Origin: an uncultured Actinomycetes bacterium
Lineage (GTDB): Bacteria > Actinomycetota > Acidimicrobiia > Acidimicrobiales > Microtrichaceae
Assembly: GCA_903925745.1 (NCBI GenBank)
Contig: CAIYGQ010000146.1
Coordinates: 1 to 64,000, forward strand
Direction: 5' to 3'
DNA length: 64,000 bases
Positions 1-64,000 of the stretch are shown piece by piece (positions within the stretch are counted from its first letter, which is position 1; every line of letters starts with the position of its first letter). The notes beneath the pieces were generated by a model that did not search any database, was not told the origin of the DNA, and saw only the letters and a list, made by a program, of their open reading frames with translations. The position numbers and the translations under genes were made by a program.

Positions 1-598
1 ACAGGAAGGTCTTGTTGGCGCTGCCGCCACCCTTGGTGATCGTCAGGAAGTGGTACTCGTCGCCGTCGACCGAACTCAGGTCGATCTGGGCCGGCAGGTT
101 CGTCCCCGTGTTGACCTCGTCGTACATGGAGGTCGGCGCCACCTGCGAGTACCGCAGGTTCGTGCCCGTGAACGTGCGGAACACGCCGCGGGCCAGGGCC
201 TCCTCGTCGCCCCCGGGCGCACCATCGGCACCGTGGGTCCAGACCTGCTGGCCCTTCTTGCCCATGATGATCGCGGTGCCCGTGTCCTGGCACGACGGCA
301 GCACCATGCCCGAGGACACCACCGCGTTCTGCAGCATGGTCCGCGCCACGAACCGGTCGTTGTCCGTCGCCTCGGGGTCCTCCAGGATCGCCCGCAGCTG
401 GGCCAGGTGGCCCGGCCGGAACAGGTGGGAGATGTCCCGGATCGACTCGGCCGCGAGCAGCGTCAGCGCCTCACGGTCCACCTCCAGGATCCGGTGGCCC
501 CGGTGCTCCGACACCGCCACCAGGTCCGAGGTCAGCTGACGGTAGGGCGTCGTGTCCGCATCGAGCGGGAACATCGCCTGGAACTCGAAGTCGACCAT
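1..598 (-). CDS. Fumarate hydratase class I (iron-dependent), N-terminal part; C-terminus runs off the window
   Basis: Manual minus-strand translation from ATG at 598: [25 protein letters not shown]...[34 protein letters not shown]...[37 protein letters not shown]; matches the class I fumarase N-terminal domain. Confidence 0.88.
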
Positions 599-655
599 GC
601 CGTCACCCTACGCGGCACCCGTGCGGCCCGGTGCTCGCGCCAGGGTCGCCGGGAG

Positions 656-1162
656 TCAGTCGACCGGTCCCGCACCCTCGACGTCGCCCGGAACGGCGTC
701 GTCACCGGGCGCACCCCGCTCGGTGATCACCGAGCGCTGCGGTCCTGCCCAGGCGAACGCCCGGTCCAGCATCGATCCGCCGCGCCGCGGCTCGGCCGGC
801 GGCGGCTCCAGGTCCAACTCGAGCTCCGCCTCCTCGAAGCGCTCGGGCACCGGTTCCGGCTCGGGCACCGGTTCCGGCTCGGGCACCGGTTCCGGCTCGG
901 GCACCGGGTCCTGCTCGGGTTCGGTCCGCAGTGGTGCGGCGACGGACAGCGGGGACCGGCGGTCGACGACCGCCCATCCGATCGGCACCCGCAGCGCCTC
1001 GGCGTGCGCTGGACAGAGCAGCTGCGCCTGCGAGCCACCCGGATCCTGGACGTTCCCGTCCACGACGGCGTCCAGCCACACCTCACGGGCGACCGCGTCG
1101 AAGACCAGGCTCACCGATGACGACCGGGCGCACCCCTGGCGCATGCACTGACCACTCACCAT
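656..1162 (-). CDS. DUF3499 family protein with C-terminal PEPEPV repeat
   Basis: CMRQGCARSSSVSLVFD...LCPAHAEALRVPIGW resembles actinobacterial DUF3499; exact start uncertain. Confidence 0.7.
   Translation of the reverse strand: MVSGQCMRQGCARSSSVSLVFDAVAREVWLDAVVDGNVQDPGGSQAQLLCPAHAEALRVPIGWAVVDRRSPLSVAAPLRTEPEQDPVPEPEPVPEPEPVPEPEPVPERFEEAELELDLEPPPAEPRRGGSMLDRAFAWAGPQRSVITERGAPGDDAVPGDVEGAGPVD
841..912. repeat. 18-bp tandem repeat (about 4 copies, gctcgggcaccggttccg), coding for PEPEPV
   Basis: Direct reading, copies at 841, 859, 877 and 895. Confidence 0.9.
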
Positions 1163-1210
1163 CCGCAGGGTAGTGGGGGCACGGCCCGACGGCGCCGGTC
1201 CGACGAACCG

Positions 1211-1912
1211 TCAGTCGGCGGTGGGCGTGAGCTCGACGACGACCGGACGGTGGTCGCTGACCCGGATGTCGGGGACGACGGCGGCGACCAGGTCGAACCC
1301 GCGGGTGACCACCCAGTCGATCTGCGTCCGGGGCGACCGGGCCGGGAAGGTGGCCGCGTTCGCGACCGCGTCCCACGCGAGCTCCATGCACACGCCGTCG
1401 ACCGTGAACGGCGAGATGTTCAGGTCGCCGAGCAGGACCTGTGGACCCGGTCGCTCGGCGAGCACGCCGAGCAGCTCCACCAGCTGGGCGCGGGCGACCC
1501 TGCGGTCGTTCTGCAGGTGGGTGGCCGCCACCGTGAACGGGAGTGGCTCCGGGTACTCCGCCGTGGGATCCAGGTGCACCCGGGCGATGATCGCCTTGCG
1601 GAGCTCGCCCGGGCCCTGCAGCGAGTACTCCTGCAGGTCCTCGATCCGACCGCGGACGACGAGTCCGATCCCGTAGTCACCCCCGTGCATGTCGAGGGTC
1701 TTGGCGAAGTGCCCGGTTCGACCCGGCGCGGCGTCGACCGCCATCGCCAGCTGGTCCGTCGAACCCGACCGCGGCACCCGGACGTCCAGCTCCTGGAGCG
1801 CCAGCACGTCGGCACCCAGGGCGCCGACGACGGCGGCGACGGCATCCGGGTCGGGCTCCGCCGCGCCCTCGGCCAGGCCGTGGCGGACGTTGAAGGTCAC
1901 GAACCGGATCAC
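1211..1912 (-). CDS. Endonuclease/exonuclease/phosphatase family protein
   Basis: MIRFVTFNVRHG...ADVLALQELD...LLGDLNI...DWVVTRGF...SDHRPVVVEL. Confidence 0.85.
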   Translation of the reverse strand: MIRFVTFNVRHGLAEGAAEPDPDAVAAVVGALGADVLALQELDVRVPRSGSTDQLAMAVDAAPGRTGHFAKTLDMHGGDYGIGLVVRGRIEDLQEYSLQGPGELRKAIIARVHLDPTAEYPEPLPFTVAATHLQNDRRVARAQLVELLGVLAERPGPQVLLGDLNISPFTVDGVCMELAWDAVANAATFPARSPRTQIDWVVTRGFDLVAAVVPDIRVSDHRPVVVELTPTAD

Positions 1913-2010
1913 GGACCCCAGCCTGTCATCCCTGAGCGACCGCTCGGCCCGGATCGCGCACCCGATGGGAAATCGCTACGGATCCCAGACCCGCATGCCG
2001 AAGAGGCACT

Positions 2011-3684
2011 GTGCGAACGAACCACCTCCCCACCGGATCCGCCACGGGCGGGCGCCGCCGGTGGCCGGTGGTGCGGTCGGCCGTCCTGACGGGGCTCCTG
2101 GTGCTCGGCGGGGCCGGAACGGCCCTCCCCGCCGGGGCCCAGACCGGGACCCAGGTCGGCCCCTCGGGGACCGACGGACCGGTGGCCGAGGCGCTCGACA
2201 CCCCCGGTGGGCTGGACAGCGTGGCGGACGTCCGTGAGCTCGCCGACGAAACCGCGGGCGATGTCGGCGTACGCGTCGGGGTCGTCGTCGACACCAACGG
2301 CGCCGCGCCAGGCGGCATCTCGGTGGAGAAGATCATCGCCCCGCCCGAGCAGGTCGGGGAGCTGACCGGAACGGTGGACGACCTCGCCGGCGTCGCCTCG
2401 GCAGCCGTCGACGTCCCGGTCCGCCTGCTCGCCGACCCCCTCGCGGCCCGCCAGTACGCCCTCGGCACGGTCGGGGCCACCCGGCTGGCGCCGGAACTGG
2501 ACGGACTGGGCACGACCGTCGCCGTCATCGACACGGGCGTCACCGCAACCCACCCGGACCTGGTCGCCCCACTGCGCAACGGTGCACGCCGCGTGCTGCC
2601 GGGAACGACCTTCCTGTACGGCGACCCTGCCAACGGGACCCCGGGCACGGTCGACCCGCACGGCCACGGCACCCACGTCGCAGGGATCGTCTCCGCCGCA
2701 CGCGACGACGGCGTCGGCGGCAGCGGCGTGGCACCCGGCGCGGCAATCCTCCCCGTGCGGGTCATGAACGAACGCGGGACCGGCTACTCGAGTGACGTGG
2801 CGGCGGCCATCCTCTGGGCCCACCAGCAGGGCGCCGACGTCATGAACATGTCGCTCGGAGCGGGTGGCGGCGAGTTCCCGACCGACGTCGCACGCGCCAT
2901 CGAGACGGCCACCACGACCGTGGCCCGCGGTTCGACGGCTCCGACGGTCATCGTCGCCTCGGCCGGCAACGACGGTCCGACGGGCGCTCCCGGGTGGCCC
3001 GCCCGCCACCCGCGGGTGATCGCCGTGGCCGCCACCGACTCCGCCGACCGGGTGGCGTCCTTCTCCACCCGCGGCGACTACGTCGACGTGGCCGCCCCGG
3101 GCGTCTCGGTCCTCTCCACCTGCCGGAGCGGCGGCTGGTGCACCATGAGCGGGACGTCCATGGCCTCGCCGGTCGTCGCCGCCGGCGCCGCGGTGCTGCT
3201 CGGCCAGGACCCGACCCGCACCCCCACGACCATCGAGGGCATGCTCGAGCGCACGGCGGTCGACCTGGGCCCGGCCGGCGTGGACGTCGACTCGGGCTGG
3301 GGCCGCATCAACCTGCCGGCCGCCGTGGCCACGACCGGCACCCCGACCCCCGGGGACACCTCCACGCCACCGCCGCCGGCCCCACCGACGCCACCAGCGG
3401 TCCGCACCCCGGTGCGGCTGACCGGGGCCATCGACACGGCGGTCGTGGACCGGCGCCGCTACCGCTTCGGCGGCTGGGCGGCCGACCCGGACGCCACGCC
3501 GCTGGTCCGGATCACCGCCATCGGCGGTGGTCGCCTGACGACCATCGATCCGTTGGTGGTCGGTGGTCGCTGGGAGCACACCCTGGACCTGAGCCCGGGG
3601 GCGAACCTGGTCTGCGCCGTCGGCTACGACCAGCCGAGCATGGAACCGATCGTGCTGGGATGCCGCAACGTCACCGTGAAGTGA
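2011..3684 (+). CDS. S8 family serine peptidase (subtilisin-like), secreted
   Basis: N-terminal signal peptide; catalytic motifs VAVIDTGVT, HGHGTHVAGIV, SGTSMASPVVA. Confidence 0.93.
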   Translation: MRTNHLPTGSATGGRRRWPVVRSAVLTGLLVLGGAGTALPAGAQTGTQVGPSGTDGPVAEALDTPGGLDSVADVRELADETAGDVGVRVGVVVDTNGAAPGGISVEKIIAPPEQVGELTGTVDDLAGVASAAVDVPVRLLADPLAARQYALGTVGATRLAPELDGLGTTVAVIDTGVTATHPDLVAPLRNGARRVLPGTTFLYGDPANGTPGTVDPHGHGTHVAGIVSAARDDGVGGSGVAPGAAILPVRVMNERGTGYSSDVAAAILWAHQQGADVMNMSLGAGGGEFPTDVARAIETATTTVARGSTAPTVIVASAGNDGPTGAPGWPARHPRVIAVAATDSADRVASFSTRGDYVDVAAPGVSVLSTCRSGGWCTMSGTSMASPVVAAGAAVLLGQDPTRTPTTIEGMLERTAVDLGPAGVDVDSGWGRINLPAAVATTGTPTPGDTSTPPPPAPPTPPAVRTPVRLTGAIDTAVVDRRRYRFGGWAADPDATPLVRITAIGGGRLTTIDPLVVGGRWEHTLDLSPGANLVCAVGYDQPSMEPIVLGCRNVTVK

Positions 3685-3696
3685 GCCGGGGAACCC

Positions 3697-4821
3697 TCAG
3701 GTCGACGCCGCAGCGTTGAGCGACTCCAGGCGGGAGGTCGCCTCCAGGTACTCCTCGACCATCTCCATGATCACGTCCTTGGACCGTCGCACCTTGTTCA
3801 TGGAGCCGACGATCTGGCCGACCGGATTGAAGTTCACGTCCTTGGCCTGTTCCGGGTAGTGGTGGCCACGGGCCACGGCCTCGCCGGTGACCATGAACTG
3901 CAACGGCATGCCGAGCGGCTGGGGGTTCTCCGGGTTCTCCCAGGCGTCGGTCCAGTCGTTGCGGAGCATGCGGCACGGCTTGCCGGTCCAGCTGCGCGAG
4001 CGCACCGTGTCCCGGCTGGTGGCGTCCAGGTAGCTCTGCATCTGCGCCGGCGGGATGTCGGCCTCCTCGACGGTCAGCCACAGCGAACCCGTCCACACGC
4101 CCTCGGCGCCCATGGCGAGCGCCGCCGCCATCTGGCGGCCGTTGCCGATCCCACCCGCCGCCAGGACCGGCGTCGGGGCGACGGCGTCGATCACCTGGGG
4201 CCACAGGACCATGGACCCGACGTCACCGGTGTGGCCGCCACCCTCGGTGCCCTGCGCGATGACGATGTCGACGCCGGCGTTCTGGTGCCGGACCGCCTGG
4301 GCGGGCGCACCGCAGAGCGCCGCGACCTTGCGGCCGGCCTCGTGGATGCGGTCGATCACCTCGGCCGGAGGCGTCCCCAGGGCGTTCGCGATGAGCCGCA
4401 CGTTGTCGTGCCGCAGTGCCTCGTCGATCAACGGTGACGCCGTGGCCTCGGTCCAGCCGAGGAGCGCCGGAGCGATCTGGTCGTCGGGCAGATCCGGGAC
4501 GCCGTGGTCGGCGAGCAGCTTCCGGGCGAACTCCCGGTGCTCCTCGGGGATCATCCCCTGCAGCTCCGACTCCAGCTTCGCCGGATCCATCTCGCCCATC
4601 CCCTCGTACTTGCCGGGGATCACGACATCGACGCCGTAGGGGGCGTGGCAGTGCTCGTCGAGCCACTCGAGTTCGACCGCCAGCTGCTCGGCGGTGAAGC
4701 CGACCGCACCCAGCATCCCCATGCCGCCGGCGTTGGACACGGCGGCCACGACGTCACGGCAGTGGGTGAAGGCGAAGATCGGGAACTCGATGCCCAGGTC
4801 GTCGCAGAGCTTGGTTCGCAC
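3697..4821 (-). CDS. Nitronate monooxygenase family protein
   Basis: GIEFPIFAFTHCRDVVAAVSNAGGMGMLGA...GTEGGGHTGDVGSMVL...PVLAAGGIGNGRQMAAALAMGAEGVWTGS. Confidence 0.88.
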   Translation of the reverse strand: MRTKLCDDLGIEFPIFAFTHCRDVVAAVSNAGGMGMLGAVGFTAEQLAVELEWLDEHCHAPYGVDVVIPGKYEGMGEMDPAKLESELQGMIPEEHREFARKLLADHGVPDLPDDQIAPALLGWTEATASPLIDEALRHDNVRLIANALGTPPAEVIDRIHEAGRKVAALCGAPAQAVRHQNAGVDIVIAQGTEGGGHTGDVGSMVLWPQVIDAVAPTPVLAAGGIGNGRQMAAALAMGAEGVWTGSLWLTVEEADIPPAQMQSYLDATSRDTVRSRSWTGKPCRMLRNDWTDAWENPENPQPLGMPLQFMVTGEAVARGHHYPEQAKDVNFNPVGQIVGSMNKVRRSKDVIMEMVEEYLEATSRLESLNAAAST

Positions 4822-4909
4822 GGTGGTTCCTCCGGGGACTCGGCCGGCCGTCTGGCCGGGGTGGTGGGTTCAGTGTGCTCCGGGTCGGAGCGGATGCCGA
4901 GGTGCCCCC

Positions 4910-6196
4910 TCAGGCCGCGACACCGGCGGGGTGCTTGCGGGGTCCGGGGGTGAAGCTGACGGGGAGCCGCTTCACGCCGCCGATGAAGTTCGACCGCAGC
5001 ATCTCGGTGTCGCCGGCGGCGGCGATGTCGGGCATCCGCGACAGGATCTCGCGCACGATGATCTCGATCTCGATCTTCGCCAGGTTGGCGCCCAGGCAGT
5101 AGTGGGCGCCGCCGCCACCGAAGGCCACGTGCTCGTTGGGTGTCCGCTCGATGTCGAAGCGGAAGGGATCGGGGAAGACCTCCTCGTCCCGGTTGGCCGA
5201 GATGTGCCAGATGAGGATCTTGTCACCCGCTGCGATCCGCTGGCCGCAGACCTCGGTGTCGACCGTCGCCGTGCGTCGGAAGTGCAGGACCGGGGTCGCC
5301 CAGCGCAGCACCTCGTCGATCGCCGTGGAGACGTAGGCGTCGTCGCCCAGGTGCTGGAGCAGGGCCGCCATCTGGTCCGGGTGCCGCAGCAGTGCATCCA
5401 TCCCCGACGCCGTCGCGTTCCGGGTCGTCTCGTTCCCCGCCACCGTGAGCAGGAGCATGAACATGTCGAACTCGAGCTCGCTGAGCTGCTCGCCGTCGAT
5501 CTCGGCGTTGATGAGCGTCGTGACGATGTCGTCACGCGGGTCCTCACGTCGGGCGGCGGCGAGCTGGTTGGCGTAGGCGAAGACCTGCGCCGCCGCCTCC
5601 TGGGCCTGCTCGCTCCCGCCGGTCTGGTTGAACTCGGGGTCCTGGGCGCCGATCATCGTGTTCGACCAGTCGAACATGAGCCGACGGTCCTCCTGGGGGA
5701 CGCCCATGATCTCGGCGATCGCCTGGAGGGGGAGCTCGGCGGCCAGGTCTCCGACGAACTCGCAGCTCCCCGACTCGATCACGCCGTCGACGATCAGTTC
5801 GGCGCGATAGCGCAGGTGCGCCTCGAGCAGGGCGATCATCCGGGGGGTGAACCCCTTGTTCACCAGTCGCCGGTAGCGGGTGTGCTTCGGCGGGTCGGTG
5901 TCCACGAGCATGACGCCCCGGGTGTCGAACGCCGAGTCCTCCTCGCGGTTCCAGAAGTCGGCGCGCTGCGTACCACCTGTCTCGCTCGAGAAGGTGGTGG
6001 TGTCCCGGTTGACCATCTGCAGGTCGGCGTGCTTCGTGATCGACCAGAAGCCGGGGCCGTCCGCGGCTGGTTCGTCCGACCAGTGCACCGGCTGCTCGGC
6101 TCGGAGCACCTCGAACATCCGGTGGTGGTCGCCCACGACGAAGGCGTCCAGGTCGAGCAGGTCGACATCGCTGAGTTCCATGCGGGAAGGAGCCAT
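4910..6196 (-). CDS. Cytochrome P450
   Basis: AGNETTRNA I-helix, DEVLRWATP, heme loop FGGGGAHYCLGANLAKIE. Confidence 0.95.
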   Translation of the reverse strand: MAPSRMELSDVDLLDLDAFVVGDHHRMFEVLRAEQPVHWSDEPAADGPGFWSITKHADLQMVNRDTTTFSSETGGTQRADFWNREEDSAFDTRGVMLVDTDPPKHTRYRRLVNKGFTPRMIALLEAHLRYRAELIVDGVIESGSCEFVGDLAAELPLQAIAEIMGVPQEDRRLMFDWSNTMIGAQDPEFNQTGGSEQAQEAAAQVFAYANQLAAARREDPRDDIVTTLINAEIDGEQLSELEFDMFMLLLTVAGNETTRNATASGMDALLRHPDQMAALLQHLGDDAYVSTAIDEVLRWATPVLHFRRTATVDTEVCGQRIAAGDKILIWHISANRDEEVFPDPFRFDIERTPNEHVAFGGGGAHYCLGANLAKIEIEIIVREILSRMPDIAAAGDTEMLRSNFIGGVKRLPVSFTPGPRKHPAGVAA

Positions 6197-6215
6197 GCGG
6201 GCACTCTAGGTGTCG

Positions 6216-6231
6216 TTGAACGAACGTTCAA
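6216..6231. promoter_or_regulatory. Palindromic operator candidate TTGAACGAACGTTCAA in the divergent P450 promoter region
   Basis: 7-bp perfect inverted repeat around central AA; lies in the 55-bp gap between the two P450 starts. Confidence 0.6.
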
Positions 6232-6251
6232 TCAGCAGGTACGGTCGCCCC

Positions 6252-7574
6252 ATGGAACTCCTCGGCCCCCGCTCCCCCGATCCGACGGCCGTCGACCTGG
6301 AGCAGGTCGACTTCTGCGATCCGCACACCTTCGACGACGCGTGGGACACCTACGCCGCCCTGCGCGCCCTGGACCACCTCCACCGGGACGAACGCAACGA
6401 CCTGTTCGTGACCGCCCGGCACGAGGACGTCTTCCACGTCTCCCGGGACCCGCAGCGCTACTGCTCCAAGTTCGGCGTCCGGCCACTGATCGCTGGCGAC
6501 ATGTCGATCATCACCCTGGACGGAGAGGAGCACATCCGGCAACGGCGTCTGATCAACCAGGGGTTCACACCGCGGCGCGTCCGCGAACTTGTCCCACACG
6601 TCCGACAGCTCAGCAACGAGGTGATCGACCAGATCGCCGCCAAGGGCGAGGTCGACTTCGTCGACGAGTTCGCGGCCCACGTCCCGCTGATCATCATCTG
6701 CGAGCTGCTCGGCCTGGACCCGGACCAGCGGCTCCGGATGTACCGCTGGTCCGACACGATGATGGCGGGCGACGGCCACGTCGATCCGGACGACCCGGTC
6801 CTCCACGAGGCTGCCGCCTCCTTCGGTGAGTACGCCACGATGTGCATCGGACTCATCGCCGAGCGACGCGCCGACCCGCAGGACGACCTGATCTCGATCC
6901 TCACCCAGGCCTTCGATGCGGGCGACCTGGCCAAGGAGCACAAGGCGATCCAGGGCATCTCGGCCGAGGAGGTCCAGCGGATGCACGAGACGCGGGACCA
7001 GGACTCTGCCCAGCTCAACGACGACGAGCTGCTCGCCTTCCTGACGGTGCTGCTGGTCGCAGGCAACGAGACCACCCGCAACGCGCTCACCGGTGGCCTC
7101 ATCGCCCTGTCGCAGTTCCCCGAACAGCGGCAGCTGCTGCTCGACAACCTCTGGGACGAGGAGTTCATGGCGAGGGCCGCCGACGAGATCGTCCGGTACG
7201 TGAGCCCCGTGCTCGGCTTCATCCGCACCGTCACCGAGGACCACACGTACCGCAACACCGACCTGCGGGAGGGCGACCGGATCCTCATGCTCTACGCCGG
7301 TGCGAACCGCGACGAACGCGTCTTCGAGCGACCCGACGAGCTGGACCTGACCCGGGATCCGAACCCCCACCTGGGCTTCGGCATCGGGCCACACTTCTGT
7401 CTGGGCGCCAACCTGGCCCGGATGGAGATCGTCACCGTCTTCCAGGAGCTCTTCACCCGACTGCCCGACATCACCATCCCCGAGGGCGTCACCTACAGCC
7501 GCGCCGAGTCCTCGCTCGTCATCGGCCTCCAGGACCTGCCGGCCACGTACACCGCGTGCCCGGTCGGCCACTGA
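6252..7574 (+). CDS. Cytochrome P450
   Basis: AGNETTRNAL, EIVRYVSP, heme loop FGIGPHFCLGANLARME; start set to ATG 6252 rather than the 6210 ORF start. Confidence 0.95.
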   Translation: MELLGPRSPDPTAVDLEQVDFCDPHTFDDAWDTYAALRALDHLHRDERNDLFVTARHEDVFHVSRDPQRYCSKFGVRPLIAGDMSIITLDGEEHIRQRRLINQGFTPRRVRELVPHVRQLSNEVIDQIAAKGEVDFVDEFAAHVPLIIICELLGLDPDQRLRMYRWSDTMMAGDGHVDPDDPVLHEAAASFGEYATMCIGLIAERRADPQDDLISILTQAFDAGDLAKEHKAIQGISAEEVQRMHETRDQDSAQLNDDELLAFLTVLLVAGNETTRNALTGGLIALSQFPEQRQLLLDNLWDEEFMARAADEIVRYVSPVLGFIRTVTEDHTYRNTDLREGDRILMLYAGANRDERVFERPDELDLTRDPNPHLGFGIGPHFCLGANLARMEIVTVFQELFTRLPDITIPEGVTYSRAESSLVIGLQDLPATYTACPVGH

Positions 7575-7591
7575 CGGATCCGGCCCGCACC

Positions 7592-8164
7592 GTGAGCGCG
7601 ACCGAGGTCCGACCCAACCAGCGGGAGCACATCCTGGACGTCGCGCTCCGGCTCATGTCCGAGCGCGGTGCGACGGGCACGAGCATGCGGCAGCTCGCCA
7701 ACGCGTGCGACCTGCAGGTGGCAGCGATCTACCACTACTTCCCGTCGAAGGACGCGCTGTTGGCGGCCGTGGTCGCCGAACGCCAGTACGGCACCCGACT
7801 CGAGGACCCCCTGCCCGTCGACCCCGGCGCCCCGCCGGCCGATCGGCTGACCGAGGTCTTCGTCCGTGTGTTCGAGGGCGCACTGGAGGAGCAGTCGATC
7901 TGGCGGCTGCTGATCGGCGAGGCCATGCGGGGCGAGTCGACCGTACTGCCCGTCGGCCGGGAGCTGATCTCACTGCTCGAGCCCGCCGCCGTGACCTGGG
8001 TGGGCGCGGCCGTCCCCGAGGTGTCCAACCCCGAGGACCTGGCCCAGCTCGTCGTCGGACAGCTGCTCACCGGGTTCATCCGGACGGTGTTCGAGCCCGA
8101 CGTCCCGGCCCGGACGATCGCACTCCAGGTGGCCGCCCCGCTGGCGGCGCTCGTCTCGGACTGA
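7592..8164 (+). CDS. TetR/AcrR family transcriptional regulator
   Basis: REHILDVALRLMSERGATGTSMRQLANACDLQVAAIYHYFPSKDALLAAVV; GTG start, same frame as ORF 6842..8164. Confidence 0.9.
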   Translation: MSATEVRPNQREHILDVALRLMSERGATGTSMRQLANACDLQVAAIYHYFPSKDALLAAVVAERQYGTRLEDPLPVDPGAPPADRLTEVFVRVFEGALEEQSIWRLLIGEAMRGESTVLPVGRELISLLEPAAVTWVGAAVPEVSNPEDLAQLVVGQLLTGFIRTVFEPDVPARTIALQVAAPLAALVSD

Positions 8165-8171
8165 GCTGCCC

Positions 8172-8228
8172 CGGCTCAGCTGGCGAAGAACGGCTCAGCC
8201 GACGAAGAACGGCTCAGCCGGCGAGGAA
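8172..8228. repeat. 19-bp x3 tandem repeat spanning the arsC-like gene tail
   Basis: cggctcagctggcgaagaa / cggctcagccgacgaagaa / cggctcagccggcgaggaa. Confidence 0.92.
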
Positions 8229-8576
8229 CGGGGCGACCCGGTCCTTGGGTCGACCGATGATCGCCACGCCGTCCTTGACCAGGACGGGACGCTGGAGGAG
8301 CTCACCGTGCTCGGCGAGCACGTCCACCACCTGCGCCGCCGTGGCGACGTCGTCGTCGGTCAGGCCGAGCTTGCGGAAGTTCGCGTCCCGACGGACCAGG
8401 TCGGTCACCGGATCCTCGAGCTGCGACACGAGCGCCTGGAGCGTGGCCCGGTCCGGACGCTGCGCGACCAGCATGTACTTCACGATCTCGGCGTCGACTC
8501 CTGCCTGCTCGGCCTGCTCGACGGCATGGCGTGAGGTGCTGCAGTTCGGGTTGTGGAAGATCACGACGTCGGCCAT
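8214..8576 (-). CDS. arsC: ArsC/Spx-family arsenate reductase-like protein
   Basis: MADVVIFHNPNCSTSRHAVE...VLVKDGVAIIGRPKDRVAPFLAG; ATG at 8576. Confidence 0.85.
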   Translation of the reverse strand: MADVVIFHNPNCSTSRHAVEQAEQAGVDAEIVKYMLVAQRPDRATLQALVSQLEDPVTDLVRRDANFRKLGLTDDDVATAAQVVDVLAEHGELLQRPVLVKDGVAIIGRPKDRVAPFLAG

Positions 8577-8612
8577 GCGCAGAACGTACCTCGGAGGTGC
8601 GAGGATCACCCC

Positions 8613-11006
8613 GTGAGCGACCAGGAACCGGCCCCCTCCGCCCCGCCGCCCGACGACGACCCACGGGTCGAGGAGCTGCTCGCCCGGATGACGCTGTCGG
8701 AGAAGCTCGCCCAGCTCGGCTGCGTGTGGTCGACCCGACTGTTCGTCGACGACGACTTCTCCCCGGAGACAGCCGCCCAGGTCATCCCCGATGGCACCGG
8801 TCAGATCACCCGGATCGCCGCCTCCACCGGGCTCCGGCCGACCGGACTGGCCCGGGCCGCCAACCGGATCCAGCACTGGTTGTTGAACGAGACCCGCCTC
8901 GGGATCCCGGCGCTGGTCCACGAGGAGTCGACCGCTGGGTTCTGCGCCCGCGACGCCGTGCAGTTCCCCCAGGCCATCGGGTTGGCGTCCACGTGGAACC
9001 GCGAGCTGCTGCAGGCGGTCGCGACCCACATCCGCAGTGAGATGGTCGCCGTGGGTGCCCGACAGAGCCTGGCGCCGGTGCTCGACATCGCCCGCGACCC
9101 ACGCTGGGGTCGGCTCGAGGAGACCTACGGTGAGGACCCGGTGCTGTGCGGCGAGCTCGGCGCCGCGTACGTCCGGGGCCTGCAGAACACCACCGCCGAC
9201 GACCGCTCGGGCCTGGCCGACGGGGTGGTGGCCACCGGCAAGCACTTCCTCGGCTACGGCCTGTCCGACGGCGGGCTCAACCACGGACCCGTCCAGATGG
9301 GCCCGCGCGAACTGCGAGAGGTCTTCGCCGAGCCGTTCGCCGCCGCGGTGCGAGATGCCGGCCTGGCCTCGGTGATGAACTCCTACTCGTCGATCGACGG
9401 GATCCCCTGCGCCGGGTCGAGGTCGATCCTCACCGACCTGCTCCGGGGCGAACTCGGCTTCCACGGCACCGTCGTCGCCGACTACTTCGCCGTCGACCTG
9501 CTCCGGACACACCACCGGGTCGCACCCAACAAGGCGGTCGCCGGCGCGCGGGCCCTGCTGGCCGGGATGGACGTCGAGCTGCCCGCCACCGACTGCTTCG
9601 GTGAACTCGCACCGCTCGTCGACGCCGGCGTCGTCCCCGTCGAGCTGGTCGACCTGGCGGTCCGCCGGGTACTGCACCAGAAGTTCGAACTCGGCCTGTT
9701 CGAGTACCCCTACGTGGAGGAGTCGGTGGCGGCCGAGGCGTTCGGCACGCCACAGGGTCGCGCCCTGGCCCGCCGCGCCGCGGTCGAGTCGCTCGTCCTG
9801 TTGACCAACGACGGGATCATCCCGGTCGACGTCGCCGATCCGGACCGACCCGTCCGTCGGATCGCCGTCGTGGGTCCGACCGCCGACGACGTCCGCCTCC
9901 TCCAGGGCGACTATCACTACCCCACCCACCTCGAGATCATCTACGGGAGCGCCGCAGCGACCTCGTCGCTGCTGCCGGCAGCCGGTGGAGCCCACGCACC
10001 CGGCCCCTACTACCCCGACACGGTGACGCCGCTCGCCGGGTTGCGGGCCGCGCTGTTGGGCACCGAGGTCGAGCTCACCCACCACGCCGGATGCGGGGTC
10101 ACCGGCTCCGACCGCACCGGGATCGAACCGGCGGCCCGGCTCGCGGCCGATGCCGACCTGGCGGTCGTGTGCCTGGGGGGTCGCAGCGGCCTGACCCCCG
10201 AGGCGACCGTCGGCGAGGCGCGGGACGCCACCGACCTGGACCTGACCGGCGTCCAGCTCGAACTGCTCGACGCGGTCGCCGAGACGGGCACCCCCGTGGT
10301 GTGCGTCATCGTCTCGGGCCGGGCCCACACGCTCGACGTGGTGGAGGAGCGCTCCAACGCAGTGGTCCTGGCGTGGCTGCCCGGCATCGAGGGCGGCAGC
10401 GCCCTCGCCGACGTGCTCCTCGGGGCGGTCGCACCGTCGGGCCGGCTCCCCGTGAGCCTGCCTCGGGCCGTCGGACAGATCCCCGTCCACTACAACCACC
10501 GGGCGGGCGGGGGGCGCAGCCAGTTCTGGGGCGACTACACCGACTCCCCGAGCGGACCGCTCCACCCGTTCGGCCACGGGCTCTCCACCACGACCTTCGC
10601 CTACTCGGACCTGGTCGTGGAACCGGGCTCGACGGCCGAACCCACCCTGGTCCACGCCACCGTCACCAACACCGGTGCCCGGGCCGCGGACGAGGTCGTG
10701 CAGTGCTACGTGCACGACGAGACCGCCTCGGTCGCCCGAACCGAACGTCAGCTCGTCGGATTCGGCAGGATCCACCTGCCGGTCGGCTCCGCCGCCCGGG
10801 TCACGTTCCGGATCCACCCGTCCCGCCTGGCGTTCTTCGACGAGGACTTCGACTGCGTGTGCGAACCGGGCGCGTTCCGGGTCGAGGTCGGCGGGTGCGC
10901 GGGCTCCCCGGCGGTCGTCGACACCTTCGACCTGGCCGGTGACGTCGAACACCACCCCCAACGACGGTGGGTCTCGACGGTGTTCACGAGTGCGCCCACC
11001 TCGTAG
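8613..11006 (+). CDS. Glycoside hydrolase family 3 (beta-glucosidase/xylosidase-like) with C-terminal fibronectin III-like domain
   Basis: LLARMTLSEKLAQLG...LAPVLDIARDPRWGRLEETYGEDP...GTVVADYFAVD...PFGHGLSTTTFAY; GTG 8613. Confidence 0.93.
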   Translation: MSDQEPAPSAPPPDDDPRVEELLARMTLSEKLAQLGCVWSTRLFVDDDFSPETAAQVIPDGTGQITRIAASTGLRPTGLARAANRIQHWLLNETRLGIPALVHEESTAGFCARDAVQFPQAIGLASTWNRELLQAVATHIRSEMVAVGARQSLAPVLDIARDPRWGRLEETYGEDPVLCGELGAAYVRGLQNTTADDRSGLADGVVATGKHFLGYGLSDGGLNHGPVQMGPRELREVFAEPFAAAVRDAGLASVMNSYSSIDGIPCAGSRSILTDLLRGELGFHGTVVADYFAVDLLRTHHRVAPNKAVAGARALLAGMDVELPATDCFGELAPLVDAGVVPVELVDLAVRRVLHQKFELGLFEYPYVEESVAAEAFGTPQGRALARRAAVESLVLLTNDGIIPVDVADPDRPVRRIAVVGPTADDVRLLQGDYHYPTHLEIIYGSAAATSSLLPAAGGAHAPGPYYPDTVTPLAGLRAALLGTEVELTHHAGCGVTGSDRTGIEPAARLAADADLAVVCLGGRSGLTPEATVGEARDATDLDLTGVQLELLDAVAETGTPVVCVIVSGRAHTLDVVEERSNAVVLAWLPGIEGGSALADVLLGAVAPSGRLPVSLPRAVGQIPVHYNHRAGGGRSQFWGDYTDSPSGPLHPFGHGLSTTTFAYSDLVVEPGSTAEPTLVHATVTNTGARAADEVVQCYVHDETASVARTERQLVGFGRIHLPVGSAARVTFRIHPSRLAFFDEDFDCVCEPGAFRVEVGGCAGSPAVVDTFDLAGDVEHHPQRRWVSTVFTSAPTS

Positions 11007-11065
11007 TCTCTGCACCCGGAACCCCAAGGGGCCGGACGAGCGGCCACGTCGAGTCGGAGGCAACC

Positions 11066-11554
11066 GTGAGCGAGCATCAGTACGTCATGCACCGGAGACT
11101 GGCATCGATCAAGAGCTTCGACGTCACCGACGCCGATGGCTCGGCCGTCTACGGCGTCAAGTTCCACGTCGACGGACTCGCCAAGGAGTCGTGGACCTTC
11201 ACCGAGGCAGGGGGCACGCAGGTCGCCAAGCTCATCCGTGCGGGCGTCCACGTGCACCCGACGTTCTCGCTGGACCGGCCCGGCCACGGCGAGGTCACCA
11301 TCACGAAGGCCAACTTCATGCCGGTCAAGGAGACCTGGCGGATCGAGGGAACGGAACTGGGCGACCTGGACGTGAACGGCAACGTGGTCGACCACGAGTA
11401 CACCGTGACCGCCGCCGACGGCACGGCGGTCGGCCAGGCGTCACGGGCCTGGGTGACGATCCGTGACACCTACGGCGTCCGCGTCGACGGGGTCGACCCG
11501 ATCGTCGTGATCGGCGCCGCGCTGGCCATCGACGTCATCGAGCACTCGAAGTAG
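11066..11554 (+). CDS. LURP-one-related/tubby-like beta-barrel protein
   Basis: YVMHRRLASIKSFDVTDADGSAVYGVKF...RAWVTIRDTYGVRVDGVDPIVVIGAALAIDVIEHSK; GTG 11066. Confidence 0.7.
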   Translation: MSEHQYVMHRRLASIKSFDVTDADGSAVYGVKFHVDGLAKESWTFTEAGGTQVAKLIRAGVHVHPTFSLDRPGHGEVTITKANFMPVKETWRIEGTELGDLDVNGNVVDHEYTVTAADGTAVGQASRAWVTIRDTYGVRVDGVDPIVVIGAALAIDVIEHSK

Positions 11555-11622
11555 GACCCCGTCGGCGGCCCGCTGGGCCGACACCACCTGCGGCCCGCAG
11601 CGGACCATGGCAGGCTGCGGCC

Positions 11623-12492
11623 ATGAGCGACGACGTGCGTGGAGGGCTTCCGGCGGGATCGGTCGGGGCGACGGTGGTGCGACTCGACCATCTGGCGATG
11701 GACGGTCCGGACGCTGGGATCCGCCTGCTCACCCTGGATCGACCCGATCGCCTCAACGCCATGAACCCGGCGCTCATCGACCAGCTCCACGACCGGATCG
11801 AGGAGCTCCGTGCCGACGTCGACGCCCGGGTGGTGGTGCTCACCGGAGCCGGGCGGGGCTTCTGCTCCGGACTGGACCTGCACGACGCCTCGCCCACCGG
11901 GCTCGCCGACACCGAGGGCCGCGGACGGATGCAGCGGGGCATGGACGTGCAGCAACGGATCGCCGGCCTGGTTCCGGCGCTGCGGTCGCTGCGCATCCCC
12001 GTGATCGCCGCCGTCAACGGCGCCGCCGCCGGCGGCGGGCTGGCGCTCGCTCTGGCCTCGGACGTCCGGATCGCCGCGGCGTCGGCCAAGTTCAACGTGG
12101 CCTTCGTGCGGATCGGACTCTCGGGCTGCGACATCGGTGTCTCGTGGCTGCTCCCCCGATGGATCGGCGCATCGCGCGCCTTCGAGCTGATGCTGACCGG
12201 CCGGATGGTGTTCGCCGAGGAGGCCGAACGCATCGGACTCGTGAGCCGGGTCGTGCCCGACGACGAACTGCTCGACGCCGCGCTCGACACTGCACGGCTC
12301 GTGTGCGCCAACAGCCCGACCGGGGTATGGATGACCAAGGAGGTCATGTGGGCGCAGCTGGAGGTCGCCAGCCTCACGGCCGGGATCGACCTGGAGAACC
12401 GCACGCAGATCCTCACCTCGTTCACCGAGGACATGCACGAGGCGGTCGGCGCCTTCCTGGAGCGACGGCCCGCGCAGTTCCGCAACCGCTGA
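11623..12492 (+). CDS. Enoyl-CoA hydratase/isomerase family protein
   Basis: LTLDRPDRLNAMNPALIDQL...VVVLTGAGRGFCSGLDLHD...PVIAAVNGAAAGGGLALALASDVRIAA. Confidence 0.92.
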   Translation: MSDDVRGGLPAGSVGATVVRLDHLAMDGPDAGIRLLTLDRPDRLNAMNPALIDQLHDRIEELRADVDARVVVLTGAGRGFCSGLDLHDASPTGLADTEGRGRMQRGMDVQQRIAGLVPALRSLRIPVIAAVNGAAAGGGLALALASDVRIAAASAKFNVAFVRIGLSGCDIGVSWLLPRWIGASRAFELMLTGRMVFAEEAERIGLVSRVVPDDELLDAALDTARLVCANSPTGVWMTKEVMWAQLEVASLTAGIDLENRTQILTSFTEDMHEAVGAFLERRPAQFRNR

Positions 12493-13121
12493 TGCCAGCG
12501 ACCACGACCCGGTCGGGGTGGCGGGACGCGGCCGCCGACCTGGCACGACGGCACCCGGTGCTCGAACGGCTCCACGCGGACCATGGTCCGCCGACGATCG
12601 GCCCGGGCGCACCGCCCGGTGAACGTTTCGCCGCCACGTGCCGGGCCGTCGCCCACCAGCAGCTCGCCGGCCGGGCCGCGGCGACCATCTGGTCGCGTGT
12701 CGTCGACACGGTCGGTGAACCCTTCGAGCCCCGAGCCGTCCTGAACGCCGGAGCCGCGCGACTGCGCTCCGCCGGCCTGTCGAACGCCAAGGCCACCACC
12801 CTCCTGTCGCTGGCCGACCACACCCTGGACGGCTCGCTGGACTGGCGCCGGGTCGCGCGGCTCGACGACGGGGACGTGGTCGCCGAGCTCACCCGGGTGC
12901 GGGGGATCGGTCCGTGGACCGCCCAGATGTTCCTGATGTTCGAGCTGCGTCGGGTCGACGTCTGGCCGACGGGCGACCTGGGCGTCCGCGCGGGGTACGC
13001 ACGAGCCTTCGGACTCGACCAGGTGCCCGATGCCCGGACGCTCGACGAGCTGGGCCGGCCGTGGGCGCCGTTCCGCTCGGTCGTGGCCTGGTGGTGCTGG
13101 CGCGAACTTGACTCCGGCTGA
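12492..13121 (+). CDS. DNA-3-methyladenine glycosylase (AlkA-like HhH-GPD)
   Basis: AVAHQQLAGRAAATIWSR...VRGIGPWTAQMFLMFELRRVDVWPTGDLGVRAGYARAF; overlaps the previous stop (TGATG). Confidence 0.88.
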   Translation: MPATTTRSGWRDAAADLARRHPVLERLHADHGPPTIGPGAPPGERFAATCRAVAHQQLAGRAAATIWSRVVDTVGEPFEPRAVLNAGAARLRSAGLSNAKATTLLSLADHTLDGSLDWRRVARLDDGDVVAELTRVRGIGPWTAQMFLMFELRRVDVWPTGDLGVRAGYARAFGLDQVPDARTLDELGRPWAPFRSVVAWWCWRELDSG

Positions 13122-13180
13122 GACCGGGACTGTCCAGCGGGAGAGCTCCCGCGGGTGGCTGTCACAGGCTCCGGATAGAA

Positions 13181-13194
13181 CGAACATGTGTTCG
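13181..13194. promoter_or_regulatory. LexA/SOS-box-like CGAACATGTGTTCG overlapping the GTG start of the DUF222-HNH gene
   Basis: Exact match to the actinobacterial core CGAAC-N4-GTTCG. Confidence 0.75.
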
Positions 13195-14597
13195 ATCACC
13201 AGACCACCGAGGCCACCCCGCTCGACGACCTCCTCGTCGACGCCGCCCCGCCGAGCCACACAGACGTCACCGCCTGCGGGGACGAGGAGCTGATCCGTTC
13301 CGTCGAGCGCGTCGAGGCCGCCCGCCGCGCCCTGGACGCCACCGCCGCCCGGCTCGCGGACGAACTCGAGCGACGCGGCACGACCACCACCCGTGACGGT
13401 CTGCGCACCCCGGGATGGCTGGCCTGGAGGTTCGGACTCCCCCGGCAGGATGCCGCCAGCCTGGTTCGGGTCGGTCGGTTCCTGTCCGAGCACCCGGTGA
13501 TCGCCCGGGCCCTGGAGGGCGGCATCCTGTCCGCGTCCCACGTACGACTGCTCGTCAGGGCGTGCACCCCCCGGGTCGCCCAGGTGGTCCATCTGATCCA
13601 GGAGCAACTCGTCGACCTGGCACGCGGGACCCGCTTCGAGGTCTGGGCCCGCGACGTCCGGGCGCTGCTCGACCTGGCCGACCAGGACGGCGGCCACGAA
13701 CCCCGCCTGCAGGACAACCACCTCGACGTCGTGACCGACGCCGATGGCGGCGTCCTGGTCCACGGTGAACTGGTCGGTGCGTGGGCGGCGGAGTTCCGTG
13801 CGGCGATCGACGCCGAGGCCGACCGGATGTTCCGGACCATGCTCCGGGATGCGGCCAGCACCGGGGGCGAGACCCCGCAGTTCCGCCGGCCCCAACTGCT
13901 GGCCCTCGCACTCGTCGAACTCGTGCGTCAGGGTCGGGCCGCAGGTCGGTCCGGCCAGGCACCGGTGGGCGACGTCACCGTCGTCCTGACGACGCCGCCG
14001 TCGCTGCCGGCGGAGCTCCACGGGCCCACACCCGGCCAGAGCGACTCTGAGTGGCTGGACCGGATCACCGCAGCGACCCTCTCGGCCCACGCCCTGGACG
14101 GACGACCGCTCCATCCCACGACCGCCGGCCTCCTCTGCTGCGACGCCTCGCTCCGCGTGCTCGTCGAGACCTTCTCCGGTGAGGCGCTCGCCCTGGGCCG
14201 CTCACAGCGGCTCGCCTCGGCCGCACAACGTCGGGCGGCGGCGGTCCGCTTCGGCGGCTGCTGCTTCCCGGGGTGCGACGCGCCACCGAACTGGGTCGAA
14301 CTGCACCACACCCCGGGTTGGGAGGCCGGCGGCGGCACCGACCTGGACCACCTCGCACCGCTCTGTCGGCACCACCACGGCACGGTCCACCAGCGGGGGT
14401 GGGGGCTGGTACCCGACCAGGACCACGGATTCGTCGTCCTCACACCGTCCGGGAGACGCCTGCCCGCTCAATCCAGGGGACGCGTCCGTCAATCAACGGG
14501 ACGCGTCCGGGTGCGCGGCCCGGCCGATGATCCGATCAGAGCCCGAGCACCCGCGCCGCGTTCCCATGCAGGAACTTCGGCCAGACCTCGTCCTTGA
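13188..14597 (+). CDS. DUF222 / HNH endonuclease family protein (13E12 repeat-family-like)
   Basis: DUF222-type N-terminus (AARRALDATAARLADELERRG); HNH motif GCCFPGCDAPPNWVELHHTPGWEAGGGTDLDHLAPLCRHHHGTVHQ. Confidence 0.9.
   Translation: MFDHQTTEATPLDDLLVDAAPPSHTDVTACGDEELIRSVERVEAARRALDATAARLADELERRGTTTTRDGLRTPGWLAWRFGLPRQDAASLVRVGRFLSEHPVIARALEGGILSASHVRLLVRACTPRVAQVVHLIQEQLVDLARGTRFEVWARDVRALLDLADQDGGHEPRLQDNHLDVVTDADGGVLVHGELVGAWAAEFRAAIDAEADRMFRTMLRDAASTGGETPQFRRPQLLALALVELVRQGRAAGRSGQAPVGDVTVVLTTPPSLPAELHGPTPGQSDSEWLDRITAATLSAHALDGRPLHPTTAGLLCCDASLRVLVETFSGEALALGRSQRLASAAQRRAAAVRFGGCCFPGCDAPPNWVELHHTPGWEAGGGTDLDHLAPLCRHHHGTVHQRGWGLVPDQDHGFVVLTPSGRRLPAQSRGRVRQSTGRVRVRGPADDPIRARAPAPRSHAGTSARPRP
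14473..14512. repeat. 21-bp tandem repeat x2 containing palindrome GGACGCGTCC
   Basis: GGACGCGTCC at 14478 and 14499; encodes QSRGRVR/QSTGRVR. Confidence 0.8.
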
Positions 14598-15399
14598 GCG
14601 GCACGTTCGGCAGTTCCGAGAAGATGCGCTCCAGCGTCAGGCCCATCGGGAAGTAGCCCGCGTACATCACCTTGTCGGCGCCCCGTGTGTTGGCGTAGTC
14701 GATGATCGCCTGCGGGTAGTACTTCGGCGCGAACGCAGAGGTCGAGTAGTAGAGGTTCGGCCACTTCAACATGAGCTTCACGGCCAACTCCTCCCACGGT
14801 TCCGCACCGTGCCGCATGACGATGGTCAGCTCGGGGAAGAACCAGCAGACCTCGTCGAGCAGCTCGACCTTCTGACAGGCCATCGGGACCCTGGGGCCCG
14901 GAACCCCGACGCACATGAAGATGGGGATCCGCAGCTCACAGCACTTGGCGTACACCGGGTACCAACGCTTGTCGTTGATCGGGACCTGCGGGTTGCAGCC
15001 GGCCGGGAACCCCACCACGGCCCGCAGGTCCATGGTCTCGTGCGCCCGGACGATCTGTTCGACCGCCCGCATGCCGTCGTTCGGGTCCACTCCGATCGAC
15101 GCGAGGAACCGGTCCGGGTGGGCCGTGAGGGCTCGGGTCTGGGTCTCACCGCCGGCGCCGATCAACGCTCGCTCGATCCCGTAGTGGTCCATCAACGCCA
15201 ACGTGTGCGCCACCGGGTCGTCGATACCCTGCGCGGCCTTCGGGACGTCCTTGAACATGTACTCGACCGGGAAGTCGAACTCCTCCCGGGAGTCGCGGTC
15301 ACGCAGCTGTGGGGCCAGGAACTCATACACCCGCTTCAGGTCGTCGAAAGGCAGGTCCAACATGGTGTCGATGATCCCGATCCCGGGCGGCATGGCCAT
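14536..15399 (-). CDS. Amidohydrolase family protein (amidohydrolase-2 type)
   Basis: HPDRFLASIGVDPNDGMRAVEQI...PELTIVMRHGAEPWEELAVKLMLKWPNLYYSTSAFAPKYYPQAIIDYAN. Confidence 0.88.
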   Translation of the reverse strand: MAMPPGIGIIDTMLDLPFDDLKRVYEFLAPQLRDRDSREEFDFPVEYMFKDVPKAAQGIDDPVAHTLALMDHYGIERALIGAGGETQTRALTAHPDRFLASIGVDPNDGMRAVEQIVRAHETMDLRAVVGFPAGCNPQVPINDKRWYPVYAKCCELRIPIFMCVGVPGPRVPMACQKVELLDEVCWFFPELTIVMRHGAEPWEELAVKLMLKWPNLYYSTSAFAPKYYPQAIIDYANTRGADKVMYAGYFPMGLTLERIFSELPNVPLKDEVWPKFLHGNAARVLGL

Positions 15400-15434
15400 C
15401 TCGCGAGGGTACCGGGTGGGGTAGAACAGGGCCG

Positions 15435-17033
15435 ATGTCGGACCAGGTGACGCCGGACACGAGCAGGCGTCCCAACGTCCTGCTCGTCACGCTGGACCAG
15501 TTCCGTGCCGAGTGCCTGGGGATCGCCGGCCACCCCGTGGTCCGGACCCCGACGCTGGACCGCCTGGCCCGCGAGGGCGTGCGCTTCACCCACCACTTCT
15601 CCAACTGCGCGCCCTGCGCGCCCGGGCGGGCGTCGCTGCTCACCGGGCTCTGGCAGATGCACCACCGGGTCACCGAGAACGGAGTGCCGCTCGCGGACGA
15701 CCTGCCGATGCTGGCCCGACTGCTGCGGGAGCTCGGCTACACCCCGACGCTGTTCGGCTACACCGACACCGCGCTCGACCCCAGGGGCCGCGCCGCGGAC
15801 GACCCGGCGCTGCGGAACTGGGAGGAGGCGTTGCCCGGTTTCGACGTCGAGCTGATGCTCGACGAGCAGATCGAGCCGTGGCTCGACTGGCTCGCCGGGG
15901 TCGGCGTCACCACCGACGACCCACCGTGGGGCATCTACCGGCCCGCCGACGTCCCCCTGCCGACCGGTCGGGGCGCCACCTGGCGACCGACGCGCTACGA
16001 CGCCGACCACACCGAGTCGGCGTTCGTCTCGAACGCGGCGATCGAGTGGTTCCGGTCGCGGCGCGGTGGGTCCGACCCGTGGTGCGTGCACCTCTCCTAC
16101 CTGCGCCCGCACCCTCCGTACATCGCCCCCGACCCGTACCACGACATGTACGACCCGGCCGACGTGCCACCACCCGCCCGGTTGGCCTCGGCGGCGGATC
16201 AGGCGGCGGTGCACCCGTTCCTGGAGGGTGCCCTGTCGATCGTGCCGTCACCCGCCGACCGGCTCGACCAGGACCAGCTGCGCGCCACCTACTACGGGAT
16301 GATCACCGAGGTCGACCACCAACTCGGACGGGTCATCGACGAGCTCCGCTCGAGCGGCGAGCTCGACGACACGCTGGTCGTCGTGACCTCGGACCACGGC
16401 GAGCAGCTCGGTGACCACTGGCTGGTCGAGAAGGTCGGGTTCTACGACCCGAGCTTCCGGATCCCGCTCATCATCCGCTGGCCAGGGATGGGGGGCCCAC
16501 CAGGCCGGACGGTCGACTCGTTCACCGAGAACGTCGACGTGGTCCCGACCATCCTCGACGTCTGCGGCGGGCGGATCCCTGCGTTCTGCGACGGCGCCTC
16601 GCTGCGGGAGTTCCTGGACCGGGACCTGACCGGCACCGGTGCCCCCGACCGGTGGAGGGACACGGTGCTGTTCGAGTACGACTTCCGCGATCCACGCCAC
16701 ACGATGATCGAACAGCTCTACGGCCTGCGACAGGACGAGTGCGGCATCTGCACCGTTCGTGACCGCCACGGCGCCTACGTCCACTTCGGCAGCCACTTCC
16801 CCCCGCTCTTCTTCGACCTGACGGACGACCCCGACGAGCTCGTCGACCTGGCCCCACGCGCCGCCACCGACCCCGGGGTGAACGCGCGCATGCTCGACTA
16901 CGCCGGACGGATGCTCGACCTGCGGATGCAGCACGCCGACTGCCGACTGACCGGCACCCGGATCACCGAGGACGGGCCCGTCCACCGCGCTGACCCACCA
17001 CGGCCGCACCTGTGGCCGCGTCGCGGGGACTGA
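15435..17033 (+). CDS. Sulfatase (FGly-type)
   Basis: RPNVLLVTLDQFRAECLG...CAPCAPGRASLLTG (C-x-P-x-R signature)...VVTSDHGEQLGDH. Confidence 0.93.
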   Translation: MSDQVTPDTSRRPNVLLVTLDQFRAECLGIAGHPVVRTPTLDRLAREGVRFTHHFSNCAPCAPGRASLLTGLWQMHHRVTENGVPLADDLPMLARLLRELGYTPTLFGYTDTALDPRGRAADDPALRNWEEALPGFDVELMLDEQIEPWLDWLAGVGVTTDDPPWGIYRPADVPLPTGRGATWRPTRYDADHTESAFVSNAAIEWFRSRRGGSDPWCVHLSYLRPHPPYIAPDPYHDMYDPADVPPPARLASAADQAAVHPFLEGALSIVPSPADRLDQDQLRATYYGMITEVDHQLGRVIDELRSSGELDDTLVVVTSDHGEQLGDHWLVEKVGFYDPSFRIPLIIRWPGMGGPPGRTVDSFTENVDVVPTILDVCGGRIPAFCDGASLREFLDRDLTGTGAPDRWRDTVLFEYDFRDPRHTMIEQLYGLRQDECGICTVRDRHGAYVHFGSHFPPLFFDLTDDPDELVDLAPRAATDPGVNARMLDYAGRMLDLRMQHADCRLTGTRITEDGPVHRADPPRPHLWPRRGD

Positions 17034-17118
17034 ACCCGCCCGCCAGACCAGCCCGCCAGACCAGCCCGCCCGCCAGCCCGATCCGCCAGCCCGCCCGCCA
17101 GCCCGACCCACCAGCCAG
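17034..17118. repeat. C-rich, G-poor degenerate repeat (CCGCCAG-type units)
   Basis: cccgcccgccagaccagcccgccagaccagcccgcccgccagcccgatccgccagcc... Confidence 0.85.
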
Positions 17119-17126
17119 GAGGCAAC

Positions 17127-18203
17127 GTGCCGAGCAGCCCAGGATTCTCCGCCGACACCCTCCGGCCCCGGCTGGCCGGGTGGCTCGCGTCGCGCACCGG
17201 CAGCGGCGACGCCGGCATCGAGCTGCACGAGTCACCCACCGAGACCGGCCACTCGTCCGAGACGGTCCTGTTCGACGCCACCTGGACCGACGACGACGGG
17301 AGCCACTCGGACTCGCTCGTGCTGCGCACCGCTCCGGGCGGCCACACGGTGTTCCCGACCTACGACCTGGGACTGCAGTTCCGGGTCATGGAGCTCGTGG
17401 CGGCGACCGGGGTCGTGCCGATCCCGCCGTTGCGCTGGAACGAGCCCGACCCGTCGTGGATCGGCACACCGTTCCTGGTGATGGACCGGGTCGACGGCCT
17501 GGTGCCGCCGGACCGACTCCCCTACACGATGCAGGGCTGGTTGCTGGACGCGGCGCCAGAGGTCCAGCGGCGCGTGCAGACCGCCGGCCTGGAGGTGCTG
17601 GCCGCCGTCCACTCGATCGACTGGCGGACCGCCGGACTCGGCGTCCTCGACGCCCGGGAGTACGGCGCCACGGGCCTGGACCAGCAGCTCGGCTTCTACG
17701 AGCACTTCCTGGAGTGGGGCCGGGCCGGGCATCCCCAGCCGCGGCTCCACCAGGTGGCGCAGTGGCTGCGGGACCACCGACCCGACCCGGAACCGGACCC
17801 GGTGCTCAACTGGGGGGACGCCCGGATCGGCAACATCATCTTCCGGGGTGCCGAACCGGCCGCCGTCCTGGACTGGGAGATGGCCACGCTCGGGCCGCCG
17901 CAGGTGGACCTGGCCTGGTCCCTGCTGCTCGAGCGCTTCTTCACCGTCGAGCTCGGCGTGCCCCGGCCGCCCGGGTTCCTGGACCACGACGCCGCCGTCG
18001 CCCACTACGAATCCGTATCCCACCGGACGGTCGGTGACCTGACCTGGTACACCATCTGGGCTGCGCACCGCTACGCCGTCGTGATGATGCGCATCTGCCA
18101 GGCTGCGGCCCTCGACGGCATCGACATGGGTCAGACCGAGGACGACAACCTGGCGCTCTCCATGTTGAACCACCTGCTCGACGAGCACCGGTTGCTCGAC
18201 TGA
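17127..18203 (+). CDS. Phosphotransferase family protein (APH-like, acyl-CoA-dehydrogenase-associated type)
   Basis: PFLVMDRVDG...VLNWGDARIGNIIFRGAEPAAVLDWEMATLGPPQVDLAW. Confidence 0.9.
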   Translation: MPSSPGFSADTLRPRLAGWLASRTGSGDAGIELHESPTETGHSSETVLFDATWTDDDGSHSDSLVLRTAPGGHTVFPTYDLGLQFRVMELVAATGVVPIPPLRWNEPDPSWIGTPFLVMDRVDGLVPPDRLPYTMQGWLLDAAPEVQRRVQTAGLEVLAAVHSIDWRTAGLGVLDAREYGATGLDQQLGFYEHFLEWGRAGHPQPRLHQVAQWLRDHRPDPEPDPVLNWGDARIGNIIFRGAEPAAVLDWEMATLGPPQVDLAWSLLLERFFTVELGVPRPPGFLDHDAAVAHYESVSHRTVGDLTWYTIWAAHRYAVVMMRICQAAALDGIDMGQTEDDNLALSMLNHLLDEHRLLD

Positions 18204-18257
18204 CGGCTCCGCGCCTGCGGGGCCCGCCGGCCGTACCGTGAGCCGGCACGAACCGTC

Positions 18258-19517
18258 ATGGCTGCGATCCTCACCTCTGCGCTGCGGCGAACCCGGGAGG
18301 CCGGGCGCCGACTGGTCGACCTGCTCGGGCCGACGCGCGAAGCCGCACGACAGAGCCTGGTCGCGCTGGTCATCAACTCGACGACCAGCCTGGTCGCCGG
18401 CGCGGCGCTCGGAGCGATCACCGGGACGCTGGAGGCCCTGCCGGGACTCCTGGTCATGGTGCCCGCCGCCATCGGGCTCCGCGGCAACATCGCCGGATCG
18501 CTCGGGAACCGGATCTCCACCTCGATCCACACCGGCACCTACCGCCCGTCGCTGCGGCCGGACTCGGTCGTCGGGGTCAACCTGCTGGCATCGGTCTCAC
18601 TGACGTTCATCCTGTCGCTCGGGCTCGCCGTGGTCGCGATGATCGCCGCAGCCGCCTTCGGGGTCGAGGGTGTGATCAGCGTCCTCGACATGGCCGTCGT
18701 GTCGGTCGCCGGAGGGTTGCTGGCCAGTGTCATCGTGATCGGCGCGACGATCCTGTTGACCTCGGTCGGCGTCCGGCGCGGGTGGGACCTCGACGCCCTG
18801 GTGGCCCCGACCACGGCGACGCTCGGCGACGTCGTCACCATCCCGGCGCTCTGGCTCGCCGCCACCGTGCTGCTGGGACACGGCAGCTGGACCGCGGGAC
18901 TGGGCTGGGCGCTGGCCGCGCTCAGCATCGGGGTGTTCGTCACCGCGCTGCGGGTCCGCATCGCCGAACTCACCCGGATCATCCGTGAGTCGCTGCCGGT
19001 CCTGAGCGCTGCGGTCGTCCTGTCGACGCTGGCCGGATTGGTCATCCAGCAGCAGCTCGCCGTGTTCGCCGCGCTGCCGGCACTCCTGGTGCTGGAGCCC
19101 GCCTTCGTGAGCTCCGCCGGGTCCCTCGGGGGGATCCTGGCGAGCCGGATCGGGACCAACCTCCACCTGGGCCTGGTCGAACCGACACTGCGACCCGGCG
19201 TCGAGGCCCGGCGGGACGGACTCGCCGTCTTCTCCCTGTTCGTCCCGGTGTTCCTGGTGAACGCCGTCGGGGCGTGGGGGGTGGCGGCCCTCCTGGGTCT
19301 GGACTCGCCGGGACTCCCGCAGATGGTGCTCGCGTCGCTGATCGGGGGTGCGGGCGCCGTCGCCTTCGTCGTCGCGCTCGCCTACTACGGAACGATCACC
19401 GCGTGGCGCTCGGACCTGGACCCCGACACCTACGGGATCCCGGTCGTCACCGCGTCGGTCGACTTCGTCGGCGCACTCGCACTGATCCTGACGATCACGG
19501 TCCTCGGGATCGCCTGA
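18258..19517 (+). CDS. MgtE/SLC41-type divalent cation transporter, duplicated membrane domain
   Basis: PGLLVMVPAAIGLRGNIAGSLGNRISTSIHTG and second-half LLVLEPAFVSSAGSLGGILASRIGTNLHLG. Confidence 0.82.
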   Translation: MAAILTSALRRTREAGRRLVDLLGPTREAARQSLVALVINSTTSLVAGAALGAITGTLEALPGLLVMVPAAIGLRGNIAGSLGNRISTSIHTGTYRPSLRPDSVVGVNLLASVSLTFILSLGLAVVAMIAAAAFGVEGVISVLDMAVVSVAGGLLASVIVIGATILLTSVGVRRGWDLDALVAPTTATLGDVVTIPALWLAATVLLGHGSWTAGLGWALAALSIGVFVTALRVRIAELTRIIRESLPVLSAAVVLSTLAGLVIQQQLAVFAALPALLVLEPAFVSSAGSLGGILASRIGTNLHLGLVEPTLRPGVEARRDGLAVFSLFVPVFLVNAVGAWGVAALLGLDSPGLPQMVLASLIGGAGAVAFVVALAYYGTITAWRSDLDPDTYGIPVVTASVDFVGALALILTITVLGIA

Positions 19518-19533
19518 GCGACCGGCGCCGGCC

Positions 19534-20817
19534 TCACCCGGCGTCGAGCAGCTCGCTCACGAGCGCCGCGACCGCGCTCCGCTCCGACCGCGACAACGTG
19601 ACGTGGCCGAACAGGGGGTGGCCACGCAGGAGCGCCACCACCGATGCGATCCCGTCGCGTCGTCCGACGCGGAGGTTGTCACGCTGGGCGACGTCGTGGG
19701 TCAGCACCACCCGGCTGCCCTCGCCCAGTCGGCTCAGCGCGGTCAGGAGCACCATCCGCTCCAGGTTCTGGGCCTCGTCCACGATCACGAAGCACTCCGT
19801 CAACGTGCGGCCCCGGATGTGGGTGAGTGGCAGCACCTCGACGAGTTCGCGCTCGACGACCTCGTCGATCACCTCGGGTCCGGCGATCGACTCGAGCGCG
19901 TCGTGGACCGCGGCCGCCCACGGCGCCATCTTCTCCGACTCCGATCCGGGCAGGTAGCCCAGGTCCTGCCCACCGACCGCGAACAGCGGGCGGAAGATGA
20001 TCACCTTGCGCTGCGTCCGCCGCTCCAGCACCGCCTCCAGGCCGGCGGCCAGGGCCAGGACCGACTTCCCGGTGCCGGCCGGACCGCCGAGCGACACGAT
20101 CCCCACCCGGTCATCCGCGAGCAGGTCCAGCGCCACCCGCTGCTCGGCGGATCGACCGCGGACGTCGAACAACGACCGGTCGCCGTCGACCAGGTGGACC
20201 TTGCCGTCGGCGTGCAGCCGTCCGAGCGCCGAGGCCGTCGGGCTGCGCAGCACCAGGCCCGCGTTCACCGACACGTCCGCCACGCCACCAGCGTCGACCA
20301 CCCGGTCGTGGTAGAGCGCGTCGACGACCGACCCGTCGACCTCGACCTCCACGAGTCCCGACCAGCCGTCGGGGTCGACCATCTCGTGGCGGTACTCCTC
20401 GGCCGGGATGTCGACCACCGACGCCTTCAGTCGCAACGGCAGGTCCTTGCTCACCAGCACCGCCTCGGCGCCGCCGTCCGCCAGGTTGCGGGCCACCGCC
20501 AGGATCCGGTGGTCGTTCGCCGACGACGAGAACGCGTCCGGCAGCGACGAGGTGTCGACGTGGTTCAGCTCCACCCGCACCGTGCCGCCCGACGGGTTGA
20601 CCGGCATCGGAGCGGTGAGGCTGCCGTGACGCTGACGGAGCCGCTCGAGCGAGCGGAGCGCCTCCCGGGCCGACCAGCCGAGCTCAGGGTGGAGCCGCTT
20701 GGCCTCCAGCTCGGTCAGGACCACGAGGGGGAGCACCACCTCGTGCTCGTCGAACTTCTCGAGCGCCGCAGGGTCCGCCAGCAGCACCGAGGTATCGAGG
20801 ACGTAGGTGCGCGTCAC
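19534..20817 (-). CDS. phoH2: PIN-PhoH fusion protein (PhoH2-like ATPase/RNase)
   Basis: [15 protein letters not shown] (PIN), [19 protein letters not shown] (Walker A), [11 protein letters not shown] (Walker B); GTG 20817. Confidence 0.92.
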
Positions 20818-20958
20818 AGTCCTCCGAACGTACCGCCACCCGCCCGCACCGCCGTGGCAATCCGGGGCCCGGACCGGTGAACCCCTGGTGAACCTGCCGG
20901 TGGACCGGCACACCCCGACGGTTCGGCCCGCCGACCCGGCCAGGGGTACGGTGCGGCC

Positions 20959-22143
20959 GTGAACCTGGACCTGACCGACGAGGAACGCTCGTTCCGCGAC
21001 GAGGCCCGGACCTGGCTCCGCGAACACCTGCCGCACGAGCCGCGACCGCCCGAGGGTCCGGAGATGCGCGAGTTCGACCTGGCCTGGCAGCGGACGCTCC
21101 ACGACGGCGGCTGGGCCGGCATCAACTGGCCCGCCGAGTTCGGCGGCCGGGGCCTGTCCGACATCCAGCAGATGATCTGGTACGAGGAGTTCGCCCTCGC
21201 CGACCCGCCGTTCACGCTGGCGAACTCCTGCACCTTCGTCGGGAACATGCACGGCGGGCCGACGCTCATCGTCAACGGCACCGACGAACAGAAGGCGCGC
21301 TACCTGCCGACGATCCTGCGCGGCGAGGAGGTCTGGTGCCAGGGGTTCTCGGAGCCGGGCGCCGGATCCGACCTGGCGGGACTGAGCACCAGGGCCGAGG
21401 TGGACGGCGACCACCTCGTGGTCACCGGCCAGAAGACGTGGACCTCCTACGCCCACGTCGCCGACCTGCAGGAACTGCTCGTCCGCACCAACCCCGACGC
21501 CCCCAAGCACAAGGGGATCACCTGGGTCGTCTGCGACATGCGCTCGCCCGGCATCGACATCCGCCCGATCCGCACCATGAGCCACGTCACCGACTTCTGC
21601 GAGGTCTTCTACGACGAGGTTCGGATCCCGCTCGCCAACGTGGTCGGAGGGATCGACAACGGTTGGCGGACGGCGATGTCGACGCTGAGCTTCGAGCGCG
21701 GCACCGGGTTCATGGCCGACCAGGTCGAGTTGGCCGCCACGGTCGAGCGCCTGATCGACGAGGCCCGCACGCGGACCGGGCCCGACGGCGTGCGACCGGC
21801 CATCGCCGACGACGAGATCGCCCGACGACTGGCCACCGTCCGGGCCGAGGTCGCAGCACTCCGGGCGATGACGATCGCCGGGATCTCACGGAACGCCCGG
21901 ACCGGCATGCCGGGGGCCGAGGGCTCCATGATCCGACTGTTCCACGGCGAGCTCCACCAGCGCGTCTACCAGTTGGCGCTCGAGGTCATCGGGCCCGAGG
22001 CGCTGCGGCTGACACCGGTGGACGGCGAGGGCGTGTGGACCGGCCCGTACCTGCAGTCGTTCGCCTACACCATCGGCGGCGGCACCACCGACATCCAGCG
22101 CAACATCGTGGGCGAGCGGGTCCTGGGCCTGCCGAGGACCTGA
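20959..22143 (+). CDS. Acyl-CoA dehydrogenase family protein
   Basis: [40 protein letters not shown]...[20 protein letters not shown]. Confidence 0.95.
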
Positions 22144-22148
22144 TCGCC

Positions 22149-23165
22149 GTGGACCTGCTGCCCACCCCCGAACAGGACGAGATCGTCGCCACCGTCCGCA
22201 GCCAGCTGCACGGCGACTTCGACCTCCACTCGCTGGCCGCCGCCGACGGCTCCCCCGTCGTCGTCCCCGACGAACTCTGGCGCCGGTGCGCCGAGCTCGG
22301 CTGGTTCGGGCTCGGGCTCGAGGAGTCGCTGGGCGGGGTCGGCTACACGCTCGCCGAGGAGGCGCTGCTGTTCGCCGAACTCGGCGCGCACGCCACACCG
22401 GGCCCGTTCCTGGCGACGGTGCTCGCCGCCCGGGTCGCGGCCCTGCGGGGCGCCGACGACGTGGCCGCCGCCGTGCTCTCGGGAACCGCACCCGTCGCGC
22501 TCGGCGAGGTGGAGGCGGCCGGTCCCGGGGACGCCCACCTGCGGATCACCGACCTGGGCGGCGCCCGGTACGTCCTGGTCGTCACCGACGACCGGATCGC
22601 CCTGATCGGGGCCGACACGCTGGACGCGACCGACGACGCATCGATCGACCTGCTCGTCCCGATCGCCACCGCACCGATCCCCGACCTGTCCGAGGCCGTG
22701 GCCGAACTGACGGGGGTCGACGCCGCCGCCACCCGGCACCGCGGAACCGTCCTGGTCGCGGCCCAGCTCGCCGGCATCGCCACCGGCACCGCCGAGCAGT
22801 CGGTCGCCTACGCCGTGGACCGCGAGCAGTTCGGGGTCCCGATCGGATCGTTCCAGGCCGTCAAGCACCGCTGCGCCGACATGGCGGTGCGCGCCGAGGC
22901 GGCCACCAGCCAGTACCGACTGGCCGCACTCGCGCTGGCCGACGCTCGGGCCGACGCACCGTTCCAGGTCGCCGCCGCCCGGGTGGTCGCCGCGGATGCC
23001 GCCGTCACCAACGCACACACCAACGTGTTCAACCACGGTGGGATCGGCTTCACCTGGGAGCACACCGCCCACCGCTACGTGACCCGGGCCCAGGTGCTCA
23101 GCCGGACCCTCGGCGACCGCCGTCGCCACCTGTCCGACCTGCTCGGCGAACCGTCGCCGACCTGA
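22149..23165 (+). CDS. Acyl-CoA dehydrogenase family protein
   Basis: EEALLFAELGAHATPGPFLATVLAA...DREQFGVPIGSFQAVKHRCADMAV...HGGIGFTWEHTAHRY; GTG 22149. Confidence 0.92.
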   Translation: MDLLPTPEQDEIVATVRSQLHGDFDLHSLAAADGSPVVVPDELWRRCAELGWFGLGLEESLGGVGYTLAEEALLFAELGAHATPGPFLATVLAARVAALRGADDVAAAVLSGTAPVALGEVEAAGPGDAHLRITDLGGARYVLVVTDDRIALIGADTLDATDDASIDLLVPIATAPIPDLSEAVAELTGVDAAATRHRGTVLVAAQLAGIATGTAEQSVAYAVDREQFGVPIGSFQAVKHRCADMAVRAEAATSQYRLAALALADARADAPFQVAAARVVAADAAVTNAHTNVFNHGGIGFTWEHTAHRYVTRAQVLSRTLGDRRRHLSDLLGEPSPT

Positions 23166-23203
23166 GCGGACCCACCCGACACGGGCGGCCCTAGGCTGTC
23201 CTC

Positions 23204-24457
23204 GTGACGCTCGAGGTCCTGGAACTGTCCGGACGGCTCCTGTCCGGGGCCGAGGACCCGGCGGAACACACCGGCCTGGTGGTCGGCGGCAGCGTGCTCG
23301 ACGAGCTGGCCGACGACGTGGCGTTCGTCCGCAGCTTCGGCAACGTCACCGCCGTCGTCGACGACGGGGACCTGTTGCTCGTCGACGCCGGCGGACCCGT
23401 CCACGCGGTCGGCGTCCACGAGGCTGTCCGTGGCTGGACCCGGGCACCGCTCAGGACGGCCGTCTACACGCACGGCCACGTCGACCACGTCGCCGCCGTG
23501 CCGCTCTTCGAGGCCGACGGCGACCGGGTCCACGTGGTCGCCCACGCCCGGGTGCCCGACCGCTTCGACCGCTACCAGCTGACCAACGGCTACAACGGCA
23601 CGATCAACCAGCGGCAGTTCCAGCTGGCCGAGCCGATCTTCCCCACCGGGTTCCGGCGACCCGACCAGGTCTACGAGGACCGACTGAGCGTGCAGGTCGG
23701 ATCGCTCACCGCGGAGCTGCGCCACGACCGCGGCGAGACCGACGACCACACGTGGGTCTGGATGCCGGACCGGCGGATCCTGTGCACCGGCGACCTGTTC
23801 ATCTGGACGGCACCGAACTGCGGCAACCCCCAGAAGTCGCAGCGGTACCCCGCCGAGTGGGCCGCCGCACTGCGCGCCATGGCGGAGCTGGACGCCGAGT
23901 TGATGCTCCCCGGCCACGGGCTCCCCATCGCCGGTGCGGACTCCATCCGACGGGTGCTGACGACGAGCGCCGAGTGGCTCGAGTCCCTGCTCACCCAGAC
24001 CCTCGACCTGATGAACGTCGGGGCCACCCTCGACGACTGCATCCACACCGTCCGGGTGCCGGCGCACCTCGAGGGACTGCCGTGGCTGCGACCCAGCTAC
24101 GACGACCCCGAGTTCGTCGTCCACAACGTGTGGCGCCTCTACGGCGGCTGGTACGACGGCGACCCGTCGACCCTGAAACCGGCCCGGCGGAGCCACCTGG
24201 CCGCCGAGCTCGCCTCGCTCTCCGGCGGCGTCGGCGTCCTGGCCGCCCGGGCACTCGAGCTGGCCGACGCCGGCGACCTGCGCACCGCTGGCCACCTGGC
24301 CGAACTGGCCTGGCAGGCCGACCCCACCGACCCGGCCGCCCGCGACGCCCGGCGGCAGGTCAACCGGGCCCGGGTCGCCGCCGAGAGCTCGGTCATGGCG
24401 CGGGGCATCTTCGCCTGGGCATCGCGCCAGGCCCGGCCCGAGGGCGACCGGGCGTGA
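23204..24457 (+). CDS. MBL-fold metallo-hydrolase with alkyl-sulfatase dimerisation-type region
   Basis: YTHGHVDHVAAVPLF...GETDDHTWVWMPDRRILCTGDLF...LPGHG. Confidence 0.88.
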   Translation: MTLEVLELSGRLLSGAEDPAEHTGLVVGGSVLDELADDVAFVRSFGNVTAVVDDGDLLLVDAGGPVHAVGVHEAVRGWTRAPLRTAVYTHGHVDHVAAVPLFEADGDRVHVVAHARVPDRFDRYQLTNGYNGTINQRQFQLAEPIFPTGFRRPDQVYEDRLSVQVGSLTAELRHDRGETDDHTWVWMPDRRILCTGDLFIWTAPNCGNPQKSQRYPAEWAAALRAMAELDAELMLPGHGLPIAGADSIRRVLTTSAEWLESLLTQTLDLMNVGATLDDCIHTVRVPAHLEGLPWLRPSYDDPEFVVHNVWRLYGGWYDGDPSTLKPARRSHLAAELASLSGGVGVLAARALELADAGDLRTAGHLAELAWQADPTDPAARDARRQVNRARVAAESSVMARGIFAWASRQARPEGDRA

Positions 24458-25440
24458 TCGTCGGTCAGGGCGTCTACCACGACGGGCTCCCCGTGAACTC
24501 CGCGGGCACCTTCGCCGAACTGGCCGAACGGGCCCGGGGCCACGAGGGTGATGGTCGGACCTTCACCTGGGTGGGGCTGGCCGATCCGAGCGACGCCGAA
24601 CTGGCCGAGATCCAATCGGCGTTCGGGATCCACGAGCTCGCGATCGAGGACGCGGCCGGCACCGAGGAACGACCGAAGGTCGACCTGTTCGGCGACACGC
24701 TGACCGTGGTGCTGCGACCGGCACGGTTCGACAACGACACCCACGACGTCGTCGTCGGACAGATCACGATCATGTGCGCGCCCACCTGGGTGGTCGTGGT
24801 CCGCAAGGGTGACGTCGTCCCGCTGGCAAAGCTGCGACGGAACCTGGAGTCCGACCCCGGCCGGCTCGCCCTCGGACCGGGCGCCGTGCTCCACGAGATC
24901 CTCGACACGGTCGTCGAGGCCTACTACCCGGCACTCGACCACCTCTACGACGAGATCGCCTCGCTGGAGGAGCGGATCTTCTCGAACACCGCCGGACCGG
25001 ACCCGACCGAGGACATCTACCGCCTGCAGTCCGTCGTGCTCCGTCTCACCCGCGTGGTGTCGCCACTCGTCGAGGTGCTCAACGGGTTGCGCCACAGCGA
25101 CCACCCGGCGATCACCGAGGACCTGCAGCACTACGTGGCCGACACCAACGACGACGTGAAGCGGGTCATGGACACCCTGGGATCGGACCGCGACGTGCTC
25201 CTCTCGGCGCTCGAGGCGAACCTCACCAAGGTCAGCATCCGCCAGAACGAGGACATGCGGAAGATGTCGGCCTGGGCGGCGATCATCGCCGTCCCCACCG
25301 CCATCGCCGGCATCTACGGGATGAACTTCAAGCACATGCCCGAGCTCGAGTCCGAGTACGGCTACTTCATCGTGCTCGCCGGCATCGCCACCGTGTGCCT
25401 GGTGCTCTGGTCCCGGTTCAAGAAGTCCGGATGGCTCTGA
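24454..25440 (+). CDS. corA: CorA-family magnesium/cobalt transporter
   Basis: IAGIYGMNFKHMPELESEYGYFIVLAGIATVCLVLWSRFKKSGWL (YGMNF); GTG 24454 overlaps upstream stop. Confidence 0.92.
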   Translation: MIVGQGVYHDGLPVNSAGTFAELAERARGHEGDGRTFTWVGLADPSDAELAEIQSAFGIHELAIEDAAGTEERPKVDLFGDTLTVVLRPARFDNDTHDVVVGQITIMCAPTWVVVVRKGDVVPLAKLRRNLESDPGRLALGPGAVLHEILDTVVEAYYPALDHLYDEIASLEERIFSNTAGPDPTEDIYRLQSVVLRLTRVVSPLVEVLNGLRHSDHPAITEDLQHYVADTNDDVKRVMDTLGSDRDVLLSALEANLTKVSIRQNEDMRKMSAWAAIIAVPTAIAGIYGMNFKHMPELESEYGYFIVLAGIATVCLVLWSRFKKSGWL

Positions 25441-25486
25441 GCCCGGCACCCGGCGACCGGGGCCGACGACACGACAGGAGCGGCGA

Positions 25487-26296
25487 GTGATCCAGGAGAT
25501 GTTCCGGGTGGAGGGCAAGGTCGCGCTCGTGACCGGGGCCGGGCGGGGCATCGGCCGAGCCAGCGCACTCGCGCTCGCCGAGTCGGGCGCCGACGTGGTC
25601 GTCGTGTCCCGCACGCTCGCCCAGGTCGAGGAGGTCGCCGCCCAGGTGGTGGCGATGGGCCGTCGGGCTGTCGCCGTGAGCGCCGACGTGGTCGAACTCG
25701 AGCGGCTCGGCGAACTCGTGGACGTCGCCGTCGAGCGGCTCGGCGGGCTGGACCTGCTGGTCAACAACGCAGGCGGCTCGTTCCCGAAGCCCCTCCTGGA
25801 GACGTCGGCCCGGTCCTTCGAACGGGCCTTCCGGTTCAACGTCACCACTGCGCTCGAACTCACCAAGCACGCCGTGCCCGCCATGCTCGCCCGCGGCGGC
25901 GGTGCCGTCGTCAACATCTCCTCGGCCATCGGTCGGCTGACCGACCGGGGCTTCGCCGCCTACGGCACCGCCAAGGGCGCCCTGACCCACCTGACCCGGC
26001 TCATGGCCTGCGACCTGGCACCCCACATCCGGGTCAACGGCATCGCCGTCGGCTCCGTCGCCACCTCTGCACTCGACCTGGTGCTCACCGACGAGGGGCT
26101 CCGCTCGCAGATGGAGGCGGCCACTCCGCTCCGACGGCTCGGGCGACCCGAGGACATCGCCGCCGGCGTCGTGTACCTGTGCTCGGACGCCGGTTCGTTC
26201 CTGACCGGCAAGCTGCTGGAGATCGACGGCGGGACCGAGGCCCCGACGCTCGGCCTCGGCCTCCCCGACCTGGAGCCCCCCGGCCCGTCCTGGTAG
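25487..26296 (+). CDS. SDR family oxidoreductase
   Basis: VALVTGAGRGIGRASALALAESGADVV...NNAGGS...YGTAKGALTHLTR...CSDAGSFLTGKLLEIDGGTE. Confidence 0.93.
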   Translation: MIQEMFRVEGKVALVTGAGRGIGRASALALAESGADVVVVSRTLAQVEEVAAQVVAMGRRAVAVSADVVELERLGELVDVAVERLGGLDLLVNNAGGSFPKPLLETSARSFERAFRFNVTTALELTKHAVPAMLARGGGAVVNISSAIGRLTDRGFAAYGTAKGALTHLTRLMACDLAPHIRVNGIAVGSVATSALDLVLTDEGLRSQMEAATPLRRLGRPEDIAAGVVYLCSDAGSFLTGKLLEIDGGTEAPTLGLGLPDLEPPGPSW

Positions 26297-26306
26297 AACC
26301 GTTCCC

Positions 26307-26669
26307 GTGAGCACCACACCCAGCGACACCGACGCCACCGTCTCCTCCTGCCTCCGGTTGGGCCACGGGTTCCACGAGGACGAGCGGGACCGGGTGGTCG
26401 AACTGCTCCACCAGATCGACCGGCACCTGATCGGCCGGCCCGCCGACGGCGTCGACCTGGAGATCCACGTGAAGGACCGCGACCACGTGGACCAGCGGGT
26501 CACGCTGGAGGGCCAGGTCTCGGGTCTCCCCCAGATCGTCGCCAGCCACGCCGGGGACGGCGCCCACGACGCCGACGAGGTGTGGCGCCTGGTGACGCGG
26601 GTGCGTGAGGAGTTCATCCGCCAGCTCGACGACCTGAAGGACGAACGGCGCCCCAACCACCGGCACTGA
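26307..26669 (+). CDS. Small HPF/RaiA-like protein, divergent
   Basis: HQIDRHLIGRPADGVDLEIHVKDRDHVDQRVTLEGQVSGLPQIVASHAG...EVWRLVTRVREEFIRQLDDLKDERR resembles the S30AE pattern; GTG start. Confidence 0.5.
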   Translation: MSTTPSDTDATVSSCLRLGHGFHEDERDRVVELLHQIDRHLIGRPADGVDLEIHVKDRDHVDQRVTLEGQVSGLPQIVASHAGDGAHDADEVWRLVTRVREEFIRQLDDLKDERRPNHRH

Positions 26670-26737
26670 CCGGGCTGCCGCCCGGTCACTCGCCGGGCTG
26701 CCGCCCGGTCACTCGCCGGGCTGCCGCCCGGTTCTGA
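26670..26737. repeat. 23-bp tandem repeat (about 3 copies), each with a CCGGGC-tgcc-GCCCGG hairpin, at the tail of the minus-strand gene
   Basis: ccgggctgccgcccggtcactcg at 26670 and 26693, partial third at 26716. Confidence 0.9.
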
Positions 26738-27422
26738 GCGGCGAGTGCTCGGCGTCGACGAGCAGCACCCGGCGACGGTCGTGGACCCGTCCGCTGAGGC
26801 GCTCCCAGAGTCGCAGGAACTCGGGTCCGCCACCGGCCGCAGCCTCCTCGTAGGCGACCCAGGCCGGCCAGTCAGGCACACCCCAGACGGCCACGACCTC
26901 GTCGTCGGCGACCATCGCGGTGCGGAACGCACCCACCAGGACCAGACCGAACGCGGCGTGGTCCTCGCTCGCCGGCCCCACCACGACGTCGAGGGCATCG
27001 GCGGCCTGGCCGGGTCCGACCCGCAACGTCTCGTGCAGGTAGGCCACGGCGCCGGTGCCGCCCCGACCCATCCAGTGCCCCACGCCGGGGCTCTCCGGGT
27101 GGGCCACCAGGATCCGGTCCTCGCCGCCGTGGCGCAGCTCGGCTGCCGCCCGCCACCACGACTCCAGGTCCGGATCACGGTGCTGCGGGTTCGACACCTC
27201 GAACTCCAGGTCGGCGGCCAGGTCGGCGAACGAGTCGAACTCCCAGAGGTTGACCACCCGGGGCCACCGACCGGTCGAACCGACCAGCGTGAACACGCCG
27301 AAGCAACGCTGACGGCGCGTGGCCCGGGCGATCGGACCCCAACCGAGCGTCACGTGCTCCTGGTACCGCTGGCGTTCCGTGCCGACGACGTCGACGACCT
27401 CGTGGATGTAGACCCGTGCCAT
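26709..27422 (-). CDS. Hypothetical protein, NIPSNAP/dimeric alpha-beta barrel-like
   Basis: [24 protein letters not shown]...[34 protein letters not shown]. Confidence 0.65.
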
Positions 27423-27520
27423 GCCCCCACGCTAGGGGGTTCGACGGCTCGGACGACGCCGACGTAGCCTCGCCGGATCCCGGAGCCGACCCCGCGAACG
27501 GCGGGTACTGGAGCGACACG

Positions 27521-28324
27521 ATGCCGGCGCTGACCACCGAACGAGACGGCCACCTGCTGATCGTCACGCTGAACCGACCCGAGCGGCAGAACGCGATCAA
27601 CGGCGAGATGCTCGTCCGCATGCTCGACGCCTCGCTCGAGGCCGACTCGGACCCCGACATCCGCGCCCTCGTGATCACGGGGGCGGGCGGCAACTTCTGC
27701 TCGGGCGCGGACCTGAAGGAGATGGCCGGCGGACACCAGGGCGACGGCGAGGCGGAGATCGACGTCCAGGCCCGGCTCGCCGAGGACCCCGACCTCCCGT
27801 GGAAGGCGCTCTGGCGGAGCTGGCGGCCGGCCGTCCCGATCATCGCCGCGGTCGAGGGCACCGCCATCGCCGGCGGCACCGAGCTGCTGGGTGCGACCGA
27901 GGTGCGCGTGGCCGGCGAGTCCGCCCGGTTCGGGATCTCCGAGGCTCGCTGGTCGCTCTACCCGATGGGTGGATCGGCGGTCCGGATCCCCCGGCAGATC
28001 CCCTACGCGGTGGCCTGCGAGCTCCTCCTGACCGGCGACCACATCACGGCTGCCCGGGCGCTCGAACTCGGCCTCATCGGACACGTCGTCCCCGACGGCG
28101 AGGCGCTCGCCACCGCGGTCGAGATCGGACAGCGGATCTGTGCCAACGGCCCGCTCGCCGTGCAGGCCCTGCTCCGGACGCTCCGGGAGACGAACGGGAT
28201 GGAGGAGCACGAGGCGCTCACCCACGAGTTCACCTACGGCTGGGACGTGTTCGGCTCCGAGGACGCCAAGGAGGGGCCGCGGGCGTTCAAGGAGAAGCGG
28301 ACCCCGAACTTCCAGGGAAGGTGA
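27521..28324 (+). CDS. Enoyl-CoA hydratase/crotonase family protein
   Basis: [22 protein letters not shown]...[23 protein letters not shown]...[29 protein letters not shown] 27521. Confidence 0.93.
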
Positions 28325-28330
28325 ACGACC

Positions 28331-29359
28331 ATGGATCTGGGACTGATGCACGGCTACTGGGGGCAGCTCCCCCCGGACGGATGGGTCGAGCGGTCGATCG
28401 CCGCGGAGCAGGCCGGTTTCACCTCCATCTGGACCGCTGAGGCGTGGGGGTCGGATGCGCTGACCCCGCTCGCCTACCTGGCGGCCGTCACCGAACGGGT
28501 GCAGCTCGGCACCGCCGTGGTGCAACTCGCGGCCCGGACGCCGACGGCGGTCGCCATGTCGGCGATCACGATGGACCACCTGACCGGCGGGCGGTTCCGC
28601 CTGGGCCTCGGCGTGTCGGGTCCGCAGGTGGTCGAGGGCTGGTACGGGCGTCCGTCGAACAAGCCCTTGGCCCGGACCCGGGAGTACGTCGAGATCATCC
28701 GCCGGGTCGTGGCCCGGGAGGAGAAGCTCGACTTCCAGGGCGAGTTCTACCAGCACCCCTACACCGGTGAGGGCAGCGTCGGACTCGGCAAGCCGTTGCG
28801 TTCGATCGTGCACCCGCTGCGCGACCACATCCCGATCTACCTGGGGGCCGAGGGACCGAGGAACGTGCAGCAGACGGCTGAGATCGCCGACGGCTGGCTG
28901 CCCCTCTACTACTCGCCGTTCCGCCAGGAGGTGTACGCCGACCAGCTCGCCGGCGCGAGTGACGCCTTCCAGGTCGCGGCGCTCTGTCCGTTCGTCGTCA
29001 CGCCCGACGACCGGGACGAGACGATCGAGGCCGCACTCGGGATGACCCGGGCGATGCTCGCCTTCTACATCGGCGGCATGGGCGCCCAGGGGCAGAACTA
29101 CCACACGAAGCTGGCGGCCCGGATGGGTCTGGGCGAACAGGCGGAGCGGATCCAGGACCTGTTCTTCGAGGACCGGCGCGACGAGGCCGTCGCCGAGGTG
29201 CCGGTGGCGTTCGCCGACGAGATCTCACTGGTCGGCACACCGGCCCGGATCCGGGACCGGGTGGCGGCCTGGAAGGACTCGGCGGTGACCGAGATCCTGA
29301 TCCACGCCGGTTCGGCCGACCAGCTCCGCCAGGCCGCCGAGATCGTCCTCCCCGTCTGA
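28331..29359 (+). CDS. LLM class F420-dependent oxidoreductase
   Basis: AEQAGFTSIWTAEAWGSDALTPLAYLAAVTERVQLGTAVVQLAARTPTAVAMSAITMDHLTGGRFRLGLGVSGPQVVEGWYG. Confidence 0.93.
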   Translation: MDLGLMHGYWGQLPPDGWVERSIAAEQAGFTSIWTAEAWGSDALTPLAYLAAVTERVQLGTAVVQLAARTPTAVAMSAITMDHLTGGRFRLGLGVSGPQVVEGWYGRPSNKPLARTREYVEIIRRVVAREEKLDFQGEFYQHPYTGEGSVGLGKPLRSIVHPLRDHIPIYLGAEGPRNVQQTAEIADGWLPLYYSPFRQEVYADQLAGASDAFQVAALCPFVVTPDDRDETIEAALGMTRAMLAFYIGGMGAQGQNYHTKLAARMGLGEQAERIQDLFFEDRRDEAVAEVPVAFADEISLVGTPARIRDRVAAWKDSAVTEILIHAGSADQLRQAAEIVLPV

Positions 29360-29401
29360 GCCGCTGGCCACGCGGTCCGGTCCGCTGGTCACACGGTGGT
29401 G
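29360..29401. repeat. Degenerate 21-bp x2 tandem repeat covering the amidase stop codon
   Basis: gccgctggccacgcggtccgg / tccgctggtcacacggtggtg, 15/21 by eye. Confidence 0.6.
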
Positions 29402-30924
29402 GATGCGGCCCGACCGACCGACGGAGCCACCTTCGGCCAGCCGATCTCCCGCTCGTACACCCAGGCCAGGTCGAACAACTCGGCGTCACGGTGGTGCGGC
29501 GCCAGGACCTGCATGCCGACGGGGAGCCCGTCGACCAGGCCCGCCGGGATCGAGCACGCGGGGTTGCCGTAGATGTTCGAGATGATGGTGAGCCCGCCCA
29601 TCGTGACCAGGTCGGGCACCTTGCGGACCACCGCCTCCACCAGGGTGTTCGACAGCCGGGGGAACGCCCCGTTGGCGACCCGCAGCGACGCCATGAGCCG
29701 CCGGAACGCGAACCGCAGCACGGGGCTCGCCTTGGCCGTGTCGATGAAGTTGTCGGTGGGCGCCGAGGTGGTTGCGTCCGCAGCGAAGGCCGGGCCCGGA
29801 TTGGTGCTCGTGATGATGTAGTCGACCCGGTCGAAGGCGCCGGCCATCGCCCGGTAGGCCTCGATCCGCTGACCCTCGGCGACCGAGGCCAGGTGCAGGT
29901 TGTACATGGACTCGGCCATGACGGCACCGAGCGCCACCTCGTCGGTCATCAGCTCCCGGCAGCGGGGCCAGCGGCCCTCCAGCTCGGCGAGCAGCGTCGA
30001 CAGGTTGCCCATGGCCCACTGCGCCGCCAGGTTCGGGAGCTCGAGCCTCAGGTCGACGACCTCCATGCCCGTGAGCGTGACCAGGTCGTCGGCCGCCTGC
30101 CGGAGCTGGGCCTCGACGCCGTCCTCGAGCCGGACCCCGGCGATGCTCGGCAGGATCGCAACCCGCTTGCCGCGCAGGTCGACGGTGCCCAGGCCGGCCT
30201 CCCAACCACCCGCGTTGGGCAGCGACGTCGGATCCCGACTGTCGACGCCGGCGACCACGTCGTAGTGACGGGCCGCGTCGCGCACCGAGCGGGCCATCAC
30301 CCCGGGGACGACCGTGCCGGGCCGGAAGAAGGCGTCCGGACCGCGTGAGATCCGTCCGTAGGTGCCCTTCATGCCGAGCAGGCCCGTGTAGCCGGCCGGG
30401 ATCCGGATCGACCCGCCACCGTCGCCGGCGGTGGCGATGGGGACGAGCCCCCCGACGACGGCCGACGCGCTGCCACCGGAGCTGCCACCACACGTGCGCC
30501 CGTGCCGCCACGGGTTGTGCGTGACCCCGTTGAGCTTGGTCACGCTGACGTTCAGGCCACCGAACTCCGACGCGGTCGTCAGCCCGACCGGGACGGCACC
30601 GCCGTCGGAGATGAAACGACGGGGGGCCTCGCCGGTGTGGTCCGCGATCCGGTCGGCGAAGACCAGCGACGCGCCCGTGTCGGGCCAGCCCTCGACCTGG
30701 TCGAGCTCCTTGACGCCGATGGGGACGCCCCCGAAGGGCTTGGACACGTCGGCCGCGCGCGCCGCCTCGAGCGCGCGCTCCGGGTCCAGGAAGGAGAAGG
30801 CGTTGAGGTCGCTGGACTCGATCGCCGCGAGCGACGCCTCGAGCTCCTCCACCGGGGAGCGTTCACCGGAGCGGAACGCGTCCACGAGCGAGCATGCGTC
30901 ATCGAGCCACGGGGTGTCTGCCAT
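29389..30924 (-). CDS. Amidase signature family protein
   Basis: GVPIGVKELDQVEGWPDTGAS...RTCGGSSGGSASAVVGGLVPIATAGDGGGSIRIPAGYTGLLGMKGTYGRI; ATG 30924. Confidence 0.93.
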   Translation of the reverse strand: MADTPWLDDACSLVDAFRSGERSPVEELEASLAAIESSDLNAFSFLDPERALEAARAADVSKPFGGVPIGVKELDQVEGWPDTGASLVFADRIADHTGEAPRRFISDGGAVPVGLTTASEFGGLNVSVTKLNGVTHNPWRHGRTCGGSSGGSASAVVGGLVPIATAGDGGGSIRIPAGYTGLLGMKGTYGRISRGPDAFFRPGTVVPGVMARSVRDAARHYDVVAGVDSRDPTSLPNAGGWEAGLGTVDLRGKRVAILPSIAGVRLEDGVEAQLRQAADDLVTLTGMEVVDLRLELPNLAAQWAMGNLSTLLAELEGRWPRCRELMTDEVALGAVMAESMYNLHLASVAEGQRIEAYRAMAGAFDRVDYIITSTNPGPAFAADATTSAPTDNFIDTAKASPVLRFAFRRLMASLRVANGAFPRLSNTLVEAVVRKVPDLVTMGGLTIISNIYGNPACSIPAGLVDGLPVGMQVLAPHHRDAELFDLAWVYEREIGWPKVAPSVGRAASTTV

Positions 30925-31007
30925 GGGGCGATCTTCGCCCACCCGGGCACCGCGGCGCCACCGGGAGCGTCACCGACGGTGTCGCCACCGGCGGCTACAA
31001 CTTGACC

Positions 31008-33449
31008 ATGCCACGTCAGAGCGAACTGTTCGAGGACTTCGCGCGGGAGGTCATCGACGTCCCCGTGACCACCGAGCTCGGCGAGTCCTTCCTGTCGTAC
31101 TCACTCTCGGTGATCACCGCGCGGGCGATCCCCGACGTCCGGGACGGCCTCAAGCCGGTGCAGCGGCGGATCCTGTACGCCATGGCCGACAACGGCCTGC
31201 GCCCGGACCGCCCGCACCGGAAGTCCGCCGGCGTCGTCGGCGAGACGATGGGCAAGTACCACCCGCACGGCGACGGCGCGATCTACGACGCCCTGGTCCG
31301 CATGGGCCAGGACTTCGGTCGGAACGTCACGCTGGTCGACCCCCACGGGAACTTCGGCAGCCTCGACGACCCGCCCGCCGCCTACCGCTACACCGAGTGC
31401 CGCCTGAGCCAGGCGGCCATGGAGATGCTCGGCGAGATCGACGAGGAGACCGTCGACTTCCGCCCGACCTTCGACGGCGAACGTGTCGAACCCGTCGTGC
31501 TGCCCGCCGTGCTGCCCAACCTGCTCGTCAACGGCACCACCGGCATCGCCGTGGGGATGGCGACCAACATGGCACCACACAACCTGCGCGAGGTCGCCGA
31601 GGCGATCCGGCTCGTCATGACGAAGCGTCGGCCTCGGCCCACGGCGGCCCAGCTCATGGCGGTGCTCCCCGGACCCGACTTCCCCTCGGGCGGGGTCGTG
31701 GTCGACGAGAGCCTGACCGAGGCCTACGCCACGGGCCGCGGCAGCGTCCGGGTCCGCGCCACCGCCGAGGTCGTCGACCTCACGCGGGCCCGGCAGGGGA
31801 TCGTCGTCACCGAGCTGCCGTACCTGGTCGGACCGGAGCGGGTCGTGGCCCGCATCCAGGAGCTGGTCCGGACCGGCAAGCTGACCGAGGTGACCGACGT
31901 CAAGAACACCTCGGACCGCCACACCGGCCTGCGACTGGAGATCGAGCTGCGGCCCGGCGCCAACGGCCGGGCGGTCCTCACCGAGCTCTACCGCCAGACA
32001 CCGCTCGAGGAGACCTTCAGCATCAACAACGTCGTCCTGGTCGACGGGGTGCCCACGACGGTCAGCCTCTGGGAGCTCTGCGACCACTACGTCACGCACC
32101 GACTGGACGTGGTGACCCGCCGGACCCAGTTCCGCCTGGACAAGGCCTCGCGGCGGCTCCACCTGGTGGAGGGCCTGCTGGTCGCGCTCGACGCGATCGA
32201 CCTGGTGGTCTCCATCATCCGGTCCTCACAGGACGCCGCCGAGGCCCGCGACCGCCTGATGGCCGAGCTGTCACTGTCCGAGGTCCAGGCGGTGCACATC
32301 CTGGACATGCAGCTCCGGCGGCTCACTGCGCTCGCCAAGTTGGAGCTGGAGGCTGAGGCCGACGAACTTCGCGGCCGGATCGCCGAGTACCAGCGGATCC
32401 TCAAGTCGGACAAGCGGCGGCGCACGATCGTGATGCAGGAACTCGACGATCTGGTCGCCACCTTCGGCACCGACCGACGCAGCCGGATCGTCCGACCGGA
32501 CGACCTGGACGACCTCACGCTGGAGGAGGCCAGGGCCGAGGAGCGTGCGTCCCGCGACGACGAGCCCTGCGTGGTCGCGCGGACGACCACGGGCGTGCTC
32601 GGCGTGGAACCCGTCGACGGGCCCCGACCGGTGACGGCCGGGCGCCACGACGTGCTGGCCCAGCGGATCGCGACCACGACGCTCGCCACCGTGTGGGTGC
32701 TGACCGACCGCGGGCGCGTCCTGCCGGTCCAGGTCGACTCGATCGGAGAGGTGAGTGGCCGCAGCCGGGGAACCCCCATCACCGAGCTGGTGGCACTCGA
32801 CAGGGGCGAGGAGGTCCGTGCGCTCGTCACCGCACCGTCGGGACCCGACGAACCACCTCCGCTGCTGCTGGTCACCGCGCAGGGGGTCCTGAAGCGACTG
32901 GCCGTCGCCGAGCTGACCGGCACCCCGTCCGGACGCCCCGCGCTCAAGCTGCGACCGGGCGACACCGTGATCGCCGCCGCACCGGCACCCGACGGCGCCG
33001 AGGTGGTGCTGGTCGCCTCGGACGCGCAGACCCTCCGCTGTCCCGCCGAGTCGGTCCCGGTCCAGGGTCGGGGCGCCGCCGGCGTGGCCGGCATGAAGCT
33101 GGCCGACGGCGCGACCGTCGTCGGTGCCGGGGTCCTCACCGGCGACGACGACGTGGTGCTGACCGTCACCGACGCCCAGACCGCCAAGGTCACCGACGTC
33201 GACGAGTTCCCGGTGCGCAACCGGGCGACCGCAGGGCTGCGGGCCACGAAGCTCCGCGGCCGGGAACGGCGCATCGAGTGGGCCTACGTCGGCCCCGAGT
33301 CCGGGCTCGCGCTCGTGGTCGGGGGCACGGACTCGCCGTCCCGGCCCGATGCCGCACCGGAACCGCTCACGCTGCCGCGGACCGGCCGCGACCTGGCGTC
33401 GAAGCGGACCAAGCGACGGCTGCTGGGCGTGGGGACCCCCCGCTGGTGA
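31008..33449 (+). CDS. parC: Type IIA DNA topoisomerase subunit A (topo IV ParC-like)
   Basis: SYSLSVITARAIPDVRDGLKPVQRRILYAM...KSAGVVGETMGKYHPHGDGAIYDALVRMGQDF...YRYTECRLS; C-terminal beta-pinwheel without an obvious GyrA box. Confidence 0.9.
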   Translation: MPRQSELFEDFAREVIDVPVTTELGESFLSYSLSVITARAIPDVRDGLKPVQRRILYAMADNGLRPDRPHRKSAGVVGETMGKYHPHGDGAIYDALVRMGQDFGRNVTLVDPHGNFGSLDDPPAAYRYTECRLSQAAMEMLGEIDEETVDFRPTFDGERVEPVVLPAVLPNLLVNGTTGIAVGMATNMAPHNLREVAEAIRLVMTKRRPRPTAAQLMAVLPGPDFPSGGVVVDESLTEAYATGRGSVRVRATAEVVDLTRARQGIVVTELPYLVGPERVVARIQELVRTGKLTEVTDVKNTSDRHTGLRLEIELRPGANGRAVLTELYRQTPLEETFSINNVVLVDGVPTTVSLWELCDHYVTHRLDVVTRRTQFRLDKASRRLHLVEGLLVALDAIDLVVSIIRSSQDAAEARDRLMAELSLSEVQAVHILDMQLRRLTALAKLELEAEADELRGRIAEYQRILKSDKRRRTIVMQELDDLVATFGTDRRSRIVRPDDLDDLTLEEARAEERASRDDEPCVVARTTTGVLGVEPVDGPRPVTAGRHDVLAQRIATTTLATVWVLTDRGRVLPVQVDSIGEVSGRSRGTPITELVALDRGEEVRALVTAPSGPDEPPPLLLVTAQGVLKRLAVAELTGTPSGRPALKLRPGDTVIAAAPAPDGAEVVLVASDAQTLRCPAESVPVQGRGAAGVAGMKLADGATVVGAGVLTGDDDVVLTVTDAQTAKVTDVDEFPVRNRATAGLRATKLRGRERRIEWAYVGPESGLALVVGGTDSPSRPDAAPEPLTLPRTGRDLASKRTKRRLLGVGTPRW

Positions 33450-33468
33450 GCGCCGCCCCGGTTCCGGC

Positions 33469-34410
33469 TCAGTCGCCTCCGGCGATCGGGACCTCGGCGG
33501 GTTCGGGCAGTGCCGCGGCGGATGTGCGGCGGACGTAGACGGCCAGGGCCAGCAGCACGACCGCCATGCCGGCGACCTGCGCCGGCACCAGGGACTGACC
33601 GAAGACGAGCACGGCACCGAGTGAGCTCAACACGACGACGTCCAGGGTGATCGTCGACGTCGTCGACACGTCCAGGTGTGCCTGGGCCCAGCTCATCATC
33701 AGGTGCCCCGTGCCGGGGACGATCGTCAGCAGCAGGGCCCAGGTCAGGTCGCCGGCGTCGGGCCGGACCAGGCCCGGACCGGTCACGAGCGCGCCGACGA
33801 GTGCCACCACCGCGCCGACGGTCAGCGCCGCGGCCTGGTACTCGACCGTGCCCAACGACTCACGGGCGCGTTTGGTGCCGACGAAGTAGGCGCAGCCCAC
33901 CAACGTCCCGGCGAGGGCCAGCACGTCACCGAGCACCGAGTGCGTGCCCGACGACGCGCCGGCCAGCACCGTGACCATGGTCCCCAGGATCGCGAGCGAC
34001 ATCAACGAGATCCGCGCCCCGTCCACACGCTCGCCCAGGCGACGCACGGCGTACGGCAGCAACAACACGGGCTGCAACGCCAGGATGATCGTCACCGAGG
34101 CGACCGAGGTGGTCTGCAACGCGGTGAAGAACAGGATCGAGCTGAGCCCGAACGCGAGCCCACCCGTCATGGCGGTCCGGAGCGTCCGCCACGCCATCCG
34201 ACCACCACGGAGACGGAACGCCACCTGGTAGAGCACGGCGCCGAAGGTGATCCTCCAGAACGCGAGCTGCGGACCGGGCAGGTCCGATGCGGCCGCCATG
34301 AGGTTGCCGACGGACCACAGCACGGTCGCCCCGACGGCGACCACCACGGGAGCGAGCCGGTGCTCCAGCGAGGAGGCGGCCGACCAGCGGCTGGGCTCCT
34401 CCGAGGTCAC
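33469..34410 (-). CDS. EamA/DMT-family transporter
   Basis: About 10 hydrophobic segments; AFWRITFGAVLYQV...VTIILALQPVLLLPYAVRRLGERVDGARI; GTG 34410. Confidence 0.88.
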   Translation of the reverse strand: MTSEEPSRWSAASSLEHRLAPVVVAVGATVLWSVGNLMAAASDLPGPQLAFWRITFGAVLYQVAFRLRGGRMAWRTLRTAMTGGLAFGLSSILFFTALQTTSVASVTIILALQPVLLLPYAVRRLGERVDGARISLMSLAILGTMVTVLAGASSGTHSVLGDVLALAGTLVGCAYFVGTKRARESLGTVEYQAAALTVGAVVALVGALVTGPGLVRPDAGDLTWALLLTIVPGTGHLMMSWAQAHLDVSTTSTITLDVVVLSSLGAVLVFGQSLVPAQVAGMAVVLLALAVYVRRTSAAALPEPAEVPIAGGD

Positions 34411-34469
34411 CCGCCGACCGTAGCCGCCGGTCACCCGGACCGTCCGAGGCACCTGCTTGACTGACTCCG

Positions 34470-36497
<2,028 letters not shown>

Positions 36498-36581
36498 GCG
36501 GACGTCCGATTCCCACCGACCCGGTGGTACCGTCGGCGCCCGGAAGGGCCGAACGACCGTCCGGGGGGAGTCGGAACCAGC

Positions 36582-37805
36582 GTGGCAGGCATCGGCACAC
36601 ACCAGCCCGTCACCATTGCGCCCCGGCTCCGGAACGTCCCCTCCTTCGACGGGGTGCGTGGCATCGGCGTGCTCATGGTCATCGCCATCCACGCGGCCCC
36701 GCTCAAGCTCGAGTCGTTCTCGTCGATCCTCGACGTCTTCCTGGCCCTCAGCGCGTTCCTGGTCACGACGCTGCTGCTCGAGGAGGGTGAGCGGAGCGGC
36801 ACCGTCTCGGTGCGGAGGTTCCTGACCAAGCGGGCCTGGCGCCTGCTGCCCGCGCTCTACGTGACCCTGGCGGTGGTGACCGCCGTGGCTGCCGTGCTGT
36901 TCGCCGTGGCAGGCCGGGACGTCGACCTGCAGGGCTTCACGTTCACCGGCTTCGTGACCCGCGAGATCCTGCCGGCGGGCCTGTACGTCTACAACATCGT
37001 CAACCCGCTCGGGTACCCGACCCAGGGCGTCGCGCTCTACCAGATGTGGTCACTCTCGCTCGAGCAGCAGTTCTACGTGATCGTCGCCTTCCTGGCACTG
37101 CTCATGGTCACCCGGCGCTGGATCGTCCAGATGGCGGTGCTGATGGCCGTGCTCGCGGTCGGCATCCAGGTGGCCCGGGCCACCGGTCACTTCGGGCCGA
37201 TCAACCTCTGGCTGCAGCGACCCGACGCCCTGATGCTCGGCGTGGTCGCCGCCGTCATCAACAGCAGGATCCCCGAGACCCCCACCGAGGCCCAACGACG
37301 CGCCTACACGATCGGCGCGTGGATCGGGACCCTCGCGATCGCCGTCCTGATGACGCTCAGCATCGCCCCACTCCGCAGGCTCGGCTACCCGTACGTCCCG
37401 TTCCTCCCCGAGGTCAGCGACACCCTGTCACCCGAGCAGGCCTTCGACGTCGCCATGGCCGAACTCTCCACCGGCAACTTCTGGGTCAAGTGGGCCTTCA
37501 CGATCACGAACTGGGCGATGGTGCCGGTCCTGATCTGCATGGTCCGATCCCCCGCGTGGCTCCCCGGCCGCGCGCTCTCGGTCCGGCCGGTCCGCGCCGT
37601 CGGCCGGATGTCCTACAGCCTCTACCTGATCCACACGTTGCCGATCCTGTTGTTCGTCCTGCCGATCCCCGAGGGGAACATCCCGCTGCGGGTCCTGGTC
37701 GCGTGGATCACGGCGTTCGTGTTCGCCTGGCCGCTCTACCAGTTCGTCGAGAAGCGGTCGATGGCCCGCAAGGAGCGGGTGGCCACCCAGGCGGCGTCGC
37801 CGTGA
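36582..37805 (+). CDS. Acyltransferase 3 family membrane protein (OafA/YrhL-like)
   Basis: FDGVRGIGVLMVIAIHAA...MWSLSLEQQFYVIVAFL...RMSYSLYLIHTLPILL. Confidence 0.9.
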   Translation: MAGIGTHQPVTIAPRLRNVPSFDGVRGIGVLMVIAIHAAPLKLESFSSILDVFLALSAFLVTTLLLEEGERSGTVSVRRFLTKRAWRLLPALYVTLAVVTAVAAVLFAVAGRDVDLQGFTFTGFVTREILPAGLYVYNIVNPLGYPTQGVALYQMWSLSLEQQFYVIVAFLALLMVTRRWIVQMAVLMAVLAVGIQVARATGHFGPINLWLQRPDALMLGVVAAVINSRIPETPTEAQRRAYTIGAWIGTLAIAVLMTLSIAPLRRLGYPYVPFLPEVSDTLSPEQAFDVAMAELSTGNFWVKWAFTITNWAMVPVLICMVRSPAWLPGRALSVRPVRAVGRMSYSLYLIHTLPILLFVLPIPEGNIPLRVLVAWITAFVFAWPLYQFVEKRSMARKERVATQAASP

Positions 37806-39049
37806 CGATCCCACTCCACCCGTTCGAGTCCCGGGCACCGCGGATGGGCTCGATCAAGCCCTTCGACGGGATCCGCGGCGTCGGTGTGTGGTGCGTCGTG
37901 CTCCAGCACGCGTACGCGGTGGCCGACTCCCTCTCGGGCTACATCGACCTGTTCTTCGTGCTGTCCGGGTTCCTCATCACGACGCTCATCTTCGAGGAGC
38001 GGCGGGCCACCGGCGCAGTGTCCATGCGGAACTTCTACGCCCGCCGGGGCATCCGACTCCTGCCCGGCCTGATCGTCACGCTGATCGTGTTCTTCCTGCC
38101 GATCCTGGCGATCCGCATCACCAACCCGAACCCGGACACCGAGTTCCTGTTCAACAACGTGGTGTGGGAGTCGATCACGACCTTCTTCTACGTGCACAAC
38201 ATCTTCTTCTCGCCCCTGCTCGGCAGCTTCCAGTACATGGGGCAGATGTGGTCACTGTCGCTCGAGGAGCAGTTCTACCTGGTGGGTGCGCTCGCCACGT
38301 ACTGGTGCCTGAAGCGGAACTGGATCCGCCAGCTCGCCGTCGCCCTGGTCGCGTTCATCCTGGTCGTGTGGGTGGCACGCGCCATGGGCCTCGGCGGACC
38401 GGGCCAGTTCTGGTTCCAGCGGCCGGACGCCATCGCCATGGGGGTGCTCCTGGCGATCATCAACGCCGTCGCGCCGACCGAGCTGAGCGAGGCGGCCCGC
38501 CGCCGACTCCACACCGTGGCGTGGATCGCGACCGGCGGCATGATCTTCGCGCTCCTGTCGTCATCGAAGCTCGTCGAGCGGCTCACGGGCTTCTACGTGC
38601 CGCTCTACCCGACCGACGTCGACATCAAGGCGCCACCCGAGGGACTGTCGCCCCAGGAGCTCCAGGACTACGCGAACAACGCCATCCAGGTGGTGCTGGC
38701 CGAGCTCCCGAACGGGAACTACTGGGTGCGTTGGGGCTTCACCCTGTCGACGATCTGCGCGGCGGTGATCGTGTTCGCCTTCGTGCGCCTGCGCGACGAC
38801 TTCGCGCTCGGTCGCTGGTTGAGCGGACGCCTGCTCTGCTACTTCGGGGTGCTCAGCTACGCGATCTACATCACCCACTACCAGCTGTTCCAGCTCATGG
38901 ACCCGGGGTTCCAGGGGGGACCCAAGTGGATCCCGTTCAAGCTGCTCGCCGCCTACCTGGTCGGTGCTGCGCTCCACCGGTTCGTGGAGCGGCCGGCGCT
39001 CCGACGCTACCGTCACCGCTTCGTCCACTCGACCGCCTCGACCCGCTGA
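37802..39049 (+). CDS. Acyltransferase 3 family membrane protein, paralog of the preceding gene
   Basis: KPFDGIRGVGVWCVVLQHA...LFFVLSGFLITTLIFEERRATG...QMWSLSLEEQFYLVGAL...VLSYAIYITHYQLFQL; GTG 37802, GTGA overlap. Confidence 0.92.
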   Translation: MTIPLHPFESRAPRMGSIKPFDGIRGVGVWCVVLQHAYAVADSLSGYIDLFFVLSGFLITTLIFEERRATGAVSMRNFYARRGIRLLPGLIVTLIVFFLPILAIRITNPNPDTEFLFNNVVWESITTFFYVHNIFFSPLLGSFQYMGQMWSLSLEEQFYLVGALATYWCLKRNWIRQLAVALVAFILVVWVARAMGLGGPGQFWFQRPDAIAMGVLLAIINAVAPTELSEAARRRLHTVAWIATGGMIFALLSSSKLVERLTGFYVPLYPTDVDIKAPPEGLSPQELQDYANNAIQVVLAELPNGNYWVRWGFTLSTICAAVIVFAFVRLRDDFALGRWLSGRLLCYFGVLSYAIYITHYQLFQLMDPGFQGGPKWIPFKLLAAYLVGAALHRFVERPALRRYRHRFVHSTASTR

Positions 39050-39061
39050 GCCCACCCGATC

Positions 39062-40627
39062 GTGCACGTCACCGACGCCGACCGCCCGAGCGGCCTGAGC
39101 ACCTGGTTCGTGGCGGCGGCCGCCGCCCTCCCGGCGGTGCTCACCCTGCTGGCGGTCCGGGTCACCCGGCCTGCCGTCGGGACCGACGCCGTGGCCTACA
39201 TCGCGGTCGCGGACTCGATCCGGGCCGGTGACGGACTGGGCTTCATCATCGAACGCCCGCTCACGACCTGGCCACCGCTCTGGCCGGCCCTGCTGGCGCT
39301 CGGGACGACCCTGACCGGCTGGCGCGGGGACCAGGTGGCCGTGGTGCTGAACGCGGCCATGCTCTCTGCGACGGTTCTGATCGGCGTCGCCCTCGCGCGC
39401 CGGATCCTGGGCGACCTGCGGCTCCGGGCCGTCATGGTCGCCGGTCTCGCCGTGTCGCCGCTGCTCGTCGGCCTGGCCGCCTTCGTCCAGACCGAGGTGG
39501 CCTTCGTGCTCATCTCTCTGGCCACGGTCTGGCTGCTGCTGCTCGCCGCCGAACGTGAACAGCCCGCGCTACTGGTCGTCGCCGGCCTGGCCACGTGCGC
39601 CGGGTTCTACATCCGCTACCAGGCGCTGTACGTGGTCCCGTTCTTCGCGCTGTGGTTGGCCGTCCGGTCGTGGCAGCGGCACCGGAGCCCGGCCCGGGCC
39701 GTGGCCGACGTGTGCTGGTACGCCGTGCCGGCGGTGCTCCCGAGCGTGGCGTGGATGCTGCGCAACCTGTCGGTGTCCGACACGGCGATGGGCCCGCGCT
39801 TCCCGTCGTCGGTCGGACCGGTGCAGAACGTCGCCGCTGCGTTCCGGACGGTCGCCAAGTTCGTGACGTCCATCCCCGACGGTCCGAACCTGCCACTGGC
39901 CCTGCTCGGCGTCGTGATCGTGGTGGTCGTGGTCGCCACGGCGGTGCGCACCCAGGGGTTCCGGCCGTGGCCGGCCGCCGTCGGCCCCGTCGGGCTGCTC
40001 ACGATCCTCGTGGTGGGCTTCACGGGCCTCATGGTCGCCAGTCGATCGGTGGTCGGATTCGACGACCTCGACATCCGGCTGCTGGCACCGTGCCTGGTCC
40101 CGATCGCGCTGTTGTTCCTGAGGTGGGTCGAGCTCGTGCTCGTGGACCGGGAGCGGTGGCGGCGGGTCGGCTGGACGGTGGCCGGCGTGTGGCTGGGCGC
40201 CCAGGTGCTCCTGACGGTCGCGCTGCTCGGGCCCCTCAACTCGATCATCTCGGACGTCGGCTACAACGCCGACCGGGCGGTCCTGGCGTCGCGGAGCCCG
40301 GCGATCGGTGCCCTGCCCCGCGACTGCGCCACCTACTCGAACAACTCCGCCGACCTCTACCGCTCCAAGGTGGAGACGCTGATCAGCCCGCGGCGGACCG
40401 AGTACAAGTCGGACCAGCCGACCGACGACCTGGTCGAGCTGTCGGCCCGGGTCGCCGCAGCCGCCGGGCCGGGGTCCACGGAGCAGGTGTGCCTGCTGTG
40501 GGTCGAGTACATCGACGATCCCGACTTCCACGATCGAGCGGACCTGGCCTCGGTGGTCGAGCTGCGCGAGGTGGCCTCGGCCGACGGGGTGACGGCCTAC
40601 GTGCTCGAACCACTGCCGCAGGGCTGA
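39062..40627 (+). CDS. GT-C-like (GT39/ArnT-type fold) multispanning membrane protein
   Basis: GTDAVAYIAVADSIRAGDGLGFIIERPLTTWPPLWPALLAL; about 10 TM segments; C-terminal soluble part with SPRRTEYKSDQPTDDL. Confidence 0.7.
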   Translation: MHVTDADRPSGLSTWFVAAAAALPAVLTLLAVRVTRPAVGTDAVAYIAVADSIRAGDGLGFIIERPLTTWPPLWPALLALGTTLTGWRGDQVAVVLNAAMLSATVLIGVALARRILGDLRLRAVMVAGLAVSPLLVGLAAFVQTEVAFVLISLATVWLLLLAAEREQPALLVVAGLATCAGFYIRYQALYVVPFFALWLAVRSWQRHRSPARAVADVCWYAVPAVLPSVAWMLRNLSVSDTAMGPRFPSSVGPVQNVAAAFRTVAKFVTSIPDGPNLPLALLGVVIVVVVVATAVRTQGFRPWPAAVGPVGLLTILVVGFTGLMVASRSVVGFDDLDIRLLAPCLVPIALLFLRWVELVLVDRERWRRVGWTVAGVWLGAQVLLTVALLGPLNSIISDVGYNADRAVLASRSPAIGALPRDCATYSNNSADLYRSKVETLISPRRTEYKSDQPTDDLVELSARVAAAAGPGSTEQVCLLWVEYIDDPDFHDRADLASVVELREVASADGVTAYVLEPLPQG

Positions 40628-40638
40628 CGGGCCGGCCC

Positions 40639-41841
40639 GTGGACGCCGCGGTCGTCGTCGTCGGAGCCGGACTGGTGGGGCTCGCGACGGCCCGGGCGGT
40701 GCAGGAACGACTCGGGACGGGGGACGTCCTGGTGGTCGACAAGGAGGACGGTCCCGCCCGGCACCAGAGCGGGCGGAACTCGGGGGTGGCCCACTCGGGG
40801 CTGTACTACCCACCCGGCTCGGCGAAGGCCGAGCTGGCCGTCCACGGCCGGGCGCTGCTCGAACGCCACTGCGTCGAACGTTCGCTCCCGTACCGGACCT
40901 GCGGCAAGGTCGTCGTCGCGTCCGACCGGGACCAGCTCCCGGCGCTCGCCGAACTGGAGCGCAGGGGGGCGGCCAACGGTGTGCGGGTCGACCGACTCGA
41001 CCCCGCGGGACTGCGCCGGATCGAGCCCCATGCGGCGGGCGTCGCCGCGCTGCACGTCCACGACACCGGGGTGGTCGACTTCGCCGCCGTCGCCCGGTCG
41101 CTGGTGGAGGAGCTCCGCGACGCCGGTGGCGAGGTCCGGGGTGGACTCGAGGTGGTCCGGGCCACCCCCCGGGGCGACCGGCTGGAGGTCGAGGGTGCGG
41201 ATGGGACCCGGTGGCGGGCGGGCGTGCTGGTCAACTGCGCCGGGCTGCAGAGCGACCGGGTGGCCCGGAGCTGCGGCGCCGAGCCGGCGGTCCACATCGT
41301 GCCGTTCCGCGGCGACTACCTGGACGTGACGGGACCGTCGGCCGACCTGGTCCGTTCGCTCGTCTACCCGGTGCCCGACCCCCGGTGGCCGTTCCTCGGG
41401 GTCCACCTGACCAGGTCGGTCAACGACCACGTCCACGCCGGGCCGACCGCCGTCCTGGCGCTCGGCCGGGAGTCCTACGACCGCTCGGTGGACCGCACCG
41501 ACGCACTGGCGATGCTGCGGGACCGGGCGCTGTGGCGACTCGCCCTCCGCTACTGGCGGACGGGGCTCGGGGAGCTGCGGCGCGCCCGCGACCGGGAACG
41601 GGTCGTCCGGGACCTCCGACGCCTGGTTCCCGAGCTGGATGGTGCCGACCTCCGGGCGGCTCCGTCCGGGATCCGGGCCCAGGCCATCACCACGGACGGG
41701 CGGCTGGTCGACGACTTCGCGTTCGCCACGTCGCCGCGCTGTGTGCACGTGCTCAACGCGCCGTCGCCGGCGGCGACCGCGTCGCTGGCGATCGGCCGGG
41801 TGGTGGCGTCACGGGTCGTCTCGCTGCTCGAGGTGTCCTGA
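40639..41841 (+). CDS. lhgO: L-2-hydroxyglutarate oxidase-like FAD-dependent oxidoreductase
   Basis: AVVVVGAGLVGLATARAVQERLG...RHQSGRNSGVAHSGLYYPPGSAKAELAVHGRALL...PFRGDYLDVTGPSADLVRSLVYPVPDPRWPFLGVHLTRSV; GTG 40639. Confidence 0.92.
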   Translation: MDAAVVVVGAGLVGLATARAVQERLGTGDVLVVDKEDGPARHQSGRNSGVAHSGLYYPPGSAKAELAVHGRALLERHCVERSLPYRTCGKVVVASDRDQLPALAELERRGAANGVRVDRLDPAGLRRIEPHAAGVAALHVHDTGVVDFAAVARSLVEELRDAGGEVRGGLEVVRATPRGDRLEVEGADGTRWRAGVLVNCAGLQSDRVARSCGAEPAVHIVPFRGDYLDVTGPSADLVRSLVYPVPDPRWPFLGVHLTRSVNDHVHAGPTAVLALGRESYDRSVDRTDALAMLRDRALWRLALRYWRTGLGELRRARDRERVVRDLRRLVPELDGADLRAAPSGIRAQAITTDGRLVDDFAFATSPRCVHVLNAPSPAATASLAIGRVVASRVVSLLEVS

Positions 41842-41925
41842 GTTCGACAGCAAGGTGGGATGAATGGCGAGTCTCCAGTGCTCGGTGAGCGAAGGAGTGG
41901 CCTGGACGTGTCCCTGATCGCAGGC

Positions 41926-42251
41926 TCAGTGACAGTCGACCGCAACCGAGAGTGCATCGCAGACCGCACGCATGCGTTCGTCACTCAGCCGTCCGAGCCG
42001 GCTGACGAGGACGCCGACGGACACGCTCTCGACCGAGTCGAGGTTGACAGCGCACAGTCGCGGGACCGGGCGACGCCGAGTCCGAGCACCACCTCGCTCG
42101 GCAGTCCCCTGATGGTCGTCGTGCACGGGGCGATCAACGCCCGGCCCAGTCGGGGAATGGCGACATCTCGACTCAACACGACGGCAGGTCGGCTGCCGAT
42201 CCCAGGCAGCTCACACCACCAGAGCTCCCCACGGCGGGGATGGTCGGTCAC
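41926..42251 (-). pseudogene. MazF/PemK-like toxin disrupted by a frameshift near 42066
   Basis: N-part [29 protein letters not shown]...GLPSEVVLGLGVAR in one frame; C-part VPRLCAVNLDSVESVSVGVLVSRLGRLSDERMRAVCDALSVAVDCH in another; 326 nt is not a multiple of 3. Confidence 0.75.
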
Positions 42252-42484
42252 GACCCTGCAGCGGCTGAACGGAACGACGCGAGGTCGCCCCACTCATCGG
42301 CCTCGTCGACCGGGTGCTCGTCGTAGGCGGCGTAGGCGCTGTCGATCTCGGCCCGCCGATGGTGTGCCAGGAGCGCGTCGAGCGCCCGGTCGAACAGCAC
42401 AGCATCGGACCGTGCGCCCGTCACCTCCCGGGCCCGAGTGAGGAGTTCGTCGTCGACCGTCGTGCTGACGCGTGTGCGAGCCAT
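42248..42484 (-). CDS. Antitoxin of type II TA module (RHH/MazE-like)
   Basis: [78 protein letters not shown]; stop overlaps toxin GTG. Confidence 0.8.
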
Positions 42485-42649
42485 GCCACAACCGTGCCAC
42501 GCGACCCTCGTCACAACGACGCGTCGTGGGCCTGCTGCCGCGAACCTCCCCGGAACACCAGGTCGGTGACGTCCGCGATCGAGGCCGCTGGTGAGATTCG
42601 CTCCACCTGCCTCACGTTGCAGCCGAACTCGACCCGTCCTGAGAACGAC

Positions 42650-42679
42650 CGACGGGAGGACCCGAAGGTCCTCCCGTCG
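42650..42679 (-). terminator. Hairpin, 13-bp perfect stem with CGAA tetraloop, downstream of the phasin-like gene
   Basis: CGACGGGAGGACC-CGAA-GGTCCTCCCGTCG. Confidence 0.75.
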
Positions 42680-42689
42680 ATGGCACCGT

Positions 42690-42711
42690 GTCCGACGGGG
42701 GGGTGTCGGAC
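42690..42711 (-). terminator. Second hairpin (7-bp stem GTCCGAC/GTCGGAC, loop ggggggg t)
   Basis: Direct reading; lies between the phasin-like stop at 42760 and the 13-bp hairpin. Confidence 0.5.
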
Positions 42712-42759
42712 CGGGCGGACCCGCGCGCGGTGAGGGGGTACCGCTGCGGGCGAAGGTGA

Positions 42760-43080
42760 TCAGGCGGCGGCGACCGTGGCCTTCGCTCGACCCGAACGGT
42801 CGAGCAGCTGGTCGGTCACGGGGGCGGCGGCCTTCGCGGCGGCCGTGGCGACGGACTTCGAGGTGCTCACGAACTTGGTCGCGAACTTGGCCTGGTTGTC
42901 GATCACCTCGACCGGCGTCGGCAGCTTCTCCGCGAACGGCAGGCTCGGGAACTCGCTGCGGCGCTCGGTGACGAAGCCGACGGCCTTGGAGACGGCCTTG
43001 GTGACGGGCTGCTTCAGGTTCGAGATGGCGTCGATGATCCGGTCCTGGACCTGGCTCACGGGCTGGAGGATGGTGCTCAC
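42760..43080 (-). CDS. Small phasin/HBHA-like amphipathic helical protein
   Basis: [37 protein letters not shown]...[63 protein letters not shown] at 43080. Confidence 0.7.
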
Positions 43081-43244
43081 GATGTCCTGCTTTCTGTCGG
43101 GGTCCCGACCATCTGTCGGGGTTCCGGTTCTCGGGGGGGTGTTCGCCGCTAACTGTAGCAAGCACCTGCTCACTCCGGTAGTCGGACCGCTTGCGACAGT
43201 TGTCACTCCTGCGATCGACCGGGACGACGACTGGACGCGTGGCT

Positions 43245-43271
43245 AAATCCTGACTAGTTTTGTCGGGAATT
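43245..43271. promoter_or_regulatory. Dyad AAATCCTGAC-N7-GTCGGGAATT upstream of the peroxiredoxin gene
   Basis: 10-bp arms, 8/10 inverted identity, 41 bp before GTG 43312. Confidence 0.5.
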
Positions 43272-43311
43272 GATCACCGGGTGGACCCACCCGCAACGAC
43301 AGGAGCAGAGC

Positions 43312-43947
43312 GTGAGCATCCGCCTGGGCGACGAGGCCCCCAACTTCACCGCCGAGACCACCGAGGGCACCATCGACTTCCACGAGTGGAAGGGCGACAG
43401 CTGGGCGATCCTCTTCTCGCACCCCAAGGACTTCACCCCGGTGTGCACCACCGAACTCGGCACCGTCGCCAAGCTCAAGGACGAGTTCGAGGCGCGCGAC
43501 GTCAAGGTGATCGGCCTGTCGGTCGACCCGATCGACTCCCACCGCGAGTGGGCCGGGGACATCGAGGAGACCCAGGGCCAGGCGCTCAACTTCCCGCTGA
43601 TCGCCGATGACGGCCGGGTCGTCTCGGACCTCTACGACCTGATCCACCCCAACGCCAACGACACCCTGACGGTCCGGTCGGTGTTCGTGATCGGGCCCGA
43701 CAACAAGGTGAAGCTCACGCTCACCTACCCGGCCTCGACGGGCCGGAACTTCGACGAGCTGCTGAGGGTCGTCGACTCACTGCAGCTGACCGCCCGGCAC
43801 CAGGTCGCCACCCCCGCCGACTGGAAGCAGGGCGAGGAGGTCATCATCGTCCCGGCCGTCTCCGACGAGGCGGCGGCCGAGCGCTACCCCGACGGGTGGC
43901 GGGCCGACAAGCCCTACCTCCGCTGGGTGCCTCAGCCGACGTCCTGA
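43312..43947 (+). CDS. Peroxiredoxin, 1-Cys Prx6-type
   Basis: LGDEAPNFTAETTEGTIDFHEWKGDSWAILFSHPKDFTPVCTTELGTVAKLKDEFEARDVKVIGLSVDPIDSHREWAGDI; GTG 43312 with AGGAG RBS. Confidence 0.95.
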   Translation: MSIRLGDEAPNFTAETTEGTIDFHEWKGDSWAILFSHPKDFTPVCTTELGTVAKLKDEFEARDVKVIGLSVDPIDSHREWAGDIEETQGQALNFPLIADDGRVVSDLYDLIHPNANDTLTVRSVFVIGPDNKVKLTLTYPASTGRNFDELLRVVDSLQLTARHQVATPADWKQGEEVIIVPAVSDEAAAERYPDGWRADKPYLRWVPQPTS

Positions 43948-46900
43948 CCCCGGGCGATCCCGGCGATCCGCCGGTAGACCTCCCGCCAGCGGGTGTCCGA
44001 GATCCCCAGGACGGCGAGCCGCCGTTCGCAGTCGTCCGCGATCGACGACGACGGCCGGTGGCTCGCCTCCAGGCGGACCGAGTGGGCGAGGACGACCAGC
44101 GCGTGCGCCAGAACGTCCTCGGTGGCGGCCGCCGTCGAGCGGGCCCGCTCCTGGGCGTCGTCGCCGTCGGGGCCCGGGGCGACCAGGGCGAGCACCAACT
44201 CGGCGGCCAGACGGTCCAGGTAGGTGACGCGGTCGGCATCGGCGAGCGCCGCGGTCGCCGCCACGACGGCGTCGTCCACCCGTCCGGCTGCGGCGCACAC
44301 CAGCGCGATCGCCGAGACCGTGTAGCCCGAGCGACCGTCGACCGGCGGGGCACCGTCGCCGACCCCCAGCAACTCGAGCGCCTCGTCGATCCGACCCACC
44401 TGGGTCAGGGCCAACGCCGAGATCGTCTGCTGTTCATCCAGGCCGACCGGGGTCTGCGGCGGGTCCACCCCCGCCTCCAGGTCGGCCACGGCGGACTCGG
44501 GTTGGCCGAGCTGCACCTCGGTGGAGCGCGAGACGGACCGGGCGAACCCCGTCGACGTCGACGCGCTCTGGGTGCGGGCCTCGGCCAGAAGGTCCTGACC
44601 GTGTTCCACGTTGCCGGCCATCACCCCGGCCCGGCCGGCCACCGACAGCGCCTGTTCCAGGCCGACCGGGTCACCGGCGGCCCGCAGCGCGACCACCGCC
44701 AGGTCCGCCTCGTCGACCGCCTCACCGGTCCGGCCGACCCAGAGCCGGATCCCCGCCCGGACGACGCGCATCATGCCCTCGCCGTAGCGGTCACCCCGGC
44801 GCTCGCTCTCCCGCAGCACCCAGGCCGCCAACTCGTCCGCACCGGCGAAGTCCCCCTGGATGAACAACAGGTAGGCCCGCAGGCCCTCGACCCAGGCCAG
44901 GCCACCGGAGTCACCGACCTCGTCGAAGGCGGCCCGGGACTCGACGAGCGCCTGGGCGGCGACGTCGATCCGGCCGTCGGTGAAGGCGATCCACGCCAGG
45001 TTCTGCAGCGACCACGCCTCGCCCCGCCGGTCGCCGACGGCCCGGAAGGCCTCGAGGGCGTGGGCGATCGGGTCCTCGGCGCCGCGGTTGTCGCCGCGCA
45101 GCAACCGCGACATGCCGCGCTGCCGCAGGGCCTCGGCCCGGCCGCGAACGTCGCCCAGTGCGTCGACCAGGTCGAGCGCCGCGTCGATCTCCTCCTCGGC
45201 CAGCAGCACCTCGCCCGACCGCGATGCCGCGGCCGCCAGACTCAGGTAGGCCTCGGCCCGGGCGGCGTCGTCGACGAGCGCCTCGGCGTGGGCCATGGCG
45301 GCCGAGGCGTCCTCCCGCGCCCCCGCCACCTGCCACTGCTCGACCCGGGAGCGCGACCGGCACACGAGCGCCTCGAACCGGCGGCGGTGGTCACCCTCGT
45401 CCAGGATCTCGAGCACCTGGGTGGCCAGGCGCTCCGCCTGCGGGTACGAGCCGGCCTGCTCGGCTCGCCGGGCGGCGAGCAGCGCCCAGTGCACCGACCG
45501 GTCGAGCAGTGACGGGTCGACGGCCCCCTCGCTGCTCAGGCTCAACCGCACCGCCTCCACGTAGTGGCGGGCGATCGTCTCGACGTCGCGGTCGTCGGCG
45601 TCGACGTCGACCAGGTGCTCGTCGAAGTAGCGGGCGATCCCGACGTGACGCTGCATGCGGTCGCGTCGGGTGAGCCGCGAGTAGGCCACCTCCCGGACCA
45701 GGTCCGACCGGAACGACCACTCGTCGCCGTCCGAGACGAGCACGTCCTTCTCCACGAGCGAGGCGACGACCGCGCTCACGTCCTCCTCGCCCCGGATCGC
45801 CCGAGCCGTCAGGTGCAGCACCCCGACCGGGCCGGCCGATCCCCACACGGCGGCGTCCTCGAGCACGTGCTGCTCCTCGGCCGACAGGCCGTCGACCCGG
45901 GCCGCCACCAGCCCGCGGAGTGTGTCGGGCAACGACTCCGGCACCGCGGCCGGGGATCCGGTCGTCCCCGGCTCGACCACGCGGTCGGCGCCGACCAACG
46001 AGACGAGCTCCTCCAGGTAGAACGGGTTGCCGCCGGAGCGGTCCAGGAGCACCTGACGGTCGACCGGGGTCAGTTCCCGCCCGCCGAGCGAGTCGAGCAA
46101 CGTGCCCGCCGCGTCCCGGTCCAGGGGACCCAGGTTCAACACGAGCGAGTTGAAGCGACCCCAGCCCGGCGACCAGTGCTCCTGCAGCGAACGTCTGGCC
46201 GTCGCCACGAGCACGAACGGCTGCCGGGCGAGCTGGGTCGACAGCTCGTCGATCAGGTCGAGCACCGCCTGATCGGCCCAGTGCAGGTCGGCGAGGCGGA
46301 CCAGCAGCGGATGACGGCGCAGGATGCCCTCCACGTACCGGAGGAGCGCCCCGGTGGCCTCGGCCCGGGCCCTCGACCCCGGCAGGAGCCGGAGCGGGGT
46401 GTCGTAGCCCATCAGGTGCAACAGGCCCTCGACGGTCGCCCGCAGTTCCGCCGGCGTGGCGTCGTCCCCACAGGACCAGGCGACCGACCGCTCGGTGCGC
46501 GGCCTGGCGACCTCGAGTGGGTCGTCGTGACCGATCGCGCACCCGGCCCGCAACGCCTCGGCGACCGGCCACCACGGATTCGCCTCGCCGTAGGGCACGC
46601 ACCGGCCCGCCACCTCGACCACGCCGTCGGTCGCCCGCACCACCTCGGCCAGCTCGTTGGCGAGTCGCGTCTTGCCGACCCCCGCTTCGCCCAGCAGCAC
46701 CACGTGCAGGCCCCGGCCGGTCCGGATCGACAGGTGGACGGCGTTGGTCAACAACGTCATCTCGTCGTCGCGACCGATCAGCGGGGTGACCAACCGGCGC
46801 GGCCGGTGGCCCGGCGGCAACAGCGCCGACCTCGCGACCCAGACGTTGACCGGTCGCTCCCGACCACGGGCGACGAGCGCACCGCGGGACTCGAACTCGA

Positions 46901-47447
46901 TGACCTCGCTCGTCGCCAGGTAGGTGCTCTCACCGACGAGCACCTCGTCGGGGCCGGCCATCGTCTGCAGCCGCGACGCCGTGTTCACCACGTCACCCAT
47001 GGCGGTGTAGTCGCCGCCGGCCCGCAGGGCGCCCACGAGGACCTCGCCCGTGTTGACGCCGACCCGCATCTGGAGCGCGGCGCCGCTCGATGACGAGTAC
47101 TCGGCCAGCGTCTCCTGCATCCGCAGCGCCGCCCGCACGGCCCGCTCCGCGTCGTCCTCGTGGGCGACCGGTGCGCCGAACAGGGCGACGATCGCGTCCC
47201 CCAGGATCTTGTCCACCTTGCCGCCGAACGCGGTCACGTCGCCGACCAGCCGTTCGAAGGCCGACTCGACGAGGCGCTTCACCTCCTCGGGGTCACGGGT
47301 CTCGGACAGCGCCGTGAAACCGACCAGGTCGGCGAACAACACGGTGACGACCCGGCGCTCCTCGGTGGGCTGCACCAGCGACTGGCCGCACGACCAGCAG
47401 AACCGGGCGCCGACGGCGCACTCCGTTCCACAACTCGGACAGTCCAT
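43932..47447 (-). CDS. Zinc ribbon - class III nucleotide cyclase - AAA/STAND-like ATPase - TPR-like regulator
   Basis: CPSCGTECAVGARFCWSCGQ; VTVLFADLVGFTAL, KILGDAIVALFGAP, DYTAMGDVVNTASRLQ; LLGEAGVGKTRLANELA; C-terminal helical repeats; ATG 47447. Confidence 0.93.
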   Translation of the reverse strand: MDCPSCGTECAVGARFCWSCGQSLVQPTEERRVVTVLFADLVGFTALSETRDPEEVKRLVESAFERLVGDVTAFGGKVDKILGDAIVALFGAPVAHEDDAERAVRAALRMQETLAEYSSSSGAALQMRVGVNTGEVLVGALRAGGDYTAMGDVVNTASRLQTMAGPDEVLVGESTYLATSEVIEFESRGALVARGRERPVNVWVARSALLPPGHRPRRLVTPLIGRDDEMTLLTNAVHLSIRTGRGLHVVLLGEAGVGKTRLANELAEVVRATDGVVEVAGRCVPYGEANPWWPVAEALRAGCAIGHDDPLEVARPRTERSVAWSCGDDATPAELRATVEGLLHLMGYDTPLRLLPGSRARAEATGALLRYVEGILRRHPLLVRLADLHWADQAVLDLIDELSTQLARQPFVLVATARRSLQEHWSPGWGRFNSLVLNLGPLDRDAAGTLLDSLGGRELTPVDRQVLLDRSGGNPFYLEELVSLVGADRVVEPGTTGSPAAVPESLPDTLRGLVAARVDGLSAEEQHVLEDAAVWGSAGPVGVLHLTARAIRGEEDVSAVVASLVEKDVLVSDGDEWSFRSDLVREVAYSRLTRRDRMQRHVGIARYFDEHLVDVDADDRDVETIARHYVEAVRLSLSSEGAVDPSLLDRSVHWALLAARRAEQAGSYPQAERLATQVLEILDEGDHRRRFEALVCRSRSRVEQWQVAGAREDASAAMAHAEALVDDAARAEAYLSLAAAASRSGEVLLAEEEIDAALDLVDALGDVRGRAEALRQRGMSRLLRGDNRGAEDPIAHALEAFRAVGDRRGEAWSLQNLAWIAFTDGRIDVAAQALVESRAAFDEVGDSGGLAWVEGLRAYLLFIQGDFAGADELAAWVLRESERRGDRYGEGMMRVVRAGIRLWVGRTGEAVDEADLAVVALRAAGDPVGLEQALSVAGRAGVMAGNVEHGQDLLAEARTQSASTSTGFARSVSRSTEVQLGQPESAVADLEAGVDPPQTPVGLDEQQTISALALTQVGRIDEALELLGVGDGAPPVDGRSGYTVSAIALVCAAAGRVDDAVVAATAALADADRVTYLDRLAAELVLALVAPGPDGDDAQERARSTAAATEDVLAHALVVLAHSVRLEASHRPSSSIADDCERRLAVLGISDTRWREVYRRIAGIARGQDVG

Positions 47448-47526
47448 CCCGCCGAAGCATACGGGACGCCCGCGGACCCCACTCCCGGTACTTGTGTCGC
47501 CGCGCGGCGCCGTCGACACTGGTCCC

Positions 47527-49164
47527 GTGACCGGCACCGCCGCACCGTCCGACCAGACCGTCGACCCGGCCGACCGTGAGGTCCCGGTCCCCGTCGTCGC
47601 CGCGCTGGCCGTCGCCAGCGCCGTGGCCGCGCTGTTGACCAACCTGGGCGGGATCGCCGTCGGTGACGACGGAGTCGGCTACACGGCGATCGCGGACTCC
47701 CTCCTGGCCGGCGACGGTCTCGGCTACTTCCTCGAGGATCCACTCACCGTGTGGCCACCACTGTGGCCCGCCCTCATGGCCCTGCTGTCGTGGATCACGC
47801 CGCTCGACCCCCAGGGGTCGGCCGTCGTCCTGAACGCCGCGGTGAGCGCCGTGGCGGTGGTGGTGGGCTGGCGGGTGCTGCGCCGCTTCGTGCGCGATGG
47901 CCGACTGGTCCTGCTCGGCACCGTCGTCGTGGCCCTGGGGTCGTCGACCATCGGCTTCGGTCACCTGCTGATGACCGACCGGGCGTTCGCCGTCGTGGTG
48001 TTGTGCTGGGTCCTGGCGCTGTCGAACCTCTGGGAGGCCGAACGGCCGGACGGTGGCCGCCGGGCGTGGCCGTGGCTGGTGGCCGCCATGGCCCTGGTGT
48101 GGCTGGGGTTCTCGCTGCGCTACGTGGCCGTCGTCCTGATCCCCACGGGCGCGCTCTGGTTGCTCCTCGACGTGCGCCACCGGTTCACCCGGCGCCTCGC
48201 CGACGCCGCAGCGTTCACCCTGGGCGCGGCCGTCGTCCCCGCGGCGTGGGTGGCCCGCAACCTGGCCGCCGACGGCACGGTGCTCGGACCGCGCTACCGC
48301 TCCGCCCGCGGGTTGCTGCAGAACGCATCGGACGTCGTGGCGACCCTCGGACGCTTCACCCTGCCGGGAGTGGCGAACGGCCGGGAACGGCTGTGGGCGG
48401 CCGTCGCGGTCGTCACGCTGGTGGCGGCCGTCGCGTTGGCGTGGCGGATCGTCCGGGCGACCGCCGACGAGCGCGGCACGTCCGCGGGTCGGGTCGTCGG
48501 GCGGACGCTCTCCGGGCCGACGGGACTGCTGGTCCTCACGCCGGTCCTCTACCTCGTCTACATCCTGTACATCCGCTCGACCACGGCGCTGAACCAGCTC
48601 GACCTGCGACTGCTGGAGCCCGCCTACCTGCCCCTGCTCGTCACCGCACTCGTGCTGGTCGCCAGGGCCCGCCGGATCCCGCCGCCGGACGCGAGCCCGT
48701 GGTGGCGGGTCGCGTCGGTCGCCGCCGTGGTCTGGGCGGTCGCCAACGTGGTGGCCGGCCTGGCAGCCGTGGTGCTCTTCGCCACCGGAGACCCCTTCTT
48801 CGAGGGCAACTACTCCAAGGACGGCTTCGACCGGGTCCGGGCATCGGCGGCACTCGACACGCTCCCTGCGGGTTGCGTCGACTCGTCGAACCTGCCGAAC
48901 GCCCTGTACCCCGAACTCGAGGCGGACTGGAGTCCCCGGCGGACCGGCCAGGAGTCGGACGAGCCGGTCGACGACCTGGACGTCGTGGTCGAGGAGTTGG
49001 GACAGGGGGTGCGGCACTGCCTGGTGTGGGTGGACCAGCCGCCCCGCTACGGCAACCTGTGGACCCGCGAACAGCTCGCGGAACGGCTCGACCTGGTCGA
49101 GCTCGCCCGGGACGGCGACGTCACCGTCTACGAGCTCCGCCTGCCCGTCACCACCACCGGGTGA
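47527..49164 (+). CDS. GT-C-like multispanning membrane protein, paralog of 39062..40627
   Basis: GDDGVGYTAIADSLLAGDGLGYFLEDPLTVWPPLWPALMAL; C-terminal SPRRTGQESDEPVDDL; GTG 47527. Confidence 0.7.
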   Translation: MTGTAAPSDQTVDPADREVPVPVVAALAVASAVAALLTNLGGIAVGDDGVGYTAIADSLLAGDGLGYFLEDPLTVWPPLWPALMALLSWITPLDPQGSAVVLNAAVSAVAVVVGWRVLRRFVRDGRLVLLGTVVVALGSSTIGFGHLLMTDRAFAVVVLCWVLALSNLWEAERPDGGRRAWPWLVAAMALVWLGFSLRYVAVVLIPTGALWLLLDVRHRFTRRLADAAAFTLGAAVVPAAWVARNLAADGTVLGPRYRSARGLLQNASDVVATLGRFTLPGVANGRERLWAAVAVVTLVAAVALAWRIVRATADERGTSAGRVVGRTLSGPTGLLVLTPVLYLVYILYIRSTTALNQLDLRLLEPAYLPLLVTALVLVARARRIPPPDASPWWRVASVAAVVWAVANVVAGLAAVVLFATGDPFFEGNYSKDGFDRVRASAALDTLPAGCVDSSNLPNALYPELEADWSPRRTGQESDEPVDDLDVVVEELGQGVRHCLVWVDQPPRYGNLWTREQLAERLDLVELARDGDVTVYELRLPVTTTG

Positions 49165-49219
49165 CCATCGCGGCGCGACGGTCCACGCCTGAGCGTGGTC
49201 GGTCGATCACAATGTTGCT

Positions 49220-50221
49220 GTGCAGCCGCGATTCAGCGTGGTGGTCCCTGTCCGGGATCGGGCCGACGCCGTCGGACGCGTGGTCACCGGCGTCCTGACG
49301 CAGACCTTCGCGGACACCGAGGTGATCGTCGTCGACGACGGCTCGACCGACGAGACCGTGGCGGCCGTGCGGGCGGCCGGCGACGAGCGGGTGCGGGTGG
49401 TCCACCAGGAGCCGGCCGGGACCGCCGCCGCGCTCGCCTCAGGGCTCGATGCCGCTCGGGGGCGCTGGTCGGCGGTGGTCGACGTCGACACCGAGCTCAG
49501 CGCCGTGTGGCTGGCCCGTCTGGGGCGGCTCGTCGACTCGACGGGGGCGCGGTTCGCGACCTGCGGGGGCGAACAACGGCACCTGGACGGATCCACCACC
49601 CCGATCTCACCCCGGGCCGGATCGAGTGACCCTCTGGCGGGGGCCTGCCTGCGCAGCGGTGCGTTCGTGACCGAGACACCGCTGCTGCGCCACGCCGCCG
49701 ACCGGCTCCGGACCGACGAGCTGAACGCTCAGGCCAATCCGACCGCCGTGATCGGGGGCGAGGCGCTGCGGCGGGTCCTGGACGAGGACGCGGTCGTCGC
49801 CCGCACACCCGAACGCCTGGTCCGATGGTCCGAGCCCACGGCCATGCCGCCGGTCGACGGTGACGAGCTCCGGCTGGAGTGGGCCTTCCAGGCGCTCGAC
49901 GTGCTGGCCCGGAGCCCGATCCCGGACGCGGCGCTGCTGGCCCGCTACGCGACCATCGGTGGCGTGGCGGCCGCCCGGCTGCGGCGCCGGGCCGACTCAC
50001 GAATGTTGTTCCGCATCGCGTGCATGTCCCAGCCCGAGGTGCGTGAGCACTGGGGTCGGCTGATCGTGAGCTACGTGGCGCCGGTCAGCGACCGGGTCTG
50101 GAACCCGGAGACCCGACCGGCCGGTTCCGATCCGGAACCCGGGCCCGATCCGGAACCCGGTCCCGGGTGCGAGCCGGTGGTCGAGCCGACCGACGGGAAC
50201 GTGCCACCGCCCCATCACTGA
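49220..50221 (+). CDS. Glycosyltransferase family 2 protein with C-terminal DPEPGP repeats
   Basis: RFSVVVPVRDRADAVGRVVTGVLTQTFADTEVIVVDDGSTDETVAAVRAAGDERVRVV. Confidence 0.88.
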   Translation: MQPRFSVVVPVRDRADAVGRVVTGVLTQTFADTEVIVVDDGSTDETVAAVRAAGDERVRVVHQEPAGTAAALASGLDAARGRWSAVVDVDTELSAVWLARLGRLVDSTGARFATCGGEQRHLDGSTTPISPRAGSSDPLAGACLRSGAFVTETPLLRHAADRLRTDELNAQANPTAVIGGEALRRVLDEDAVVARTPERLVRWSEPTAMPPVDGDELRLEWAFQALDVLARSPIPDAALLARYATIGGVAAARLRRRADSRMLFRIACMSQPEVREHWGRLIVSYVAPVSDRVWNPETRPAGSDPEPGPDPEPGPGCEPVVEPTDGNVPPPHH

Positions 50222-50273
50222 CCGGGTCCGGGCCGATGGCCGTCACGACCGGGGCAGTCGCTAGCCTCGCAGC

Positions 50274-51026
50274 ATGTCCACCTCCACCGACCCCACTGCG
50301 ACGACCGGAGCCGCCGGCGCCCTCGAGGCCGTCAAGGTCTACGGCGAGGGCGACACCGAGGTCCGGGCCCTCGACGGGGTCAGCGTCAGCTTCGACCGGG
50401 GCCGCTTCACGGCGATCATGGGTCCGTCGGGATCCGGGAAGTCGACGCTCATGCACTGCCTGGCGGGCCTCGACCGACTGAGCTCGGGCCGCGTGTTCAT
50501 CGGGGACACGTTCCTGGACGAGCTCAACGACGCCAGGCTGACCGAGCTACGACGCGACAAGGTCGGCTTCGTCTTCCAGGCCTTCAACCTGATCCCCACG
50601 CTCAGCGCGGCCGAGAACATCACGCTCCCCATGGACCTGGCGGGCCGGAAGCCCGACCAGGGGTGGATGGACCAGATCATCGGCATCGTCGGACTGGCCG
50701 ACCGGCTGAGCCACCGGCCCTCCGAGCTCTCCGGCGGCCAGCAACAGCGCGTCGCCGTGGCCCGCGCGCTGGCCAGTCGGCCCGAGATCGTCTTCGCCGA
50801 CGAACCGACGGGCAACCTGGACTCCCGCTCGGGCCAGGAGGTCCTGGGCTTCATGCGGTACGCCGTGTCGGACCTGGGCCAGACCATCGTGATGGTCACC
50901 CACGACCCGAACGCAGCCGCGTACGCCGACCGGGTCGTGTTCCTGGCCGACGGCCGGATCGTGGACCAGATGGACCAGCCGAACGCCGAGCGGATCATCG
51001 ACTCCATGAAGCGCCTGGGCAGCTGA
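50274..51026 (+). CDS. ABC transporter ATP-binding protein (MacB/LolD-type)
   Basis: IMGPSGSGKSTLMHCLAGLDRLSSG...LSGGQQQRVAVARALASRPEIVFADEPTGNLDS. Confidence 0.96.
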   Translation: MSTSTDPTATTGAAGALEAVKVYGEGDTEVRALDGVSVSFDRGRFTAIMGPSGSGKSTLMHCLAGLDRLSSGRVFIGDTFLDELNDARLTELRRDKVGFVFQAFNLIPTLSAAENITLPMDLAGRKPDQGWMDQIIGIVGLADRLSHRPSELSGGQQQRVAVARALASRPEIVFADEPTGNLDSRSGQEVLGFMRYAVSDLGQTIVMVTHDPNAAAYADRVVFLADGRIVDQMDQPNAERIIDSMKRLGS

Positions 51027-51031
51027 GCCGC

Positions 51032-53683
51032 GTGTTCCGGATCGCCCTCAAGGACCTGTTCGCACGAAAGCGCCGGCTGGTCACGACCGGCATCGCGGTC
51101 GTCCTCGGGATCGCGTTCCTGACCGGGACGCAGCTCCTGTCGGTCACGCTCAGCGACTCCATCAAGTCGCTCGTCGGCGACGTCTACTCGGGCTTCGACT
51201 CGGTGGTCCGCTCCCCCCGGACCCAGGAGACGCCGTTCGGACAGCCGATCAGGACGCTGGTTCCCGACTCACTGGTCGACGAGGTCGCCGGCGTCGACGG
51301 CGTGCGGGCCGCCGCCGGGGTGGTCGAGTCGCCGGGACCCCAGGTCGTGGGCGACGACGGCAAGGTGCTCGGTGGTGGCTTCGGTCCACCGACGCTCGTC
51401 TACAACTGGATCGACGACGACGCGCTCCGGATCGGCGTCCTTCGCGACGGACGGGCGCCGGGCGCCGACACCGAGGTGGTGATCGACTTCCGGACCGCCG
51501 AGACCCTCGGGAAGCAGCTCGGCGACCAGGTCGACATCGCCACCACCCAGGACGGAGTCCGCGCGTACACCCTCGTGGGCATCAGCGGACTGGGGGACGA
51601 CGGCTCGCAGTCCACCGGCGCCCGGCCGCTGCTGTTCACCACCGCCGAGGCGCAGCGGCTCGTCAACCAACCGGACCAGTTCAACTACGTGGTGGCGGGC
51701 GCCACCGATGGCGAGACGCAGGACCAACTGGCCGGCCGACTGAGCCAGGCGCTCCCCGAGTGGCAGGTGCTGACCGGTGCGGCGTTCACCGCCGAGAGCC
51801 AGGAGCAGATCTCACAGTTCGTCGGAATCCTCGAGATCTTCGTCTCCGTGTTCGGCTGGGTCGCGCTGTTCGTGGCGATCTTCATCATCTACAACACGTT
51901 CTCGATCATCATCACGCAACGGACCCGGGAGACCGCCCTGCTCCGGGCGGTCGGCGCGACCCGACGACAGGTGGTGGTGGCCACGCTGGTCGAGGCGGTC
52001 GTGGTCGGACTGATCGCCGCCGTCCTGGGCCTCCTGGCCGGACTCGCACTCGCCGCCCTGTTGCTGGTCCTGCTCAGCGGGTTCTTCACGATCGCCTCGA
52101 CGACACCCGGACTCACCCCGGGCGTCGTCCTGCTCGCCGTCGGGATCGGCGTCGGGGTGACGGTGCTCTCGGCGGTGATCCCCGCCATCCGCTCCTCCAA
52201 GATCCCTCCGGTGGCGGCCATCGGCGAGGTGTCGCTCGACCGCTCCGGGATCTCCACGTCCCGGAAGGTGTGGGGTGCGCTGCTCATCATCGGTGGGATC
52301 GCGCTGATCGGAACGGGACTCGCCCAGGTCGGACCCAACCCACTGTTCCAGGTGGGTGGTGGCGCCGTCGCCATCCTGATCTCGGTCGCTGTGATCCTGG
52401 GGCCGCTGCTCGCCGCCCCGGTCAGTCGGGTGCTCTCGGCGCCGTTCGCCGCCGGTGGTCGGGTCGCCGGGCGACTCGCCGGGGAGAACGCGGCGCGCAG
52501 CCCCAAGCGCACGGCGGCGACGGCGGCCGCGCTGACGATCGGGGTCACCCTCGTCACCCTGATCGCCGTGGTGGCCTCGTCGATCAAGGCCTCGGCGGAC
52601 GACGCCATCAACCAGTCGGTCCGGGCCGACTTCGTGGTGGCGACCGCCTCGCTCACGTCGTTCGGCGCGATCCCACCGGGTTCCGCCGAGGCGATCCGGG
52701 ACACCCCCGGGGTCGCAGAGGTGAGTCCGGTCCGCTTCACGCTGCTCCGGCTGCTCGACCCGGTCGGGGTGGCCGAGGCGTCCAGCACGCCGACGACCAC
52801 GGTGCCCGCGGGCCAGCTCGGCGCCCCGCCCGATGCACCGGTGGGTCAGGACGACTTCGCGCTCGGGATCGACCCCGCCACCTGGTTCGACGTCGTCGAC
52901 GCCGGCGAGCTCCAGGGGTCCCCCGCCGACCTGGTGGCCGGAACGATGGCGGTCGACAGGAAGTACGCCTCGGACCGGGGCTGGCGGCTCGGCGACCGGA
53001 TCCCCGTGTACTTCGTGGCCACCGGGGTGCAGCAGATCGAGGTGGCGGTCATCTACGACCAACCGCTCGGTCAGGCGGGCATCTGGTTGCCGCTGTCGAC
53101 CTTCGAGCCGAACACCCTCCCGCTGTTCAACGTGGACAACCAGATCTTCGTCACCACCGAGCCGGGCGCCGACACCGCCCAGGTGCAGCGTGACCTGGAC
53201 GCCCGCTTCGCCGACCTGCCGACCGTGCAGGTCCAGGACCTGCAGGAGTACGTCGAGTCGCAGACCGGGCCGATCAACGTGTTCCTGGGCATCGTCTACG
53301 GACTGCTGGGCCTGGCGATCGTCATCGCGCTGATCGGCATCGCCAACACCCTGTCGCTGTCGGTGCTCGAGCGGACCCGGGAGCTGGGCCTGCTCCGCGC
53401 CGTCGGCATGACCCAGCGCCAGTTGAAGCGCACGATCCGCATCGAGGCCGGCATCATCGCGATCTTCGGGACGCTCATGGGGCTGGTCATCGGCATCCTG
53501 TTCGCCATCGCCCTCACGGTCGCGATCGCCGCCGACAACCCCGGCGTGCTGCAGTTCCGCCTGCCGGTGGTCCAGCTCCTCGTGATCGTCGTCGTGGCGG
53601 CCGGTGCGGGCGTGGTGGCCGCCCTGCTGCCGGCCCGACGGGCGGCACGCATGGACGTGCTCGAGGCGGTCTCGTCCACGTGA
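51032..53683 (+). CDS. ABC transporter permease (FtsX/MacB-like)
   Basis: FRIALKDLFARKRRLVTTGIAVVLGIAFLTGTQLLSVTL; two FtsX segments (RTRETALLRAVGATRRQVV; RTRELGLLRAVGMTQRQLKRTIRIEA); GTG 51032. Confidence 0.95.
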   Translation: MFRIALKDLFARKRRLVTTGIAVVLGIAFLTGTQLLSVTLSDSIKSLVGDVYSGFDSVVRSPRTQETPFGQPIRTLVPDSLVDEVAGVDGVRAAAGVVESPGPQVVGDDGKVLGGGFGPPTLVYNWIDDDALRIGVLRDGRAPGADTEVVIDFRTAETLGKQLGDQVDIATTQDGVRAYTLVGISGLGDDGSQSTGARPLLFTTAEAQRLVNQPDQFNYVVAGATDGETQDQLAGRLSQALPEWQVLTGAAFTAESQEQISQFVGILEIFVSVFGWVALFVAIFIIYNTFSIIITQRTRETALLRAVGATRRQVVVATLVEAVVVGLIAAVLGLLAGLALAALLLVLLSGFFTIASTTPGLTPGVVLLAVGIGVGVTVLSAVIPAIRSSKIPPVAAIGEVSLDRSGISTSRKVWGALLIIGGIALIGTGLAQVGPNPLFQVGGGAVAILISVAVILGPLLAAPVSRVLSAPFAAGGRVAGRLAGENAARSPKRTAATAAALTIGVTLVTLIAVVASSIKASADDAINQSVRADFVVATASLTSFGAIPPGSAEAIRDTPGVAEVSPVRFTLLRLLDPVGVAEASSTPTTTVPAGQLGAPPDAPVGQDDFALGIDPATWFDVVDAGELQGSPADLVAGTMAVDRKYASDRGWRLGDRIPVYFVATGVQQIEVAVIYDQPLGQAGIWLPLSTFEPNTLPLFNVDNQIFVTTEPGADTAQVQRDLDARFADLPTVQVQDLQEYVESQTGPINVFLGIVYGLLGLAIVIALIGIANTLSLSVLERTRELGLLRAVGMTQRQLKRTIRIEAGIIAIFGTLMGLVIGILFAIALTVAIAADNPGVLQFRLPVVQLLVIVVVAAGAGVVAALLPARRAARMDVLEAVSST

Positions 53684-54069
53684 GCCTGGACCCTGCGGCC
53701 CCGGGCGATGGGGTCCTCGAGTTCCTGCGGGAGCGGCACCTGGCGACGCTCACGACGCTGCGCGCCGACGGCTCGCCCCACGTGGTGCCCGTCGGCTTCG
53801 GCTACGACCCCGACGAACGGCTGGTGCGCATCATCACCATCGACGGCTCACAGAAGGTGGCCAACGCGACACGAGGCGGTCGGGCGGCGGTGTCCCAGGT
53901 GGACGGCGGCCGCTGGCTGACGCTGGAGGGCGAGATCACCACCACCGACGATCCGGCACGGGTGGCGGCCGCCGAGGCGGCCTACGGGGAGCGCTACGGC
54001 ACCCCGGGTGAGCGGGCCGATCGGGTCGCACTGGAGATCCGGGTCGACCGGATCCTCGGCCGGGCCTGA
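53680..54069 (+). CDS. PPOX class F420-dependent/pyridoxamine 5'-phosphate oxidase-like protein
   Basis: VLEFLRERHLATLTTLRADGSPHVVPVGFGYDPDERLVRIITIDGSQKVANATRGGRAAVSQVDGGRWLTLEGEI. Confidence 0.9.
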   Translation: MSLDPAAPGDGVLEFLRERHLATLTTLRADGSPHVVPVGFGYDPDERLVRIITIDGSQKVANATRGGRAAVSQVDGGRWLTLEGEITTTDDPARVAAAEAAYGERYGTPGERADRVALEIRVDRILGRA

Positions 54070-54075
54070 ACCGGC

Positions 54076-54420
54076 TCAGCCGTCGAGCCGGGCGACCGCG
54101 GCCCTGGCCCGGCGGGTGCCGACCAGCTGCCCTCCGACGGAACCGAGGACGGCCACCAGCAGGCCGATGGTGCCGATCGGCGGGTCGATCCCACCGGCCA
54201 GGATCACCAGTCCCCCCAGGATCGAGATCGCCCCGCCGACCCCGACGGCGCCGGCGAGCTCCTGGTGGGCCTCGGTCCAGGCCTCAGGAGAGGTCCGGGC
54301 CCACGCGGCGCGGATGCCCCAGATGCTGCCGTACTTCAGCTGGCGCTGCGATCCCCTCCAGGCCAGCCAGAGCCAGGACGCACCGATGCCGATCCACAGG
54401 GAGCCGATGACGACGGTCAC
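54076..54420 (-). CDS. Small membrane protein, unknown function
   Basis: Two or more hydrophobic segments, coding-like composition, abuts neighbours. Confidence 0.6.
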   Translation of the reverse strand: MTVVIGSLWIGIGASWLWLAWRGSQRQLKYGSIWGIRAAWARTSPEAWTEAHQELAGAVGVGGAISILGGLVILAGGIDPPIGTIGLLVAVLGSVGGQLVGTRRARAAVARLDG

Positions 54421-54423
54421 GAC

Positions 54424-54810
54424 TCAGACCTCGACCACACGGATGTCGGCGGCGGTCCAGTAGGCGCGCATGTCGGTGATCAGTCCGTCCTCTCCGAAGG
54501 TGAACACATCGATGATGTCGACCTCGTAGACCGACCCGGCGATGTGGGACCGGGCCCGAAGCGGCACGGCGGCCCACTGTCCGACCGCCCGCACCGGGCC
54601 CGTGGCCCGCAACTCCATCGAGTCGAGCGAGGCGTGCGTCGTGGCGAAGAACGCGCGCACGGCGTCACGCCCGTGGTGCTCGGGGGCGTCGACCGGGTCG
54701 GCGAGCACGGCGTCGGGGGCGAACAACGCGGCGATGGCCTCGACGTCACCCGCCGTGTGCGCCTCGGTGTAGCGCCGGACGGTCTCGGTCATCTCATCGG
54801 GTGTCGGCAT
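54424..54810 (-). CDS. SnoaL/NTF2-like (nuclear transport factor 2 fold) protein
   Basis: MTETVRRYTEAHTAGDVEAIAALFAPDAVLADPVDAPEHHGRDAVRAFF; ATG 54810. Confidence 0.88.
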   Translation of the reverse strand: MPTPDEMTETVRRYTEAHTAGDVEAIAALFAPDAVLADPVDAPEHHGRDAVRAFFATTHASLDSMELRATGPVRAVGQWAAVPLRARSHIAGSVYEVDIIDVFTFGEDGLITDMRAYWTAADIRVVEV

Positions 54811-54854
54811 CGCCGCATGGTAGACGGCACCCGGTTGGGGAAGGAGCGGGGTGG

Positions 54855-55496
54855 TCAGGCCGACGCCGCAGCGGTGATCTCCTCGACGGAGGCACCGCCG
54901 GGCCAGCGCTCCACGACCTGGCCGTCGCGGATCATGAGCAGGTACGGCTGCGCCGGCACCCCGAAGGCGTTCCACGCGTCGGTGTCCTCGGCCCACAGGA
55001 GCGGGAAGCTGCGTACTGCCGTGTCGGTCCGGAACTCCCGGGCCGCCCCCAGGTCGTCGAGCGCGCCGACGCCGACGACACGGAGTCCGTTCGGCGGCTG
55101 CTGGGCGAGGTCCTCCAGCACCGGCGCCTCCGACCGGCACGTCGAGCAGAACGGGGCCCAGAAGAACGCCAGCACCGGCGTGCCCGGGGGTGCGCTCAAC
55201 GCGTCGGCCAGGGCGACCTCGCCACCGGCGGTCAGGTCCTCCATCCGGATGTCGGTCAGGTCCACACCGTCCACCGGTCCCGACGTGGCGGGCACGGTGG
55301 ACGGGACGCCCGCATCGATCCCGGCGGCGTCCGACGGTTCCGTCGGGGCCGGGGTCGACCCGGCAGCGCCCGAGGCGGAACCGGGATCCCCAGCGCCGCC
55401 GCACGCCGCGGCCAGCAGGCCGATCGAGGCGATGCCCACCGCCGCCAGTCGACGGGCGCTCGTGAACCGGACGGTGGGTGGGGCCTGGACTCGCAC
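54855..55496 (-). CDS. TlpA/ResA-like thioredoxin-fold lipoprotein
   Basis: Lipobox LLAAACG; TPVLAFFWAPFCSTCRSEAPVLEDLA (CSTC); GTG 55496. Confidence 0.85.
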   Translation of the reverse strand: MRVQAPPTVRFTSARRLAAVGIASIGLLAAACGGAGDPGSASGAAGSTPAPTEPSDAAGIDAGVPSTVPATSGPVDGVDLTDIRMEDLTAGGEVALADALSAPPGTPVLAFFWAPFCSTCRSEAPVLEDLAQQPPNGLRVVGVGALDDLGAAREFRTDTAVRSFPLLWAEDTDAWNAFGVPAQPYLLMIRDGQVVERWPGGASVEEITAAASA

Positions 55497-55504
55497 GTGG
55501 AGAG

Positions 55505-56305
55505 TCAACCACGCACCGGGTCGGGCTGGCAGCGCGGGCACCAGTAGGCCACCCGGGCCAGGGTCCCACCGACCCGGGAGCGGACCGGGGTTCCGCAGCG
55601 TCGACACGGCTCTCCCCGACGCCCGTACACGGCGAGTCCCCCGGGCACCGTGGTCCGCCGGCCGGGGCCCAGGTTGGCGCGGAGCTGTCGGCCCGCCCGC
55701 TCGACGAGACGCCGGCGGGTCCCGGCGTCCACCTGCTCCAGTGGGGTCCACGGGTGGACGTGTTCGGCCCAGCAGACCTCGGATCGGTAGACGTTGCCGA
55801 CACCGCACGCCACCCGCTGGTCCAGGAGCACGTCACCGATCGGCGTGTCACCCCGGATCCCCGACATCCGCTCGACGCAGGACTCGACCACCTCGGGCGC
55901 CGCCGAGTCGTCCAGGCAGAGGTCCGGGCCGAGGTGCGACAGCGGACCGACCGATCCGGACAGACGGTCCGTGGCAACGAGTTCGACGATCGGCGCCGAG
56001 AAGCAGAGCGCATCCCAGTCCGCCACGCCGACCCGGGCCCGCAGCAGGTGGCGCGGCCTGCGCCAACGCTCGCCCGGCCGGGCCAGGTGCCACGACCCGG
56101 TCATCCGCAGGTGGGTGCGGAGACTCAGGCCCCCGTCGAAGTCGACCAGCAGGTGCTTGCCGACGGCCCGGACGGCCGTGACGGTCTCACCGGGGACGGG
56201 CACCGGTACCGCTGATCGCGGCACCTCGACCGCGACGACCGGTCGGCCCACGAGCGCCGGGCGGAGCCGGTCGGCGGTCCGGTGGAGGGTGTCGCCTTCG
56301 GGCAC
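55505..56305 (-). CDS. Fpg/Nei family DNA glycosylase (Nei2-like)
   Basis: MPEGDTLHRTADRLRPALVG; H2TH region; C-terminal zinc finger CRRCGTPVRSRVGGTLARVAYWCPRCQ. Confidence 0.93.
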   Translation of the reverse strand: MPEGDTLHRTADRLRPALVGRPVVAVEVPRSAVPVPVPGETVTAVRAVGKHLLVDFDGGLSLRTHLRMTGSWHLARPGERWRRPRHLLRARVGVADWDALCFSAPIVELVATDRLSGSVGPLSHLGPDLCLDDSAAPEVVESCVERMSGIRGDTPIGDVLLDQRVACGVGNVYRSEVCWAEHVHPWTPLEQVDAGTRRRLVERAGRQLRANLGPGRRTTVPGGLAVYGRRGEPCRRCGTPVRSRVGGTLARVAYWCPRCQPDPVRG

Positions 56306-56320
56306 GCCGGTCCGCGCCGC

Positions 56321-57163
56321 CTACTTCTGGAGCGCCCCGGCGTCGACCGGGATCGTCGACCCGGTCACGTACCGGGCCTCGTCGGAGGCCAGGAACATCA
56401 CGACGCTCGTGACGTCGTCGGGCTCGATCCAGGGGACATCCATCGGCTGCATCTCACGCAGGAACTCCGCGGCCTCGTCGACGCCGGGATCGGGCAGGTC
56501 CATGCGGACGAGCTTGGGGAACACGTCGTTGAGGATCATGGGTGTGCCCACCGAGGTCGGGTGCACGCTGTTGACCCGGATCTGGTTCGGCGCCAGTTCG
56601 AGCGCCAGCGACCGCATGAGCCCGACGACTCCGTGCTTCGCCGCGTTGTACGCAGGCGCCCCGTAGAACCCCTTGAGACCGGCCGTCGACGAGGTGATGA
56701 CCACCGCGCCGCCCTCATTGCGCTCGACCATCGTCCGGATGCCCGCCTTGACCGTGTGGAACACCCCCGTCAGGTTGACGTCGATCGTCTCGTTCCAGCT
56801 GTCGGTGGACACGAACTGCACCGGCATCGGGGCGTAGGTGCCCGCGTTGGCGAGCACGACGTCGATCCGACCGAACCGCTCCAGGCCGGCCCGGGCGACG
56901 CGCTTGACGGCGTCCCAGTCGCGGGCGTCGGCCACCTCGGCGTGCATCGCCCCCCCGGCCTGCTCGACGAGGCGCACCGTCTCGGCCAGGTCGTCCTCGG
57001 TCGCCAGCGGGTACGGGGCGTGCTCCAGGTCGTGGCACAGGTCGAAGCCGACGATGTGCGCACCCTCCTCCGCGAAGCGGACCGCGTGGTTGCGGCCCTG
57101 TCCCCGGGCGACGCCGGAGATGAACACCACCCGGTCCTCGAAACGACGGTTGCGGTCGGTCAT
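56321..57163 (-). CDS. Mycofactocin-coupled-type SDR family oxidoreductase
   Basis: DRVVFISGVARGQGRNHAVRFAEEGAHIVGFDLCHDLEHAPYPLATEDDLAETVRLVEQAGG...TSSTAGLKGFYGAPAYNAAKHGVVGLMRSLALELAPNQIRVNSVHPTSVGTPMI. Confidence 0.88.
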   Translation of the reverse strand: MTDRNRRFEDRVVFISGVARGQGRNHAVRFAEEGAHIVGFDLCHDLEHAPYPLATEDDLAETVRLVEQAGGAMHAEVADARDWDAVKRVARAGLERFGRIDVVLANAGTYAPMPVQFVSTDSWNETIDVNLTGVFHTVKAGIRTMVERNEGGAVVITSSTAGLKGFYGAPAYNAAKHGVVGLMRSLALELAPNQIRVNSVHPTSVGTPMILNDVFPKLVRMDLPDPGVDEAAEFLREMQPMDVPWIEPDDVTSVVMFLASDEARYVTGSTIPVDAGALQK

Positions 57164-57200
57164 CCCTCCGACGGTATCCGCTGGCCGGGTCGGCGGCCGA

Positions 57201-57243
57201 GGCGACGGTTCACGATCCGAGCGACGGCGTCACGATCCGAACG
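57201..57243. repeat. About 20-bp x2 tandem repeat at the 3' end of the Lhr-like gene, including its stop codon
   Basis: ggcgacggttcacgatccga / gcgacggcgtcacgatccga / acgac. Confidence 0.8.
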
Positions 57244-60200
57244 ACAGGCCGGCGTAGCCGTCGACGAAGCCGGCCCCGCGGAGGGCCTCCGCCCACGGGG
57301 ACCCGGTCGCCGGGAGTCCGTCGACCGTCTCGAGTCGCAGCCGACCGAGCCGGCCGGATCGCACGAGCCCGGTGAGCGCGTCCGCCCACACCGCCGGAGC
57401 GACCGTCGGATCGGCGGGATCGTCGAGGACGAGCAACCGTCGACCACCGCGCTCGACGAAGACCCGGAGCGCACCGTCGACGAGGACCACCCAGGCCCCC
57501 ACCGAACGGGACGGCCCCCGGCGGTCCCCCGGAGGCTGCCCCTCGATGCGGGGCCACGGGAGCGCCGCCCCGTAGGGCTGGGCCGGATCGACCGCGGACA
57601 GGGCGAGCACCTCGGGTCGACGCCGGTCGGGTGCCGGCATCCCCCGGAGCAGGTCGACGGCGCCGGGGAGCGCGAACTGGGCGGCCCCGAGCCCCTCCAC
57701 GAAGTAGCCGCGCCGTACCTGCCCCCGCTCCTCCAGCGTCCGCAGGACCGGGTAGACACCGGCGAACCCGCCCGTCACCCCCTCGGCGAGCGGCATCTCC
57801 CGGGTGACGATCCCGTAGCGCTCCAGCAACTGCGTCGCCCGCACGAGCGCCCGCTCGGTCGCGTTCGGTACGGGCTCGAGGAGCGGCGCCGTGAGCGACC
57901 AGCGGCCGGCGCCGGCGGGCGGGCCCTCCCGGCGGATGCTCCGGAGCGACGGACCGATCCGACCCGACGGAGCGGGGCGACGCCGCCGCGGCGTGCCCGC
58001 GACGCGGGCCCGCAGCGCCACGAGTGAGTCGTTGGTGACCTCTCCGTTCCACACCAGGTCCCAGAGCGCCTCGAGCACCTCGTCCTGGGTGGCCGAGCCG
58101 ACCGCGGACGTGGCTGCGGCCAACAGATCGGGGAAGAACGACGCCCCCCGGAGCGACAGCTCGTCGCGGATCGCCGCGTGCAGCCCGCGGTCGGGACCGC
58201 CGATGGGGTCGGCCGGCGCGTCGACGAGCGATGCGGCCTGGTCGCGCCACACCAGCCGGACCCGACCGTCACTCGCCCCCAGCGCCCCGGCACCGATCCA
58301 GACGAGCGACCCGCTGGCACACCACTCGTCGAGCGTCGCGCCGACGGGCCCACCGGAACGGACCGCGAGGACCTCCGACTCGAGCAGCGAGGCCGGGATC
58401 GCCGCACCCTGGAGCGCGCCCACGGCGTCCGCGAGCGCCGCCGTGCCGCGTCCGCCGACGCCCTGCCACCGGGGCAGGAAGGCGCCGAGCGCGGTCCCCT
58501 CGAGGGGGGCGGCCTGGTCGCGCAGGGCGGCCAGCGACCGACGCCGGATCCTCCGGAGCACGTCGACGTCACACCACTCCGGCACCGCCAACCCCGGGGT
58601 GAAGTCACCGTCCACCACCCGACGCCGGTCCCGCAGGTCCCGGAGCACCAGGTCGACGACCTCGTTGCGTACGCCCAGCCGGTCGGCCACCTGGGCCGTG
58701 GTGAAGGGGCCGTGGGTCCGTGCGTGGCGTTCGACCAGGTCGGCCAGCGCGGTCGGTACGTCGGCCACGTCGACGGCAGGGAGGCCGGCCGGGACGACCA
58801 CACCCAGCGCGTCGCGCAGCCGACCGGCATCCGAGGCCGCCGCCACCTGCGCGACCCCACCGATGGTGACGACGATCGCCCGGCGCTGGTCGACCAGGTC
58901 GGCGACCCACCCGTCGACGGTGGCCTGGTCGACGGTCGTGCGGGCCGTCAGGTCGTCCAGCGGGACCGGTCCCACGGTGCGCACCAGGTCGGCGAGGTCC
59001 TCCTCGTCCCGGACGCGACGGTCCTCGGCCAACCACTGCAGCTCGGCGTCGACCTGCGCCACGACCTCGGCGTCGAGCAGATCCCGCAGCTCCTCGGTGC
59101 CGAGCAGGTCCCGGAGCAGCTCGCGGTCCAGGGTGAGCGCCGCCGCTCGCCGCTCGGCCAGCGGGGCGTCCCCGGAGTACATGAACAACGACACCCACCC
59201 GAACAGCAGCGACCGGGCGAAGGGCGACGGCACGGCGGTCTCGACCGGTACGACCCGGATGGTCCGGGAGCGGACCTCACCCAGCACCCGCCGCAGCGCG
59301 GCCAGGTCGTAGGTGTCGGCGCAGCACTCCCTCGTCGCCTCCAACAGGATCGGGAACGACGGGTAGCGGGATGCGACAGCGAGCAGGTCGCCGGCACGTT
59401 GGCGCTGCTGCCACAGGGGTGTGCGCCGGTCGGGTCGACGACGCGGGAGCAGGAGCGCCCGGGCGGCGCACTCCCGGAACCTCGCCGCGAACACACCGGT
59501 CGTGGGCAGGACGGCCAGCAGCTCCGCCTCGACCTCGTCGGGATCGGGGCACAACAGGTCGACGGGCACCTCGGATGCGGCCTCGGGGAGCCGCACCACG
59601 ATGCCGTCGTCCCCACACAGGACCTCGACGGCGAGCGCGTCGCCACCGAGGTCGTCGAAGTGGGCGGCGAGCCGGGACTGCAGCACGGTGGCCCACGGGG
59701 CGTGGACGCGGGCACCGAACGGCGAGTGCAGGCAGATCCGCCAGTCGCCGAGCTCGTCGCGGAAGCGTTCGACCACGACCGTCCGGTCGTCGGGCACGAC
59801 CCCGGTGGAGTCGGCCTGCTCCTGCAGGTAGGCGACGACGTTGGTGGCGGCCCGCTCGTCGAGGGCGCCGCCGGCGACCAACGACGCCACCGCCTCGTCG
59901 GTGTCGAGCGACCGGACGCGCCGGATGAACCCGCCCACCGCCCGCCCGAGTTCGGCGGCGCGGCCCGGACCGTCACCGTGCCAGAACGGCATCCGCCCCG
60001 GCCGACCGGGGGCGGGGACGACGACGACCCGCTCGTGGGTGATGTCCTCGATCCGCCACGAGGACGCACCCAGCAGGAACACCTCGCCGACGCGCGACTC
60101 GTGCACCATCTCCTCGTCCAGCTCGCCGACGCGGGTGCCGTCGGGCAGGAACACCCCGTACAGCCCGCGGTCCGGGATCGTGCCACCGGAGGTGACCGCG

Positions 60201-61834
60201 AGCCGCTGCGAACCCGGCCGGCCACGCACCACCCCGCTCGTGCGGTCCCACACGATGCGGGGACGGAGCTCGGCGAACTCCTCCGACGGGTACCGACCCG
60301 AGAGCAGGTCCAGGGTCGCGGTGAACGCGGCCCGCGACAGCGTCGAGGTGTTCGCCGCGCCGAGCACCAGTCGGTGGAGGTCCTCGACGTCCCAGTCGTC
60401 GAGCGCACAGGCCGCCACGACCTGCTGGGCGACCACGTCCAGCGGACGTTCAGGGATCCGCGTCGACTCGATCTCCCCGGCGAGCATGCGCTCGGCGACC
60501 ACGGCGCACTCGAGCAGGTCGGCGCGGTGCGTCGGGAAGATCGTGCCCCGGCTCGGAACCCCCACCTGGTGGCCGGCCCGGCCGACCCGCTGGAGCCCCG
60601 AGGCGACCGATCCGGGCGACGAGACCTGGACGACGGCGTCCACCGCGCCCATGTCGATCCCCAGCTCCAGCGAGCTGGTCGCGACCAGTCCCCGGAGCTC
60701 GCCCCGCTTCAACTCGTCCTCGACGATGCCGCGGCGCTCCTTGGACAGGGAACCGTGGTGGGCCCGGACCAGCTCCGTTCCCTCCGGTGGGGCTCCGTCC
60801 GGTTCCACGACCCCCCGTCGCTCGGCGTCGAGCTCGTTCAACCGGCTCGCGAGTCGTTCGGCGAGCCGACGGGCGTTGACGAAGACGATCGTCGAACGGT
60901 GCGCGTGCACCTCGTCGAGCAGGAGCGGGTGCACCGAGGGCCAGATCGACCGCCGGACCGGACCGGCGGCGGCCGGACCCGACGTCGGCTCGTCGACGAC
61001 CTGGCCCAGGGTCGAGAGGTCCTCCACCGCCGCAACGACCCGCAGCTCGAGCGGCTTCGAGACCCCGGCGTCGACGATGCGCACGGGGCGGGGCGGTGGG
61101 GGGTCGTCGGCAGCGTCCGATCCTGCGGTCGACCACCGGGCCACGTCGTTGCCGGCCAGGAAGTGGGCCACGACCTCCAGTGGCCGCTGCGTCGCCGAGA
61201 GCCCCACGCGTTGGAGGGCCGACCGGCGCACCTCGTCGAGCCCGGCGCCGGCGTCGACGACCAGGCGCTCCAGGCGCTCCAGGCTGATCGCGAGGTGGGC
61301 GCCGCGCTTGGTGGGCGCCAGGGCGTGGATCTCGTCCACCACCACCAGCTCGACACCCGCCAGCGTCGAGCGGACCTGCGAGGTGAGCATCAGGTACAGC
61401 GACTCGGGGGTCGTGATCAGGATCTCGGGCGGGTGACGCTGAAGCTCCCGACGCTCGGCGGCGGTCGAGTCGCCGGTGCGCACCCCGACCGTCGGCAACC
61501 GGAACGATCCCCCGATCCGCTCGGCCTCGAGTGCGATACCCCGCAGCGGGGCCCGCAGGTTCCGTTCGACGTCGGTCGCGAGCGCGCGCAGCGGCGACAC
61601 GTAGAGGACCGAGGTCCCCGGCGCCGGCTCCGGACGCGATCCCAGCCGGTCGATCGCCCCGAGGAACGCGGCGAGCGTCTTGCCGGATCCGGTCGGCGCG
61701 CACAACAGCGTGTGCTCGCCGCGGGCGATGGGCCCCCAGGCGGCGGCCTGGGCGTCGGTCGCAGCGCCGAGGGACCGCTCGAACCAGCCCCGGGTCGCCG
61801 GGGTGAACCCGGCGAGCGGCTCGGCGGTGGTCAC
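57230..61834 (-). CDS. lhr: Lhr-type large ATP-dependent helicase
   Basis: LLCAPTGSGKTLAAFLGAIDRL, ELVVVDEIHALAPTKRGAHLAISLERLERL, TSSLELGIDMGAVDAVVQVSSPGSVASGLQRVGRAGH; GTG 61834. Confidence 0.95.
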   Translation of the reverse strand: MTTAEPLAGFTPATRGWFERSLGAATDAQAAAWGPIARGEHTLLCAPTGSGKTLAAFLGAIDRLGSRPEPAPGTSVLYVSPLRALATDVERNLRAPLRGIALEAERIGGSFRLPTVGVRTGDSTAAERRELQRHPPEILITTPESLYLMLTSQVRSTLAGVELVVVDEIHALAPTKRGAHLAISLERLERLVVDAGAGLDEVRRSALQRVGLSATQRPLEVVAHFLAGNDVARWSTAGSDAADDPPPPRPVRIVDAGVSKPLELRVVAAVEDLSTLGQVVDEPTSGPAAAGPVRRSIWPSVHPLLLDEVHAHRSTIVFVNARRLAERLASRLNELDAERRGVVEPDGAPPEGTELVRAHHGSLSKERRGIVEDELKRGELRGLVATSSLELGIDMGAVDAVVQVSSPGSVASGLQRVGRAGHQVGVPSRGTIFPTHRADLLECAVVAERMLAGEIESTRIPERPLDVVAQQVVAACALDDWDVEDLHRLVLGAANTSTLSRAAFTATLDLLSGRYPSEEFAELRPRIVWDRTSGVVRGRPGSQRLAVTSGGTIPDRGLYGVFLPDGTRVGELDEEMVHESRVGEVFLLGASSWRIEDITHERVVVVPAPGRPGRMPFWHGDGPGRAAELGRAVGGFIRRVRSLDTDEAVASLVAGGALDERAATNVVAYLQEQADSTGVVPDDRTVVVERFRDELGDWRICLHSPFGARVHAPWATVLQSRLAAHFDDLGGDALAVEVLCGDDGIVVRLPEAASEVPVDLLCPDPDEVEAELLAVLPTTGVFAARFRECAARALLLPRRRPDRRTPLWQQRQRAGDLLAVASRYPSFPILLEATRECCADTYDLAALRRVLGEVRSRTIRVVPVETAVPSPFARSLLFGWVSLFMYSGDAPLAERRAAALTLDRELLRDLLGTEELRDLLDAEVVAQVDAELQWLAEDRRVRDEEDLADLVRTVGPVPLDDLTARTTVDQATVDGWVADLVDQRRAIVVTIGGVAQVAAASDAGRLRDALGVVVPAGLPAVDVADVPTALADLVERHARTHGPFTTAQVADRLGVRNEVVDLVLRDLRDRRRVVDGDFTPGLAVPEWCDVDVLRRIRRRSLAALRDQAAPLEGTALGAFLPRWQGVGGRGTAALADAVGALQGAAIPASLLESEVLAVRSGGPVGATLDEWCASGSLVWIGAGALGASDGRVRLVWRDQAASLVDAPADPIGGPDRGLHAAIRDELSLRGASFFPDLLAAATSAVGSATQDEVLEALWDLVWNGEVTNDSLVALRARVAGTPRRRRPAPSGRIGPSLRSIRREGPPAGAGRWSLTAPLLEPVPNATERALVRATQLLERYGIVTREMPLAEGVTGGFAGVYPVLRTLEERGQVRRGYFVEGLGAAQFALPGAVDLLRGMPAPDRRRPEVLALSAVDPAQPYGAALPWPRIEGQPPGDRRGPSRSVGAWVVLVDGALRVFVERGGRRLLVLDDPADPTVAPAVWADALTGLVRSGRLGRLRLETVDGLPATGSPWAEALRGAGFVDGYAGLSFGS

Positions 61835-61857
61835 GGGCGGGAGCGTAGGCTGTCTCC

Positions 61858-62541
61858 ATGGCCGCCAACCCATCGCGCAACCCTGCTCGCCGGGGCGAGT
61901 TCCACCCTGCGGCCGAGGAGTACTGCGAGGCGATCTGGGAGCTCAACGAGGACGACATCGACGTGATCCAGGCCCGGATCGCCGAGCGGCTCGAGGTGTC
62001 CCGGCCGGCCGTGTCGGAGATGATCCGCCGGCTCGAGTCCGACGGCCTGCTCCAGGTCGGCGACCGGATCTCGCTCACCGCGACCGGACGCTCGCTCGCC
62101 GAGCAGGTCGTCCGCCGCCACCGCCTGGCGGAACGCTTCCTGACCGATGTGCTCGGCCTGTCCTGGTCCGAGGCCCACGCCGAGGCCGGGAAGTGGGAGC
62201 ACGTGATCTCCTCCCCGGTCGAGGAGGCGCTGACCCGGGTGCTCGGTGACCCCACGACGTGTCCGCACGGGAACCCGATCCCCGGCGCGAGCTACACGGC
62301 CCCCGAGACCTGCTCGCTCGCGTCGTTGACGATCGGCGCGAGCTTCACGGTCAACCGGATCCCCGAGGAACTCGAGTTCACCCCCGGGCTGCTCGACTTC
62401 CTGGAGGACAACGCGATGCTGCCCGGTCGCAGCGGGGTGCTGACCGCCCTGTCACCCGACGGGACGGCCACCGTGGAGATCGAGGGACGCCACGTCGGGA
62501 TCGGGGCGTTCGCCTCGGAACGGATCCTGGTCACCGCCTGA
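61858..62541 (+). CDS. DtxR/MntR-family metal-dependent transcriptional regulator
   Basis: AAEEYCEAIWELNEDDIDVIQARIAERLEVSRPAVSEMIRRLESDGLLQVGDRISLTATGRSLAEQVVRRHRLAERFL; C-terminal FeoA/SH3-like domain. Confidence 0.93.
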   Translation: MAANPSRNPARRGEFHPAAEEYCEAIWELNEDDIDVIQARIAERLEVSRPAVSEMIRRLESDGLLQVGDRISLTATGRSLAEQVVRRHRLAERFLTDVLGLSWSEAHAEAGKWEHVISSPVEEALTRVLGDPTTCPHGNPIPGASYTAPETCSLASLTIGASFTVNRIPEELEFTPGLLDFLEDNAMLPGRSGVLTALSPDGTATVEIEGRHVGIGAFASERILVTA

Positions 62542-64000
62542 GTCGTCCTGGTCCGCCGGACCGCCCAGCACGGCCGGGAGCGGTCGGGCGTGCAGCACCG
62601 ACAGGCGCTTCGTCGATCGGGTCAGCGCGACGTACAACGACTGGGCACCGCGGGCCTCCTCCTCCAGCACCGCCGCCGGTTCGACCACCACCACCGCGTC
62701 GAGTTCCAGGCCCTTGACCAACGAGATCGGCACGAGCGTCACCTGCCGGTCCAACCCCTGGCGGGTGGCCCGGCCGAAGTCGACCCCGCCCGCGCCGAGG
62801 GCGGCCGCGGCCCGGTCGACGAGCGACCGGGGCGCCACGACGGCCAGGTTGCCCGAACCGACCGACGCCAGCTCGCTGCGCACCAACGCCACGAGCGAGT
62901 CCTCGAAGCCGTCCGGGGAGCACGCCACCACCCGGGGCGGCTCGCCGACCCGACGGATGCTGACCGGTGGAGCCAGGCCCGGAGCGGCCAGCGCCAGCAC
63001 CCTCGCCGCGTAGTCCATGATCGGTCCGGGCACCCGGTAGCCGACGCGCAGCTCGGCGGTGCGGGGCGGCCTCCGGTCGGGCAGGTGGGCGAGCACCGAC
63101 TCCCAGTCGTCGTGCGCCCACGCCCCCGTCGCCTGGGCGATGTCGCCCACCACCGTCATCGAGCCGTTGAGCGACCGGCGGTCCAGCATCCGCAGCTCCA
63201 TCGGCGAGAGGTCCTGGGCCTCATCCACAACGATGTGTCCGTAGGTGCGGACCGCCTCGTCGTCCCGGTGCGACGGTCGGGGACCGAGCCGCTCGAGCGC
63301 CTCGTCGAGCAGGGGGACGTCCTGGTGCGGGTGGACGACCTCCGCCGGGTCGCTTCGACGGGGACGGGCCAGCAGCTCCCACTCGTCGCGTCGCAACCAC
63401 CGGCGGCAGGCGGCACGCAGCAGTCCGGGAGAACCGAACAGGTCGTTGAGCAGCTCGGTCGGCGTGAGCACCGGCCACATGCGTTCGAGCGCCGAGCGGA
63501 CCACCAGGTCGTGACGGGTGCGCTCACGGACGACCTGGGGGCTGTCACCGGTTCGTGAGGTCTCGGCCAGCCGCTCGAAGAACTGCTGCTCGACGTGGCG
63601 TCGGCCGGCGTTGTGGGTCCGGAAGCGGCGGCGGGCGTCGCGGACGATGGCCTCGGACTGCGCCACGGTCAGCGTCAGGTGCTGGATGCCGTAGGGGACA
63701 CGCAGCGCCTCACGCAGTGGACGCTCGCGGTCTCGGACCGCCTGGGCGACGACCTCGACCATCCGGAGGTCCCCCTTCACCCGGGCCACCGGCTCGTCGT
63801 CCCACCCGACCACCCGGACGCGGGGGACCAGGTCGGCCAGCACGGCGATCTCGACGCCGGCCTCACCGAGCGACGGCAGCACCTGCTCGATGTAGCTGAG
63901 GAAGACGCGGTTCGGACCGACGACCAGGACGCCCTGACCCTCCAGGGGGAACCGGTGCGAGTAGAGCAGGTAGGCCGCGCGGTGGAGCGCCACCACGGTC
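62452..64000 (-). CDS. HelD/UvrD-like superfamily 1 helicase (RNA polymerase-associated type), N-terminus beyond the window
   Basis: LHRAAYLLYSHRFPLEGQGVLVVGPNRVFLSYIEQVLPSLGE...HIVVDEAQDLSPMELRML...QSLYVALTRSTKRLSVLH; ORF open at window edge. Confidence 0.88.
   Translation of the reverse strand, partial: TVVALHRAAYLLYSHRFPLEGQGVLVVGPNRVFLSYIEQVLPSLGEAGVEIAVLADLVPRVRVVGWDDEPVARVKGDLRMVEVVAQAVRDRERPLREALRVPYGIQHLTLTVAQSEAIVRDARRRFRTHNAGRRHVEQQFFERLAETSRTGDSPQVVRERTRHDLVVRSALERMWPVLTPTELLNDLFGSPGLLRAACRRWLRRDEWELLARPRRSDPAEVVHPHQDVPLLDEALERLGPRPSHRDDEAVRTYGHIVVDEAQDLSPMELRMLDRRSLNGSMTVVGDIAQATGAWAHDDWESVLAHLPDRRPPRTAELRVGYRVPGPIMDYAARVLALAAPGLAPPVSIRRVGEPPRVVACSPDGFEDSLVALVRSELASVGSGNLAVVAPRSLVDRAAAALGAGGVDFGRATRQGLDRQVTLVPISLVKGLELDAVVVVEPAAVLEEEARGAQSLYVALTRSTKRLSVLHARPLPAVLGGPADQDDSGGDQDPFRGERPDPDVASLDLHGGRPVG

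Follow-up and report, generated by a model that had tools for sequence, protein, structure and literature searches.

A putative leaderless promoter that joins a PafBC-type element to a start-codon-embedded LexA box at DUF222-HNH genes of Acidimicrobiia

The window, i.e., the whole 64-kb stretch of DNA that was analyzed, comes from an acidimicrobiial genome assembly of 3.6 Mb that is 86% complete, and contains a gene of the 13E12 type whose GTG start codon is located inside a putative SOS box. To our knowledge, the 13E12/DUF222 family is large and poorly understood, and its function is undefined. The sequence-only reading of this DNA had reported an exact CGAAC-N4-GTTCG palindrome enclosing the GTG codon and a TAGAAC hexamer in front of it; both were recovered at the positions given in Table 1, and the palindrome, CGAACATGTGTTCG, is the sole exact site of this kind in the window. 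Sites with at most one mismatch number 12 in the window (the exact one included) versus 3.4 expected, an excess that is probably due to codon usage. The GTG is the first start codon of the 469-aa open reading frame, and neither an earlier in-frame start codon nor a Shine-Dalgarno sequence is visible upstream of it. Leaderless transcription of the gene is suggested by this geometry, namely by the distance from the -10-like hexamer and the lack of a Shine-Dalgarno sequence, and a leaderless start at the GTG would mean that the operator itself encodes the first residues, Met-Phe-Asp. An out-of-frame ATG is also present inside the box at 13186, 2 nt before the GTG; in the sister orthologues the ATG is in the true frame.

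A further element, TGTCACAGG, was overlooked by the sequence-only reading; with it, the model becomes one of dual control and no longer of LexA repression alone. The RecA-NDp motif has the consensus tTGTCRgtg-8 nt-TAnnnT (PMC5656591); it is now attributed to PafBC (PMC8223512), and its -26 part is contacted by the PafB subunit of this regulator (PMC11804915). The window reads TGTCACAGGCTCCGGA-TAGAAC at the -26 and -10 positions, and the TGTCR core occurs 16 nt before the TA (TGTCA at 13160, TA at 13176). Two details of the consensus are unmatched in the window: the last base of the -10 hexamer TAGAAC is C where TAnnnT has T, and TGTCA is followed by CAG in place of gtg. Since these mismatches concern consensus details and the core is intact, we refer to the element as PafBC-type; the final T of TAnnnT is present in most relatives.

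Table 1. Promoter elements, genes, and SOS sites at the DUF222-HNH locus and in the genome of the window.
Feature	Position	Strand	Basis and remarks
TGTCACAGG, PafBC/RecA-NDp-type -26 element	13160..13168	+	Direct reading and motif-first scan; start of TGTC to TA of the -10, 16 nt
TAGAAC, -10-like hexamer	13176..13181	+	Usual distance puts the predicted +1 at 13188; TA kept at the same spacing in relatives
CGAACATGTGTTCG, putative LexA (SOS) box	13181..13194	+	Covers the predicted transcription and translation start
GTG start codon	13188..13190	+	Box offset 7; predicted leaderless transcription start
DUF222-HNH (13E12-type) gene, 469 aa	13188..14597	+	Pfam DUF222, 56.3 bits versus cut-off 24.4
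HNH region, residues 358-397	14259..14378	+	C358, C363, H373/H374, H388 for the usual N, C393, H397
AlkA-like HhH-GPD glycosylase gene	12492..13121	+	Start overlaps the stop codon of the enoyl-CoA hydratase (ECH) gene; neighbour, outside the promoter unit
Exact SOS sites in the window genome	At lexA (two), recA, dnaE2, ruvC, an exonuclease-GIY gene, and all four DUF222 genes		Locus reading and Pfam scan

We consider it probable that the gene is expressed from a leaderless, damage-inducible promoter, with PafBC as its activator and LexA, sitting on the start site, as its repressor, and we propose that the 35 bp at 13160-13194 constitute the complete promoter. Without damage, a LexA dimer on the box would extend over the end of the -10 hexamer, the predicted transcription start, and the start codon, and would keep RNA polymerase out. 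By analogy with mycobacterial work, damage would generate single-stranded DNA, which would activate RecA and lead to self-cleavage of LexA, and the same damage-derived DNA would separately activate PafBC and result in the recruitment of sigma-A polymerase. In mycobacterial PafBC promoters a -26 TGTC element replaces the -35 motif, and TGTCACAGG is the candidate for this role in the window. Transcription would then begin at or next to the GTG and yield a leaderless mRNA, with the nuclease presumably made only when LexA release and PafBC activation coincide.

The putative box is part of a larger set of SOS sites in the same genome. Exact CGAAC-N4-GTTCG sites occur 17 times genome-wide, and the reversed control pattern does not occur at all. 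In addition to the sites assigned in Table 1, an exact site precedes a gene close to dnaE2 that was judged ImuA'-like by eye and has no Pfam match. The sequence-only reading had proposed that a lack of boxes at recA and lexA would speak against LexA control; we found two boxes before lexA, which is adjoined by a LysM gene and nrdR, and an exact site on contig C165 before recA. The GTG start of ruvC likewise lies 7 nt into its box. A search with PF02720 identified four DUF222 genes in this genome, each with a box upstream (4/4); in two of the four, as judged by eye, the box is located behind a sigma-A-like -35 motif and does not show the start-in-box layout. The other six exact sites are on C74 (position 5471), C111, C115, C126, C128, and C296, and several of them resemble chance sites in coding DNA. 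Two exact boxes, L007 (C126:3838) and L008 (C128:20870), are found before or near unnamed genes, which are possible new SOS members. As for the activator, recA of the window genome contains TGTCACAGG-N7-TACGGT in addition to a LexA box next to it, and pafB and pafC are encoded by adjacent genes with HTH_PafC plus WYL and WYL plus WCX domains, at most 5 kb from the Pup ligase gene.

The idea that damage control of this family is conserved beyond mycobacteria is well supported at the sequence level. We searched 30 related genomes and took 100 DUF222 loci from them. A box with at most one mismatch is present within 350 nt upstream of 65 out of 95 relatives' DUF222 genes (2.6 expected under a Markov null), and an exact box within the same distance of 26 out of 95 (0.05 expected). 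Control stretches from the same loci contain a box in 1 to 6 of about 92 cases, and 28 of the 29 exact boxes in 379 kb of these loci are located no more than 500 nt upstream of the DUF222 domain. Box-poor relatives also exist, with boxes at two of nine DUF222 genes in genome G020 and at none of six in G024. DUF222 was found in 81 of 247 sampled genomes of Actinomycetota, and in a phylum-wide sample a box with no more than one mismatch occurs at 17 of the 29 best DUF222 genes versus approximately 0.6 expected, with the null taken from the first pass of the sample. Of the 69 loci of relatives whose box has no more than one mismatch, 39 have an in-frame start codon at box offset 7 and three have one at offset 5, the latter offset being seen elsewhere in the phylum sample too. 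In the relatives' proteins, the start-in-box operator encodes the N-terminal residues Met-Phe followed by Asp, Glu, or Gly.

The same loci bear on a simpler explanation, namely that the SOS box alone matters and is combined with an ordinary sigma-A promoter, TGTCACAGG being incidental or a weak substitute for a -35 motif. Many relatives' DUF222 genes have a box and no TGTC, some of them with TTGACN -35 motifs, and four start-in-box genes of genome G008 lack TGTC although PafC is present, thus the -26 element is not obligatory; PafC occurs in nearly all relatives that were compared for its joint loss with this element. However, we regard plain LexA control as unlikely, given the fixed spacing of the two promoter elements: TGTC-N12-TA was detected in 30 of 45 start-in-box loci of relatives versus 0 to 7 loci for any other gap tested, and TGTC occupies the strict fixed position in 29 of 44 such loci from 12 genomes. 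The syntenic gene in a sister species retains GTGGCTGTCACAGG, GATAGAACGAACA, and TGTTCGATCAC, with differing bases between them, and two further sister species retain the same elements, which makes three in total. Similarly, TGTCACAG is kept in the sister orthologues where the adjoining bases vary, the same element is present at recA of the window genome, and TGTC is fully conserved (27/27) in the dispersed copies of IMCC26256 described below.

The combination of elements was also used as a search pattern in its own right. A motif-first pattern that is independent of DUF222, TGTCA-N11-TA-N4/5-GAAC-NN-RTGTTCG, has matches in 19 out of 397 genomes of Actinomycetota, and its reversed control has none. 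The genes 3' of these matches mostly encode DUF222 and/or HNH proteins, and the others include PHP/dnaE2-like and UvrD-like genes; shortened or frameshifted DUF222 copies are preceded by the composite pattern as well. In a scan of named genomes, at least 41 DUF222 loci were recognized by a local profile among the 80 matches listed, and inspection by eye added ruvC-like, uvrD-like, and PHP genes among these matches. The few non-actinobacterial matches among those listed are probably due to chance. Four loci from records titled as a Bifidobacterium breve MAG (L203, L205, L245, and L260) contain DUF222 or composite-promoter sequences that closely resemble acidimicrobiial or mycobacterial ones, and the titles are probably wrong.

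Multi-copy genomes are relevant to a second alternative, according to which the box and TGTC are shared by descent through recent copying of paralogues and have no regulatory meaning. It is suggested by the many related copies in G014 and IMCC26256, the latter (G046; L337-L356 and related loci) encoding 29 full-length DUF222-HNH genes dispersed over 2.46 Mb. In each of the 27 copies inspected, TGTC, TA..T, and a start-in-box LexA site are present; however, their promoter elements are 100% identical, whereas the inter-element bases vary and the proteins share a median identity of 73%. Furthermore, proteins with the same layout across the phylum are only 16-31% identical to the window protein, the same composite precedes unrelated damage genes, and the fourth sister species (G001), which has an internally deleted DUF222 remnant, has lost the promoter elements. 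Shared descent as the sole explanation is hence very improbable. A chance palindrome at the start codon is already refuted: a 10-base pattern can arise at random, and the window has more one-mismatch boxes than expected (12 versus 3.4), but the start codon has a fixed offset, all four paralogues have boxes, the reversed pattern has no match in the genome, and the footprint recurs in sister species.

The IMCC26256 copies delineate what appears to have been copied. In their alignment, identity is random (0.25) beyond approximately -38, reaches about 1.0 in the elements from -29, and is random again right after the stop codon, the flanks being non-homologous; the same similarity borders are seen among the copies in G014 and in G013, a genome of the window's own family. 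This suggests that the promoter and the open reading frame behave as one dispersing unit. Two intergenic sites contain a DUF222 cassette in IMCC26256 (L385 and L386) and are empty in the congeneric genome G423 (L379-L381); the intergenic DNA at the empty sites is too diverged to align, and the cassette borders thus rest on the comparison of paralogues. As a tentative idea that we hold with low confidence, the DUF222-HNH genes may be damage-triggered dispersing cassettes, in which the copied unit consists of the 36-bp PafBC/LexA promoter and the open reading frame, and the nuclease, made only during DNA repair, would help to insert or homogenize the copies. Alternatively, the dispersed copies may reflect old duplication with gene conversion, and gene conversion among REP13E12 copies was reported in M. 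tuberculosis (PMC13061034).

The name DUF222-HNH given to the gene by the sequence-only reading holds for DUF222 by a Pfam match (Table 1), whereas Pfam HNH gave no match to the window protein at E<0.001. The HNH region reads CCFPGC...HH...LDHLAPLCRHHH, with His in place of the central Asn; the metal-binding Cys/His residues and the HH pair are present, and this orthologue group has H388 at the position of the central N. All 55 sequences compared share C358, C363, H374, and C393. Besides the window protein, the two relatives closest to it have the replacement at residue 388, which may alter the activity. In an AlphaFold2 model of mean pLDDT 83.7, in which the score falls below 50 at residues 443-445 and 450-469, the N-terminal part is helical and a beta-beta-alpha segment is predicted at residues 370-401, corresponding to HNH. 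A PDB fold search with this model returned nothing at E<0.001, the listed matches having TM values below 0.2, thus the DUF222 part yields no functional clue from structure. Profile searches identified IscB/McrA-type HNH matches and weak ParB-type helical matches. The last ~27 residues of the open reading frame are probably a run-on tail. A direct repeat, GGGACGCGTCCG, is located near the 3' end of the frame at 14470-14530, and the DUF222 remnant of the sister species (L360) has an earlier stop than the window frame. A reading of the gene as part of a defence system was rejected, with no PADLOC match and no NCBIfam match for the window protein.

The gene is preceded by genes for an enoyl-CoA hydratase (ECH) and an AlkA-like HhH-GPD protein, and is followed by a convergent amidohydrolase gene. 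The small repair neighbourhood proposed by the sequence-only reading stands in part: the AlkA-like gene is confirmed by its HhH-GPD domain, and the ECH-AlkA-DUF222 order is kept in three sister species as well as in the fourth, which has the DUF222 remnant. However, AlkA is found beside none of the others among the 100 DUF222 loci screened, and the DUF222 gene has a promoter to itself. Outside the genus, the view that linkage to AlkA marks a general repair island was rejected.

In M. tuberculosis, five putative HNH endonucleases are induced in a RecA-dependent manner (PMC8151990), and 13E12-family HNH genes are among the listed LexA targets (PMC4181829), in agreement with the LexA control of these genes stated by the sequence-only reading. 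The window gene belongs to the same family and has the same actinobacterial SOS box; unlike the M. tuberculosis genes, it comes from Acidimicrobiia and combines the start-in-box layout and the PafBC-type -26 element in one 35-bp promoter. Several genes with both damage motifs have been reported (PMC8223512). Mycobacterial recA has separate PafBC and LexA-controlled promoters, P1 and P2 (PMC11804915); there, as proposed for the window, both damage pathways act on one gene through the same TGTC..TA motif and an SOS box, but a single promoter carries both elements in the window. The lexA gene of M. tuberculosis is leaderless, with its transcription start at the start codon (PMC2897130), which resembles the start predicted here; it is a different gene, and the passages of that study used for comparison mention no PafBC motif for its promoter. 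Apart from the two main mycobacterial LexA regulon studies (Davis 2002, Smollett 2012), which lay outside the comparison, we found no published account of a minimal promoter that unites both elements around an embedded start codon, of the occurrence of such a promoter beyond mycobacteria, or of where the cassettes begin and end; such an absence is not proof, and both the fusion of the elements and its distribution look new.

For the 13E12/DUF222 family, which can reach about 30 copies per genome, the putative promoter represents a short, testable regulatory device with a start codon within the operator and an activator site at a constant distance of 16 nt from the -10. The composite promoter can serve as a marker for finding more damage-response genes in uncultured Actinomycetota. 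A dual-alarm promoter of this kind is kept from Acidimicrobiia to mycobacteria in front of proteins that are down to ~20% identical, and thus the timing of expression would appear to be central to the role of the protein.
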